Assembly: GCF_000455285.1 (NCBI RefSeq)
Contig: NZ_HG005287.1
Location: 135,318 to 187,153 of the forward strand
Origin: Candidatus Stoquefichus massiliensis AP9
GTDB taxonomy: Bacteria; Bacillota_I; Bacilli_A; Erysipelotrichales; Coprobacillaceae
DNA: 51,836 bases
Reading direction: 5' to 3'
The notes beneath the pieces were generated by a model. That model did no database searches, was not told where the DNA came from, and saw only the letters and a list, made by a program, of their open reading frames with translations. Below are positions 1 through 51,836 of this stretch, piece after piece (within the stretch, counting starts at the first letter, position 1; each line of letters starts with the position of its first letter). The position numbers were made by a program, and so were the translations under genes.

Positions 1-12
1 CAGCTGCAATTA

Positions 13-396
13 ATGGAGGAGGATTTAAATAGGGAAGTGAGCTTAACAGCCATCAATCAGTTGGCCTATTTATTTATGAATGGAAAGAGTCATGAGAACA
101 GTGAAACAGTGGAGGATGTCAAAGATGCAAAGGACATACATAACAAGTATATGAATACAGATGAAGTGATTAAAGGATATGAGTTAGAAAGAGAACGATT
201 AGTCATTCAAACAAAGATGAATAAGGCAAGAAAGGAAGAGCGTTATAACAATGTATGGGAATTAATACAAGCATTGTATCAAAAGGATGCTTCTCATTGG
301 CTAAAAGAATGTAACAAGGAACAACTTAAAAGAGCATTTACACTTGTAGGTAAAAAATTAAGTTATGAAGAGTTTAAAGAAATGATGTTAAAGTAA
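13..396 (+). CDS. Small hypothetical protein, possibly 5'-truncated
   Basis: I do not recognise this protein. It is 127 residues from the ATG at 13, charged, with no membrane segment or signal peptide. The frame is open to the window edge and no ribosome site is visible before the ATG, so the true start may lie outside the window. The last 70 residues, from YELERERLVIQTKM to the end, align with the whole of the next gene (shared pattern RE-L-I-K-M-KARK and a C-terminal Y-x-FKE-x-LK), so the two are paralogues. The 36-base gap to the next gene suggests one transcript. Confidence 0.6.
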   Translation: MEEDLNREVSLTAINQLAYLFMNGKSHENSETVEDVKDAKDIHNKYMNTDEVIKGYELERERLVIQTKMNKARKEERYNNVWELIQALYQKDASHWLKECNKEQLKRAFTLVGKKLSYEEFKEMMLK

Positions 397-432
397 AACA
401 ATTAAAAAAGATAATGAAAGGTGGATAAGATT

Positions 433-666
433 ATGGAGGAAAATAGACAACATAATGATTTTAGAGAACTTGAATTGCAAAGAGAACAATTGATTATTAA
501 ATTAAAAATGCACAAGGCAAGAAAACAAGGTTTTGTAGAAGCTTATTATAAAGTTGATGATCTTGAATGGATTGATCAGTGTACATATGATCAACTAATG
601 AGAATAGATGATTTAATACCCCAACGTTTAAATTATAAGCAATTTAAAGAAGAAATACTAAAATAA
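433..666 (+). CDS. Small hypothetical protein, paralogue of the upstream gene
   Basis: A 77-residue soluble, charged protein of unknown function. The ATG at 433 is preferred over the in-frame GTG at 421 because an AAAGGTGG ribosome site at 417-424 is spaced 8 bases from 433. It shares the motif REQLIIKLKMHKARK and the C-terminal NYKQFKEEILK with the preceding protein but lacks its N-terminal 55 residues or so. A terminator follows at once, making it the last gene of its unit. Confidence 0.65.
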   Translation: MEENRQHNDFRELELQREQLIIKLKMHKARKQGFVEAYYKVDDLEWIDQCTYDQLMRIDDLIPQRLNYKQFKEEILK

Positions 667-670
667 TGAT

Positions 671-707
671 AAAACAAGCAAGTAAAACATATGAACCTGC
701 TTGTTTT
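671..707 (+). terminator. Rho-independent terminator
   Basis: AAAACAAGCA (671-680) pairs with TGCTTGTTTT (698-707), and the stem extends three more base pairs with one mismatch. It ends the two-gene unit on the plus strand. Confidence 0.75.
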
Positions 708-819
708 TAAGTATCTTTTACATGAGTTGCATAAAAAGTTCTCTTGTATTATGTCCATTACTCTATCTATTACTTTGAGTGTTTATTAACAATGTCATAT
801 TCAATAAACGACCTCTAAT

Positions 820-2589
820 TCAATCATTTCTTATCAAAACAGCAGCAGAATATTTCTTTAAGAATATAAAATATATCACTATATCTACTAACAGAATAAT
901 AAACAAATTCAATGTAATAATTCCTCCTGCCCTGAAATATGCAAGCGTCTCTATTTTCAAATAATAAATACTTATACTAGAAAGTATTATTGAAATTATT
1001 GCCATTGGGATAATAAATAGAAACTCTTCAAATGTTTTCATTTTCATAAGAGATTTAAAATTGACACCTAATATTTTTAATAATGCTATATTTCGTTTAT
1101 CATCAATAACTCTATATGTTTTATATATAACCAAAACAATAAGAACAATTACCAAAAAAACAATAAGATATGATGATTTAAAAAAGGATAACATATTAAT
1201 TTGAGCATTTACATCAATGTTAGTTTTTAAAAGATAGTCCTTAGATAAATTTTGATTAATAGAACGATAATCCTCCAATGAATCAATATTGATAGCCATT
1301 CTACTTACAGGTATTGTTCCTAATTCAATTCCAATTGTTTTTAATTCTTCTTTTAAAAAATCATAAGGAATATACAATGCATATCCTATATCATAGTTAG
1401 GATAAAGAATTCCACTTAATTGCATAGATTTTTCTTTTACTTTAACTCCATTATCTAGTGAATTTTCAAAAAAATGGTATAATTCATACGTTGCATAAAT
1501 ACTTCCATAAGTTCTAGGCCTATAAGATTTTAACAAATGTGTATCTTCAATAGAATGAGAATAATATGGTTTTATATAAATGTTTTCAATTGTTTTTGAA
1601 CCGACACTCACATTCGTAAATGAATCAATTTCAGGATATAATTGATAATCACGAAAATACTCCTGCAATTTTACCTGATCAGTTGCTGTTATGAACAAAC
1701 CATCTGCTTTCATTAAATATACTTTATGATGAATACTTGATAGAATTGCTTTTTCATCTTGTACTCCATAAAATATATTATAGACAAAAGAGACTGTAAA
1801 TCCTGTTAATACAACACCTAAAATAATACCTATAACAAGAGATAATCTTTTATTTTTCTTATAAATATATTGATACAATATTTTCATATTTAATGGCTGC
1901 CATTTCAATTCATTATGACTCTTTTGATATGGGGTGGTTTTTACACATACAATCTGCTTATCTTGAAATTCATATATTTGATTAGCAATCTCTTGCATAT
2001 GTTCATCATGAGAAACAATTAAAACCATTTTATTTTTCTCATGTGCTAATTTATCTATAATAGAAATAATAATTTGTCTATTTTCATTATCAAGATAACT
2101 GGTTGGTTCATCGAATATAAACAGTTTAGCATCTTTTAATAGACCACAAACAATTGCTAATCTCTGCTTTTCTCCCCCAGACATTGAACGAATCTGAGTA
2201 TGAAAATCAAGATCAAGTCCAACAAAATCAAGTTGTTTTCGTATCTCTTCTTCAGTTAGTTCATGATAAGAAAGAGCAGCATAGAATTGTATATTTTCAA
2301 TTAAATTCATATGATCAAAAAGATAAGTTTCCTGAAAAATAAATGATATTTCATTTTGTCTTATACAGCTCAATGTTGATTCATCAGCTGTATGAATATC
2401 TATATGATCAAAAAGATAATCCATCTCTACTTGTTGACTCAATAATCCAATACTCATAAGTAAAGTCGTTTTCCCACAACCACTTTCTCCTCTTAAAAGA
2501 GTAACAATTCCACTTGGAATAATCATATCCCCTTGCTTTATAAGTTCATTCTCTTGAAATGATAAATGTATGTTTGATAATCGAATCAT
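820..2589 (-). CDS. ABC transporter, fused ATPase and FtsX/MacB-like permease (second of pair)
   Basis: A 589-residue membrane exporter subunit. The N-terminal ATPase (about residues 1-215) has Walker A GESGCGKTT, the signature MSGGEKQRL and Walker B LFIFDEPTSYLD. It is followed by one membrane segment near residue 250, an extracytoplasmic region, and three membrane segments at the C-terminus, which is the MacB/FtsX layout in one chain. The start at 2589 is chosen because it forms an ATGA overlap with the preceding gene and has an AGAGGA ribosome site; longer in-frame starts lie inside that gene. The tight coupling to a second fusion suggests that the two chains form a heterodimer. The nearby small secreted protein gene suggests bacteriocin or peptide export or immunity; that role is inference. 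Confidence 0.88.
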   Translation of the reverse strand: MIRLSNIHLSFQENELIKQGDMIIPSGIVTLLRGESGCGKTTLLMSIGLLSQQVEMDYLFDHIDIHTADESTLSCIRQNEISFIFQETYLFDHMNLIENIQFYAALSYHELTEEEIRKQLDFVGLDLDFHTQIRSMSGGEKQRLAIVCGLLKDAKLFIFDEPTSYLDNENRQIIISIIDKLAHEKNKMVLIVSHDEHMQEIANQIYEFQDKQIVCVKTTPYQKSHNELKWQPLNMKILYQYIYKKNKRLSLVIGIILGVVLTGFTVSFVYNIFYGVQDEKAILSSIHHKVYLMKADGLFITATDQVKLQEYFRDYQLYPEIDSFTNVSVGSKTIENIYIKPYYSHSIEDTHLLKSYRPRTYGSIYATYELYHFFENSLDNGVKVKEKSMQLSGILYPNYDIGYALYIPYDFLKEELKTIGIELGTIPVSRMAINIDSLEDYRSINQNLSKDYLLKTNIDVNAQINMLSFFKSSYLIVFLVIVLIVLVIYKTYRVIDDKRNIALLKILGVNFKSLMKMKTFEEFLFIIPMAIISIILSSISIYYLKIETLAYFRAGGIITLNLFIILLVDIVIYFIFLKKYSAAVLIRND

Positions 2590-4562
2590 AATTTTTTCCT
2601 CTTGGTTAAGAGACATATACCATGATACCCCATAATCATAATAAATATAATGATAAGTACACTTGCTAATCCCCAATATAGACAAAATTTAATCATTTCA
2701 ATATCTTCATATTGGAACATAAGCATAAAGCAGACACAAGAAACAGTGGTTGCTATAAAACTAAAAATACAAATATACCAATAATCTCTTATCAAGTAAT
2801 TCTTTATTTCTTTTTCTAATCCTTCATGTCTTAAAATTGTGATTTCTTTTTTTCTTGAGTAAAGATAATAATAAGATAAAATCGCAAAACATAAGACCAT
2901 TGTTCCACAGATAAAAATAACTAAATATTGGGATGATGATTGTGTATGTGTAGAAATTTGAATACCTTCAATTTGATAACGAGCTTGATATAGTTCATTC
3001 ATATTTTCTATATCCATTTTAACTTGATCCTTTTTTCCATCTTCACATAAAATAAGATATTCTTTTGGATCATTATATACACGTTTATCTTGAGCATATT
3101 GTTTTAATAAATTCTGTACTTGATTAACAGGCATATATATTCTTACATAATTACGATCACGCACTTCTCCTCCATTAGTATCTGAATAAATATTATCAGG
3201 TAATACACCATCAATATCTAATGTTAATTCATGATCTTCAAATCTTTCACTATAAAACTGACTGTCAGAAGAATCTATTGATGCTACATATTTAACAGGG
3301 AAACTAAAATTTAAAGACAATTTTTCATATCCAGAAATCGTTTCTCCTAAAATTTCTTGAAAATATTCATCAATATAGATTCCTTCAATTTTCTTTCCAT
3401 CAATCATAATATTTTGTTCTGGTGCATATGACACAATGGCTATATCCGCAAAATAGTCTATACTATATTTTTTACTTAACTCTGGCCAATAATAACTCTT
3501 TTGATGTTTTGTTCCATCATGATCGATCCATTGCATAGAACCATTCTTTTCTCTTGATTTTCCATCTAATATATAATAATGAGGAACTATAGACTTCACT
3601 CCATCAATATTTGAAATAGCTTCTAAATCCCTTGCCAGTAGAAAATCAGAATTGCTAATTCCAAATCCCTTTCCTCGAATATCTGTTAATTTATAAAAAA
3701 TAAGACCTGTGGATTGGATGGTATTCTGCTGTTTTTTAACATTATTCAATAAGTTTGCATTAAGATTAATGACGAACGGTATAAGAAAACTAAAAGCACA
3801 ACAAAATATAAGTAAGCAAATATAGAGAGATTTCAATTTTCTATTTTTATATTTAAAATATTTAATCTGATTGGGTTTAAGTTCTTTTTTTGAAGATAGA
3901 ATTTGGCTCATTAAACAATTCTTTTTCTCTTGAACAAAAGCATAATCTTTAATTTCATATATCTCATCAGCATGACTTAAAAGCTGATCATCATGTGACG
4001 TACAAATCACAAGACAATGCTTAGATACTTCTTTTAATGTTTGTATTAATTCTTTTTTATTGGCACTATCCAATGAAGCAGTCGGTTCATCAACCAATAA
4101 AATATCCTTACCTATCATTAACCCTACAGCCAATATAAAACGCTTACGTTGCCCTGTTGATAAATATGATGGATATTTTTTAAGATTTATACTTTCTAAA
4201 CGAACTAACTTTAAATATTTTTCTATTAACATCTCATCAAGCATGATTCCATGTAATTTTGCATAAAACTCAAAATGCTGATATAGAGTCATATTATGAA
4301 AACATGTTCCACCTTGATCAATATAAGTTACATGGTTAAATAAGAAATCTTGTGCATTATCTTGACTTATATTTTCATGATTATACTGGATTATTCCACT
4401 ATCTAACATTAAATCAAATGTTAAAATCTTTAATAAAGTTGTTTTTCCACAGCCACTCTTTCCATGAAAACAAACAAGAGAGGTATCATGAAATTCTACC
4501 TGTGCATTTTCAAAAATTAGCTTATTCTGATATTGAAAAGATAATTCTTTGATAGATAACAT
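2586..4562 (-). CDS. ABC transporter, fused ATPase and FtsX/MacB-like permease (first of pair)
   Basis: A 658-residue protein with the same plan as its downstream partner: ATPase (about 1-215; Walker A GKSGCGKTT, Walker B ILLVDEPTASLD), one membrane segment near 245-265, a large extracytoplasmic domain (about 270-545) and three C-terminal membrane segments. Its ABC signature reads LSTGQ instead of LSGGQ, so one of the two composite ATP sites may be weak. The start at 4562 has a GGGAGG ribosome site 7 bases upstream. It begins the two-gene exporter operon. About 830 bases upstream on the same strand lies a broken secreted-protein gene that may have been its substrate. Confidence 0.88.
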   Translation of the reverse strand: MLSIKELSFQYQNKLIFENAQVEFHDTSLVCFHGKSGCGKTTLLKILTFDLMLDSGIIQYNHENISQDNAQDFLFNHVTYIDQGGTCFHNMTLYQHFEFYAKLHGIMLDEMLIEKYLKLVRLESINLKKYPSYLSTGQRKRFILAVGLMIGKDILLVDEPTASLDSANKKELIQTLKEVSKHCLVICTSHDDQLLSHADEIYEIKDYAFVQEKKNCLMSQILSSKKELKPNQIKYFKYKNRKLKSLYICLLIFCCAFSFLIPFVINLNANLLNNVKKQQNTIQSTGLIFYKLTDIRGKGFGISNSDFLLARDLEAISNIDGVKSIVPHYYILDGKSREKNGSMQWIDHDGTKHQKSYYWPELSKKYSIDYFADIAIVSYAPEQNIMIDGKKIEGIYIDEYFQEILGETISGYEKLSLNFSFPVKYVASIDSSDSQFYSERFEDHELTLDIDGVLPDNIYSDTNGGEVRDRNYVRIYMPVNQVQNLLKQYAQDKRVYNDPKEYLILCEDGKKDQVKMDIENMNELYQARYQIEGIQISTHTQSSSQYLVIFICGTMVLCFAILSYYYLYSRKKEITILRHEGLEKEIKNYLIRDYWYICIFSFIATTVSCVCFMLMFQYEDIEMIKFCLYWGLASVLIIIFIMIMGYHGICLLTKRKKL

Positions 4563-4640
4563 TATATAACCTCCCTTATTTTCAATTCAATTTTGAGATT
4601 CTAAATTGTAACACTTGATATTAACAATCAGATATATACT

Positions 4641-4712
4641 TTAACCTATACTTGTTTTATATCTAAAATCTTTATCACCATAGGTTATAGTATATGTTTC
4701 AACACTATATTG
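4641..4712 (-). pseudogene. Remnant of a second copy of the secreted-protein gene
   Basis: One minus-strand frame reads 23 codons including VETYTIT before a stop. This matches the TETYTIT segment of the gene at 4980-5395, and the DNA agrees at 17 of 18 bases around 4684-4701 versus 5218-5235. There is an in-frame stop just upstream and no start. It is best read as a decayed fragment from a former tandem copy. The rest of 4713-4979 shows nothing I can identify. Confidence 0.4.
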
Positions 4713-4979
4713 ATATTAATCATACAACTATACATTAGAAAAATAAATTCACTTTTTGGGGATTCATTACTGTCCAAAAAATAATCAACTAACAATCAAA
4801 TCTGTAAATGGACATACAAATGTAATAAATACCCTCTTTATAATTTCACCTATGTATTCTAAACTTCAAAAACGCATTTTAGAGTACAATTTTATTTTAT
4901 ATTTCTACTCATTAAGCAAATGATTTTATCTAAAATTGAGTATTATATTGAACTAAAGTTAGAATGTGAAAGTAAAAGG

Positions 4980-5395
4980 TTATCCGTTAACTTCTGTTGC
5001 ACCTGTATGTATTGTATAATTAATAATCATTCGAGATAATCCGGTTACATCACTACCCTCAGCATATTCTGTCTTAAACCATGAAACTTTGCATAGTGGC
5101 CATTCCCAACTAAAATGATTTTCATAAGTCATACTTACAAATTTAGTCATTCCATTTGGATAATGTCTAAATGTGCCAATCCACCTTACATACCCAAACT
5201 GACTACCATCATCGTGAGTTATAGTATATGTCTCAGTCCCTCGGGGGTCTATTGACAACACTTTTTTAATATATCATCTGTATCATAAACATAGTCAATA
5301 GTCGTTTTTTCTAAAGCCTTTGTTGTTTTCATTGAAAATCCACAGATAAGTAATTGCATACAAAAAACAGTCATTATAATTATAATTTTTTTCAT
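4980..5395 (-). pseudogene. Small secreted protein, frameshifted in an A tract
   Basis: The reading frame starts at 5395 with an AGAGGA ribosome site. It encodes a signal peptide (MKKIIIIMTVFCMQLLICGF, cleavage probably after KTTKA) and stops after about 48 codons. The T6 tract at 5262-5267 (A6 on the coding strand) is the break. One extra A joins it to a second open frame ending at 4980, giving about 138 residues with a mature region rich in aromatic residues (FSWEWPLCKVSWF). I do not recognise the family. The two exporter fusions that follow suggest a secreted peptide or bacteriocin-like substrate, as in lactococcin-972-type loci, but the sequence does not show that family's signature. It could be a true null, a phase-variable gene or a sequencing error. 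The 5396-5661 region upstream shows only A/T-rich sequence. Confidence 0.65.
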
Positions 5396-5661
5396 AGATT
5401 TTCCTCTTTTCATATTTAATTTGATTTAGTATTTGTTATTTAAAAATAATCAGGTTAATTATCTTTAAATATTTTTACACAAAACTTATTTCATCCCTCC
5501 TAATCTCAATCAATTAAAGACAAAATCAAATTACTTTTTATATTATAATAAAATAGTAGATACATTCATATACTTCCTACTTATATTGTATTCTATATTT
5601 TATCCCTTATCAATAAATATCAATTTATCAATTTTATTTTTAAAATATATCTAAAAAAAAA

Positions 5662-5686
5662 GAAAGATATCTATAAAATATCTTTC
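5662..5686 (-). terminator. Terminator of hisC
   Basis: GAAAGATAT (5662-5670) pairs with ATATCTTTC (5678-5686). On the minus strand a run of T residues follows. The hisC stop codon lies in the loop. Confidence 0.8.
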
Positions 5687-6723
5687 ATAACTTGAATGAA
5701 TGTTTCCATTTGTGCTTGTGTACCAATTGTAATTCTTAAATACTGATTAATTCTAGGTTTATCAAAATATCTCACAAGAATACCTCTTTCTCTTAATAAA
5801 CCAAATAATTCTTTTGCATCATAATTAGGATGACTCACAAATATAAAATTCGCATAAGAATCAGGCATCACAAATCCTAATGCTTTCAATTCTTTTTTTG
5901 TATACTCTCTTGTTTCTATAATCTTTTGTGCATTTTCTCGTATATATACACTATCTTCTATACTTGCTTTTCCAATGACTTGTGCCAAACTATCAATAGG
6001 ATATGAATTAAAAGAATTTTTAACATCATAAAGTTTCGATATGATTTCCTGGTTTCCTAAAGCCACCCCTAAACGAATACCAGCTAACGATCTAAATTTA
6101 GAAAATGTTTGTGTAATCAATAGATTAGGATATTGATTTAAGAGTTTCATAGCACTTTCTCCACCAAAATCTATATATGCTTCATCAATCACAACAATGC
6201 TTTCACTATTGTGTTTTAAAATGTCTTCAATAAAATCAGTTGTCACTAACAAACCCGTCGGTGCATTGGGATTAGGAAATATAATCCCACTATTCTCTTG
6301 ATAATAATCTTCTTTCACGATTTCAAATTGTTCATTTAATGGTATCATTTGATAATTCATACCATACAACTCACAATATACAGGATAAAAAGAATAACTA
6401 ATATCCGGAAATAATACTGGTGCCTTTCCATTAAAACAAGTCAAAAAAGTTAATGCTAAAACTTCATCTGAGCCATTTCCTAAAAATACCTGATTATCCT
6501 GCAGCCCATGATATAATGCTAAACTATGTTTCAGTTCATCAGCATCTGGATTTGGATATAGTGGCAAAACATCAGCATTAAAGTTCAAAATAGCTTGTTT
6601 GACTTTTTCTCCAGGAGCATATGGATTTTCATTTGTATTTAATTTAATTAAATTTTGAATCTTAGGCTGTTCTCCAGCCTGATATGGTTCTACATTTCTT
6701 AATTTATCTTGCCAACTCATCAT
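5671..6723 (-). CDS. hisC: Histidinol-phosphate aminotransferase-like
   Basis: A 350-residue fold-type I PLP aminotransferase of the HisC family, which converts histidinol phosphate and 2-oxoglutarate to imidazole acetol phosphate and glutamate; relatives also act on Phe/Tyr precursors. Visible landmarks are LNTNENPY (28-35), PNPNAPTG (150-157), D180-E181-A-Y, and the PLP-binding lysine K209 in TFSKFRSLAGIRLG. The start is 6723 or the adjacent ATG at 6720, both behind AGGGGG. It overlaps the end of the HAD gene by about 20 bases, so they are co-transcribed. No other his genes are nearby, so its pathway in this organism cannot be read from context. Confidence 0.9.
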   Translation of the reverse strand: MMSWQDKLRNVEPYQAGEQPKIQNLIKLNTNENPYAPGEKVKQAILNFNADVLPLYPNPDADELKHSLALYHGLQDNQVFLGNGSDEVLALTFLTCFNGKAPVLFPDISYSFYPVYCELYGMNYQMIPLNEQFEIVKEDYYQENSGIIFPNPNAPTGLLVTTDFIEDILKHNSESIVVIDEAYIDFGGESAMKLLNQYPNLLITQTFSKFRSLAGIRLGVALGNQEIISKLYDVKNSFNSYPIDSLAQVIGKASIEDSVYIRENAQKIIETREYTKKELKALGFVMPDSYANFIFVSHPNYDAKELFGLLRERGILVRYFDKPRINQYLRITIGTQAQMETFIQVMKDIL

Positions 6724-7507
6724 ATTTTCCCCCTAACATATCCTCAATAACTTCATAAACATAGTGTACATGATATCGTGTTTCTTTTTTGATATCATCA
6801 TGTGCATGATGAAATGTATATCCAAAATCAGCAATTTTTATCATTGATAAATCATTATACGAATCCCCTATCGTATAAACCTCATCTATTGACTCATCAA
6901 TTAATGTTAATAATTGCTTAACTCCAGTTCCTTTAGAACATCCACTAGGAACAACATCAACATAATGTGTATTAAAGTAAGCTTCCACATAATCTCCATA
7001 ATGTTGTTGAATATAATCAAAACAGATTTTTGCATGATCAATACCTTCATCATCTTGATTAAAAGCAATAATTTGAAAATGATCAACATTCTCATAAGCT
7101 TCTTTAAAATGAATATCAATAGGTGTTTTATTGATATCCCCATGATTAATTGTTATACCATCTTTATATCCATAATTCACATAACCATCACAAAAGAACG
7201 ACCACATTCCCTCATAACTTGTTGTATGATTGAGTATATCTATTCCAACATTTTTCTCTATTGTCTTTTCATACAAAGTTTCATAACGTTTATTTAAAAT
7301 ATGACCACCATTATTTAATACAAGATAATCAAAAGGAAAATCAATATAATCTGTAATCTGTCTTGTCTCCATAAGATTTCTACCTGTACATAAAGCAATT
7401 AGATGTCCTTGTCGCTTTAATTCTTTCATCATTTCAATATTCTTATCAGAAATATTTAAATTATGATCAATCAAAGTGCCATCCATATCACTAAATAGTA
7501 TTTTCAA
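6704..7507 (-). CDS. HAD-superfamily phosphatase, Cof type
   Basis: A 267-residue Cof-type HAD hydrolase, probably acting on sugar phosphates or nucleotides. Motif I is DMDGT near the N-terminus, motif II lies in LCTGRN and motif III/IV in GDSYNDLSMIK. The start is taken as TTG at 7507, giving MKILFSDMDGT, because GAGGTGGGGAG sits correctly before it; a GTG at 7516 would overlap that site. It overlaps hisC. The pairing could mean a histidinol-phosphate phosphatase role, but Cof proteins are promiscuous and this is speculation. Confidence 0.85.
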   Translation of the reverse strand: MKILFSDMDGTLIDHNLNISDKNIEMMKELKRQGHLIALCTGRNLMETRQITDYIDFPFDYLVLNNGGHILNKRYETLYEKTIEKNVGIDILNHTTSYEGMWSFFCDGYVNYGYKDGITINHGDINKTPIDIHFKEAYENVDHFQIIAFNQDDEGIDHAKICFDYIQQHYGDYVEAYFNTHYVDVVPSGCSKGTGVKQLLTLIDESIDEVYTIGDSYNDLSMIKIADFGYTFHHAHDDIKKETRYHVHYVYEVIEDMLGGKYDELAR

Positions 7508-7554
7508 TCTCCCCACCTCACTTTTTATACATTATAACGAAAATACAAACAAAA

Positions 7555-7574
7555 AAGCAAACAAAAGTTTGCTT
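7555..7574 (-). terminator. Terminator of the zinc-ribbon/lipoprotein unit
   Basis: AAGCAAAC (7555-7562) pairs with GTTTGCTT (7567-7574), followed by T residues on the minus strand. It overlaps the stop codon of the zinc-ribbon gene. Confidence 0.85.
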
Positions 7575-8379
7575 AACTCATATAATCATTTAATTCATGT
7601 GTATATTTTAATTCAGAATAATAACTTTCACCCTTACGATGTGCAACAAAAGATGATTGTCCTTCATAATTTCCCATACCATAATGTCCTAATGTTTTCT
7701 TTTTCGTTTCAAATTCATCCTGACGTTTAGAAAATTCATCAATTAACTGATCTGTAACTTTCTCTTCACCAGTATATTGTTTCATAATAGCTTTTTCTTC
7801 ATCTGTTAAAAACAGTCCATCAAAATTCTTTGCTCCAGTTTTCTTTAATGATATAATCTCAGTATTATAAGTATGACTGCGGTCATACTTACGTTCTATC
7901 TGTAGACTTAGCTGGTCATTAATTTGAACTGTATAGATAAAACGATATAATATATTATAGTTATCTAGAACTTGAATATTATATGATTTATCAAATGAAT
8001 ATGCTCCCTTAGCAAATATTTCATTTTCTTTTTCAGTTATAGAATTGACCATTTGATCAACATTTGTAAATTGATTTTTAAAATCTGCTAAAGTATCAAA
8101 AGATGCTAACAATGATGTAGGTGTTTCATTAACCACTTCTTTTAATTCAACAGCTTGACCTGTTGTTTGTGTCAAACCATCTCCAACCTCAGATAAAATA
8201 CGACTATATAACAGTGGAATAATAATAAATGAGAAAAAGATAATAACATATAAAAGATAATTCATTGCTTTGTTCTTTTGTTTAATAGGTCTATATCTAT
8301 CTTGTAAATCCAAACCACAATGTGGGCAATACTTTTCATCATCCTTGACTTCAAATCCACATCTCGGACATTTTTTCAT
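7573..8379 (-). CDS. Zinc-ribbon membrane protein
   Basis: A 268-residue protein with an N-terminal zinc ribbon (CPRCGFEVKDDEKYCPHCG, residues 4-22), a single membrane segment at about 40-60, and an outer region of about 200 residues with no motif I recognise. The topology suggests a cytoplasmic zinc ribbon and an extracellular domain. It starts 3 bases after the lipoprotein gene stops, so the two are certainly one operon and probably act together at the cell surface. Function unknown. Confidence 0.75.
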   Translation of the reverse strand: MKKCPRCGFEVKDDEKYCPHCGLDLQDRYRPIKQKNKAMNYLLYVIIFFSFIIIPLLYSRILSEVGDGLTQTTGQAVELKEVVNETPTSLLASFDTLADFKNQFTNVDQMVNSITEKENEIFAKGAYSFDKSYNIQVLDNYNILYRFIYTVQINDQLSLQIERKYDRSHTYNTEIISLKKTGAKNFDGLFLTDEEKAIMKQYTGEEKVTDQLIDEFSKRQDEFETKKKTLGHYGMGNYEGQSSFVAHRKGESYYSELKYTHELNDYMS

Positions 8380-8382
8380 GAT

Positions 8383-8892
8383 TTAATCCTCCTTGAAATA
8401 TGCATCCATAAAGACTTCAAATTCATCTAAGAATTCTTGTCTTCTTTCCTTTTGCTTTTCTCTATCACTTATATTAAAATAATCTTCATCAAGATACTGA
8501 TATGTTTTTATAAACTTTCCATTTGAAATCACATGAATTGTTGGTGTCCAATCAAAATGTAATTCTTTGTATAGATTATCATAGAAATCTTTTTCTTCTT
8601 GTGAAGCATCCTGAGCATTGGCACGATCTCTGAATTCTTTAACATTCAAATAATAAATTCCTGTTCCCCTATGCTCATTAATATATTTTTCTAATATTGG
8701 ATAGAATTCCTGACAGTCTCCACAATCAGGTCTACCAATATATAATATAAATTTAACATCTGAATTTAAATTCTGTGTTAACTTTTCATATTGAATAGGT
8801 TGAATTCCAGTTATTTCCAATTTTTTAACTGATGATTGAGAACATCCCATCAATAAAAATAAAACAACTATCAAACTTATTATTTTTTTCAT
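8383..8892 (-). CDS. Thioredoxin-like lipoprotein (PedC-like)
   Basis: A 169-residue surface lipoprotein. The start at 8892 gives the signal MKKIISLIVVLFLLMGC with lipobox LLMGC (lipidated Cys17) and a GGAG ribosome site; a longer start at 8922 would spoil the signal. The thioredoxin-like core carries RPDCGDCQEF, a CxxC redox motif, and the cis-proline region WTPTIHV. The family resembles PedC/BrcD bacteriocin-transport accessory proteins, which are disulfide oxidoreductases. It is expected to reduce or form disulfides outside the membrane, perhaps on the zinc-ribbon partner. Confidence 0.8.
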   Translation of the reverse strand: MKKIISLIVVLFLLMGCSQSSVKKLEITGIQPIQYEKLTQNLNSDVKFILYIGRPDCGDCQEFYPILEKYINEHRGTGIYYLNVKEFRDRANAQDASQEEKDFYDNLYKELHFDWTPTIHVISNGKFIKTYQYLDEDYFNISDREKQKERRQEFLDEFEVFMDAYFKED

Positions 8893-8966
8893 TGAATCAC
8901 TCCATTTTTCTAAATATATCATAATTATTCACAAATTGAAAGAAGTAAGCATGTATTCAAAAGAAA

Positions 8967-8986
8967 AAGCGATGTTTCCATCGCTT
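8967..8986 (-). terminator. Terminator of gpmI
   Basis: AAGCGATG (8967-8974) pairs with CATCGCTT (8979-8986) around a 4-base loop, with TTTTTC following on the minus strand. It overlaps the gpmI stop. Confidence 0.9.
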
Positions 8987-10502
8987 ATTTTAATAAACTT
9001 TCTCCAGTCATTTCTGCTGGTATTGGTAATCCTAATAATTGTAAGATTGTTGGAGCTAAATCTCCAAGTTTTCCATCTTCTTTTAAATCTAAATGTGTAT
9101 TCGTTACAATTAAAGGAACAAGATTTGTTGTATGAGCAGTAAATGGATTATTATCTTCATCTAATAATCTTTCACTATTTCCATGATCAGCAGTAATTAA
9201 CATTGTACCACCCAATTCAAGAACTTTTTCATAAACTTCACCAACACATTCATCAACAACACTTACTGCTTTGATAGCTGCTGGAATAATTCCAGTATGT
9301 CCAACCATATCACAGTTTGCAAAGTTAACAATGACAACATCATATATATCTTTATCTAATTCAGCAATTAGTGCATCTTTGACTTCATAAGCACTCATTT
9401 CTGGTTGTAGATCGTAAGTTGCTACTTTTGGTGAATTGATTAAGACACGTGTTGCCCCATCAATTTCTTTATCTACTCCACCATCCATAAAGAATGTTAC
9501 ATGGGCATACTTTTCAGTTTCAGCAATTCTTAATTGTTTCATTCCTTTTGCAGATAAATAATCTCCTAAAGTATTTGATAAATCTAATGAATGGAAAGCA
9601 ATCTCCCCATTTACTGTATCTGCATAACGCATCATACATACAAAGAAGATATTTTGAGGTTTATCTGCTGGTTTGAAATCTTCATAAACATCTGCAGTAA
9701 AGACATTAGACATTTGAATAGCTCTATCAGGTCTAAAGTTAGCAAAGATAATTGAATCATTATCAGATACAGCTCCATCTGTTGCTGGATTATATCCAGG
9801 AATTACAAATTCATCAAAAACTTCTTTTGCATAAGAATCTTTCACATATTGTACTGGATCACTATATGTTTCTCCAGATTTACCAACCAATGCATTATAA
9901 GCCAATTCAACACGATCCATTCTCTTATCTCTGTCCATTGCATAATATCTACCTGAAACCGAAGCAATTTGTCCCACTCCAATTTCATTCATTTTATCTT
10001 GTAATTCTTGAACAAAGTCAGCCCCACTATCAGGTGCAACATCTCTACCATCTAAGAATGCATGAACATAAACTTTTTCTAATCCTTGATCTTTTGCTAA
10101 TTGTAATAATGCATAAATATGTTCATTTGATGAGTGAACACCACCGTTTGATAATAATCCCCAAATATGTAATTTAGAATTATTTTCTTTTGCATGTGCA
10201 ATTGCTTTTAAAAATGTTTCATTTGTATAGAATGTTCCATCTTCAACTGCTTTATTAATTAAAGTTAAAGACTGATAAACTATTCTACCCGCTCCAATAT
10301 TTAAATGTCCAACTTCACTATTACCCATTTGTCCTTCAGGTAATCCTACAGCATTACCACTTGCTTTTAAAGTTGTTGTTGGATACATTGCCATTAAATC
10401 ATCTAAACATGGTGTATTCGCTAACTTCACTGCATTTCCATCAACACGATCAGTTAAACCATACCCATCCATAATACATAAAACCACTGGTCTCTTTTTC
10501 AT
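8985..10502 (-). CDS. gpmI: 2,3-bisphosphoglycerate-independent phosphoglycerate mutase
   Basis: A 505-residue glycolytic enzyme interconverting 3- and 2-phosphoglycerate with two Mn2+ ions. From the ATG at 10502 the metal ligand Asp12 falls in CIMDGYG and the phosphoserine Ser62 in GQMGNSEVGH, the canonical positions. The C-terminal metal site VIVNFANCDMVGHTG and ITADHGNSE are present, and the length is typical. The in-frame ATG at 10520 is rejected because the GGAGG ribosome site lies inside it. It stands apart from the usual gap-pgk-tpi cluster and has its own terminator. Confidence 0.97.
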   Translation of the reverse strand: MKKRPVVLCIMDGYGLTDRVDGNAVKLANTPCLDDLMAMYPTTTLKASGNAVGLPEGQMGNSEVGHLNIGAGRIVYQSLTLINKAVEDGTFYTNETFLKAIAHAKENNSKLHIWGLLSNGGVHSSNEHIYALLQLAKDQGLEKVYVHAFLDGRDVAPDSGADFVQELQDKMNEIGVGQIASVSGRYYAMDRDKRMDRVELAYNALVGKSGETYSDPVQYVKDSYAKEVFDEFVIPGYNPATDGAVSDNDSIIFANFRPDRAIQMSNVFTADVYEDFKPADKPQNIFFVCMMRYADTVNGEIAFHSLDLSNTLGDYLSAKGMKQLRIAETEKYAHVTFFMDGGVDKEIDGATRVLINSPKVATYDLQPEMSAYEVKDALIAELDKDIYDVVIVNFANCDMVGHTGIIPAAIKAVSVVDECVGEVYEKVLELGGTMLITADHGNSERLLDEDNNPFTAHTTNLVPLIVTNTHLDLKEDGKLGDLAPTILQLLGLPIPAEMTGESLLK

Positions 10503-10590
10503 TTTTCTATATACCTCCATATGCGCTCATTATACAAAATTATGACCAAAAAATAAAGATATTATATAATTTTTTCACAACTATAGAAAA

Positions 10591-10607
10591 AGGGAATCCA
10601 ATTCCCT
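10591..10607 (-). terminator. Terminator after the small membrane protein
   Basis: AGGGAAT (10591-10597) pairs with ATTCCCT (10601-10607) with a 3-base loop, then TTTTTC on the minus strand. Confidence 0.8.
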
Positions 10608-10608
10608 C

Positions 10609-10791
10609 TTATCTTCTTTTCCTTGGTGTAGAAATCATATAAATCCCAATGAAACTAATCATTAAAGGCCAATATGTTTTGAAAGTCATTTGTATCTGTT
10701 TTAAAAATTCATTTTGATTCTGCCCTTGATTAATTGTTAATAACACACCTAACATCATCATGATTATTCCTATATTCTTTCTGAGATTCAT
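10609..10791 (-). CDS. Small two-pass membrane protein
   Basis: About 60 residues with two hydrophobic segments (GIIMMMLGVLLTI and WPLMISFIGIYMI) and a positively charged tail TPRKRR. The ATG at 10791 is preferred since GGGTG precedes it by 6 bases. It lies 30 bases after the gene at 10822 and before a terminator, so it is probably the last gene of the ABC-2/MalT-type operon. Function unknown. Confidence 0.55.
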   Translation of the reverse strand: MNLRKNIGIIMMMLGVLLTINQGQNQNEFLKQIQMTFKTYWPLMISFIGIYMISTPRKRR

Positions 10792-10821
10792 TTCCATCAC
10801 CCAAAAAGATTATACATCATA

Positions 10822-11223
10822 TTATCTCCGAACTTTGTCACTTGAAAGAACCTTATGACAAAATGCTAATAACCCATTTAAATCAATATTCTCTTTTCCT
10901 TTTTGTGAATAAACAACAACTTCTAAACGATTATATTCAAATCGATTAGAATGAATAATACTATTCATATCTCTTCTTAATTCTTCAGGTGTTACAATAA
11001 AAAGATTTTCTGACATCTTTCTAAGCAAAATACAAAGGGTTGCTAATGATAGTTCTAAATCCAAAATTGTCTTTGTACGATCATGCTGTAAAATATATGC
11101 ATCAAAAACACCTTTTTTCTGTTCTATTTGATTCAATCTATTTAATATCATTTCAACAGAAACAATATTATCTTCTAAAGCTTCCATATAACAATGCTCT
11201 TTTAATTCCCGTTTATTTCCCAT
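10822..11223 (-). CDS. Hypothetical protein of the ABC-2/LAL operon
   Basis: A soluble protein of about 133 residues with no recognised domain. It is mainly helical in the first half (coiled-coil-like ILNRLNQIEQKKG) with a short beta-like stretch EVVVYSQKG near the end. The start is uncertain: MGNKREL at 11223 has a weak GGTGA just upstream, while ATG at 11241 has none. It lies 48 bases after the large regulator gene, so it may be a partner of that regulator. Confidence 0.55.
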   Translation of the reverse strand: MGNKRELKEHCYMEALEDNIVSVEMILNRLNQIEQKKGVFDAYILQHDRTKTILDLELSLATLCILLRKMSENLFIVTPEELRRDMNSIIHSNRFEYNRLEVVVYSQKGKENIDLNGLLAFCHKVLSSDKVRR

Positions 11224-11271
11224 TATCATCACCAACTTCATTATATCAAGAAAATATCAAGAAATATATGA

Positions 11272-13767
11272 TTATTCATACATTTCCTGATATTTTGTTA
11301 TAGCTTCTATACGATTATTAACTTGCAATTTAGAAAAAATATTAATGAGATGTGTTTTGACCGTTGATAATGAGACACATAAAGTATCTGCAACCTGTTT
11401 ATTAGTATAACCTTTTTGAAGTAACTTCATCACTTCCTGTTCACGTGCTGTCAAAAGAGGTGATGCTGGTAAATATAATTGTATCCTTGTTTTTTCTTCC
11501 ATACTTATACATTGCAGTAAATGATATTTTTGACAAACTTCTGCAAATTTATGAATATCATATCGAATCAGCCAAAAAGGTAAATCAATATGTTCTTTGA
11601 CAATATAATGAACTGCTTCCTTCCATAAATTAACAATCTGTCTTGATGAATAATACTGATGAAAATATAAAATCAAATATAAATTAATTTCTGTCAGATT
11701 TAATCTTAATCCCTTTTTACGAGTATAAGCTAAAGTTTGTTCTAATAAGCAACGGGCTTCCTCGATACGTTGATGCTGATAAGCAATTAATGCATAGAGG
11801 ATATGCGCATCACTGTCTCTTTCCTTTTCTATTGTATGCAGATATTCTTTTTCAAACAAATCAAAAATATAATGTTTTTTATGACATGAATACTGCATTT
11901 GTAAAAGATGTCCCAAGTAAATAATTTCATTTGGTTGACAACTTTCAAATAATAATTCGCATGTCTGAATAGCTTCTTCCCCTTTTTCTAGCAAATATAG
12001 TAACTGTATATATGTTTGATTATATGCGACATGTATACGTTTTGGTTCAGAATCCATCCTATGCTCCAGCAGTTTAAAACAGTTTTGTGCTTCCATTATA
12101 CGTAATTGCTTTATATAAACGCCAGCAATACCAATATAGTAACTTGCCCCTAAATGAGGAGAACAACGTAAATAAGGCTGTGCCTGTTTAAAATAATGAA
12201 TAGATTTTTCTAATTCTCCTGTATATTCATAAAATTGGGCACATGTTATATAATAGAAGTATTTTAAATAATCATGAGGATGACGTTGAATAAATTCATC
12301 TGCTTTTGCTAAATACTCTTTTGCTTCTTCTATATAATCACTCAAATAAAGTAAAAAAGTATCTTTGATTAAAACAATAGCAAGTGTCACTTCACTTAAT
12401 TGCAATTGCAGCAACTGTTGCAGAGATGTCATAGGATAATATCGTGTCTTTTTTCTATCATCTACAAACAAGTTCATGTTCTCAAAAACTGTAAAAAATG
12501 GATGATCTTGAATATATGAACGCGTTAATTGATAAATTTTAAAACATGTTTGTTCATCAGAATTAACATAGAAATAAAAAAAATATTGAATTGCAAAATC
12601 TGCATTCTTTATAATTTCATGGATAGGAACTTTTGTTAAATAGGCTAAAGTTTTTCCGTTTTGTGGAAGTTTTACAAGTAAATTCATCATTTTTTCATAA
12701 TCCTGATTCCATAATAAATACTTTAAACATTCATCATATTCATTTATACTTTCATAATAACTTGCAACTTTTATCAAATAATTTGATTTATAATCTTTTT
12801 CTTTTAAGTCAAATTTTTTTGTAAAATAATCTTTAATTAAATCATGATATGTATAAACATGTTCATCAAGTTGAATAAGCAATATATGATGATGCATTAA
12901 GAATTGAATTGTATTACCAAAAGAAATATGAGGACAAATGTATTGACATAGATCTTCATCAAAATAATTAAGAACAGCTGTTAATTGCATAAATTCAATA
13001 ATATGAGGATCCCATTCTTTTAAAAATTCTTTTTCAATATAATCTTCTAAAATATCCATTTGCATGACTTCATCATGTAATTCCATCGAAAAAGACGAGA
13101 GTAACTGTAAAGCTGCAACCCATCCATGAGCTGATTGAATAATTTTCTCATCATAATTGATCTGTAATGTCTTAATTAGAAATTGTTTTGCTTCTTCATC
13201 ATCCATAGCAAGTTCTACTTCTGATATCGTTAAAACTTGATGATTCGCATATAACTTACCTAAATGAATTTGAGGTAATGACCTTCCTAACATAATGATA
13301 TGAATATCTTGCGGAAGTTGTTCTAATAGCATATCTAACAATTCACATAAAAACTCATCAGCAATATAATGAACATTATCTAATACAATGTATTGCTGAT
13401 TTAAACTTTGTAAATCCTGACATAGCATTTGAACAACTTGATATAATCCCTCTTTCATCATACATTCTTCAAACAAACGATTATAAGCACTTTGATTTAT
13501 TTCATCATGAAACATTTCTACAAAATATTGAAAAAAAAGGAAAACATCATTGAAGTTTCTATCCAATGTTAACCACTTCATATCTAACTGATATGCGTCA
13601 ATAAAAGAACTCATTAATGTTGTTTTACCACTTCCTGCACCACCTTCAATGACAATTAAATTGTATTCATCCATCGTTAACAATTTACAAAAGAGTTCAT
13701 GTCTCACAACATAATTCTTACGAGGTATAGGTTTTTTCAATTTTGCAGATATAATCACTTGATTCAT
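11272..13767 (-). CDS. Large ATP-binding LuxR-family (MalT-like, LAL) transcription regulator
   Basis: An 831-residue MalT-type regulator. The N-terminus holds a NACHT/STAND-like ATPase with P-loop EGGAGSGKTT (about residues 41-50) and a Walker-B-like IVLDN (about 128). A helical, TPR-like middle (about 330-740) is typical of ligand sensing, and a C-terminal LuxR helix-turn-helix (LTAREQEVMKLLQKGYTNKQVADTLCVS..STVKTHL, about 765-825) binds DNA. The family needs ATP and an inducer to activate. AAAGGAG precedes the ATG. It sits 10 bases behind the ABC-2 permease genes, so it probably controls this exporter operon or is controlled with it; the inducer is unknown. Confidence 0.9.
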   Translation of the reverse strand: MNQVIISAKLKKPIPRKNYVVRHELFCKLLTMDEYNLIVIEGGAGSGKTTLMSSFIDAYQLDMKWLTLDRNFNDVFLFFQYFVEMFHDEINQSAYNRLFEECMMKEGLYQVVQMLCQDLQSLNQQYIVLDNVHYIADEFLCELLDMLLEQLPQDIHIIMLGRSLPQIHLGKLYANHQVLTISEVELAMDDEEAKQFLIKTLQINYDEKIIQSAHGWVAALQLLSSFSMELHDEVMQMDILEDYIEKEFLKEWDPHIIEFMQLTAVLNYFDEDLCQYICPHISFGNTIQFLMHHHILLIQLDEHVYTYHDLIKDYFTKKFDLKEKDYKSNYLIKVASYYESINEYDECLKYLLWNQDYEKMMNLLVKLPQNGKTLAYLTKVPIHEIIKNADFAIQYFFYFYVNSDEQTCFKIYQLTRSYIQDHPFFTVFENMNLFVDDRKKTRYYPMTSLQQLLQLQLSEVTLAIVLIKDTFLLYLSDYIEEAKEYLAKADEFIQRHPHDYLKYFYYITCAQFYEYTGELEKSIHYFKQAQPYLRCSPHLGASYYIGIAGVYIKQLRIMEAQNCFKLLEHRMDSEPKRIHVAYNQTYIQLLYLLEKGEEAIQTCELLFESCQPNEIIYLGHLLQMQYSCHKKHYIFDLFEKEYLHTIEKERDSDAHILYALIAYQHQRIEEARCLLEQTLAYTRKKGLRLNLTEINLYLILYFHQYYSSRQIVNLWKEAVHYIVKEHIDLPFWLIRYDIHKFAEVCQKYHLLQCISMEEKTRIQLYLPASPLLTAREQEVMKLLQKGYTNKQVADTLCVSLSTVKTHLINIFSKLQVNNRIEAITKYQEMYE

Positions 13768-13777
13768 AGACTCTCCT

Positions 13778-14731
13778 TTATGAATGACTCTTAATTATCG
13801 ATTTCTTTCCAACTACAATAGCAAACGTATAAAAAACAATCACTAATCCTAATAAATATAATATTTCTAACCATTGTGTATTTTGAATATAATTTATATT
13901 CTCTGATATATTCATTAAAGCTTTTTGAGGCAAGGCATTTATACATATTCCTATTATACCATCATTACTCATGAATGAATAGAAAGTTCCAGATAAAAGA
14001 GAAGTTAAAACAATCGTTGCAGAGGCACTTAAACTTGTTGTCTCTTTATCAAATATAGAATTCATCATCATTGCAAAAGCTGTTGCAATAAGACATAAAA
14101 GTGTAAGTAAAAAAGCATATGTTGTCAAAGAAAAACCAATCTCCATTCCAAACAATTGGGTAAGTAATAAAATAGAAAAAGTAGAACTCCAAGTCATTAG
14201 AAATGTGAGTAAAGATTGAGAACACAAATAACGAGTCATGGACATACCACTTATGCTTATTCTTTGTAACATCTTTTTTTCTTTATCTTCTCCATATAAC
14301 GATGTATAGAATAAAGCTTCCATCATTACAAACATAATCATAAATCCAAATATGGTTTCACCCGTATGTTTATCCTGAGGTAAAGATATATTCTCTAAGG
14401 TTAATAATTGAAGTAATTGATTTTCAAAATCCTCTGTTTTATAAGAACAAATCACCCATTGATGAACTTTATATTCAATAATAGCATCATATGTTTGTGT
14501 AACCAAATCCGTTTCTAATGGCCTTTCATCTACATAATGAACATCAACGTTCTCTTCATATATAACAGGCATCTGAGTATTTCGAATAACAGCAACACTA
14601 GCAAACTTTGAATTTTGATGTGACATCACAATAGCTACAATAATACTACCTGCTGTTAAACATAAATAGAGAAATAAATTCTTTTTATCTTGCCATAAAC
14701 GTAAAAGTTGATGTTTAAATAATGCTATCAT
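13778..14731 (-). CDS. ABC-2 type permease
   Basis: A 317-residue membrane subunit of a DrrB/YhgE-like exporter. It has one N-terminal membrane segment (about 20-38), an outer loop of about 120 residues, and about five C-terminal membrane segments. The start at 14731 is preferred because it forms an ATGA overlap with the gene before and has GGGGAGG 7 bases upstream; a start at 14809 would run far into that gene. It should pair with the other permease and the ATPase encoded just upstream. Confidence 0.87.
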   Translation of the reverse strand: MIALFKHQLLRLWQDKKNLFLYLCLTAGSIIVAIVMSHQNSKFASVAVIRNTQMPVIYEENVDVHYVDERPLETDLVTQTYDAIIEYKVHQWVICSYKTEDFENQLLQLLTLENISLPQDKHTGETIFGFMIMFVMMEALFYTSLYGEDKEKKMLQRISISGMSMTRYLCSQSLLTFLMTWSSTFSILLLTQLFGMEIGFSLTTYAFLLTLLCLIATAFAMMMNSIFDKETTSLSASATIVLTSLLSGTFYSFMSNDGIIGICINALPQKALMNISENINYIQNTQWLEILYLLGLVIVFYTFAIVVGKKSIIKSHS

Positions 14732-15465
14732 AAACAATCCTCCCCATGCCATGTTTTTTGACAAATCATAAGACATAAACCAATACCTATAATCAAACTC
14801 ATGATACATAAATAGATTGGTCTCAATTGATGATCATATATACATAGAAAACATGATTGAATCATCCATTTGATAGGTGACATATAACTGAGTTTCATAA
14901 ACATATCTCCAAATCTATCTAGAGAAAAGAATACCCCACCTAATGTTGCTGCTAATTGTATAATCAAACTTAGTATTTGATTACAGACACTCTCAGACTT
15001 CAAAACACAACATAAACAGACACCAACTGCTGCTCCAAAGATTTCTCCTACCAACATCAAAAACAATAACCATTCTGGATTTTGCCCAATTTGAAACCGA
15101 AAACCATAAACAAGTATTCCTAATACAATGAAATGACAAATAAAGTCAAATATTGCCGAGGCAATAATCTTAGAAATATAAATCCATGAAGCATGTATAG
15201 GTGAAAATACTATACGCATATTTCCCATCTTAATTTTTTCTTCCATAAAACTATTAGCTGCAATCGTTCCCGTATTAAAAACAGAAAACACAATGAGTGT
15301 CACACCATAATAATCATAAGACTGTATTCTTGTTCCATAATCAAATCTTGTTAAATATCCCAATATAATGATCAACAATAGAGGGAAAAATACTGCATAA
15401 AATACCCAAGCTAAGTTCATAACCAAATTCTTTATATCCAAATACAACACACGTAAATATCTCAT
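14728..15465 (-). CDS. ABC-2 type permease
   Basis: A 245-residue integral membrane protein with about six membrane segments and the ABC-2 pattern (NLAWVFYAVFFPLLLIIILGY at the start). It is coupled on both sides by ATGA overlaps, at 15462-15465 with the ATPase gene and at 14728-14731 with the second permease. The substrate cannot be told from sequence; drugs, lipids or peptides are usual for this family. Confidence 0.87.
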   Translation of the reverse strand: MRYLRVLYLDIKNLVMNLAWVFYAVFFPLLLIIILGYLTRFDYGTRIQSYDYYGVTLIVFSVFNTGTIAANSFMEEKIKMGNMRIVFSPIHASWIYISKIIASAIFDFICHFIVLGILVYGFRFQIGQNPEWLLFLMLVGEIFGAAVGVCLCCVLKSESVCNQILSLIIQLAATLGGVFFSLDRFGDMFMKLSYMSPIKWMIQSCFLCIYDHQLRPIYLCIMSLIIGIGLCLMICQKTWHGEDCL

Positions 15466-16406
15466 ATTGAATCCCTCAGTCTTCGACCGGTTAATTTTAA
15501 AAATACTGTTTCTAAGTTTGTTTCATTTGTTGTTAATTTTTGGATATGCTGTTTTTGTCTCATCAGTTCTTCAATAATGCTATTGAGATTTTCAATGTCT
15601 TTTAATGTTGTCACTTGCAATTCGTTTTTATCTTGCATAACTTTCTGTATTCCTGCAATTTTGTAAAATTCATCTAAATCAAGATTCTCAATATGATCAA
15701 TATGAATAATATACTGACATTCTTTTGCAATATTGGCCTTTAATTGTTCTTTTGTTCCCTCAGCAATAATCTCACCATGATCCATGATAATAATACGATC
15801 AGAAATTTCTTCTACCTCTTCCATATAATGTGTCGTATATAATACTGTCATACCTTCTGCCTGTAATTGTTTTATGGAAGAAAGAATATGATTACGAGAC
15901 TGTGGATCAATTCCGACTGTTGGTTCATCCATAATAACAAATTTGGGATGATGGGCAATAGCACAAGCGATATTTAAACGTCTTTTCATTCCACCTGAAA
16001 AAGTCTTCACCTTATCATATTTTCTGTCCATAAGTCCGGCAAATGTTATTGCATCATAAACTGCCTGATTTAAAACTTCACCTTTTAACCCATATAGTGA
16101 TGCAAAAAAGTGTATATTTTGCCACGCTGTTAAATCCTCATATAATGCAATATCTTGAGGTACAAAACCAAGAGCTTGCTGATATTGACGTAAATGACTC
16201 TGAATGTCTTGTTGCATAAAAGCAATGGTTCCTGTATCTTTTTTCATAATACCACTTAACATATGAATCGTTGTACTCTTGCCAGCTCCATTAGGACCTA
16301 ATAAGCATAAGATTTCTCCTTCATATATTGAAAAATCAATATGATTAACAGCACAATTTTTATCAAATGATTTTGTTAACTGACTTATTTCTAATATTTT
16401 TTTCAT
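15462..16406 (-). CDS. ABC transporter ATPase, DrrA/CcmA type
   Basis: A 314-residue ATPase with Walker A GPNGAGKST, the signature FSGGMKRRLNIA, Walker B FVIMDEPTVGIDP and a switch histidine in YTTHYMEE. The C-terminal extension of about 90 residues ending ETVFLKLTGR is that of DrrA-like exporters. AGGAGG stands before the ATG. It is the first gene of an operon of ATPase, two permeases, MalT-type regulator and two small proteins. Confidence 0.93.
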   Translation of the reverse strand: MKKILEISQLTKSFDKNCAVNHIDFSIYEGEILCLLGPNGAGKSTTIHMLSGIMKKDTGTIAFMQQDIQSHLRQYQQALGFVPQDIALYEDLTAWQNIHFFASLYGLKGEVLNQAVYDAITFAGLMDRKYDKVKTFSGGMKRRLNIACAIAHHPKFVIMDEPTVGIDPQSRNHILSSIKQLQAEGMTVLYTTHYMEEVEEISDRIIIMDHGEIIAEGTKEQLKANIAKECQYIIHIDHIENLDLDEFYKIAGIQKVMQDKNELQVTTLKDIENLNSIIEELMRQKQHIQKLTTNETNLETVFLKLTGRRLRDSI

Positions 16407-16450
16407 TTACTGACCTCCTATCTCTATTTTAAAAGATTTAAGGCCAAAAA

Positions 16451-16472
16451 AAATCAACCGAAAGGTTGATTT
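16451..16472 (-). terminator. Terminator of pgsA
   Basis: AAATCAACC (16451-16459) pairs with GGTTGATTT (16464-16472) around GAAA, followed by a T run on the minus strand. It separates pgsA from the ABC-2 operon. Confidence 0.9.
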
Positions 16473-17029
16473 TAATCTTGTTTATACAAATAATAAAGAC
16501 CCTGTCCATAATAAATCATAGCAATAGTCATTAAGACTACTGTTGAATATATCATAATAGCTGAAATTGTTGTATTGGGAATATAGAAAGCTATCAATAA
16601 AATAGAAACAACAAAGAAAACCGCAGTAGCAATCTTTCCTGGCATTTCTGCCTGAGCCAAATGTCGTCCTTTTTTTCTATAAATAAACCATCCTACAAAT
16701 AACAACATACCGTCCTTCAAAACAATAATCGTAACTAATAAAGCATAAGCAGGATAAGTATACATTAATGTACACGCCACAACAAATTGTGTCAATTTAT
16801 CAGCTACAGGATCTATCAATTTTCCAAGTTCTGTAATCATATCATATTTTCTTGCAATATAACCATCAAAGAAATCACTCAAACTCGATAAAAGCAGTAT
16901 CCCTGCTGATAAGAAATGTCCTTCACTTGTTTCAGCATTGAAATATGTATATAAAAATACTGGTACCAGTGCAATTCTAAAATAACATAATATATTTGGA
17001 ATACTAAAGATTTCTTTTTTTGTAAACAT
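16472..17029 (-). CDS. pgsA: CDP-diacylglycerol-glycerol-3-phosphate 3-phosphatidyltransferase
   Basis: A 185-residue membrane enzyme making phosphatidylglycerol phosphate. The CDP-alcohol phosphotransferase motif D-x2-DG-x2-AR-x8-G-x3-D-x3-D is complete (D52, D55, G56, A59, R60, G69, D73, D77). Four to five membrane segments follow. The ATG at 17029 has AGGGA upstream and gives the usual N-terminus; an ATG at 17047 lacks a site. PgsA is essential in most bacteria, and the gene is followed by its own terminator. Confidence 0.93.
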   Translation of the reverse strand: MFTKKEIFSIPNILCYFRIALVPVFLYTYFNAETSEGHFLSAGILLLSSLSDFFDGYIARKYDMITELGKLIDPVADKLTQFVVACTLMYTYPAYALLVTIIVLKDGMLLFVGWFIYRKKGRHLAQAEMPGKIATAVFFVVSILLIAFYIPNTTISAIMIYSTVVLMTIAMIYYGQGLYYLYKQD

Positions 17030-17094
17030 AACTGTCCCTGCCTTCATATATCCCCTATTATAAGGAAAATAGAGGATGAAGTCAAACGATTATC

Positions 17095-17601
17095 TTATAC
17101 TTCCTGAATCAAATGGGAAATCATTTTTACAGCATCTTCTACAGCCAACTCTGAAACATCCAATTTAATTGTATTTAGTCTATCATACATACCAAGTCTT
17201 TCAAGACTTCTTTCAAGTACATCCTGATTTCTTTTCCCTAAATCAACATCTTTTTGAATACACATTTTTAATACACTAGGTTTACAAATAAGTGAAAAAC
17301 AATAAACCTGACAATCTACCAAATCTAATCTTGATAAAATATCATCAATAATAGACTGTTCATGCATAACCCAGCAGAAAATAATATTTTCAATAAAAGA
17401 ACAATGTATAAATTGATTTAATTGATAAACTATATTATTCATAACCATTGACTTTGTTTCTTCATTGACAACAAAAGGATGCATATTCCAACACCAATCA
17501 CCATCTAAAAAGACACTTTTGTTCAATATACCCTTAAGACTTTGTGAAACTGTTGTCTTCCCAACACCCATTGTTCCACCAATCATGATTATTTTTTTCA
17601 T
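17095..17601 (-). CDS. P-loop nucleoside/nucleotide kinase-like protein
   Basis: A 168-residue P-loop ATPase. Walker A is GGTMGVGKTT at residues 8-17 from the ATG at 17601, which has a GGAGGAG site; upstream in-frame codons to 17703 are leader. It has the shape of small kinases (AAA_18/shikimate-kinase-like), with LDGDWCWN after the P-loop perhaps binding substrate. The substrate is unknown. A hairpin lies just before its ribosome site. Confidence 0.75.
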   Translation of the reverse strand: MKKIIMIGGTMGVGKTTVSQSLKGILNKSVFLDGDWCWNMHPFVVNEETKSMVMNNIVYQLNQFIHCSFIENIIFCWVMHEQSIIDDILSRLDLVDCQVYCFSLICKPSVLKMCIQKDVDLGKRNQDVLERSLERLGMYDRLNTIKLDVSELAVEDAVKMISHLIQEV

Positions 17602-17622
17602 TAATACTCCTCCAAAAAAGAA

Positions 17623-17647
17623 GGTTAAAAGATAAAATCCTTTAACC
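17623..17647 (-). terminator. Hairpin between ftsX and the kinase gene
   Basis: GGTTAAA (17623-17629) pairs with TTTAACC (17641-17647). On the minus strand it is followed by TTCTTTTTT and then at once by the kinase ribosome site. It may terminate the ftsEX message or act as an attenuator of the kinase gene. Confidence 0.55.
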
Positions 17648-17731
17648 CATTTACTATCAATATAATATTTTACTTCCTCAAGACTATCCTTATTAATAAT
17701 CATTGAGAGGAATATTTTTCATTGCATTTTT

Positions 17732-18637
17732 TTAAAATTTCAAGAATTTTCTTACAGAAACAAAACTTCCTATTAAACCTACACCACTACCTAAAGCAAC
17801 TAACAATCCTGAACATTGCCAAATAAATGGAAAAGGTTCTCTTAATGACAACATCGCTGGTAAAATTCCAACTGCACCTTCATATACCATACTATAACCA
17901 AAATAAACAATAAGAATAGGAATAATTGAACCTAATACACCAATAAATATTCCTTCTAACATATATGGTAAACGAATATACCAATTACTTGCCCCAACCA
18001 TACGCATAATACTGATTTCTGTTTGTCTGGATGTAATTGTAATCTTGATTGTATTCGCAATCATGAACAATGCCACAACAGTTAATCCCACAACAAATAC
18101 AGCGCCACCATTTCTTACTGTTTCTAGTGTATTGACAAGCGAATTCGTAGATGAACCACCTGAATTTACTTCATTCACATGTTCTAACACATTAATTTGT
18201 TCTGTTATCTTATCAATCTGTTTTGCATCTTCCACTTCAACAATATAAGCTGCACCTAAAGGATTGTTCTTGCGATATGTTTCGAATATTTCTTTGCCAT
18301 CTTCTTTTTGTGACTCTATAATTTTATCTAATTCCTGATCTTTTGTAGAAAAAGTCACCTTTTTCACTCCACTAATCTTTTCAATTGTTGGCTGTAATTT
18401 CTTCGCATCAGCATCTTTTAATTCACGATCCATCTTGACATAAATCGTTAAACTATCCTCAATGCTATAAGTCATATCCTGAATATTGATTGCAACAACA
18501 CTAATAACCGCAATCAATACTAATGTAATCGTTACTGCAAATATTGATGAAACAGACATCACACCATTTCTCCAAATATTCTGAAACGCTGTTTTACAAT
18601 GCTTAGGAAAGTTTTTAATACAACTAATTAACTCCAT
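17732..18637 (-). CDS. ftsX: Cell-division ABC permease-like protein FtsX
   Basis: A 301-residue membrane protein. It has a cytoplasmic N-terminus, a first membrane segment (SSIFAVTITLVLIAVISVVAI), an extracellular loop of about 110 residues, and three C-terminal membrane segments, the standard FtsX topology. With FtsE it controls peptidoglycan hydrolases of the CwlO/PcsB type at the cell wall. The ATG at 18637 has an AGGAGG site 8 bases upstream, and the gene overlaps ftsE by 14 bases. Confidence 0.93.
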   Translation of the reverse strand: MELISCIKNFPKHCKTAFQNIWRNGVMSVSSIFAVTITLVLIAVISVVAINIQDMTYSIEDSLTIYVKMDRELKDADAKKLQPTIEKISGVKKVTFSTKDQELDKIIESQKEDGKEIFETYRKNNPLGAAYIVEVEDAKQIDKITEQINVLEHVNEVNSGGSSTNSLVNTLETVRNGGAVFVVGLTVVALFMIANTIKITITSRQTEISIMRMVGASNWYIRLPYMLEGIFIGVLGSIIPILIVYFGYSMVYEGAVGILPAMLSLREPFPFIWQCSGLLVALGSGVGLIGSFVSVRKFLKF

Positions 18638-19316
18638 CCGTATAACCTCCTGAACTTGTATCTGTTTTAATACATCCATCCTCTATTAAAATTGTTCTCT
18701 TTTTATATTTTTGAACAATTTCTTTATCATGTGTTACAACTAAAATTGTTGTATGATTCACTTCATTAATTCTTTCTAATAATTCAATAATTTCTACAGA
18801 TGTATCTGGATCTAAATTTCCTGTTGGTTCATCAGCAATAAGAACTTTTGGATTATTAACGATTGCTCTTGCAATCGCAACACGTTGCTGTTGACCACCA
18901 GATAACTCATGAGGAAAAGCATTGGCTTTATCTTCTAATCCTACAAGTTCTAATGTTCTTCTCACTTTTTTTCTAATTTCTACTTTTGGTGTATCAGTCA
19001 CTTCCAATGTAAAAGCAATATTTTCAAAGACTGTTTTCTTAGGTAGTAACCTAAAGTTTTGAAAAACAACACCAATATTTCTTCTAAAATAAGGAACCTT
19101 ACGATCCTTAATCTTTGAAACATCCTGTCCAGCAACAATCACCTTTCCTGATGTTGGTTTTTCTTCTCTATATAATAACTTAATAAAAGTAGATTTTCCT
19201 GCTCCTGTTGGTCCAATAACATAAACAAATTCACCTGGACCTATATTAACATTCATATTGTTAACAGCTCTTACGCCCGTCTTATAAACTTTTGTAACAT
19301 TTTCAAGTTTTATCAT
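18624..19316 (-). CDS. ftsE: Cell-division ATP-binding protein FtsE
   Basis: A 230-residue ABC ATPase with Walker A GPTGAGKST, the signature [14 protein letters not shown] and Walker B VLIADEPTGNLDP. It drives FtsX. AAGGAG stands 9 bases before the ATG. The gene order ftsE-ftsX with overlap is universal. A short leader and an extended -10 site lie just upstream. Confidence 0.96.
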   Translation of the reverse strand: MIKLENVTKVYKTGVRAVNNMNVNIGPGEFVYVIGPTGAGKSTFIKLLYREEKPTSGKVIVAGQDVSKIKDRKVPYFRRNIGVVFQNFRLLPKKTVFENIAFTLEVTDTPKVEIRKKVRRTLELVGLEDKANAFPHELSGGQQQRVAIARAIVNNPKVLIADEPTGNLDPDTSVEIIELLERINEVNHTTILVVTHDKEIVQKYKKRTILIEDGCIKTDTSSGGYTDGVN

Positions 19317-19336
19317 CTTATCACGCTCCTTGCTCC

Positions 19337-19345
19337 ATTATAACA
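19337..19345 (-). promoter_or_regulatory. Extended -10 promoter of ftsE
   Basis: On the minus strand TGT-TATAAT is a good extended -10 element. The transcription start would fall near 19330, leaving a leader of about 14 bases that includes the AAGGAG site. No convincing -35 is seen. Confidence 0.5.
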
Positions 19346-19453
19346 CATATTTTGTCTAAAAAAATGGAAATTATAGGTTTTTTGATGTGATAAAGAAATA
19401 TTTTATGATGATTATTTTCTTAACCTTAAATATAACTGTATTTAACAAGAAAA

Positions 19454-19472
19454 GGAATAGTTTCATCATTCC
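19454..19472 (-). terminator. Weak terminator behind the decayed gene
   Basis: On the minus strand GGAAT(G) pairs with (T)ATTCC, followed by TTTTCTT. It sits 10 bases after the stop of the decayed frame at 19482-19715, which supports a former gene there. Confidence 0.5.
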
Positions 19473-19481
19473 ATCAATTTA

Positions 19482-19715
19482 TTATCTCAATAGTCCACTT
19501 CCAGTCGGTTTCTTGCCCTCTGGATGACGTTATAGCTTATACAAATCTATATTCTTGCCTGTAAATCTACTCATCTGCTTCTTCTATAACACTAATTTAT
19601 CCTCATGATAATTCTAACGTTTACTATGACCATGTATCTAACTCTCATAGACATAGCAATAATCATCATTACTGTCATATCACATTTTCAAATACATATT
19701 AATTGCAAATGTGAC
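19482..19715 (-). pseudogene. Decayed coding sequence, family not recognised
   Basis: A single minus-strand frame of 78 codons reads as protein-like sequence (segments MSRFTGKNIDLYKL, RHPEGKKPTGSGLLR) but is broken by five in-frame stops (one TGA, three TAG, one TAA). A weak terminator follows its end. It could be a transposase relic or a lost cellular gene. The remainder of 19317-19864 shows nothing else I can support. Confidence 0.45.
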
Positions 19716-19864
19716 TTCTTATCTTGTTAGACACTCTTTTTAATAGTTGCATTTCTCTTTGTTTTTTATATTACTTTCTATAATATAGATAAAAAGATAT
19801 CATGCTTCAATGCATCATATCTTATATATAAAAATTGATAGAGTGATTCTCTTTTTTAGTCTAT

Positions 19865-20314
19865 TTATTTCTTAGGAAAATAATGCTGACGTGCAAAAGA
19901 AACGATTTCATATTCTATTCCTTCACTATCTTTAAAGAAAAAAGCATAGTAATCTGAACAATATTCAAGGTAATATTGTGGTTTATGTACAATTGTTGCA
20001 TCAATTCCTTTAACTTGTTCATATATTGAATCTACCTCATCTTGATTCTTCGCTTGAAAAGCCAAATGATGTAATGAGCCTGCTCTTCGACGACTTCGTT
20101 TATCATCAACATATTCTTTTCGTTGACTGACAATTCCAATTGATAAGCACCTATGATGATATTCAATAATTTCATAATCATGTTCTGGTACACTACCAAA
20201 TTCTTTGAGTGATATATCAAAACCTAAAATAGGCAACAATTCATCATAAAATTTTTCTGCCCGTTTTAGATCAGAAACAGTTATATGAATGTGATCAATA
20301 ATCGGTAACATCAT
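19865..20314 (-). CDS. VOC/glyoxalase-family protein
   Basis: A 149-residue vicinal-oxygen-chelate protein (glyoxalase/bleomycin-resistance/dioxygenase fold). It has the first half-motif DHIHITVSDLKRAEKFYDELLPILGF and the second-half SLHHLAFQAKN and FFFKDSEGIEYEIV. Probable metal ligands are His8 or His10, His104 and the Glu of YEIV. GGAG precedes the ATG at 20314. The substrate is unknown. Confidence 0.85.
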   Translation of the reverse strand: MMLPIIDHIHITVSDLKRAEKFYDELLPILGFDISLKEFGSVPEHDYEIIEYHHRCLSIGIVSQRKEYVDDKRSRRRAGSLHHLAFQAKNQDEVDSIYEQVKGIDATIVHKPQYYLEYCSDYYAFFFKDSEGIEYEIVSFARQHYFPKK

Positions 20315-20358
20315 AACTCAGCTCCATTTCTATCAGTTATATATAACTACTAACACTT

Positions 20359-21192
20359 TTAAGACTGTAAATCAATACGCTGACATATTTCTTGATAACG
20401 TTTGGTAGCAAGAAAACTTGGTTGAGCTTTTTGACAAAAAGATAATTTTGCCAGTTTTGGAACAACTCGTTCAACAATGATTTGACTATCAACTAGTTTT
20501 GATTGCAATGTTGTAAATGCTTCTTTAAATCTGGAATCATTTTTAGCATAATCATAGAAAGACAATACATATACATAATAAAATAAATTATAACCTCGCA
20601 TAGGATATTCTATCTGATTAAATAATTTTCCAATCCCATAATGACAAGGACTAATTGGTTTTTTCATTGTCCAATGTTGTAACAAAAAATCAACTGCCTT
20701 TTCTAAGCTTACATTTTGGTTATACTTATTTGTATAACGAAAAGCATCTAAAACTGTTAAAGTTGTATAAGGTGTTGAAAATTCAGTTTCTGGTCCTCTA
20801 CCAAAACTATATTTATGACACTTCCAACCTCCATCATCTGCCTGTATATCTAAAAAATATTGAAATGTCTTGCTGATTCTTTGGTCAGCAACATATCCCA
20901 TTGAACACAGTGTTTTCAGAGCCAAGGCAGTGTGACAAGGATAAATTCCTCCAGTTGGAGATGTTTTGAAACGTCCATCCATTCTCCATGTACTGAAGAT
21001 AAGGTCAGCACTTTGCTGAAAGACATCATGTTCTAATGGAACTCCTAATTCTAATAAGTAATTAATACATTCCAGTGTTGTGAACGGTGCTCCTTTTAAT
21101 AATTTTTTATCATTTGTTGCCCATAAATCGGCCCCATTATCATAACGATGTGATAAAATTTGTTCAATATCTTTTACAAAATTATTGTTCAT
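20359..21192 (-). CDS. Prenyltransferase/squalene-cyclase-like alpha-toroid protein
   Basis: A 277-residue soluble helical protein. Repeats such as FSTWRMDGRFKTSP, IQADDGGWKC and the YPCHTALALKTL helix resemble the QW-type repeats of terpenoid cyclases and prenyltransferase beta subunits. It is much shorter than a real cyclase and lacks the catalytic DxDD motif, so it is probably a binding or structural relative. AAGGAG precedes the ATG. It is 44 bases upstream of the VOC gene and likely co-transcribed with it. Confidence 0.6.
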   Translation of the reverse strand: MNNNFVKDIEQILSHRYDNGADLWATNDKKLLKGAPFTTLECINYLLELGVPLEHDVFQQSADLIFSTWRMDGRFKTSPTGGIYPCHTALALKTLCSMGYVADQRISKTFQYFLDIQADDGGWKCHKYSFGRGPETEFSTPYTTLTVLDAFRYTNKYNQNVSLEKAVDFLLQHWTMKKPISPCHYGIGKLFNQIEYPMRGYNLFYYVYVLSFYDYAKNDSRFKEAFTTLQSKLVDSQIIVERVVPKLAKLSFCQKAQPSFLATKRYQEICQRIDLQS

Positions 21193-21219
21193 ACACTTCT
21201 CTCCTTAAGATATTTACCA

Positions 21220-21474
21220 TTAACAACTCTGTGTGATAGCGACACAAACAAAAGGTACATACATTGCAAATAAAGATAATCTTTCCCAAAGACCCTCATA
21301 AGCTATTATTGTATTTTGAAATCTTGTTTTATCACCCATAATATAACAAGCAAAAAAGAATAATGCTCTAAAAAAGTCAATGAAACATAATCAACTTCCT
21401 ATCATGCCATGACCATTCTTATGACGCATAATATTATCTTCCTACCATTGTTTTTCATCTTTTAAAGTTTTCAT
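21220..21474 (-). pseudogene. Small membrane protein, broken by two stops
   Basis: A minus-strand frame of 85 codons starts with an ATG that overlaps the DUF1294 stop as ATGA, a genuine coupling signal. It runs MKTLKDEKQW, a TAG (21442-21444), then EDNIMRHKNGHGMIGS, a TGA (21391-21393), then a hydrophobic FFRALFFFACYIMGDKTRF part to a TAA at 21220. Both stops are one G-to-A change from Trp. I do not recognise the family. Confidence 0.6.
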
Positions 21475-21743
21475 AACTTTCTTCCTGATAAAACAACTAT
21501 TAAGATAACCATTTGAATGACTAAAATAAATGGAATTCCCCATACAAAATACCAGTGCTTACTCTTATGATGAAAAAAGTACATTCCTATCCATGTTCCT
21601 ATACTCCCACCCATAAGACTCACAAAGAAAAAGTATTTTTCAGCAATTCGCCAAGCATGTCGTTTAGCTTTCAATTTATCTATTCCCATAATGATAAAAC
21701 CAATAAAATTAATAATAACAAGATAAATAAATACCCATTTCAT
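21471..21743 (-). CDS. DUF1294 membrane protein
   Basis: A 90-residue protein with three membrane segments and the DUF1294 pattern: GIDKLKAKRHAWRIAEKYFF, then GGSIGTWIGMYFFHHKSKH. The function of the family is unknown. AAGGAG stands 8 bases before the ATG. The following frame, coupled by ATGA, is broken. Confidence 0.85.
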   Translation of the reverse strand: MKWVFIYLVIINFIGFIIMGIDKLKAKRHAWRIAEKYFFFVSLMGGSIGTWIGMYFFHHKSKHWYFVWGIPFILVIQMVILIVVLSGRKL

Positions 21744-21855
21744 ATCATTATCTCCTTATATTAAATATACATTATTTCATTGCGTGTTCCAATAGATTCT
21801 TTTTTGAACAAGAGTTCATTGGATAGATCTGCACTAACACTACATTCGAATGATT

Positions 21856-22497
21856 TTATATTCGATCAAATAATGTGTTCTGTTTGACGAAATCTAATCT
21901 TAATAATTGCTTGCCATCTGGTAACAATGTTACTTCTTTTAAAGTATGTTCATAATGTATATCTTTCATATGTTGGATAAGTTGTATTTCTTCGAGTTGA
22001 TGATGCACTTCATCTAAATGCTCAAAAACATGTGTAAATGGAGAATTAGATACAAATTCTTCATTGGGGTTGATTTGAATGACACATGAAACAAATTGTG
22101 GTGAAATGTTTTGCAGCACCCTTTGGAAACATGTGTAGCCGATATACTCAATCAGCAAATTAGCAACTACCAAATCAACATGTGGTAATTGATAGCCTTC
22201 ACTACACAAATCAGTACAGATGCATTCTAATATCGTCTCTAACTGGTCATAGCGTTGTTGACATTGTACAAGATAATCTTGATTAATATCCACTCCATAA
22301 ACCTTATGAACCTGATCTGGTGAAATATGCTCTAAACCATTTCCACCTGCAACACCTAATATCATAAGGGTTTCAATAGAATATTGAGAAAATTGTTTTT
22401 TCATGATTTTATTTAATTCTGATAACTGTTGAACAGTCTCTAGTTGCATATGATTCTCATAGTCATCAAGTGAAATATCTTGCCATGGATTCTTCAT
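21856..22497 (-). CDS. Class I SAM-dependent methyltransferase
   Basis: About 213 residues. The Rossmann motif I is seen in LMILGVAGGNGLEHI, motif II in VYGVDIN and motif IV in HVDLVVANLLIEYIG. The start at 22497 comes 2 bases after the DUF1905 stop, with AGGAGA upstream. The substrate is unknown; such stand-alone enzymes often act on small molecules. Co-transcribed with the DUF1905 gene. Confidence 0.8.
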   Translation of the reverse strand: MKNPWQDISLDDYENHMQLETVQQLSELNKIMKKQFSQYSIETLMILGVAGGNGLEHISPDQVHKVYGVDINQDYLVQCQQRYDQLETILECICTDLCSEGYQLPHVDLVVANLLIEYIGYTCFQRVLQNISPQFVSCVIQINPNEEFVSNSPFTHVFEHLDEVHHQLEEIQLIQHMKDIHYEHTLKEVTLLPDGKQLLRLDFVKQNTLFDRI

Positions 22498-22499
22498 AT

Positions 22500-22769
22500 C
22501 TATGTTCTCTCCTGAATTGCCACATGAACACAATCACCTAGCTGTTTATGAATTCTTGCTCGAATATCTTTATGTAAGCCAATGATGTGTTCTGACATTT
22601 TCTTACGTACCAAACGCCCCTGATAAGTAATACCATTAAAAGCAGCATTAACTTTAACGCGGCCTTTTTTTAATTCTTGACGGATATCATAAGGGAACTC
22701 TATATATGCTCCATCTCTATCATCTACTTTTTGAATAATAACATCAAATTCATAAACTTTTGAATTCAT
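22500..22769 (-). CDS. DUF1905 protein
   Basis: An 89-residue beta-barrel-like protein of the DUF1905 family (YEFDVIIQKVDDRDGAYIEFPYDI, VKVNAAFNGITYQGRLV, HIIGLHKDIRARIHKQLGDCVHV). The function is unknown. The ATG at 22769 has GGTGA 6 bases upstream. It is the first gene of a two-gene unit with the methyltransferase. Confidence 0.8.
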   Translation of the reverse strand: MNSKVYEFDVIIQKVDDRDGAYIEFPYDIRQELKKGRVKVNAAFNGITYQGRLVRKKMSEHIIGLHKDIRARIHKQLGDCVHVAIQERT

Positions 22770-22873
22770 CCTCATTCACCTTTTTTCTTATTATTCACAT
22801 TTTACTATTATAATTACATATGCGCAACCGAAATCATTTTCTTAAAATATTTTTGATATTATTATTTTGTTAT

Positions 22874-22901
22874 TTGTTTTGAAGCATATTTTTTGTATAA
22901 T
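22874..22901 (+). promoter_or_regulatory. Promoter of the zinc-ribbon gene
   Basis: TTGTTT (22874-22879), a 16-base spacer and a perfect TATAAT (22896-22901). The start would be near 22908. Confidence 0.55.
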
Positions 22902-22922
22902 AATAGATAAGAGGTGATGAAG

Positions 22923-23114
22923 GTGAGAAAGTGTCCAAGATGTCATAAAGAAATGAAAGAAGACTGTTATTTAAAGGATGAGGCACAGCCTATTAGTGAT
23001 TACACAATTATTGAAAAGGATGAAGATTATAAGAAGAAGAATCATCCCTTAAAAGTTGCTATTTGTAATACCTGTGGCTATGTAGAATTCTATGTTGATG
23101 TTAATGAGGATTAA
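22923..23114 (+). CDS. Small zinc-ribbon protein
   Basis: 63 residues with two CxxC pairs (KCPRCHKEM and ICNTCGY), a rubredoxin-like zinc ribbon. The start is taken as GTG at 22923, because the extended AAGAGGTGAT site lies correctly before it and too near the ATG at 22917. The family resembles the nucleic-acid-binding zinc-ribbon proteins beside other Firmicute genes. Function unknown. It has its own promoter and terminator. Confidence 0.75.
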   Translation: MRKCPRCHKEMKEDCYLKDEAQPISDYTIIEKDEDYKKKNHPLKVAICNTCGYVEFYVDVNED

Positions 23115-23121
23115 ATTCCTC
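23106..23121 (+). terminator. Terminator of the zinc-ribbon gene
   Basis: GAGGA pairs with TCCTC around a 6-base loop that includes the stop codon, followed by TTTTC. Confidence 0.55.
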
Positions 23122-23153
23122 TTTTCATTTATTTTTAAGTTTTTATCATCTTT

Positions 23154-23184
23154 TTTACAACTTATCTCAAAAAAATGTTATAAT
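23154..23184 (+). promoter_or_regulatory. Promoter of asnB
   Basis: TTTACA or TTACAA near 23154-23160, a spacer of 18-19 bases, then a perfect TATAAT (23179-23184). AAAGGATG at 23193-23200 is the ribosome site. Confidence 0.55.
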
Positions 23185-23208
23185 GCTTTCGCAAAGGATG
23201 TGATATAA

Positions 23209-25041
23209 ATGTGTGGAATCGTAGGATTCGCTCCAGTAAGTGAAAATGCCCCTGATATGTTAAAGAAAATGATGGATCGTATTGCACATAGAGGACCTGA
23301 TGGTGAAGGTCAATACGTTGATGATTATGTTGCTTTAGGACATCGTCGTTTATCTATTATTGATTTAGCAGGTGGTACTCAGCCAATGAAAACCAATCAT
23401 TTAGTGGTGGTGTTTAATGGTGAAATATATAATTATTTAGAATTAAAGAAAGATTTAGAAGCAAAAGGACATCATTTTCAAACTCATAGTGATACGGAAG
23501 TTCTTTTACATGGTTATGAAGAATACCATTATGATATTGTGAATTATTTAAGAGGAATGTTTGCTTTTGCACTTTATGATACAACAACACATGAATTATT
23601 TTGTGCAAGAGATCATTTTGGTATTAAACCTTTCTATTATTACTATGATCAAAAACATTTTTTATTTGCGAGTGAAATTAAAGGGTTTTTAGATCATCCT
23701 GATTTTAAGAAAGAATTAAATAAAGATGTTTTAGATATTTATTTAAAAATGAATTTTGTAGCAGGAGAAGAGACATTCTTTAAGAATGTGAAACAATTGC
23801 TGCCTGGACATTATGTTGTTTACAAAGATCAAAATATTGATATCAAGAGATATTATTCTATTCAATTTAAAGATCAATATAAGTCTGATCAGGAAATGAT
23901 TGAAATGATTGATCAAATTATGAAAGATTCTGTAAAACATCATTTGATTGCTGATGTTGAAGTTGGATCATTTTTAAGTAGCGGTATTGATTCGTCATAT
24001 CTTGTTTCGTTGGCTAGACCTCAGCATACTTATACAGTAGGATATAATGACGAGAGATATAATGAAATTGGTTATGCTAAAGATTTAACACAACAGTTAG
24101 GTATTGAAAATAAGAGTAAAATTATTTCTAAAGAAGAATATTTAAATATTTTACCACAAATTATGTATCATCTTGATGAACCAACCGCAGATCCAGCTGC
24201 TGTGGCATTATATTTTGTTAGTGAACTAGCAAGTAAAGATGTTAAGGTTGTTTTATCTGGTGAAGGTGCTGATGAATTCTTTGGTGGATATAATACATAT
24301 CGTGGTGATATTGATAGTGGAATCTATGGTAAAATTCCATTTGCTATTCGTCATTTTATATCTCGAATCTGCAAACATTTACCAACTATCAAAGGTATTC
24401 CTTTCCTCATTAGAAATGGTGAACGTATAGAAGATTATTATGTTGGTGTTAATCCTGTATTCTCTCAAAATGATTGTAAACATCTTTTAAGAGATACGAC
24501 CCATCTACATTCACATCAGGATATTGTTGCTCCATTATTTAAAAATTTAAAGAAAGCAACAAATATTCAGAAGCGTCAAAATGTAGATTTACAAACATGG
24601 TTTATCAAAGATATTCTTCAAAAAGGTGATAAGATGACAATGGCTCATTCTATCGAAAGTCGTGTTCCTTTTACTGATAGAGAAGTTTTTGATGTAGCAA
24701 GTTGCTTAAAAGACAACCAAAAAGTGACAAAAGAAAATACCAAGGTTTTATTAAGAGAAGCTGCTAGAAAAGTTATCCCTAATGAAGCCTATAAGAAAAA
24801 GAAACTAGGCTTTCCTGTACCATTAAGAGAATGGATGAGAGAAGAGGATCTTTATCAAAAAGTTTATGAAGGTTTACAAACACCTATCATTAAAGAATTA
24901 TTTGATGATCAAAAACTTATTTCTATGTTAGAAGACCATAAGAATCAAAAACATGATTATTATAAGAAGATTTGGACTGTCTATTGTTTTTCTTTATGGC
25001 ATCAAGTTTTCTTTAGTGAAGAATACAAAAAGCAAGCCTAG
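23209..25041 (+). CDS. asnB: Asparagine synthase (glutamine-hydrolysing)
   Basis: A 610-residue amidotransferase. The N-terminal class II glutaminase starts at the catalytic Cys2 (MCGIVGF) with AHRGPDGEG and NGEIYNY. The C-terminal synthetase domain has the PP-loop SSGIDSS (near 252) and GEGADEFFGGY. It makes asparagine from aspartate, glutamine and ATP; the variant length is also used for cell-wall amidation, so that role cannot be excluded. It stands alone with its own promoter, and its stop lies in a bidirectional terminator. Confidence 0.94.
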   Translation: MCGIVGFAPVSENAPDMLKKMMDRIAHRGPDGEGQYVDDYVALGHRRLSIIDLAGGTQPMKTNHLVVVFNGEIYNYLELKKDLEAKGHHFQTHSDTEVLLHGYEEYHYDIVNYLRGMFAFALYDTTTHELFCARDHFGIKPFYYYYDQKHFLFASEIKGFLDHPDFKKELNKDVLDIYLKMNFVAGEETFFKNVKQLLPGHYVVYKDQNIDIKRYYSIQFKDQYKSDQEMIEMIDQIMKDSVKHHLIADVEVGSFLSSGIDSSYLVSLARPQHTYTVGYNDERYNEIGYAKDLTQQLGIENKSKIISKEEYLNILPQIMYHLDEPTADPAAVALYFVSELASKDVKVVLSGEGADEFFGGYNTYRGDIDSGIYGKIPFAIRHFISRICKHLPTIKGIPFLIRNGERIEDYYVGVNPVFSQNDCKHLLRDTTHLHSHQDIVAPLFKNLKKATNIQKRQNVDLQTWFIKDILQKGDKMTMAHSIESRVPFTDREVFDVASCLKDNQKVTKENTKVLLREAARKVIPNEAYKKKKLGFPVPLREWMREEDLYQKVYEGLQTPIIKELFDDQKLISMLEDHKNQKHDYYKKIWTVYCFSLWHQVFFSEEYKKQA

Positions 25042-25051
25042 GCTTGCTTTT
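25028..25051. terminator. Bidirectional terminator between asnB and the lipid kinase
   Basis: A perfect 24-base palindrome centred at 25039/25040. Both convergent genes end inside it, overlapping by 4 bases, and both are read as KQA-stop because of the symmetry. T runs lie on both sides. Confidence 0.85.
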
Positions 25052-25907
25052 CATTATAATCAACAATATGAAGACATTGTGGAATAATGGTAAAGTGATA
25101 ATGATCATTATACATTTCTTCACCATCTACATTACAGCTATCTTTACAAATAATTTGAACATTTTTTACTCGAAAATAATGAACGTCTTTCCGTCCATCT
25201 AATTTATGACGTACAAGTCTTTCCACCATATAAGGAATCTTCCACTTAGGAATAGCATCGACAACACAAATATCCATGTATCCATCACTAATATCAGCAT
25301 GTGGAATAATCTGAAATCCACCACCATAATATTGAGCATTATTGATTGTACATAGAATCATTTCTCCTCGATATAAAAGTCGCTCATCAGTATAAATTTT
25401 CACATAGTGATTTTGATATTGAAAAGTATTCTGCAAAATAGAAACAATATAACTTTTAGATTCTGGTACAAAAGGAATGTGAGGTGTATCATGAACATGA
25501 TTTGCAATAACGCTATCCAATCCAAAACATGCTGCATTAATATAATATGTATCATTTAATTGAATGGCATCAATCTTTTTTGCTGGTAAAGTTAATGATT
25601 TTTTCAAAAGAATTTCAGGATTCTTGATAGGTGTTAGTGTCCGACAAAAATCATTTCCTGTTCCCAAAGGTAAAATAACGACCTCATGATTTGTATAAAC
25701 AAGTTTTTGGATAAGTCCATGAATTGTGCCATCACCACCAACAATATAAAAACGTGCTTTATCACGACAATTCTCTATATATTTTTGACTATCTCGCAAT
25801 GAATTACGGTAAACAACTTCATAATCTTTATCTTTCATAACATCATGTATAATTTGTTCAAAATCATGATGTTTTTTCGTATATTTCATCATAAAAATAT
25901 GTTTCAT
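25038..25907 (-). CDS. Diacylglycerol/lipid kinase family protein
   Basis: A 289-residue cytoplasmic or membrane-associated kinase of the DagK/YegS fold. GGDGTIHGL is the nucleotide-binding motif and PLGTGNDF the second catalytic motif. It phosphorylates diacylglycerol or a related lipid. The ATG at 25907 has AGAGAGG 8 bases upstream; an earlier GTG is too close to that site. Monocistronic, convergent with asnB. Confidence 0.88.
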   Translation of the reverse strand: MKHIFMMKYTKKHHDFEQIIHDVMKDKDYEVVYRNSLRDSQKYIENCRDKARFYIVGGDGTIHGLIQKLVYTNHEVVILPLGTGNDFCRTLTPIKNPEILLKKSLTLPAKKIDAIQLNDTYYINAACFGLDSVIANHVHDTPHIPFVPESKSYIVSILQNTFQYQNHYVKIYTDERLLYRGEMILCTINNAQYYGGGFQIIPHADISDGYMDICVVDAIPKWKIPYMVERLVRHKLDGRKDVHYFRVKNVQIICKDSCNVDGEEMYNDHYHFTIIPQCLHIVDYNEKQA

Positions 25908-25941
25908 ATTGTTCACCTCTCTTGTATTATATCGAAAACTC

Positions 25942-26871
25942 TTATTTTTGAATAGCCTTTGTTATATATCTTATAAAATTTCCTTTTTGAATTGTTGCCT
26001 GGTCAACAATTTGATATCCTAATTTCTCTAAGTCCTTATTCATATCAATATGACTAACTAACACAAGCATTGGTGCTAAATCCAATGTTCCTTCTAACAA
26101 AGATAATTGTTGCTGGTACGTAAAAGGACTATATACACCATAAGGTATGTCTAAAATAATGACATCATATCTTTTTGTTAATGTTCGCATATCTTTTCTT
26201 TGAATAATATGGGCATCATAACCAAAATGCTCTAAATTTAATCTTGCCTGATAAGCTACATCTCTGTTTATATCAAACCCTTCTATATCAATTCCCATAC
26301 TCAATGCTTCCAGAACAACTGTTCCTATCCCACAGCAAGGATCAACCACCTTTAGTTTGAGATCATTCCCCACTGCAATATTCACCAAAGTCCTAGCATC
26401 TCTTATATTTAAAGAATGAGAATATGAGTGAGGTTTTTCATAATTTTGACTCCAAACTGTTTGATTATGATAGATGCCAAAATACCATGTTTCTTTTATT
26501 TTTGTTATTGCAAAAATAGTTTGAGGATTTTGCATATTCACTGAACCATCAATTGGAAATGCTATATCACGACATCTCTGTAGTGATTCCTGATAATCCA
26601 CATGTGTAATTTCATTTTTTAAATAAATCACTTTAAAATCATAATAACACATGTGATTACTTTCTATGAAATGAATAATATCATCAAAAGATTTTGAAGA
26701 TTTTATAATATCTAATCTTCCTTTAATAAAGACGCTTCTTGTGTAATCAAAGTATTGATTTGTTAAATAATATTTAGATAGCATGTTATCGTGAAAAATA
26801 TATTTAAACTCCATCTCACATATTGCCTGTTCATTTGGTGAATAATTATAAAAATATAGGTATTTTTTCAT
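25942..26871 (-). CDS. RNA (guanine-N2)-methyltransferase-like, TRM11 type
   Basis: About 309 residues. The C-terminal half is an SAM methyltransferase of the UPF0020/TRM11 type: VVDPCCGIGTVVLEAL is motif I, EGFDINRD motif II, and ILDIPYGVYS the DPPY-like catalytic loop. The N-terminal half is poorly conserved and may be the RNA-binding part. The ATG at 26871 has AGAGG 6 bases before it, in preference to a start at 26928. It diverges from the following gene. Confidence 0.75.
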   Translation of the reverse strand: MKKYLYFYNYSPNEQAICEMEFKYIFHDNMLSKYYLTNQYFDYTRSVFIKGRLDIIKSSKSFDDIIHFIESNHMCYYDFKVIYLKNEITHVDYQESLQRCRDIAFPIDGSVNMQNPQTIFAITKIKETWYFGIYHNQTVWSQNYEKPHSYSHSLNIRDARTLVNIAVGNDLKLKVVDPCCGIGTVVLEALSMGIDIEGFDINRDVAYQARLNLEHFGYDAHIIQRKDMRTLTKRYDVIILDIPYGVYSPFTYQQQLSLLEGTLDLAPMLVLVSHIDMNKDLEKLGYQIVDQATIQKGNFIRYITKAIQK

Positions 26872-26977
26872 TGTTTTCCTCTTTCTGTTTCTTACATTTT
26901 TGTTATGTTTGTTTTTTATAGTATACATAAATTATGAAATGTTGTAAAATGAAGTTACATTTTGGGAGGTGGTCCTT

Positions 26978-28162
26978 GTGTTTGGAATAGATTATTTAAA
27001 AAAACATTTCACTCATAACCAAAGATATATCATTGTAGCAATACTATCTCTGTTCCTACCATTTTATATGTGTGGAGCTGTTGTTATATTTTTGACAATT
27101 CGTTTATTAATGAAAGGTGAGATTCAAGAAGCATATCGTAATACACCTAAGAGTCAGTATATTCTTTATTTTTGTGGATTAAGTTTTGTTGTTTCACTTT
27201 TTTACCAGAATTATTATGGAGCAGTTTGTTCTATTGGTATTTTAGCTATATTATCTTTTGTTTTATATTATCGTCAACACATTAGTCCTAAGTTATTTGA
27301 ATTTATGACAAATTGTATTATTGTGTTAAGCTTATTTGCTGCATTATATGGTTTGATTGAGTACATTGGCATTTTAAATAAATTTGATATAGATCAGTTA
27401 GAAATTATCATCTTCAATAGACCTCAAGATCGTATTAATTCTGTATTCTTTAATGCAAATTACTATGCAATGATGATAGAATTCTTTGTTTGTTTGGCTT
27501 TTTATAAAATATTAAAAATAGATAATATAAAAATAGAATGGAAAAAATGTTTATATTACATATGTGTTATTGTGATTAATCTTTTTATGTTAGTTTTAAC
27601 AGCTTGTCGTACAGCTTGGCCTGCCATTGCTGGTGGAATCCTCATCATGCTTATTATTGATAAGCGCTATAAGACTTGTGCATTTATTTTTAGTGGTGTA
27701 TTACTTGTTTGTTTCTATTTTCTATTAAATCCTTCAAAATTCCCACGTGTAGATAATATTGTTGCTTACTTTATGACACGTCAGAATATTTGGGAAGTTG
27801 CTATTGCAAATATTAAATCGCATCCATTATTTGGTGAAGGACCTATGACTTATATGCATATTTATCCTCTCTATCATGGGCACCCTACAGAACATGCTCA
27901 TAGTATTTATTTAGATCCATTATTATGCTTTGGAGTTATTGGTATTTTAACTATTTTACCATTTATATGGGAAAATATAAAAAGATTATATATTTTATGG
28001 AAAAAGAAAATTGATAAGACATTAGTGGCTTTGGTCGTTGCTTTTACTGTTATGATTTTTATTCATGGTGTCTTAGATTATACAATCTTTTTTGTCCAAA
28101 CTGGATTCTTATATTTATTAATTGCTAGTTCATTTGATGTTTACAAAGAGAGCCTTGACTAA
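26978..28162 (+). CDS. O-antigen ligase/WzyC-like polymerase membrane protein
   Basis: A 394-residue protein with about ten membrane segments. A large outer loop after the region IWEVAIANIKSHPLFGEGP has the H-x-H pattern LYHGHPTEHAHSIYLD typical of the O-Ag_ligase (PF04932) family. It probably joins or polymerises cell-surface glycans. The GTG at 26978 is chosen since GGAGG lies 8 bases upstream. It is not in a glycan gene cluster here, so its substrate is open. Confidence 0.82.
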   Translation: MFGIDYLKKHFTHNQRYIIVAILSLFLPFYMCGAVVIFLTIRLLMKGEIQEAYRNTPKSQYILYFCGLSFVVSLFYQNYYGAVCSIGILAILSFVLYYRQHISPKLFEFMTNCIIVLSLFAALYGLIEYIGILNKFDIDQLEIIIFNRPQDRINSVFFNANYYAMMIEFFVCLAFYKILKIDNIKIEWKKCLYYICVIVINLFMLVLTACRTAWPAIAGGILIMLIIDKRYKTCAFIFSGVLLVCFYFLLNPSKFPRVDNIVAYFMTRQNIWEVAIANIKSHPLFGEGPMTYMHIYPLYHGHPTEHAHSIYLDPLLCFGVIGILTILPFIWENIKRLYILWKKKIDKTLVALVVAFTVMIFIHGVLDYTIFFVQTGFLYLLIASSFDVYKESLD

Positions 28163-28176
28163 GTCAGGCTCTCTTT
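28145..28176 (+). terminator. Hairpin after the O-antigen-ligase-like gene
   Basis: AAAGAGAGCCT (28145-28155) pairs with AGGCTCTCTTT (28166-28176), an 11-base stem holding the stop codon in its loop. There is no strong T run. Confidence 0.6.
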
Positions 28177-28347
28177 ACAATAACATTAATTAAAAAAATA
28201 AAAACTCTTGGTATCATATAGTATATTTTATATAAGATCAAAAATAATATGTTCTTAAAACTATCCTGCTTGATACTCCACTTCACAATTTCATTATAAT
28301 GTAAAGATGTTAAGCTTTTTTTATTCCTATAGGCTCCCTTTTTTCCA

Positions 28348-28647
28348 TTATATTATATATAACATAAGTATTTTTCTTAGAGCATCAATATCTGTTTCAT
28401 CAGTAAGATGAATTTCACCAAAATCTAATATACCACTATCATCAAGTTCATCATACTCTTTTTTAGATATAGCATAATAAAATATTTTTCTTGCAACCAT
28501 TAAGTCATCCCATATGTTCATTTGTTCATAACCAATAGTTAAAGAATACGCTCTAGTATCTAGACTATCTTGATTTTTACTTCTATGTAAAACATCAATA
28601 AATCAAACAAATTCAATGTGTCCTTTCATTGATAGTTCACAAATCAT
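28348..28647 (-). pseudogene. Unknown small protein broken by one TGA
   Basis: A minus-strand frame of 100 codons starts 8 bases after the HAD gene and reads as ordinary protein (RAYSLTIGYEQMNIWDDLM, YYAISKKEYDELDDSGILDF, TDETDIDALRKIL) to TAA at 28348. It is broken only by TGA at 28603-28605 (codon 15), one G-to-A step from Trp. It has no close in-frame start after the stop. I do not recognise the family. The rest of 28177-28347 holds nothing visible. Confidence 0.6.
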
Positions 28648-28654
28648 GATTATC

Positions 28655-29500
28655 TTATGAAATAAACAATCCAATTCTTTTAAATTCATGATATATCCCA
28701 TCATCTGAAACACTTTCACATATCTTATTTGCATACTGTTTCAATTCATTTGTTCCATTTTCCATAACAACACTATGTTCACAAACCTGAATCATTTCAT
28801 AATCATTCATACTATCCCCAAAAGCAATCGTATCTTTTAAAGACAAGCCTAATTTATTAACAACAAATTCTACTGCTTTTCCTTTATTTGTTCCTTTAAC
28901 AATAATTTCGCCATTAATCACATCTGTAGAAAAAATTTCATGAACTATAAAATTAAATCGATCAGCAAGAATTTTTCTTGGTTCTTCTAGGCATTTTTCA
29001 TCATGACACATAAAACACAGTTTTTGAACTGGAATAGGATTTCGATCAAATTCATCTAGACTATGAATATTAAAACGATCTTTTTGTTCATTTAACAATC
29101 GTTGTAATTCAGAATTCATTTTGTCATTAGCCATTTGATGTTTGATAAATTCATGATTCATCTCATCATCCTGAAAAGTCATTTCCGTTGTTTCAAGATT
29201 ATACATAAGATTATTTTTATCAAAAACATCTCTTGCCAATGTAAGATCTTCGTCACTTAAACATGATTCATATACTTTTTCTCCATTTATTTCAATATAA
29301 CCACCAGCACTACAAATGATACCATCAAAGCCTATTGGCATTAATGAACGAACACCTGCTTTATTTCTTCCAGTACATAAAAAAACATAATGTCCATTTT
29401 CCCTTGCCTGCTGAATTGCATATTTCACTTTATCTGATACATCTCCAGTTGGTAATGTCAATGTTCCATCAACATCTAAAAATATAATTTTTCTATCCAT
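28655..29500 (-). CDS. HAD-superfamily phosphatase, Cof type
   Basis: A 281-residue Cof-type hydrolase. Motif I is FLDVDGTLTLP at the N-terminus, motif II LCTGRNKAG, motif III the lysine of KGTNKGKAVEF, and motif IV AFGDSMNDYEMI. A cap domain lies between. A strong GAGGAGGTGAT site is before the ATG. Substrates are typically sugar or cofactor phosphates. A second and a third Cof protein occur in this window. Confidence 0.88.
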   Translation of the reverse strand: MDRKIIFLDVDGTLTLPTGDVSDKVKYAIQQARENGHYVFLCTGRNKAGVRSLMPIGFDGIICSAGGYIEINGEKVYESCLSDEDLTLARDVFDKNNLMYNLETTEMTFQDDEMNHEFIKHQMANDKMNSELQRLLNEQKDRFNIHSLDEFDRNPIPVQKLCFMCHDEKCLEEPRKILADRFNFIVHEIFSTDVINGEIIVKGTNKGKAVEFVVNKLGLSLKDTIAFGDSMNDYEMIQVCEHSVVMENGTNELKQYANKICESVSDDGIYHEFKRIGLFIS

Positions 29501-29582
29501 CTTATCACCTCCTCATTAGTATAATAGAAATTTATAAGAAAAGATAGTTTCTTTCAATTTATGAACGAAAAGTGCATATGTA

Positions 29583-29611
29583 TAGACAGTTTCATTATTA
29601 TAAGATATAAT
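29583..29611 (+). promoter_or_regulatory. Promoter of dps
   Basis: TAGACA (29583-29588), a 17-base spacer and a perfect TATAAT (29606-29611), a strong sigma-A-type promoter. Confidence 0.75.
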
Positions 29612-29620
29612 AGCACTATA

Positions 29621-29636
29621 GTTAGCAAACGCTAAC
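29621..29636 (+). promoter_or_regulatory. Inverted repeat at the start of the dps message
   Basis: GTTAGC-AAAC-GCTAAC begins about 10 bases after the -10 box and ends just before the AAGGAGG site. It could be an operator or a leader hairpin. It does not look like a Per box. Confidence 0.45.
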
Positions 29637-29651
29637 CAAGGAGGAAATGTT

Positions 29652-30080
29652 ATGGAAAAACAATTAAATCATTTATTAGCTGACTTTGCTGTTGAATATC
29701 ATAAATTACAAAACTATCATTGGTATATTAAAGGAAAAGACTTCTTTAATGTCCATGCAAAACTTGAAGAATACTATAATTATATAAATGGTGGTATTGA
29801 TGATATTGCTGAGAAAATTTTGATGATAGGTGGTAAGCCTATTGCATCAATGAGTGAATTTATTGAATACAGCCAAATTAAAGAAGCACAAGATGAAGCA
29901 ATATCTTCACATGAAATCTATCAATCAATTCTCTTAGATTTTCAAATTTTATTAGACAGTGTTAAAAAGATAAAAAGCTTTGCTGATGAAAGCGATGAAT
30001 ATTTGATTTCTTCAGCAATGGATTCATACATCGAAGAATTCAGCAAATCAATTTGGATGATCAAACAAGTCATTCAATAA
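29652..30080 (+). CDS. dps: Dps-family ferritin-like protein
   Basis: A 142-residue four-helix protein of the Dps/miniferritin type. It has the ferroxidase-site region NYHWYIKGKDFFNVHAKLEE (His and Asp/Glu ligands) and the KIL..GGKPIAS connector. It oxidises and stores iron and may protect DNA from peroxide. AAGGAGG is at the right distance from the ATG. It has its own strong promoter, leader repeat and terminator and is followed by a convergent MarR-type gene. Confidence 0.9.
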   Translation: MEKQLNHLLADFAVEYHKLQNYHWYIKGKDFFNVHAKLEEYYNYINGGIDDIAEKILMIGGKPIASMSEFIEYSQIKEAQDEAISSHEIYQSILLDFQILLDSVKKIKSFADESDEYLISSAMDSYIEEFSKSIWMIKQVIQ

Positions 30081-30085
30081 TAAAG

Positions 30086-30112
30086 AAACAGTACTGAGTG
30101 TACTGTTTTTTT
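30086..30112 (+). terminator. Terminator of dps
   Basis: AAACAGTAC (30086-30094) pairs with GTACTGTTT (30100-30108), then a T run. Confidence 0.9.
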
Positions 30113-30113
30113 A

Positions 30114-30506
30114 TTATATTTCATAACTTTCTATCAATTTATCTAAAATTTCTACAATTTCATGATATTCATCAGAACTCATGTCTTTTGTTAATTCCTC
30201 GTTACTCTTTTTAATAACACGCTTAATTTGAGGATATATCTTCTTTGTATACTCTGTTAAATATAATTTGTTATCATTGAATTCAATATAATTTCTTTTG
30301 ACCAAATGATCCAAAACATGCTGAATAAGTCTAGGATCTATTTTTGTTTCACCCATTATCTCATCAATAGACATTCCTTCAGCGTAATGCAATGCCATAA
30401 CAATCTGATAATCATCATGTGTTAAATGATACTCTTTCAATAAATTATTAATTCGCTTTCTTCTTAAAGAATATAAAATGGCTATTCTTTTTTCAATTCT
30501 ATCCAT
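30114..30506 (-). CDS. MarR-like winged-helix regulator
   Basis: About 130 residues. The winged helix runs from LTHDDYQIVMALHYAEGMSIDEIMGETKIDPRLI to the wing YIEFNDNKLYLTEYTKK, with dimer helices on both ends. The ATG at 30506 has GGTGGGTGAT before it. It could respond to oxidative stress given the neighbouring dps gene, but the two are convergent and this is only a guess. Confidence 0.75.
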   Translation of the reverse strand: MDRIEKRIAILYSLRRKRINNLLKEYHLTHDDYQIVMALHYAEGMSIDEIMGETKIDPRLIQHVLDHLVKRNYIEFNDNKLYLTEYTKKIYPQIKRVIKKSNEELTKDMSSDEYHEIVEILDKLIESYEI

Positions 30507-30576
30507 TTTTATCACCCACCCTATTATAACGATACTACATGAATTGAATATTAAGCAATTAAAAATATATTATAAA

Positions 30577-30595
30577 ACCTTGTTTTTCACAAGGT
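30577..30595 (-). terminator. Terminator of tRNA-Thr
   Basis: ACCTTGT (30577-30583) pairs with ACAAGGT (30589-30595), followed by TTTTA on the minus strand. Confidence 0.85.
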
Positions 30596-30606
30596 ATTTT
30601 ATCTTC

Positions 30607-30683
30607 TGGTGCCGACAACAGGGATTGAACCTGCAACCTGACCATTACGAGTGGCCTGCTCTACCAATTAGAGCTATGTCGGC
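30607..30683 (-). tRNA. tRNA-Thr (anticodon CGU)
   Basis: A 77-base tRNA with encoded CCA. The acceptor stem is GCCGACA/TGTCGGC. The anticodon arm is GGCCA-CTCGTAA-TGGTC, with CGT in loop positions 34-36, reading ACG codons. The T arm is GCAGG-TTCAATC-CCTGT. A TATAAT -10 box lies at 30692-30697 and a terminator follows. Confidence 0.95.
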
Positions 30684-30703
30684 ATGAATACATTATAACG
30701 CAA

Positions 30704-30730
30704 AAAGGAATAGATTTCCACTATTCCTTT
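30704..30730 (-). terminator. Terminator of the beta-glucoside PTS operon
   Basis: AAAGGAATAG (30704-30713) pairs with CTATTCCTTT (30721-30730); TTTTT follows on the minus strand. The upstream region of tRNA-Thr overlaps it. Confidence 0.85.
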
Positions 30731-30747
30731 TATCTGTTAATATGATT

Positions 30748-31047
30748 TTACATACACTTATCTTTTATCTTATTCCAAACATTCTCTGCACGCATTAAAC
30801 CAAAATCCTGTATATCAATACAATATACATATGCTTTATTTTCAAACGTCTTTCTTAAATCATCTTCTGCAAAACGAATTTGTGGTCCTAATAAAACAAC
30901 ATCTACATCTTCATTAAATGTATCAATTTCTGATATAGGCATTGCTGTTATTTCTGCTTCAATACCATCTTTTTGTGCACATTCTTGCAATTTAACTTGC
31001 ATAATTCCTGTGCTCATTCCTGCATTACAAACTAATATGATTTTCAT
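30748..31047 (-). CDS. PTS system lactose/cellobiose-type IIB component
   Basis: A 99-residue cytoplasmic phosphotransferase. The phosphorylated residue is Cys7 in VCNAGMSTG, and VDVVLLGPQIRF is the typical core strand. It accepts phosphate from IIA and passes it to the sugar carried by IIC. Its gene follows the IIC gene by 24 bases and is last in the operon. Confidence 0.92.
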   Translation of the reverse strand: MKIILVCNAGMSTGIMQVKLQECAQKDGIEAEITAMPISEIDTFNEDVDVVLLGPQIRFAEDDLRKTFENKAYVYCIDIQDFGLMRAENVWNKIKDKCM

Positions 31048-31071
31048 TTTGGTTACCTCTTTCTTTTTTTA

Positions 31072-32391
31072 TTATACATTTATTTCTTCAGTAATTTCTC
31101 CAGCCTCTTCCAATAATTTTTGTTTTTCAAATACTTTTAAAAATGGTAAATAAATTAATAGATCTATAACAATAAGCAATACACCTAAAACTGCTGCTCG
31201 CCAATCTAATGTTGACAAAAAGTGTGAAATAATAGGTGGCATATTCCAACTTGGATCAATAAAGCTTTTATTAACAAGCCCAAAATCCATACATATCCAA
31301 GTGATAATACCATTAAGTGTTTGAGCAGAAATCCATGGAATAATAAATATTGGATTAAGAACAATTGGTAATCCGAAAATGATTGGCTCATTAATACCAA
31401 ATAAACCAGGTATTAAAGATAACTTACCAATTGTTTTAATTTGCTTAGACTTACTTCTTAGCATTAATAACAATAAGCCAAATGTTGCTCCTGAGCCACC
31501 GATAACCATAAAATTCCACCAAAACATATCTGTAAAAATATGTGGTAAATTTGCTGGCAATGTTCCTGCTGAATAAGCTGCTGCATTAGCAATATAATTT
31601 GCAGAAGTTAGCGGATCTAACAAACTTGTAATAGCTGAATTATGAATTCCGAACCACCAAACAATTTGTGTTAAAATAGAAGAAAATACCATTCCAAAAA
31701 TATTATCAACAGCTGCTACAATTGGTGAAAATATACCTAAAATAATTTGTGGAAAAATTAATCCAGTTGTTGTTCTAATGACAATACATAAAATTGTTGC
31801 ACAAGCAGAAATAAATAACACTGGGAATAATGAACCAATTGAATTTTTTAATACTGGTGGAACAGTATCAGGTAAATTAATTTGTCCAAATTTCTTCTTG
31901 TTCAAAAAACGATAAGCTTCTGTAACTGCTATTCCAATAACTAAAGCTGCAAATAATCCTTCTCCACCCCAATAAGCACTATCAAATCCTTCATCACCTG
32001 TTAATGTCGTACACAAAACAAAGAAGCAAGATAATGATAATATTGGAACAATCAATGATTTAATTTTATATATTCTTGCAAGATTATAAGATATAGCAAA
32101 TGATACCCATAATCCAAGACTATATAAACATGTCCAACTTAATATAGTTATAGGTTCTCCATAGTTTTCTAAAAATATAGCCCAAGATTTAAAGAATCCA
32201 TACATAGCATCCGTTTCAGCCATAAGTGTATAATCTCTAATTGGTGTTCCTATAATAATACAAACACTTCCAATCATCATAATAGGTATTAAAAGCATAA
32301 ATGTTTGCTGCATTGCTGATATATATTTATTTCTTTGTAATTTATTAGCTATTGGAAGTAATTTTGCTTCAATCCAATTTGTTGAACTCAT
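31072..32391 (-). CDS. PTS system cellobiose-type IIC component
   Basis: A 439-residue membrane carrier with about ten membrane segments. Its conserved sequence GLFGINEPIIFGLPIVLNP near residue 330 is the sugar-translocation signature of the cellobiose/diacetylchitobiose/lactose family. The ATG at 32391 follows the glucosidase stop by 4 bases and has AAGGAG 9 bases before it. With IIA, IIB and GH1 it forms a full beta-glucoside uptake operon. Confidence 0.93.
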   Translation of the reverse strand: MSSTNWIEAKLLPIANKLQRNKYISAMQQTFMLLIPIMMIGSVCIIIGTPIRDYTLMAETDAMYGFFKSWAIFLENYGEPITILSWTCLYSLGLWVSFAISYNLARIYKIKSLIVPILSLSCFFVLCTTLTGDEGFDSAYWGGEGLFAALVIGIAVTEAYRFLNKKKFGQINLPDTVPPVLKNSIGSLFPVLFISACATILCIVIRTTTGLIFPQIILGIFSPIVAAVDNIFGMVFSSILTQIVWWFGIHNSAITSLLDPLTSANYIANAAAYSAGTLPANLPHIFTDMFWWNFMVIGGSGATFGLLLLMLRSKSKQIKTIGKLSLIPGLFGINEPIIFGLPIVLNPIFIIPWISAQTLNGIITWICMDFGLVNKSFIDPSWNMPPIISHFLSTLDWRAAVLGVLLIVIDLLIYLPFLKVFEKQKLLEEAGEITEEINV

Positions 32392-32395
32392 ACTT

Positions 32396-33790
32396 TCACT
32401 CTCCTTTAAGATCATTTTCAATTAACTTCTTATACCAATAATAACTTTTTTTAGGTATACGCTTATTTCCATTATTAAAATCAATATAAACAAGACCATA
32501 TCTTTTCTTATATCCATTGACCCAACTATAAAGATCCATAGTTGACCACATGTAATAGCCTTGCACATTACAACCTTCCTCACGTGCTTTTAACATCCAC
32601 TTTATAAATTCACCTACAATTTCAATTCTTTCCTTATCATCAACCTGACCATCAATTAGTTCATCATAGCACCCATGACCATTCTCTGTTATAAACACAG
32701 GAATATTATCATACTCTCTCTTAATGGTCATAAGTTCGTCATACATACAACGCGGATAAATTTCACGTCCCCACTGATTCACTTTTACATGAGGATCATA
32801 TGCCGTTTCATACCAACCTTTGATAACTTCTCCTTCCAATATTTTTCCACTACCTTTATTATTAAGATGAACATTTGTTTCACCACCAGAATATGGCTTA
32901 ACATATGTACGACAATAAAGATTAATGCCTAAAAAATCCACTGTTCCATTTCTAAAATGAATTTTATCTTCCTCTTTTACAAAAGATAAATCTATTTGAC
33001 TTTCTCTCAATTTATAAAACAAATCATCTGGAAAATAACCACGAATACATGTATCAGTTACCCATAAATTATTAAAGAGATCAGCATTTCTTGCTGCAAT
33101 TTGATTTGCTTCGTCAGTTCCTTTTGTTTCTACATTACCACTAGCATGAACCAGTCCAATTTTCCCAATATAATCTCCTTTTCTAAACTCTTCAATGACT
33201 CTCGCACTACCAAGCATAAGATGATACCCTGCTTTAGCATAACGTTGAAAATCACATACATTCGGTGGATAATTGCCAGCTCCATAACAACAATGAGTAT
33301 AAAATCCAGGTTCATTAACTGTAACCCACAAAGGGACTCGATCCCCAAACGCTTCAAAACAAATTTTAGCATAATTAACAAATTCATCAATTGTTCTTCT
33401 ATTTTCCCATCCACCTATTTTGTATAAATGCAGTGGTAAATCATAATGCCATAATGTCACATTTGGTACAATATGTCTTTCAATACAAGCATTGATGAGT
33501 TGATTATAAAAATCTAGACCTTTTTGATTAACTTTACCTGTTTCATCTGGAATAATTCTTGTCCATGCAATAGAAAAACGATATGTATTTTGGTGACTTT
33601 CTTTCATTAAATCTAGATCTTCAATAAAACGATGATAATGATCACAACTGATATCTCCATCTACATGATTGATATTAAATGGTGAATGATGTGAAAAATC
33701 ATCCCATTGGCTTTCACCTTTTCCATCTTCATTCCATGCACCTTCACATTGATATGATGCTGTTGCACTTCCCCATAAAAATTTTTCCAT
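32396..33790 (-). CDS. 6-phospho-beta-glucosidase (GH1)
   Basis: A 464-residue glycoside hydrolase of family 1. The acid/base is Glu160 in VTVNEPGF, and the nucleophile Glu is in VFITENGHG (near 370). It probably hydrolyses phosphorylated cellobiose or aryl-beta-glucosides brought in by the PTS. A stop-start contact (TAATG) joins it to the IIA gene and it has an AAAGGAG site. Confidence 0.93.
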   Translation of the reverse strand: MEKFLWGSATASYQCEGAWNEDGKGESQWDDFSHHSPFNINHVDGDISCDHYHRFIEDLDLMKESHQNTYRFSIAWTRIIPDETGKVNQKGLDFYNQLINACIERHIVPNVTLWHYDLPLHLYKIGGWENRRTIDEFVNYAKICFEAFGDRVPLWVTVNEPGFYTHCCYGAGNYPPNVCDFQRYAKAGYHLMLGSARVIEEFRKGDYIGKIGLVHASGNVETKGTDEANQIAARNADLFNNLWVTDTCIRGYFPDDLFYKLRESQIDLSFVKEEDKIHFRNGTVDFLGINLYCRTYVKPYSGGETNVHLNNKGSGKILEGEVIKGWYETAYDPHVKVNQWGREIYPRCMYDELMTIKREYDNIPVFITENGHGCYDELIDGQVDDKERIEIVGEFIKWMLKAREEGCNVQGYYMWSTMDLYSWVNGYKKRYGLVYIDFNNGNKRIPKKSYYWYKKLIENDLKGE

Positions 33791-34107
33791 TATTTTCTCC
33801 TTTCATCATATAATTGAATAAATTCTTTTGCAACTCTCTCAAACATAATTGTAGTCATCAAATGATCTTGCGCATGTACAAGAATAATACTAAATTCAAT
33901 ATTTTCATTTCTTGCCTCAGCAGTTAGGAGTTCTCGTTGCGAATTATGTGCCTTAGTTAGTTTGGAATTCCCGATTTTTATTTCATTGTTAGCATGCTCA
34001 ATTTCACCTAATCTTGCTAAGTCAATAGACTTATAATAATGATCAAATGCCTCTCCTGAATAGGCAATAAGTTGAAATGCTATACTTTGTATTTCTTCTT
34101 TTCCCAT
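33790..34107 (-). CDS. PTS system lactose/cellobiose-type IIA component
   Basis: A 105-residue three-helix protein. The phosphohistidine is His78 in ILVHAQDHLMT, with D81 and H82. It takes phosphate from HPr and passes it to IIB. It is first in the four-gene operon (IIA, GH1, IIC, IIB) and diverges from the regulator. Confidence 0.93.
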   Translation of the reverse strand: MGKEEIQSIAFQLIAYSGEAFDHYYKSIDLARLGEIEHANNEIKIGNSKLTKAHNSQRELLTAEARNENIEFSIILVHAQDHLMTTIMFERVAKEFIQLYDERRK

Positions 34108-34139
34108 TTATATTAATCTCCTTTCCTTTTTACATTTTC

Positions 34140-34168
34140 ATTGTATAAATTTCTAACTGACAATACAA
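34140..34168 (-). promoter_or_regulatory. Promoter of the beta-glucoside PTS operon
   Basis: On the minus strand TTGTAT, a 17-base spacer, then TACAAT. Twelve bases upstream of the -35, around 34180-34187, lies the small palindrome TAACGTTA, a possible activator site between the divergent genes. Confidence 0.5.
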
Positions 34169-34263
34169 ATTGATTTTTGCATAACGTTACGAAATAATAT
34201 CTTTGATTTTATTTGATTATTGTTACATAATAATAATGAAAGAAACTACAAAGGATGATACTC

Positions 34264-36150
34264 ATGGAATATACAAATAGACAAAAGAAAATTATATCTC
34301 TATTAAGTAATGAAGATACTTATGTAACCGGGAAAATGCTGAGTATTTTACTTGATGTTTCTATACGCACTATTCAATCGGAAATTGCATTAATCAATCA
34401 ACATTCACAATTAATTTTAGCAACTAAAAAAGGATACACTATCCATCCTAACAAGAAAGATGATCTATCTATTATAGATATTCATCAAAATAAGGATCAT
34501 ACTATTTTAAAACAATTGATATTTTTTAACGAACCACTTCAGATAGATGAGTTTGCTGAATCATTATATATGAGTACATCTTCTCTAGAAAAAAGATTAA
34601 AAGATTTCCAATCCATATTAGAACAATATAATTTGTCTATCAATCGTAATAAGTCATATATTTCAATCATTGGTAAAGAATTAGATAAAAGAAAATTTAT
34701 TAATTATTTAATTTTTGAGGAAACTGGTCCTGCTTTCAATAATTTAGATAATATTTCTTCCTATTTTAAAGGCATTAATATTTCAAAAGTTCGCTCTATT
34801 ATTTTGAATACACTTAATAAATATGGATATTATGTTGAAAATAATTATATCTCAAATTTATTAATTAATATTATTATTGCCTTATATCGCATGAGAGATG
34901 ATTCTTATATCGAATATATCCAAAATGATTCTGTTCATATAGCTATGCCAGAATATCATATAGCAGAAGATATTTGCAACCAATATTCTAATCACTGGAA
35001 TATTAATCCAACAATCAATGACATCAAATATATTGCTATTATATTATGGGGTCAGATTAAACCAATTAATCATTCCATATCTTCAAATAATCCAACATCC
35101 GAAATCATGACAACAGAATTCATTCATGAAATGGATGAAATACTTTTTAGTGTATTTAGTTATTATATGTTAAACATTGATTTCTCAAACTTCTTATATA
35201 ACTTTGCATTACATATAGATGCTCTTATTAAAAGAGCAAGTAATTGCCAAATTGCTCACAATGATATTTTTGATAGCATTAAAAGAAATTGTCCATTTAT
35301 TTATGATGTTGCTGTACATATTGCAAAAAAGATATCTGATAAATATCATATTTCTATTGGTGATGAAGAAATCGGTTATATCAGTATTCATATCGGTTTC
35401 TTAATTGAAACACATAATACACTCCATGAAAAAATGAAAATACTCCTTATTTGTGATGATTATTATCATATAACTGAAAAAATGATTAACAATATTATGA
35501 AGGATCATGCCGATGATATTATTATTCAATCAACAAAATCTAATATTTCTGCATATGAACTCGACGATAAGATTGATTTTATTATTACAACTAAAAATCT
35601 TTCTTTTATAGGAAAGAAAACAATTCACATATCCCCATTTTATACACAAGAAGACTATATAAAAATTAACGATGCTGTGAATAAATGTATTATCGAAAGA
35701 GAAAAAAGAAATCAAAATGAAATGTTGCGTTCCTATTTTCATCAAGATTTATTTTTCCATACAAATAATTATTCGACAAAAAAAGATGCTATACGGTTTA
35801 TGGGTCAAAAAATTATAGATTTTGGTTTAGCTAAGGAAGGATTTATTGAATCTGTTTTTAAAAGAGAAGAGATGTCTTCAACATGTTTTTTTGATACTTT
35901 TGCAATTCCACATGCAATTGAATTGAATGCAAAACAAACTATGTTCTGTGTTTTAATAAGTACAAATGGTATTATATGGGATGATAAGAAAATACATATT
36001 ATACTTATGATTGCTGTACAACAAAAAGATCGAAAAAAATTTATGAAGATTTATGAAAGTATTATTAAAACACTTTGGGATAAAGAAAAAGTTTTTCATT
36101 TGATAAAAGCAGAATCATTAAACGAATTTATCAAACGCTTAGAAAGATAG
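34264..36150 (+). CDS. PRD-domain transcriptional activator (LicR/BglG type)
   Basis: A 628-residue regulator. The order is an N-terminal DeoR-like helix-turn-helix (1-60), a second Mga-type helix-turn-helix (about 85-130), PRD1 (about 170-270) and PRD2 (about 300-400) with phosphorylatable His, a IIB-like part (about 405-490) and a C-terminal IIA mannitol/fructose-type part (about 510-628) with FAIPHAIE. PTS phosphorylation of PRDs and IIA tells it whether sugar is being imported. The ATG at 34264 has AAGG 9 bases before it. It diverges from the PTS operon that it should activate. Confidence 0.92.
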   Translation: MEYTNRQKKIISLLSNEDTYVTGKMLSILLDVSIRTIQSEIALINQHSQLILATKKGYTIHPNKKDDLSIIDIHQNKDHTILKQLIFFNEPLQIDEFAESLYMSTSSLEKRLKDFQSILEQYNLSINRNKSYISIIGKELDKRKFINYLIFEETGPAFNNLDNISSYFKGINISKVRSIILNTLNKYGYYVENNYISNLLINIIIALYRMRDDSYIEYIQNDSVHIAMPEYHIAEDICNQYSNHWNINPTINDIKYIAIILWGQIKPINHSISSNNPTSEIMTTEFIHEMDEILFSVFSYYMLNIDFSNFLYNFALHIDALIKRASNCQIAHNDIFDSIKRNCPFIYDVAVHIAKKISDKYHISIGDEEIGYISIHIGFLIETHNTLHEKMKILLICDDYYHITEKMINNIMKDHADDIIIQSTKSNISAYELDDKIDFIITTKNLSFIGKKTIHISPFYTQEDYIKINDAVNKCIIEREKRNQNEMLRSYFHQDLFFHTNNYSTKKDAIRFMGQKIIDFGLAKEGFIESVFKREEMSSTCFFDTFAIPHAIELNAKQTMFCVLISTNGIIWDDKKIHIILMIAVQQKDRKKFMKIYESIIKTLWDKEKVFHLIKAESLNEFIKRLER

Positions 36151-36162
36151 AGTATTTTAGGC

Positions 36163-36198
36163 AAAAAAGATTTCATTTTTTAAAATGAAATCTTTTTT
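36163..36198. terminator. Bidirectional terminator
   Basis: A 17-base-pair stem (36163-36179 with 36182-36198) separates the convergent PRD regulator and ECF subunit genes; A and T runs serve both directions. Confidence 0.85.
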
Positions 36199-36202
36199 TA
36201 CA

Positions 36203-36790
36203 CTACTCTTTAGGTGCTAATTTTCTTAATATGCCATTGCTTCTTAAACGTGGTGCTATAGCTATATAAATTGTTGAGGAAATGATTACTGCCAATATAG
36301 CATTAATTCCTGTTGTAATAGCATTCCATGATGCAAGTGCTTTGGCTGCTTTAGCTGGTGCTCCTAGTATAAATGATGTATAGAAATATGAGAATATCGG
36401 TTCTCCTATAACATTAAACAGCATACCTGCAATAGTAGATAAAATAACTGCCTTATATAAACTCTTTCCTTCTTTTTGTTGAATATGAAAAACCTTGTGT
36501 GCGACTAATCCAGTAACAATCCCAATTCCAAGTTTCAAAATAATTGTTTTTGGTGCGACAACAACGTATGTTGGATCAAGCAAATCCCCAATTCCCATAC
36601 CAATCGCTCCTGCAACACCTCCAGGTAATCCTCCTAATAGTAATGCAGCTAATACACAAAATGTATTTCCTAAGTGAAATGATGTTGCCCCTCCTGGTGT
36701 TGGAATTTTAATCTGCATAAATGTAAATGCAACATAGCATAATGCTGCCATTAACCCCACAATAACAATTTTTAATATTTTATTATTCAT
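36203..36790 (-). CDS. ECF transporter S component, probably vitamin B6
   Basis: A 195-residue membrane protein with about five membrane segments and the ECF-S pattern (PTPGGATSFHLGNTFCVLAALLLGG, then GGVAGAIGMGIGDLLDP). It should bind a vitamin outside the cell and work with the shared EcfAA'T module encoded elsewhere. The substrate is inferred from the divergent PdxR-like regulator as pyridoxine or pyridoxal. GAGGGGG precedes the ATG. Confidence 0.82.
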   Translation of the reverse strand: MNNKILKIVIVGLMAALCYVAFTFMQIKIPTPGGATSFHLGNTFCVLAALLLGGLPGGVAGAIGMGIGDLLDPTYVVVAPKTIILKLGIGIVTGLVAHKVFHIQQKEGKSLYKAVILSTIAGMLFNVIGEPIFSYFYTSFILGAPAKAAKALASWNAITTGINAILAVIISSTIYIAIAPRLRSNGILRKLAPKE

Positions 36791-36908
36791 CTGTTTTACC
36801 CCCTCTTGTTATAAAACAAGTATATATTTATTGTGGTTATATGAAAATATCCAGTTTTATATTTTTTTATAAGACCAGATTTGATATAATTATTTATGAG
36901 GTGATATA

Positions 36909-38288
36909 ATGTTAACATATTCTTTTCCTAATGATAGTCATTTAACTATGTATGAATATCTTTATCAATGTATTAAAGAAGATATTATTCATTTAAAATT
37001 AACCCCCCATGAAAAACTTCCTTCTAAAAGAGCATTCGCTAAAAATCAAAATGTCAGTTTAATTACTATTGAAAATGCATATAATCAATTATTAATTGAA
37101 GGATATATCTATTCTATTGAAAAAAAAGGATACTTTGTAAGTGAAATTCAATATCCAAATATACCAACAAAAAAGGCTGTTAAACTTCCCCAAGAAATAA
37201 AAAAAGCATATCTTATTGATTTAAAAACAAACTCAGTCTCTCCTAAACATTTTCCATTCTCAACATGGTCAAAACTTACAAGACAAGTTCTTTCATCACA
37301 AGATTCTGAATTGCTGACAAGACCACCGCAGCAAGGATGCCTCGCATTAAGAGAAACTATCTGTAAACATCTTTATGCTTTTTCTGGTATGAATGTTCTT
37401 CCCCAACAAATTATTATTGGGGCTGGTACTGAATACTTATATAATCTTGTTATTCAATTATTAGGACGTCAACTCATTTATGCATTAGAAAACCCAGGGC
37501 ATCATAGTATATCTAAAGTTTATCAACTTAATGATATATCCTATCAATATATTCCTTTAGATAAAGATGGACTCAATATTAAGGAACTCAAAAAAAGTCA
37601 GGCACATGTTGTTCATATATCTCCTGCTCATCATTATCCTACAGGAATTACAATGCCAATCAAACGACGATTAGAAATATTGAAATGGGCTAATGATCAT
37701 CAAAATTATATTATTGAAGATGATTATGATAGTGAATTTCGCTTAAGAGGTAAACCTATCTCCACTCTCTATCAAATAGATCAAAATGAACGCGTTATTT
37801 ATATGAATACCTTTTCTAAAACCTTAGCCCCTTCTTTTCGTATAAGTTATATGGTTCTTCCTCCTCATCTCGTACAAAGATTTCAGGAAAAATTACATTT
37901 TTATGCTTGCAGTGTATCAAGTTTTGAACAAATTATTCTTGCAGAATTTATGCAACAGGGATATTTTGAAAAACATATTAATCGTATGCGCAATTCTTAT
38001 AAATTGATTCGTGATGATTTCTTATCACAACTTCATGCTAGTCCTATTGCTCACCAAATCCGTATTACTGAAGAGAATGCAGGACTTCATTTTCTACTTC
38101 ATTATACATCTCCCTTTCATGATAATGAGATTGTTCAACAAGCTGCTGCAATTGGATTACATATTTCTACTCTTTCTCAATTTTATGATATTCCTTATGA
38201 CTCACATACAATCGTTGTCAATTATTCTGGTCTTGCTTTTCATCAGATACCAGTTGCTATTGAACTCTTAAATCGTTTATTTACATAA
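36909..38288 (+). CDS. MocR/PdxR-type GntR-aminotransferase regulator
   Basis: A 459-residue fusion. Residues about 10-75 form a GntR helix-turn-helix (PHEKLPSKRAFAKNQNVSLITIENAYNQL). The rest is a fold-type I aminotransferase with PLP lysine in MNTFSKTLAPSFRI and a DDYDSEFR motif. This is typical of PdxR, which senses PLP. It diverges from the ECF-S gene; the 118 bases between hold an A/T-rich inverted repeat that could be its site. ATGAGGTGAT is the ribosome site. Confidence 0.9.
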   Translation: MLTYSFPNDSHLTMYEYLYQCIKEDIIHLKLTPHEKLPSKRAFAKNQNVSLITIENAYNQLLIEGYIYSIEKKGYFVSEIQYPNIPTKKAVKLPQEIKKAYLIDLKTNSVSPKHFPFSTWSKLTRQVLSSQDSELLTRPPQQGCLALRETICKHLYAFSGMNVLPQQIIIGAGTEYLYNLVIQLLGRQLIYALENPGHHSISKVYQLNDISYQYIPLDKDGLNIKELKKSQAHVVHISPAHHYPTGITMPIKRRLEILKWANDHQNYIIEDDYDSEFRLRGKPISTLYQIDQNERVIYMNTFSKTLAPSFRISYMVLPPHLVQRFQEKLHFYACSVSSFEQIILAEFMQQGYFEKHINRMRNSYKLIRDDFLSQLHASPIAHQIRITEENAGLHFLLHYTSPFHDNEIVQQAAAIGLHISTLSQFYDIPYDSHTIVVNYSGLAFHQIPVAIELLNRLFT

Positions 38289-38317
38289 AAATCAAAAAAA
38301 AGACGAGTAAAGTTTTC

Positions 38318-39496
38318 TTATCGTAGACTTTCTCTTCCTTTTACTTTTTTTATAGAATAACCTATTTTTGCATTTCCATTTGTATAACTTCTATAAAATT
38401 TTGTAATTATTCTTTGTGCTATCGTATGAACATCTGCTTCATTATCACAATTTATTAATATTAAAAACTGCAACTCATTAACTCGTGTAAATGAATCGGA
38501 TGAACGTATTGTTTTATAAATACATTTCTTTAATTTCTGCATGATTTTAAATTGCATATTTTCTGGAAATGTTTCTAAAGTTAACATAATAAGATAATAA
38601 GGTAAGTGATAACGTATCTGATCTCTTAATGCTTTCTCAAATATATATTTAAATACATCAAATTCACAAAAAAAGGCACTTCTCTGTTGTTTGTCTACAA
38701 GTAATTCATTATATATTTCATTTATTGTATTTGTTATTTTATTATGCAACATTAATTGATGATGAAGTTCCCTAAATTCTTGACTCATACACATAGGATA
38801 GTTTTCTGAAAAATTTTTAATTGTTGTTTCATAATATTCTTTTGCCTCTAAAAAGTTTGCTTGTTCAATCAAAGCATGAAAATGATAATAATAAGCCTTT
38901 TCATATTCTGGCACAAATATCGAAACACGATTTGTTATTTGTACAACTGCATGATACTCTCCATGTTCAAAAAAATAATTACATAATAGTTCTATATAGT
39001 ATAAATAAATTCTTTTGTAAAAATTGTTAATATATAATGCCCATTGAATTCTAGAAGTTTGATAAATCTGTCCTTGATATAACTGTACTAGTCGTATTGC
39101 ATATGATACACTCTCTTGATTCATAACCTGATGTTTTAACATTTGATGAATAGTCGTGAATTCTTCACAATCAATTTGATACGAATATTCAGGATTTAAT
39201 ACATATCCATTTGATACAGTTATAATAAAATCTAGTTTTTCAAACTCTGGAATTTCTTTAAGCTTGGCACGTAATCTATGAACAGAATATTTTAATGCAC
39301 TTTTAGGATTTTTATGTTTCTTCCAGATAACATCAATAATTAAATCATTTGAAGAAACATGATGTCTATAATATATTAACATTTCAAATAAAATAAGCAA
39401 TTGTTTACCTAGATAATCAGATAATACAACTTCATGTTCTTCATAAGTTACTATTAATCTAGAAAATAGTGATATTTTTATAGTTTTGTTATCCAA
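38318..39496 (-). CDS. SARP-like regulator with degenerate GGDEF-like C-terminus
   Basis: 392 residues starting at TTG (39496) behind AAGGAGG. The N-terminus is an OmpR-type winged helix (HHVSSNDLIIDVIWKKHK, LKYSVHRLRAKLKE). The middle is a helical repeat region like the BTAD domain of SARP activators. The last 100 residues resemble the second half of a GGDEF domain (RSSDSFTRVNELQFLILI, IAQRIITKF, AKIGYSI), but VNELQF replaces RxGGDEF, so no cyclase activity is expected. Its target is unknown, and its neighbour is the transglutaminase gene. Confidence 0.72.
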   Translation of the reverse strand: MDNKTIKISLFSRLIVTYEEHEVVLSDYLGKQLLILFEMLIYYRHHVSSNDLIIDVIWKKHKNPKSALKYSVHRLRAKLKEIPEFEKLDFIITVSNGYVLNPEYSYQIDCEEFTTIHQMLKHQVMNQESVSYAIRLVQLYQGQIYQTSRIQWALYINNFYKRIYLYYIELLCNYFFEHGEYHAVVQITNRVSIFVPEYEKAYYYHFHALIEQANFLEAKEYYETTIKNFSENYPMCMSQEFRELHHQLMLHNKITNTINEIYNELLVDKQQRSAFFCEFDVFKYIFEKALRDQIRYHLPYYLIMLTLETFPENMQFKIMQKLKKCIYKTIRSSDSFTRVNELQFLILINCDNEADVHTIAQRIITKFYRSYTNGNAKIGYSIKKVKGRESLR

Positions 39497-39530
39497 ATAT
39501 TTACCTCCTTTTTATATAAAACAAATAGAA

Positions 39531-39551
39531 AACTGTATGTTAGATACAGTC
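39531..39551 (-). terminator. Terminator of the transglutaminase-like gene
   Basis: ACTGTAT (39532-39538) pairs with ATACAGT (39544-39550), followed by TTTTC on the minus strand. It separates this gene from the regulator downstream. Confidence 0.75.
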
Positions 39552-40898
39552 TTAGACTTCCTTAACTTCTATAATCATTTGTTTCATTTCATAATGATCT
39601 TGAGGTATACATTCATCAATATATTCTACCTCACCTGTCTGATGATCATAAGGGTCCCTTCTTAGATATGTTTTAGACGGTACAAGATCACCTTGGAATT
39701 CACATGCACTTGGTATTCTAAAAGGTTCTAAGTTACCAAAATAGAAATCTCTACGCAATTTCGAATGATGTCGATACGCACTTCCTCCAAATGAACAGTC
39801 AGCATATAACCATCCATATGGTGCAATATAAAATCTAGCCCAATCATGGTTTCCAATTTCATATGGTGTCGCATACAATCCCGCTTGCCATGTTGCAGGA
39901 ATACCAGCAATACGACACATTGTTATAAAAAGAATAGCCTGCACACCACAATCACCTTTGAGCCCAGCAGCAACATATTCTGGTATTAAAGGTAAAGTTA
40001 CGTATTGTCTGACAAATGAGTACATAACATGACTTGTGATATAATCATAAATCTTTTTCGCTTTAATAAGTGGATTTTTTTCTTTACCAATGATGTCATT
40101 GACCAAAGACTTTAAATATGGAGAAAAAACAATATGTGGCGCCTTTTCTTCTAAACAACAATCTGGATGTTCTTCTGTTACGATATGAGGATCTAATTGA
40201 TGATAATATGAATGATTAATAAACTCATATTCTACACTAAACTCCTGATCAGGCTCTAAACAAGTTTCAAAATATACACTACGATGTTCAGCTTGGTGAT
40301 CATTAATAACTTGAGCGTCTGGCATCGTACGAATAATGTGAAACTGTTCTACTTGTGCATATTCTTTAGGAATAGGCAACCAAACGCGAATCACCTTGCC
40401 TATTTTTTCATATTCCTTTTTTATTTTTAATGATACTTTCACATGAATCTTATAAGAAAGTTCACCTTGTAATTCCATTTTAGTAATCACTTCATCCAAC
40501 AATTCATAATTTTGATAATTCACTTTTTCCTTATTTCTTAAAGCATAAGCATTTCTCGTTTTAATAAGATTCTCATAAAAATCATTTTTAAACTTCATTT
40601 CACCTTCTATAAACAAAAACTCAAAAGCTCCATCTTTAAATAATTCATCAAATTCATCATCTTGGAAATCAATAATCTTTTCTTTTAAAATACCAATTGC
40701 CTCAGCTTTAGAATAAATAAACTCTCTTTTCAAATCATCTAAAATATTTTTTTCTAATATTAACCTTTTCTTTAACAAGGCAGGAATATCTTTTTTAATT
40801 CGTAAATCAATCATTTCTTTCATCAAATCAAATTGACCATTCCATTTTAATTTCATTAAATCTTCTGGCAAAGGTATGCTCAATGTTTCAATATTCAT
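39552..40898 (-). CDS. Transglutaminase-like cysteine protease-fold protein
   Basis: A 448-residue cytosolic protein. The C-terminal transglutaminase core has the nucleophile in GDCGVQAILFITMCRIAGIPA (Cys near 317), the histidine in IGNHDWARFYI and the aspartate in GWLYADCSFGG, so the triad looks complete. The first 170 residues are helical and charged. A middle domain resembles the immunoglobulin-like part found before this core in other bacteria. There is no signal peptide. It could be a protease or amidase on peptides. The ribosome site lies unusually far upstream, with a hairpin between. Confidence 0.8.
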   Translation of the reverse strand: MNIETLSIPLPEDLMKLKWNGQFDLMKEMIDLRIKKDIPALLKKRLILEKNILDDLKREFIYSKAEAIGILKEKIIDFQDDEFDELFKDGAFEFLFIEGEMKFKNDFYENLIKTRNAYALRNKEKVNYQNYELLDEVITKMELQGELSYKIHVKVSLKIKKEYEKIGKVIRVWLPIPKEYAQVEQFHIIRTMPDAQVINDHQAEHRSVYFETCLEPDQEFSVEYEFINHSYYHQLDPHIVTEEHPDCCLEEKAPHIVFSPYLKSLVNDIIGKEKNPLIKAKKIYDYITSHVMYSFVRQYVTLPLIPEYVAAGLKGDCGVQAILFITMCRIAGIPATWQAGLYATPYEIGNHDWARFYIAPYGWLYADCSFGGSAYRHHSKLRRDFYFGNLEPFRIPSACEFQGDLVPSKTYLRRDPYDHQTGEVEYIDECIPQDHYEMKQMIIEVKEV

Positions 40899-40903
40899 CT
40901 TAT

Positions 40904-40933
40904 AAGTTGAGAAACTCTCAACTCTTCCCTCCT
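40904..40933 (-). promoter_or_regulatory. Shine-Dalgarno sequence bridged to the start codon by a hairpin
   Basis: AGGAGGG (40933-40927) is 28 bases from the ATG at 40898, too far for normal use. Between them AGTTGAGA (40923-40916) pairs with TCTCAACT (40912-40905) around GTT, with a G-U pair below. Folding removes 21 bases and leaves 7, an ideal spacing. Confidence 0.65.
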
Positions 40934-40995
40934 TTTTATATTGTCTTTAATAGAGCCTTTCTAAATGAATAGTCCCTGTCAATATTATAACATGA

Positions 40996-41532
40996 TTATC
41001 CTACAATCATAACATAAACTGTATCTTTTAACGGATTGCTAGAACTTTTTCTAATCATCTTATTAATATACTGAAAAAATTCACTATAACATTCCATATA
41101 TATCTTCCCATCATTCAAATAATTAATACCCTCAGAATATATTTCTAAATCATAAGCCAAATAATCTGATTTCATAACATCAAAATTCATATAATGAAAA
41201 TAATTCAATTCTTCATTTCTAAACATATCCAAAATAATTTCTTCATCTATATTCTTGATTTGATCAAGTTCTGCTCTAATCTGTTCACCACAGAACAAAT
41301 GGAAAGACTGTTCATACAAAAAATCATATAAATATTTTTCTAATATTCCTTTCTTTAATAGAAAACCTACATATTCCTCATTTTCATAAATATCATACAA
41401 ATCCATACAAAACGTTTCTTCTAGTCTATCTTTAATTTCTCTAACAGAATATTCTTTACAGCCAAAATAAAATTTTCCAGTCTTTCTAGCTATAATTTTT
41501 GTTGCAATTGTAATATAGACATATTGTCCCAT
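40996..41532 (-). CDS. Hypothetical protein
   Basis: A 178-residue acidic, soluble protein without a signal or membrane segment. I recognise no family. It is rich in Tyr, Glu and Asp. AGAGGAG precedes the ATG at 41532. It sits between two terminators or leaders, so it is probably monocistronic. It might relate to the transglutaminase downstream, but nothing shows that. Confidence 0.6.
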   Translation of the reverse strand: MGQYVYITIATKIIARKTGKFYFGCKEYSVREIKDRLEETFCMDLYDIYENEEYVGFLLKKGILEKYLYDFLYEQSFHLFCGEQIRAELDQIKNIDEEIILDMFRNEELNYFHYMNFDVMKSDYLAYDLEIYSEGINYLNDGKIYMECYSEFFQYINKMIRKSSSNPLKDTVYVMIVG

Positions 41533-41555
41533 ATCATTCTCCTCTCTATAGAAAA

Positions 41556-41583
41556 AGGTAAGAATCTTAAATGATCCTTACCT
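41556..41583 (-). terminator. Terminator after the candidate peptide gene
   Basis: On the plus strand AGGTAAGAATC (41556-41566) pairs with GATCCTTACCT (41573-41583) with one wobble. On the minus strand TTTTTC follows. It starts 3 bases after the stop of the 22-codon frame. Confidence 0.9.
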
Positions 41584-41585
41584 CA

Positions 41586-41654
41586 TTAACAATCAAGAAA
41601 ATCTGGTTTATTCCAGTCAACGTCAGGTCTTCCATCCTGTAACTTTTCTTTCAT
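41586..41654 (-). CDS. Candidate 22-residue peptide gene
   Basis: A 22-residue frame beginning MKEKLQDGRP and ending NKPDFLDC, without a hydrophobic leader. It has a -10 box and terminator of its own, giving a transcript of about 120 bases whose only plausible use is this frame. The ribosome site is weak (AGAG, 9 bases before the ATG). It lies just behind the LytTR/DUF3021 pair. The C-terminal Cys and the DGRPD motif are noteworthy. The alternative is a small non-coding RNA that merely contains an open frame. Confidence 0.5.
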   Translation of the reverse strand: MKEKLQDGRPDVDWNKPDFLDC

Positions 41655-41677
41655 GCTCAAAGTCTCTTTTCTTATTT

Positions 41678-41706
41678 ATTATACACAATATGATTGCATA
41701 AAGCAA
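41678..41706 (-). promoter_or_regulatory. Promoter of the candidate peptide gene
   Basis: On the minus strand TTGCTT (41706-41701), a 17-base spacer and perfect TATAAT (41683-41678), just after the DUF3021 stop. It gives a leader of about 16 bases. Confidence 0.55.
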
Positions 41707-41708
41707 TA

Positions 41709-42077
41709 TTATTTATTTTTATATTCTTTTTGATATTTTTTTAATGCTAATTGTATTGTTGATAGATGCCAAGTTTCTTTCATTAAAATCATAATCAAAT
41801 ATCCAAAAAGTATACAATGAAACATTGAATCACCTAAGTAAATAATTGCGCCTCCGATTATCATTATTCCTATCATCATATAAACATAATAATGTGCATA
41901 TTGAATAACCCATTGATCAAAACATTCTAGAAATATAGTTATAATGAATGCATATATCAAGCATATAGCCATAACTGAAAAATCAAAAGATGCATAATTC
42001 CCATTCAATACAAACAAACGTATTATTCCCATAACAAGAAAATGTGTTAAAAGACGAATCCCTAATTTTTCTAACAA
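41709..42077 (-). CDS. DUF3021 membrane protein (LytTR partner)
   Basis: A protein of about 122 residues with four membrane segments, of the type that accompanies LytTR regulators (DUF3021). In HdrRM and BrsRM of streptococci the membrane protein holds the regulator inactive. The start is TTG at 42077, with GAGGTGAT 8 bases before it; a GTG at 42086 would overlap that site. It is last in the operon before the peptide gene. Confidence 0.78.
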   Translation of the reverse strand: MLEKLGIRLLTHFLVMGIIRLFVLNGNYASFDFSVMAICLIYAFIITIFLECFDQWVIQYAHYYVYMMIGIMIIGGAIIYLGDSMFHCILFGYLIMILMKETWHLSTIQLALKKYQKEYKNK

Positions 42078-42082
42078 TGTGA

Positions 42083-42586
42083 TCACCTCATTCCAATCTT
42101 CTTTTTAAATGCCTTAACATACTTACGACTCAATGTTAATTTAACCTTTGATTTCATATAAAGTCCATATTTCATATTCGCTTCTACTTGTAAATAATCA
42201 ATATAACATAGATTAACAATCATTGATTTACTAATTCTTATCAATGAAGTTCCCTCAAATAAATCTTCTAATTCATATAATTTATATTCACTTAAGTATT
42301 CTTCATCCATAGTATGTAAATAACATTCTTTTGACATACCTTCAATATAGACGATCTTTTGGATAGATAAAATATATTTACGCTCATGTTGATACCCAAC
42401 TAACATCTGTTTTGCTTTCAATCTTTCCAAGTACTGAATTAATTGATCTAAATGTTGATAATCAAAGTGATATCCTATCCCTTCATATGTTTCTCCATGT
42501 TCTATAAGTACAATATTAAGATTCCGATATGACTTTAATTTCTCCCTTAACTCATTTTTATGATTCAAACGACATATAATTTTCAT
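42083..42586 (-). CDS. LytTR-domain transcription regulator
   Basis: A 167-residue protein without a receiver domain. The C-terminal LytTR DNA-binding domain spans about 60-165 (ILSIQKIVYIEGMSKECYLHT, YELEDLFEGTSLIRISKSMIVNLCYI, KLTLSRKYVKAFKKKIG). The N-terminus (1-55) is a short alpha-beta part. It overlaps the gene before by ATGA. LytTR regulators with a membrane partner control bacteriocins and competence in streptococci; here the targets are unknown. Confidence 0.88.
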   Translation of the reverse strand: MKIICRLNHKNELREKLKSYRNLNIVLIEHGETYEGIGYHFDYQHLDQLIQYLERLKAKQMLVGYQHERKYILSIQKIVYIEGMSKECYLHTMDEEYLSEYKLYELEDLFEGTSLIRISKSMIVNLCYIDYLQVEANMKYGLYMKSKVKLTLSRKYVKAFKKKIGMR

Positions 42587-43755
42587 TTTTCTACCAGCCT
42601 TATTGTTTTAGATACAAAAGGGATATCATTTTCAAAGATAGCTATATGAAGATAAAAACATTGTGCATCTGTTAGATAATAATGTGAATACTGTTCATTA
42701 AAAATATATTTATTGTGTTTATGAGTCATTTCAGTTGATGAAAAAATAACAATATAGGGTTCTTCTAATGTTTCACTATGTGATAAGAGAATCAATTCAT
42801 TGTCTAAAAGTTTATCTTTTAATGCAATATAAGGAAGTTTCATAATAAATCCATGATCAACTAACATTTCTTCTACTGATATATCTTGATCCTGATAATA
42901 ATATTCTTTCATTCTAGGTCGTCCATCTTCCAGCTTAACTGTATATTCCTGAATGAGATTCTTTTGTTGATTATACAAATATATATCAATTGAAATACGA
43001 TCTCAATATGCATATATATCTTCTGTATGAAATGATTGATAATCTGTCTTGATAAGATAAAATCCCTCTTTTTGACCATTATATGCAAAAAGTTCCTTAT
43101 GATACTCTTTATTTAATTGAGAATATTGCTCTGCTATAGTATAGTTATTCTCTCCAACATTCATAATAACTCTACAAGACTCTGTTTGTTCATAAATAGA
43201 ATCATTAATCCAAATAGATGGTAAACGATATTCCCATTCATTTCCAAATATTTTCTTTCGGTCATAAATCCATTGTCCTTCTATAATGACTTCATTAGCA
43301 ATTTCTCCATACCATATATACTCATTATAAGATGCTTTCTCTAAAGTTTCTACAAAAGGTTTTTCTAATCCTATAAGTAACCCTATACAGATAAACATTA
43401 ATATAAGAATTTTATATTGCGCATATTTCTTTATAGGAATAACTTTATCACTCTCATATTGCTCAGTCAGTTCTTTATTATATTTATATAAATAATAACT
43501 AATCATATAACATATAATCACTTTTATTATGAGTAGAAAACCTAAAAATGGAATTTGAACTTCAATAACATTTTGTATTCCATTTAATTTATGTAACAAT
43601 AAAATACATGTTATAACAAAATAAACAAACCAAAAAATTTTCATTAAAAGAAATGTTTTTTTATCTTTTATAAGTTGATTAATGCTATAAAACAAACAAG
43701 CATAAAAACTCATACACAAGATGACATCTATGAAAGTGACTATATTTTGATTCAT
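42583..43755 (-). pseudogene. Membrane protein split by an in-frame TGA (first gene of the LytTR operon)
   Basis: One frame runs from ATG 43755 to TGA 42583 but carries a TGA at 43003-43005. The first part (about 250 residues) has four to five membrane segments and an outer domain with WYGEIANEVIIEGQWIYD. After the stop the frame continues without a break (DRISIDIYLYNQQKN) for about 139 residues, and the only start there is TTG at 42978, which has no ribosome site. A Trp codon would restore a protein of about 390 residues. It overlaps the LytTR gene by ATGA, so the break may also reduce LytTR translation. I do not recognise the family. Confidence 0.6.
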
Positions 43756-43788
43756 AATTGGTATCTCTATAATAAGATTAAAATACAA

Positions 43789-44094
43789 TTATTTTATCTT
43801 CCACTGATGTTTCTTTAAATCAACATATCCCTCTTTTTTAAAAATTATTCCTTCATTTTCTAATAAACTTTGCTGATCTGTCCAACCCGGTACACAACGT
43901 CCACTTGCATTCACAACCCGATGACATGGGAAACGCCCATAATATTCTGATATACTTAAAACCTTACCTACAAGACGAGCATTTTTATCATGTCCACTTA
44001 ATTTTGCAATTTGTCCATATGTTGCTACAAAACCATATGGAATCTCTTCAACAACCGCTAAAATTTGAAATATAAAATCATTATTTAATACAAC
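43789..44094 (-). CDS. Alkyltransferase-like (MGMT-fold) protein
   Basis: A 101-residue protein of the MGMT DNA-binding domain family. It has IPYGFVATYGQIAKLSG, the helix-turn-helix NARLVGKVL, the active-site motif FPCHRVV with its Cys present, and the C-terminal VDLKKHQW. Small MGMT-like proteins of this size bind alkylated guanine and help nucleotide excision repair; those with Cys may also transfer the alkyl group. The start at 44094 is the best start, though its ribosome site is distant. Confidence 0.8.
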   Translation of the reverse strand, partial: VVLNNDFIFQILAVVEEIPYGFVATYGQIAKLSGHDKNARLVGKVLSISEYYGRFPCHRVVNASGRCVPGWTDQQSLLENEGIIFKKEGYVDLKKHQWKIK

Positions 44095-44119
44095 CATATT
44101 TATAGAGTTTTTCCTTTCT

Positions 44120-44617
44120 TTAAAATCGAACATTTCTTGATATCAACGCCTTTTCTTTTGAGTCATTGAATTTTTTATCAATTCCTCTTGCACAACCTGT
44201 TAAGTTCCTATGACTTCCAACAACACGATGATACGCTATAATAATTGATATAAGATTATGTCCTACTGCTTCATATATTGCTTGAGCAGACATCCTTAGT
44301 TTATGATATAAATCTGCAACTTCACGAGCAATTTTTCCATAAGTTATTACCTCTCCATAAGAAATTTGAGAAAGCATTTTCCAAATAATTTTTTAAAACT
44401 TAGTTTCCCTTAGAGCCAATCTATTATTGATGGATATTGTAAATCAAAATACTAATCTAACCAATGTTTTGTTTGTATAAGGATTGGTTGCTGATTATCA
44501 TATTTTATTTCTTTATGAATTGTACCTAAAAATACTTTGTCCTCCATACCACAATCCAATCAATGATTTTTCATCACTTACTATAAGTAATTATCCAATG
44601 GCTGATAAATACTCCAT
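44120..44617 (-). pseudogene. ogt: Decayed methylated-DNA-protein cysteine methyltransferase
   Basis: A full-length Ogt gene (166 codons if intact) in pieces. From ATG 44617 it reads MEYLSAIG, a TAA where Lys is normal, then LLIVSDEKSLIGLWYGGQ. A shifted frame then carries QPILIQTKHWLD. A further frame reads LALRETKF, a TAA where FQ is expected, and KIIWKMLSQISYGEVITYGKIA to 44120. The active site PCHR is AYHR, so the reactive Cys is lost. Ogt removes alkyl groups from O6-guanine. Only the fragment 44120-44377 remains open. Confidence 0.85.
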
Positions 44618-44634
44618 TATATAAAGCATAAGTC

Positions 44635-45453
44635 CTATCTCCCTTTAATATAATGTTCAAATAACCAATGTGCAACACCATCATCATTATGACTTCCAAT
44701 AACAGCAGTCGCTATATCTTTAAGTTCTTTGACAGCATTCTCAACAGCATAGCATTCATCTGCATCTTCAAACATATCAATATCATTATATCCATCACCA
44801 AAAACAACAACATAGTTACATCCAAAATACTCTTTTAATTCTTTTATGGCATTTGATTTTGATGCACCCTGTGGCATAAATTCTAGCCACTGTTCTTGTG
44901 AATATATATCTTTTTGATAAAATGAATGATATTGATTCTGATATTTTTTATAAAATGGCTCAAGTTTTTCTTCATCATCAATGCAAGACAAATAAAAAAT
45001 ATCTCCTTTATAAAGTTCATCTCTATTATGAACAGGATTCATTCTGATATCTCCAGTTCTTGTTTCTACAAAATCCAATACACCTTTTGATGATTTATTC
45101 TTTATAAATGAAAACTTTTCTTCTCCATTAATCATTGCATAAACAATAGGATAAACATGATGTTCAATAAGTCCATTAATTAAATTATGAACATCTTTTT
45201 GAAAATAATGTGAAATCAAAATATCTCCACTAACATTATCTTTTACAAATACACCATTATAAACGATGAGTGGTATTTGCGCATTTAATCCTTTTGTTAC
45301 TTTTTGTGATGTATGATAAGATCTTGCTGTTGCATAAGAAAATAGCATTCCTTTTTCTACTAATTGATTAATAACTTGATTTGTATAATCAGATGTTCTT
45401 TCATCACTTCTTAATAGTGTTCCATCCAAATCAGATACATATAATATTTTCAT
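44635..45453 (-). CDS. HAD-superfamily phosphatase, Cof type
   Basis: A 272-residue Cof-type hydrolase with motif I VSDLDGTLLRSD, motif II TARSYHTS, the Lys of GASKSNAIKEL, and motif IV FGDGYNDIDMF. AGGAGG precedes the ATG. It lies 17 bases upstream of the decayed ogt start, so both were once one message. Confidence 0.88.
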   Translation of the reverse strand: MKILYVSDLDGTLLRSDERTSDYTNQVINQLVEKGMLFSYATARSYHTSQKVTKGLNAQIPLIVYNGVFVKDNVSGDILISHYFQKDVHNLINGLIEHHVYPIVYAMINGEEKFSFIKNKSSKGVLDFVETRTGDIRMNPVHNRDELYKGDIFYLSCIDDEEKLEPFYKKYQNQYHSFYQKDIYSQEQWLEFMPQGASKSNAIKELKEYFGCNYVVVFGDGYNDIDMFEDADECYAVENAVKELKDIATAVIGSHNDDGVAHWLFEHYIKGR

Positions 45454-45490
45454 TATGAAATCCTCCTATTTAAAGAATAGCAAAAAAATA

Positions 45491-45521
45491 AAAGAAAGTC
45501 ACAATTAATATGACTTTCTTT
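45491..45521 (-). terminator. Terminator of the NUDIX/glutathione-peroxidase unit
   Basis: AAAGAAAGTCA (45491-45501) pairs with TGACTTTCTTT (45511-45521), followed by T residues on the minus strand. Confidence 0.9.
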
Positions 45522-45993
45522 TTAAACAATTCTCTATATATATTTCTATTTCATATGGTCTTACCAAGGGTTCAAATCGTTTTACTACTTGACCATTTCT
45601 ATCAATTAAGAACTTTGTGAAGTTCCATTCAATTCTAGCTGATAGTGATTGATCCTGATATCTTTTTAAATAAGTATATACAGGGGACTCATTTGGTCCA
45701 TTAACTTCAATTTTAGCAAATTGTGGAAAACTCACACCATAAGTATCAGCACAAAATGACATAATCTCTTCCATCGTTCCTGGAGCCTGTTCTCCAAATT
45801 GATTACAAGGAAAATCTAATATAGTCAATCCCTGTTCATGATACTTTTCATATAGATCTTCTAATTCATCATATTGTTCTGTGAATTCGCATTCTGTTGC
45901 TGTATTGACTATTAGCAATACTTGGTTCTTATATTGTGATAGTGATTGTAACTGATTATCTCCATCATAAACCTGAATATCATATAAGTTCAT
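45505..45993 (-). CDS. Glutathione-peroxidase-family thiol peroxidase
   Basis: A 162-residue peroxidase. The peroxidatic residue is Cys35 in NTATECEFTEQY, with Gln65 region PCNQFG and Trp in EWNFTKFL completing the active site. As in other bacteria without glutathione, it probably uses thioredoxin. AGGAG is 9 bases from the ATG. It lies 12 bases after the NUDIX gene, so it is likely in the same transcript. Confidence 0.92.
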   Translation of the reverse strand: MNLYDIQVYDGDNQLQSLSQYKNQVLLIVNTATECEFTEQYDELEDLYEKYHEQGLTILDFPCNQFGEQAPGTMEEIMSFCADTYGVSFPQFAKIEVNGPNESPVYTYLKRYQDQSLSARIEWNFTKFLIDRNGQVVKRFEPLVRPYEIEIYIENCLKRKSY

Positions 45994-46005
45994 TTTTCAT
46001 AGCTC

Positions 46006-46428
46006 CTATTCTAAACTTTTTATATAGGCATTAATAAATTTCTGAGAAGGACCATATAAATGAGTTGGTAAATCATGGATGGAATACCATTTCCAATCAT
46101 CTTGCTTATCCGGTTCCATAACTTTTAGTGTTCCTTTACATTCATGAGCTACCACCCATATTGTCACAAAATGCTTATGAGGCTGAATATCATCAACGGC
46201 ACCAAACACATACATATCTGCAATATCAAGATTTGTTTCTTCTTTCATTTCTCTTATTGCGCATTCAAATATTGTTTCATTGTATTCTTGTTTACCACCA
46301 GGTAAACACCAACTATCAGGTTCATAAATACCTCCAGTATCCTTGCCACATTTAACTCGATGCCCTAATAATATTTTATTTTCTTTGAAAACGACAATAC
46401 CAACTCCAATTTTAATAATATCTTTCAT
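46006..46428 (-). CDS. NUDIX hydrolase
   Basis: A 140-residue hydrolase. The Nudix box is intact: GGKQEYNETIFECAIREMKEETNLDI (GX5EX7REXXEE). The sequence after LPGG and the WYSIHDLP end resemble dGTP/CTP-type pyrophosphatases such as MutT-like enzymes. The specific substrate is not known. GGGTGGTGA is before the ATG. Confidence 0.88.
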   Translation of the reverse strand: MKDIIKIGVGIVVFKENKILLGHRVKCGKDTGGIYEPDSWCLPGGKQEYNETIFECAIREMKEETNLDIADMYVFGAVDDIQPHKHFVTIWVVAHECKGTLKVMEPDKQDDWKWYSIHDLPTHLYGPSQKFINAYIKSLE

Positions 46429-46475
46429 CGTTTCACCACCCTTATCTATCTTATCATATCATAACTCATAAGAAA

Positions 46476-46503
46476 ACAGAACCTTGAACAAACAAGATTC
46501 TGT
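46476..46503 (-). terminator. Terminator of the large ABC exporter gene
   Basis: ACAGAACCTTG (46476-46486) pairs with CAAGATTCTGT (46493-46503) with one wobble, then TTTTC on the minus strand. Confidence 0.85.
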
Positions 46504-46510
46504 CAATCTC

Positions 46511-49500
46511 TTATTCTGTACGTAAAGCTGTTACTGGATCTTCCTGAGCGGCTTTCTTTGACGGAATCAATCCACCAATTAATGTTAAAATAACACTTAA
46601 AACAATTAAAATCACTGCTCCTGCAACTGGTAAAGTTGCACTTACACTCACATTCCCTGCAATTTCATGAATCAGCATATTACCTGGTATCAGCAACAAT
46701 AATGTTATACCTATTCCTAAGAGCCCAGCTAATAACCCAATAATAAATGTTTCAGCATTAAAAACTTGTGAAATATTTTTCTTTGATGCTCCAATGGCAC
46801 GTAATATTCCAATTTCTTTTTTACGCTCTAGAACACTAATATAAGTAATAACACCAATCATGATTGAAGAAACAACCAATGATATAGCTACAAAAGCAAT
46901 CAAAACATAACTAATTACATTAATAATATCTGTTACTGAAGACATTAATGTTCCAACATAATCTGTATATGAAATAACTTTATCTTCATCAACTTTCTTC
47001 ATATCTTCATTATAGTTATCTAATATATCAACAACTTTTTGCTTATTTTCAAAATCCTTTGGGTAAATATTAATACCATTTGGCTTATCAAAATCTGCAT
47101 ATCCTAAGTTTTTGAGATTTCCATCATATGATGAAACTTCAGTTGTCATCAGTGACATCATTAATTCTGAAAGTTCTTCTTCATTCATATTCATCTTAAT
47201 TGCTTTCGCAAATACTGTTGTATCAATACTTATCGCATCTTGCATGTTTTTCGCAAGATTTCCCATCTGTTTTGTCATTTGAGAACTTATCTGTTCCTGT
47301 AATGACTTTGTTAAAGTTGCAGTATATTGTGTCATCATTGTTTGCATCTGTTTTTGCAACTGTGCCTGAAACTGTTCTGTTAATCCACTTTCATTCAATA
47401 GTGTTATCATCTCACTGCGTAATAATTTTTGAGCATCTTCAGTCTGTAAATATAACATAAAATATTCATTCATTTTTGTTGGATCAATCATTCCATTAGC
47501 AAGCGCATATTTTTGAAATTCAGTCATTAACTTCTGACTTAAACTTTCTAACTGTTCTTGAGAGATATTGATTTTCATATCTTTAAAAATGCTTTCTATA
47601 TCCATTGCTGGTAAAGAAGACATATCTATTTTCATATTACTTAAATCTAAATTATCCATATTCATTGATAATTTACTTTGATCAAACTTAAAAGCCTTTT
47701 TCAACATATTTCCATCAACTGTAAACAATGAATTCATATCCATTTTTTGATTATCCTTACTACTAAAATCTTTACCAGTAAAAACATCAATATTTGAATT
47801 TTCTAATTGTTTATGAACAATTTCACTTTCCTTTGCCTGCTCAATAACATGTGTTGTGAGTGATGCAGGATACCCAATTCCAGTTCTTAACATCGTTGCT
47901 GTAGCAGATTCATCTGGTTGAACAACACCTACAATTTTTATATTTTCACCTTTTTCTATAAGATCTTTCATGTATTTTTGATCATCTGTCTTATCTTTAT
48001 ATACATTATATTTTTGGTCATACTGATAATAGTCAGTTGCATTGACAAGTTTAAATTCAACACCTAAAATATCATCATAAGAATAAGATTGAATATTATC
48101 TGGAACAGTGACCTCTTCTTCTTTAGAAAATTGCTGAATCATTTTATCAAGTTCATCATAATCACGTAATCCTAATGTATAAAGCATGAAATCATTAATA
48201 TTCCCATTCTTTGATAAAACAAGCACACACTCATTATATTTTTCAGGCCATCTTCCTGCTTTCATATTGTATTGATCTTCATATAGACTTGTACTACTAG
48301 GCATCTGATAAAAAGTATCAGTACTCATCATTGATGACATCATGCTGTTTGCACTTGTTGATGATCCGAGTCCTAATGCAGTGAATGATTTATCTGGATG
48401 AACCTGCCTTATTTTTTCAGTATCAGTACTATATATTTGTGGTGATACATTATATGTGTATTCAATTGAATTGGTATTTTTCTTAATATCACTTTTATCG
48501 CTATCAAGATATTCCTTTAATGATGTTAAATCATTAGATCCTATCTTAGAGAACATATTTGTAATCATTTGTGAAACATGAATTTTTGTTTCATCTTTTT
48601 CTTCACTTTGTTTAGGTTGTGCATCTGTCATCATTGATGTCATATCAAAACCTGAACTTTGAATCTGTAAAGGATATTCTGATAATGTTTCTTCTTCTAT
48701 AGATTGTATATATTGATTGACTCCATTAGATAAAGAAAGAATCAAAGCAATACCTATAATACCTATAGATCCAGCAAAAGAAGTTAAAAACGTTCTTGCC
48801 TTTTTTGTTTTCAAGTTATTAAAACTCAATGACAAAGATGTTAGAAATGACATTGAAGACTTACCCATATTTTCATGTCTTGGTTTATCTAATTCAGTTT
48901 CACTGACTTCATAAGGATCTGAATCACTACGAATTGTTCCATCACGCAAATTAACAATACGTGTTGCATATTCCTCTGCTAATTCAGGATTATGAGTAAC
49001 CATGACAACCAAACGATCTTTAGCAACTTCTTTTAATAAGTTCATAACTTGTACACTGGTTTCACTATCTAGAGCACCTGTTGGTTCATCTGCTAACAAG
49101 ATATCTGGATCATTGACTAAAGCTCGAGCAATTGCGACACGCTGCATCTGTCCACCAGACATTTGGTTTGGTTTCTTATGTCCTTGATTTCCAAGTCCTA
49201 CCTGCTCTAAAGCTTTTTCAGCACGCTGTTTTCTTTCAGCCTTAGAAATTCCTGATATTGTTAAAGCTAATTCAACGTTTGCTAGAACAGTTTGATGTGG
49301 GATTAAATTATAACTCTGAAAAACAAAACCTATTGTATGATTACGATATGAATCCCAATCACGATCTTTATATTTTTTAGTAGAAATTCCATTAATAATT
49401 AAGTCTCCCTGATCATAACGATCAAGACCTCCAATAATATTTAATAACGTTGTTTTCCCAGAGCCACTAGGACCTAAAATGGCAACAAATTCATTATCGC

Positions 49501-49585
49501 GTAAATTTAAACTCACACCATCAAGTGCTTTTTGAACAAGATTTCCTGTTTTATATTCTTTGTGTATATTTTTTATTTGGAGCAT
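46511..49585 (-). CDS. MacB-like ABC exporter, fused ATPase and FtsX permease
   Basis: A 1024-residue protein. The ATPase (1-220) has Walker [10 protein letters not shown], the signature [14 protein letters not shown] and Walker [14 protein letters not shown] first membrane segment is near 265-290, a very large outer domain runs from about 300 to 880, and three C-terminal membrane segments end at [15 protein letters not shown], the FtsX hallmark. The outer domain is rich in Met and Gln and helical (for example [18 protein letters not shown]). Such fusions export or extract peptides or antibiotics by mechanotransmission. AGAGGAAGG precedes the ATG; monocistronic. Confidence 0.92.
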
Positions 49586-49768
49586 TGGTATTGCCTTCCT
49601 CTCATTTTCTATTATATATATTTAACGCTTATTTTTTGAATACAAGATGAACACTTTCAATTTATGATTTTATTCTTTGAAAATTCCTCATTATTTGATT
49701 CATTTTCCAGTATATATCTTATATTAAGTGAATTATACGTCAATAATATTAGAAAAGCACGAAGAAAA

Positions 49769-49789
49769 GGAATTATTTATGATAATTCC
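49769..49789 (-). terminator. Terminator of the broken XRE gene
   Basis: GGAATTAT (49769-49776) pairs with ATAATTCC (49782-49789), followed by TTTTCTT on the minus strand. Confidence 0.75.
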
Positions 49790-49832
49790 AGTGTTAATCA
49801 TCTTTTCTTAAACAATAATAGAAATCATTTTC

Positions 49833-50207
49833 TCAATGAATGATATTTAATAAACCAAATGTCACAGCAAATATAATCATATAAATAAATCTTTGATAAG
49901 GCCGTTTTCCTTCCTCACGACTTTTTTTAATTTCATCTCGTCTTTTTCCTCCATAGATACAACTATTTCTTTATCAATTTGTATACGATATCTTTTTTTT
50001 CATAGCTTCTATATCTCCCATAATAAAAATATCAAGAGATATACCAAATAACTGACTTAAAAGAACATTACTATTAAGATCGGGATAACTTTTATCAGTT
50101 TCCTAATTCGATATAGTTTGTCTTGTTACAAAAACTTTATCAGCAAGTTCTTCTTGTGATCAATGTCTTTTATGTCTATATTTCTTAATTTGTTTTCCTA
50201 TTTTTAT
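49833..50207 (-). pseudogene. Decayed XRE-family regulator with membrane tail
   Basis: The minus strand reads KIGKQIKKYRHKRH, a TGA, SQEELADKVFVTRQTISN, a TAG, ETDKSYPDLNSNVLLSQLFGISLD: an XRE helix-turn-helix with the two invariant Trp (WSQEEL and SNWE) turned into stops (50160-50162, 50103-50105). The start is ATA at 50205-50207, 8 bases after AAGGAAG, so ATG was lost too. After about 49985 frameshifts follow; the end REEGKRPYQRF plus a hydrophobic stretch is a membrane tail ending at TGA 49833. Confidence 0.85.
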
Positions 50208-50336
50208 TTGATATTCTTCCTTGATACATTCTAAATGAATTGCTTTATGAATGCTATCAAAACAAGTATATATAATAAAATAATAATGATATTCTCAATA
50301 TTTTGCAAATTTATGCACCACCAAAAATAAGAGAAT

Positions 50337-50372
50337 GGAATAATGAATACATCTATCATGTATCATCATTCC
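50337..50372 (-). terminator. Hairpin ending the candidate RNA
   Basis: GGAATAATGAATACAT (50337-50352) pairs with ATGTATCATCATTCC (50358-50372) with a bulge, followed on the minus strand by ATTCTCTTATTTTT. Confidence 0.6.
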
Positions 50373-50535
50373 ATCAACCAAAAGACTACATTATGTAAAA
50401 AACTAGAGAAGAATTTTATATAGAGTTTGCTTTTATATTGTGATTGGAGTATATGGCAATAAAAAGCCTCTATAAATTGTTTGTGTAGAATATTTTTAAA
50501 TACTTCATAATGTAGTTGCCAAGAAACATATTATG
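50337..50535 (-). ncRNA. Candidate structured RNA of about 200 bases
   Basis: No protein reading fits here, but the sequence folds. An 11-base-pair closing stem is ACTACATTATG (50385-50395) with CATAATGTAGT (50506-50516). Inside, TATAGAG (50419-50425) pairs with CTCTATA (50468-50474), and GCTTTTATATTG (50429-50440) with CAATAAAAAGC (50457-50467) around a 16-base loop. On the minus strand a TATAAT lies upstream and a terminator follows, so that strand is likely transcribed. The shape (closing stem, large internal loop, apical stem) resembles 6S RNA, but I cannot confirm it. Confidence 0.4.
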
Positions 50536-50541
50536 TATGAA

Positions 50542-50547
50542 ATTATA
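50542..50547 (-). promoter_or_regulatory. -10 box of the candidate RNA
   Basis: TATAAT on the minus strand, about 12 bases before the presumed transcript start near 50535. No good -35 box is seen. Confidence 0.4.
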
Positions 50548-50593
50548 TCATGTTTCATTTGCAATTTTATTTTAATAAAATTAGAATAATAAG

Positions 50594-50618
50594 TCAATAT
50601 TTCTTCATGAAATATTGA
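50594..50618. repeat. Inverted repeat downstream of gldA
   Basis: TCAATATTT (50594-50602) pairs with AAATATTGA (50610-50618) around 7 bases. It could be part of a regulatory or termination region; no T run is close. Confidence 0.4.
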
Positions 50619-50631
50619 TATTCAAAACAGA

Positions 50632-50647
50632 TTGCACATATGTGCAA
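50632..50647. repeat. 16-base perfect palindrome
   Basis: TTGCACATATGTGCAA is a perfect palindrome beside the gldA terminator. It could be a protein-binding site or an extra hairpin. Confidence 0.45.
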
Positions 50648-50648
50648 A

Positions 50649-50673
50649 AATAGAGATCATGAAGATCTCTATT
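50649..50673 (-). terminator. Terminator of gldA
   Basis: AATAGAGATC (50649-50658) pairs with GATCTCTATT (50664-50673), followed by TTTTGC on the minus strand; it contains the gldA stop codon. Confidence 0.85.
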
Positions 50674-51760
50674 GATATGATTTACCTAATTCATCAGCGC
50701 CAAGAATTGCTGCATAAACATCCTCTGGTGTTACATCAAATGGCATATTCCCAATTGTATCACCAGGTGCACAGACTAACCTAGCGACTGCCATAATTTC
50801 TTCTGGTTTCACTTCATTAATATTTAAGTCAGCAAGTGTTGTTGGTAATCCAACTTCATGACATAACTTTAGGACTTCTTCAATTTCTTGTCTTGGAGCA
50901 TTTTCTAATACCAATTGAACCAATGTTCCAAAGGCAACTTTTTCACCATGATATAATTGATGTGTTGATGCAATAGCCGTCAAACCATTGTGCACTGCAT
51001 GAGCGCCAGCCAAACCACCAGATTCAAATCCTATTCCACTTAAATAGGTATTGGCTTCAATAATATTTTCAACGGCCTTTGTACAGACTTTAGCTTGTAC
51101 TGCTAAAGTTGCTGCTTTCCCATCTTCTAATAATGTTTCATAACACAAACGAGCAAGTGACATGGCAGCCTTTGTACATTTTCCACCTAAACAGTTATCT
51201 GCTTCACTTTGATAACAGGCTCTCGCTTCAAAATATGTTGCCATCGCATCACCAATTCCAGCAATTAATAATCTAGCTGGAGCTTTAGAAACAACTTCTG
51301 TGTCAACCAAGACCATATTTGGGCTTGTTGGTAAGAATAAATACTTATCAAAGACTCCTTCATCACTATAAATAACAGATAAAGAAGAACATGGGGCATC
51401 TGTTGAAGCAATGGTAGGAACAATCACGACTGGTTTTTTTGTATAATGAGCAACAGCCTTAGATGTATCATGTGTTTTTCCACCACCAACACCAACAATC
51501 ACATCACAACCATTCGTCTTGACAATATCAATAATACGATTGATTTCACTCATGCAGCATTCACCTTGAAAACTTTCAAAGAGAATATCCACATCCTGAT
51601 CTTTAACACTGAGATCAATATCAGGTTTGACAATATCCTGAATATTCTTATCTACAATTACAAACAACTTTTTCCCTAAACTTAATGCATGAACAGCAAG
51701 TTTCTTTAATTCACCCTTACCTTGAATATATCTTGTGGGACTTCCTATCATTTTTGTCAT
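50669..51760 (-). CDS. gldA: Glycerol dehydrogenase
   Basis: A 363-residue NAD-dependent, zinc-type iron-group alcohol dehydrogenase. The metal ligands are exactly where the family has them: Asp171 (GIGDAMATYF), His254 (GAHAVHNGL) and His271 (QLYHGEKVAFG). GVGGGKTHDTSK is the nucleotide loop. It oxidises glycerol to dihydroxyacetone or works in reverse. AGGGGG precedes the ATG. The preceding gene ends only 12 bases upstream, so it belongs to an operon that starts outside the window. Confidence 0.95.
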   Translation of the reverse strand: MTKMIGSPTRYIQGKGELKKLAVHALSLGKKLFVIVDKNIQDIVKPDIDLSVKDQDVDILFESFQGECCMSEINRIIDIVKTNGCDVIVGVGGGKTHDTSKAVAHYTKKPVVIVPTIASTDAPCSSLSVIYSDEGVFDKYLFLPTSPNMVLVDTEVVSKAPARLLIAGIGDAMATYFEARACYQSEADNCLGGKCTKAAMSLARLCYETLLEDGKAATLAVQAKVCTKAVENIIEANTYLSGIGFESGGLAGAHAVHNGLTAIASTHQLYHGEKVAFGTLVQLVLENAPRQEIEEVLKLCHEVGLPTTLADLNINEVKPEEIMAVARLVCAPGDTIGNMPFDVTPEDVYAAILGADELGKSYQ

Positions 51761-51772
51761 TTGATTATCCCC

Positions 51773-51836
51773 CTATAAATCACAAATTCCTGTTCCTTCA
51801 CCATACATGGCATACCAGTCACTATTGAAATCATCC
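51773..51836 (-). CDS. C-terminal end of an upstream gene (partial)
   Basis: The minus strand carries an open frame from the window edge to a TAG at 51773-51775, ending SDWYAMYGEGTGICDL. It is directly upstream of gldA and in the same direction, so probably co-transcribed. Too short to identify. Confidence 0.55.
   Translation of the reverse strand, partial: DDFNSDWYAMYGEGTGICDL

Follow-up and report, generated by a model that had tools for sequence, protein, structure and literature searches.

In lactococcin 972-type loci (e.g., streptococcin B, scbABC), a small secreted protein of the Sec type is encoded upstream of ABC and membrane partners, and strains without the peptide that keep these partners are known, with some pneumococci lacking a functional lactococcin-972-like peptide yet retaining scbBC as a parallel to the locus described below (PMC11796350). 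MacB/FtsX-type transporters are characterized by an N-terminal ATPase, four transmembrane (TM) segments and a large outer domain, and programmed -1 frameshift signals, such as those of dnaX and the IS3 family, are built on a slippery heptamer with a hairpin downstream. An upstream Shine-Dalgarno sequence is also a frequent stimulator of frameshifting in bacteria.

The locus considered here was found in the window, i.e., the whole stretch of 51,836 nucleotides that was analysed (genome G000, contig C4:135318-187153; genome of 3.5 Mb in 24 contigs, GC 29%), and consists of an interrupted gene for a small secreted protein followed by two tandem ABC genes (ABC 1 and ABC 2), all on the reverse strand (Table 1). 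Like the lactococcin 972-type loci, it places a small protein of the Sec type upstream of its ABC partners, and the best NCBIfam family for both ABC proteins was L_ocin_972_ABC, although the scores of 140 and 106.5 bits were below the cut-off of 254.85. In contrast to these loci, the secreted protein gave no match to the lactococcin 972 family, two ATPase-permease fusions are present, and no lactococcin-type 7-TM immunity family was listed for the permease halves.

Table 1. Features of the secreted-protein locus, with positions counted from the first base of the window
Feature	Start	End	Strand	Basis or remark
ABC 2, ATPase and 4-TM FtsX permease fusion, 621 aa as listed	820	2685	-	Open; domain and TM analysis
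ABC 1, ATPase and 4-TM permease fusion, 658 aa	2586	4562	-	Open; domain and TM analysis
Possible degraded remnant of a second gene copy, VETYTITYGDKDFRYKTSIG	4644	4703	-	5/500 shuffles as good; tentative
Sigma-70-like promoter match, 11/12	4942	4970	-	3' of the broken gene and 5' of the ABC pair; consensus match only
Mature part, -1 frame, 93 aa (P0001)	4980	5261	-	ORF; G034 relative; all-beta model
Hairpin, -8.8 kcal/mol, 3 nt after the heptamer	5229	5257	-	Folding, shuffles
Zero-frame ORF, signal peptide and short pro-region, 48 aa, stop TAG	5249	5395	-	Sequence
Frame break, A6 run (5262-5267) and G, heptamer A_AAA_AAG in phase	5261	5267	-	Sequence
AGAGGA, ribosome binding site-like	5402	5407	-	Just 5' of the ATG at 5395; sequence

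Both ABC proteins showed an N-terminal ATPase followed by four TM segments that flank a large outer domain, and ABC_tran was matched in both, while FtsX was matched in ABC 2 just over the threshold (25.7 bits vs. a cut-off of 25.5) and was not listed for ABC 1, the permease half of which had no clear family match. As judged from this predicted architecture, the pair belongs to the MacB/FtsX-type ABC transporters, from which it differs in that two unlike fusions lie in tandem, in a genome of the Gram-positive type, and that the ABC 1 permease has no clear family. The true start of ABC 2 is probably the ATG at 2589, which overlaps the ABC 1 stop. Matches of the ABC proteins in PADLOC were dismissed as generic ATPase matches. 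A class-wide search with ABC 1 gave good matches confined to the same family, and a contig scan with the ABC alignment was drawn to generic ATPase motifs and yielded no useful neighbourhoods.

With regard to the other content of the window, 153 A/T runs of at least 6 nt were counted, 104 of them of exactly 6, and the coding strands of the 44 open genes carry 76 A-runs and 35 T-runs of at least 6 nt with their reading frames unbroken. An Ogt/MGMT-like gene (44168-44578, reverse strand), recognized by eye rather than by profile search, is decayed with several stops and frame changes, and a short, intact-looking ATL-like ORF (43789-44133) adjoins it. The remnant of an XRE-like regulator, likewise identified by eye and not by profile search, was located at 50013-50159 (reverse strand), with a TAG at the place of an expected tryptophan (QTISN*ETDKSYPDL).

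The sequence-only reading had placed the signal peptide and the mature part of the secreted protein in two frames one base apart at the A6 run, behind an intact ribosome site, and both statements were confirmed from the sequence. The zero-frame ORF translates as MKKIIIIMTVFCMQLLICGFSMKTTKALEKTTIDYVYDTDDILKKCCQ up to its stop codon and includes the hydrophobic segment IIIIMTVFCMQLLIC, while the second ORF, in the -1 frame relative to the first, translates as VLSIDPRGTETYT...TEVNG before its stop, the two frames meeting at the junction TTA AAA AAG TGT. As the frame is one base off in the A run, normal translation stops after 48 codons. Upstream of the gene, a structured leader was predicted at 5402-5540 on the reverse strand (-22.4 kcal/mol, z = -2.3), and no Rfam families were found in the region. 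The leader also contains an AGGAGG without a gene behind it.

A search for relatives beside the same ABC genes, as the sequence-only reading had proposed, recovered an uninterrupted ORF of 141 aa in G034, a genome of the same taxonomic family, lying directly upstream of a gene related to ABC 1 (L041:5509-5934). The part after the break aligned to this ORF with 31% identity over 90 columns (0/5,000 shuffles as good, z = 10), indicating that this frame originated as coding sequence, and the same gene order in G034 bears out the earlier view of a real secreted-protein gene linked to the ABC pair. This sole clear relative has neither an A tract nor a slippery heptamer at the equivalent place. The ABC partners of the G034 ORF (L041:5986-9770) are split into several ORFs, and this single-contig assembly might carry indel errors.

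Different small secreted ORFs precede such ABC genes at a second G034 locus and at one locus in G011, with no detectable similarity of either protein to the window protein, and a G007 protein was marginal in the same kind of comparison (43/5,000 shuffles as good). No convincing further relative was recovered for the peptide from viral contigs and 392 genomes drawn from the phylum, or for the G034 relative from plasmids. In the database searches, for which the read-through joined protein was used with an X at the junction, the peptide matched no bacteriocin family in Pfam or NCBIfam, with no match to PF09683 or the lactococcin 972 families at E up to 1 (Pfam) and up to 10 (NCBIfam), and PF09683 was also absent from the genome itself. 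In one of the alignments with the G034 relative and the possible second copy, and in the shuffle test of that copy, the two frames were instead joined directly, with no X, purely for comparison. The mature part was modelled as all-beta from the single sequence (pLDDT 79), and the fold search with this model gave no significant match, only weak beta-sandwich-like ones with Z <5, lactococcin 972 not being among the matches listed.

Many related ABC pairs were found without a secreted ORF upstream, including that of the genus-mate G001, in which the pair is kept (55% identity for ABC 1). The G001 locus also has, 5' of the pair, a Fic-like gene (L040:4347-5091) that is broken into two ORFs, which overlap and lie in different frames. 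LytTR response regulators, which are expected neighbours of peptide-regulated bacteriocin-like loci, adjoin related ABC pairs at four loci (L042, L045, L049, and L052).

Taken together, these results suggest that the gene is probably a bacteriocin-like gene that was inactivated recently while its partner ABC pair was retained. Such a loss is favoured because in the genus-mate the ABC pair persists with no secreted ORF upstream, because the window holds two other decayed genes, one of them with a nonsense codon, and, tentatively, because a decayed second copy of the gene (Table 1), compared with the two frames joined without an X, may lie nearby. It is further supported by the G034 relative, an unbroken gene immediately 5' of a related ABC gene, by the best scores of the ABC proteins against L_ocin_972_ABC, though below the cut-off, and by the LytTR neighbours of related pairs. 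Against it stand the single lesion, the single assembly and the absence of a bacteriocin family match for the peptide. Under this reading, the intact product would be a small, bacteriocin-like beta protein exported via Sec, with the ABC pair as its presumed immunity or release partner, most likely protecting the producer or aiding release. The frame shift of one base in the A run between the signal peptide and the mature part would then be a fixed mutation. The intact ABC genes might be expressed from their own promoter, as the promoter-like match upstream of them suggests that the pair could be expressed alone. Because only one lesion is visible, the gene would have been lost recently, and ribosomal slippage could still rescue it.

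Slippage itself, in which -1 frameshifting at A_AAA_AAG would let some of the ribosomes complete the secreted protein, whether the site evolved as a signal or rescues a damaged gene by leakage, is unlikely as the main explanation of the break. The in-phase heptamer, which the sequence-only reading had missed, has the right phase and direction, since a -1 slip there gives exactly the joined protein, and in Escherichia coli A_AAA_AAG ranks with the most slippery heptamers (PMC4066793). At -8.8 kcal/mol, the hairpin at the break is also stronger than anything at the other 8 A_AAA_AAG sites that lie in phase within genes of the window (-3.8 or weaker). It had z = -2.0, with 7/200 shuffles as good, and when 40-nt coding stretches of the window were ranked by folding energy it fell within the lowest 2.5%, values that are descriptive because they were computed once the site had already been seen. 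Moreover, the same heptamer occurs in a full cassette of an IS3-type element of this genome (L144:917-2283), where A_AAA_AAG lies at 1297-1303 and the fused frame is open over 326 codons. Upstream of it, ACAGGAGA pairs at -7.4 kcal/mol, and a hairpin of 9 bp (-13.4) follows after 6 nt.

The break shares the heptamer, its phase and the downstream hairpin with the programmed signals of dnaX and the IS3 family, but it differs in its weaker hairpin, in the absence of an upstream Shine-Dalgarno-like stimulator (+0.4 vs. -7.4 kcal/mol in the insertion element), and in a spacer of 3 nt where 5-8 nt are usual between heptamer and hairpin (PMC4066793). A dedicated AAG-reading tRNA is expected to slip less, as argued for Thermus, and this genome encodes tRNA-Lys(CUU) besides tRNA-Lys(UUU), so that less slipping on AAG would be expected here (PMC5009743). 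In addition, the uninterrupted gene in G034, which is one relative only, has no such site, and the heptamer would arise by itself through the loss of one A from the run. Some leaky full-length product is plausible from the sequence at the break, but the stronger version, in which the full secreted bacteriocin-like protein is made solely by -1 frameshifting between the signal peptide and the mature domain, with translation setting the dose, is very unlikely.

An assembly or sequencing error, with the gene in fact intact in the strain, would fit a single lesion of one base at a homopolymer in a single assembly with the rest of the gene intact. Homopolymer errors, however, do not appear to be common in the window, because 111 other coding-strand A/T runs of at least 6 nt leave their genes open, and the other pseudogenes of the window have stop codons that such errors do not explain; an error is thus quite unlikely. 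Homopolymer phase variation, proposed in the sequence-only reading, by which changes in run length would toggle the gene between active and silent states among the cells of a population, is highly improbable, since the position of a one-base break at a homopolymer between the signal peptide and the mature part, and the benefit that on/off states could bring to bacteriocin-like genes, are outweighed by the ordinariness of an A6 run among the 104 runs of exactly 6 in a window of 29% GC, by the lack of any A tract at the equivalent place in the G034 relative, and by the 11 A, for scale, of a gene with proven poly-A slippage (PMC4256274).

If the protein were made by -1 slippage, frameshifting would here serve a secreted effector, an unusual role for it. 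If, as we favour, the producer gene is dead and its ABC pair retained, this would be another strain that keeps bacteriocin-like partner genes after loss of the peptide, in a little-studied bacterial group, and the locus would point to a family, so far undescribed, in which small secreted beta proteins go together with ABC genes of the MacB type.
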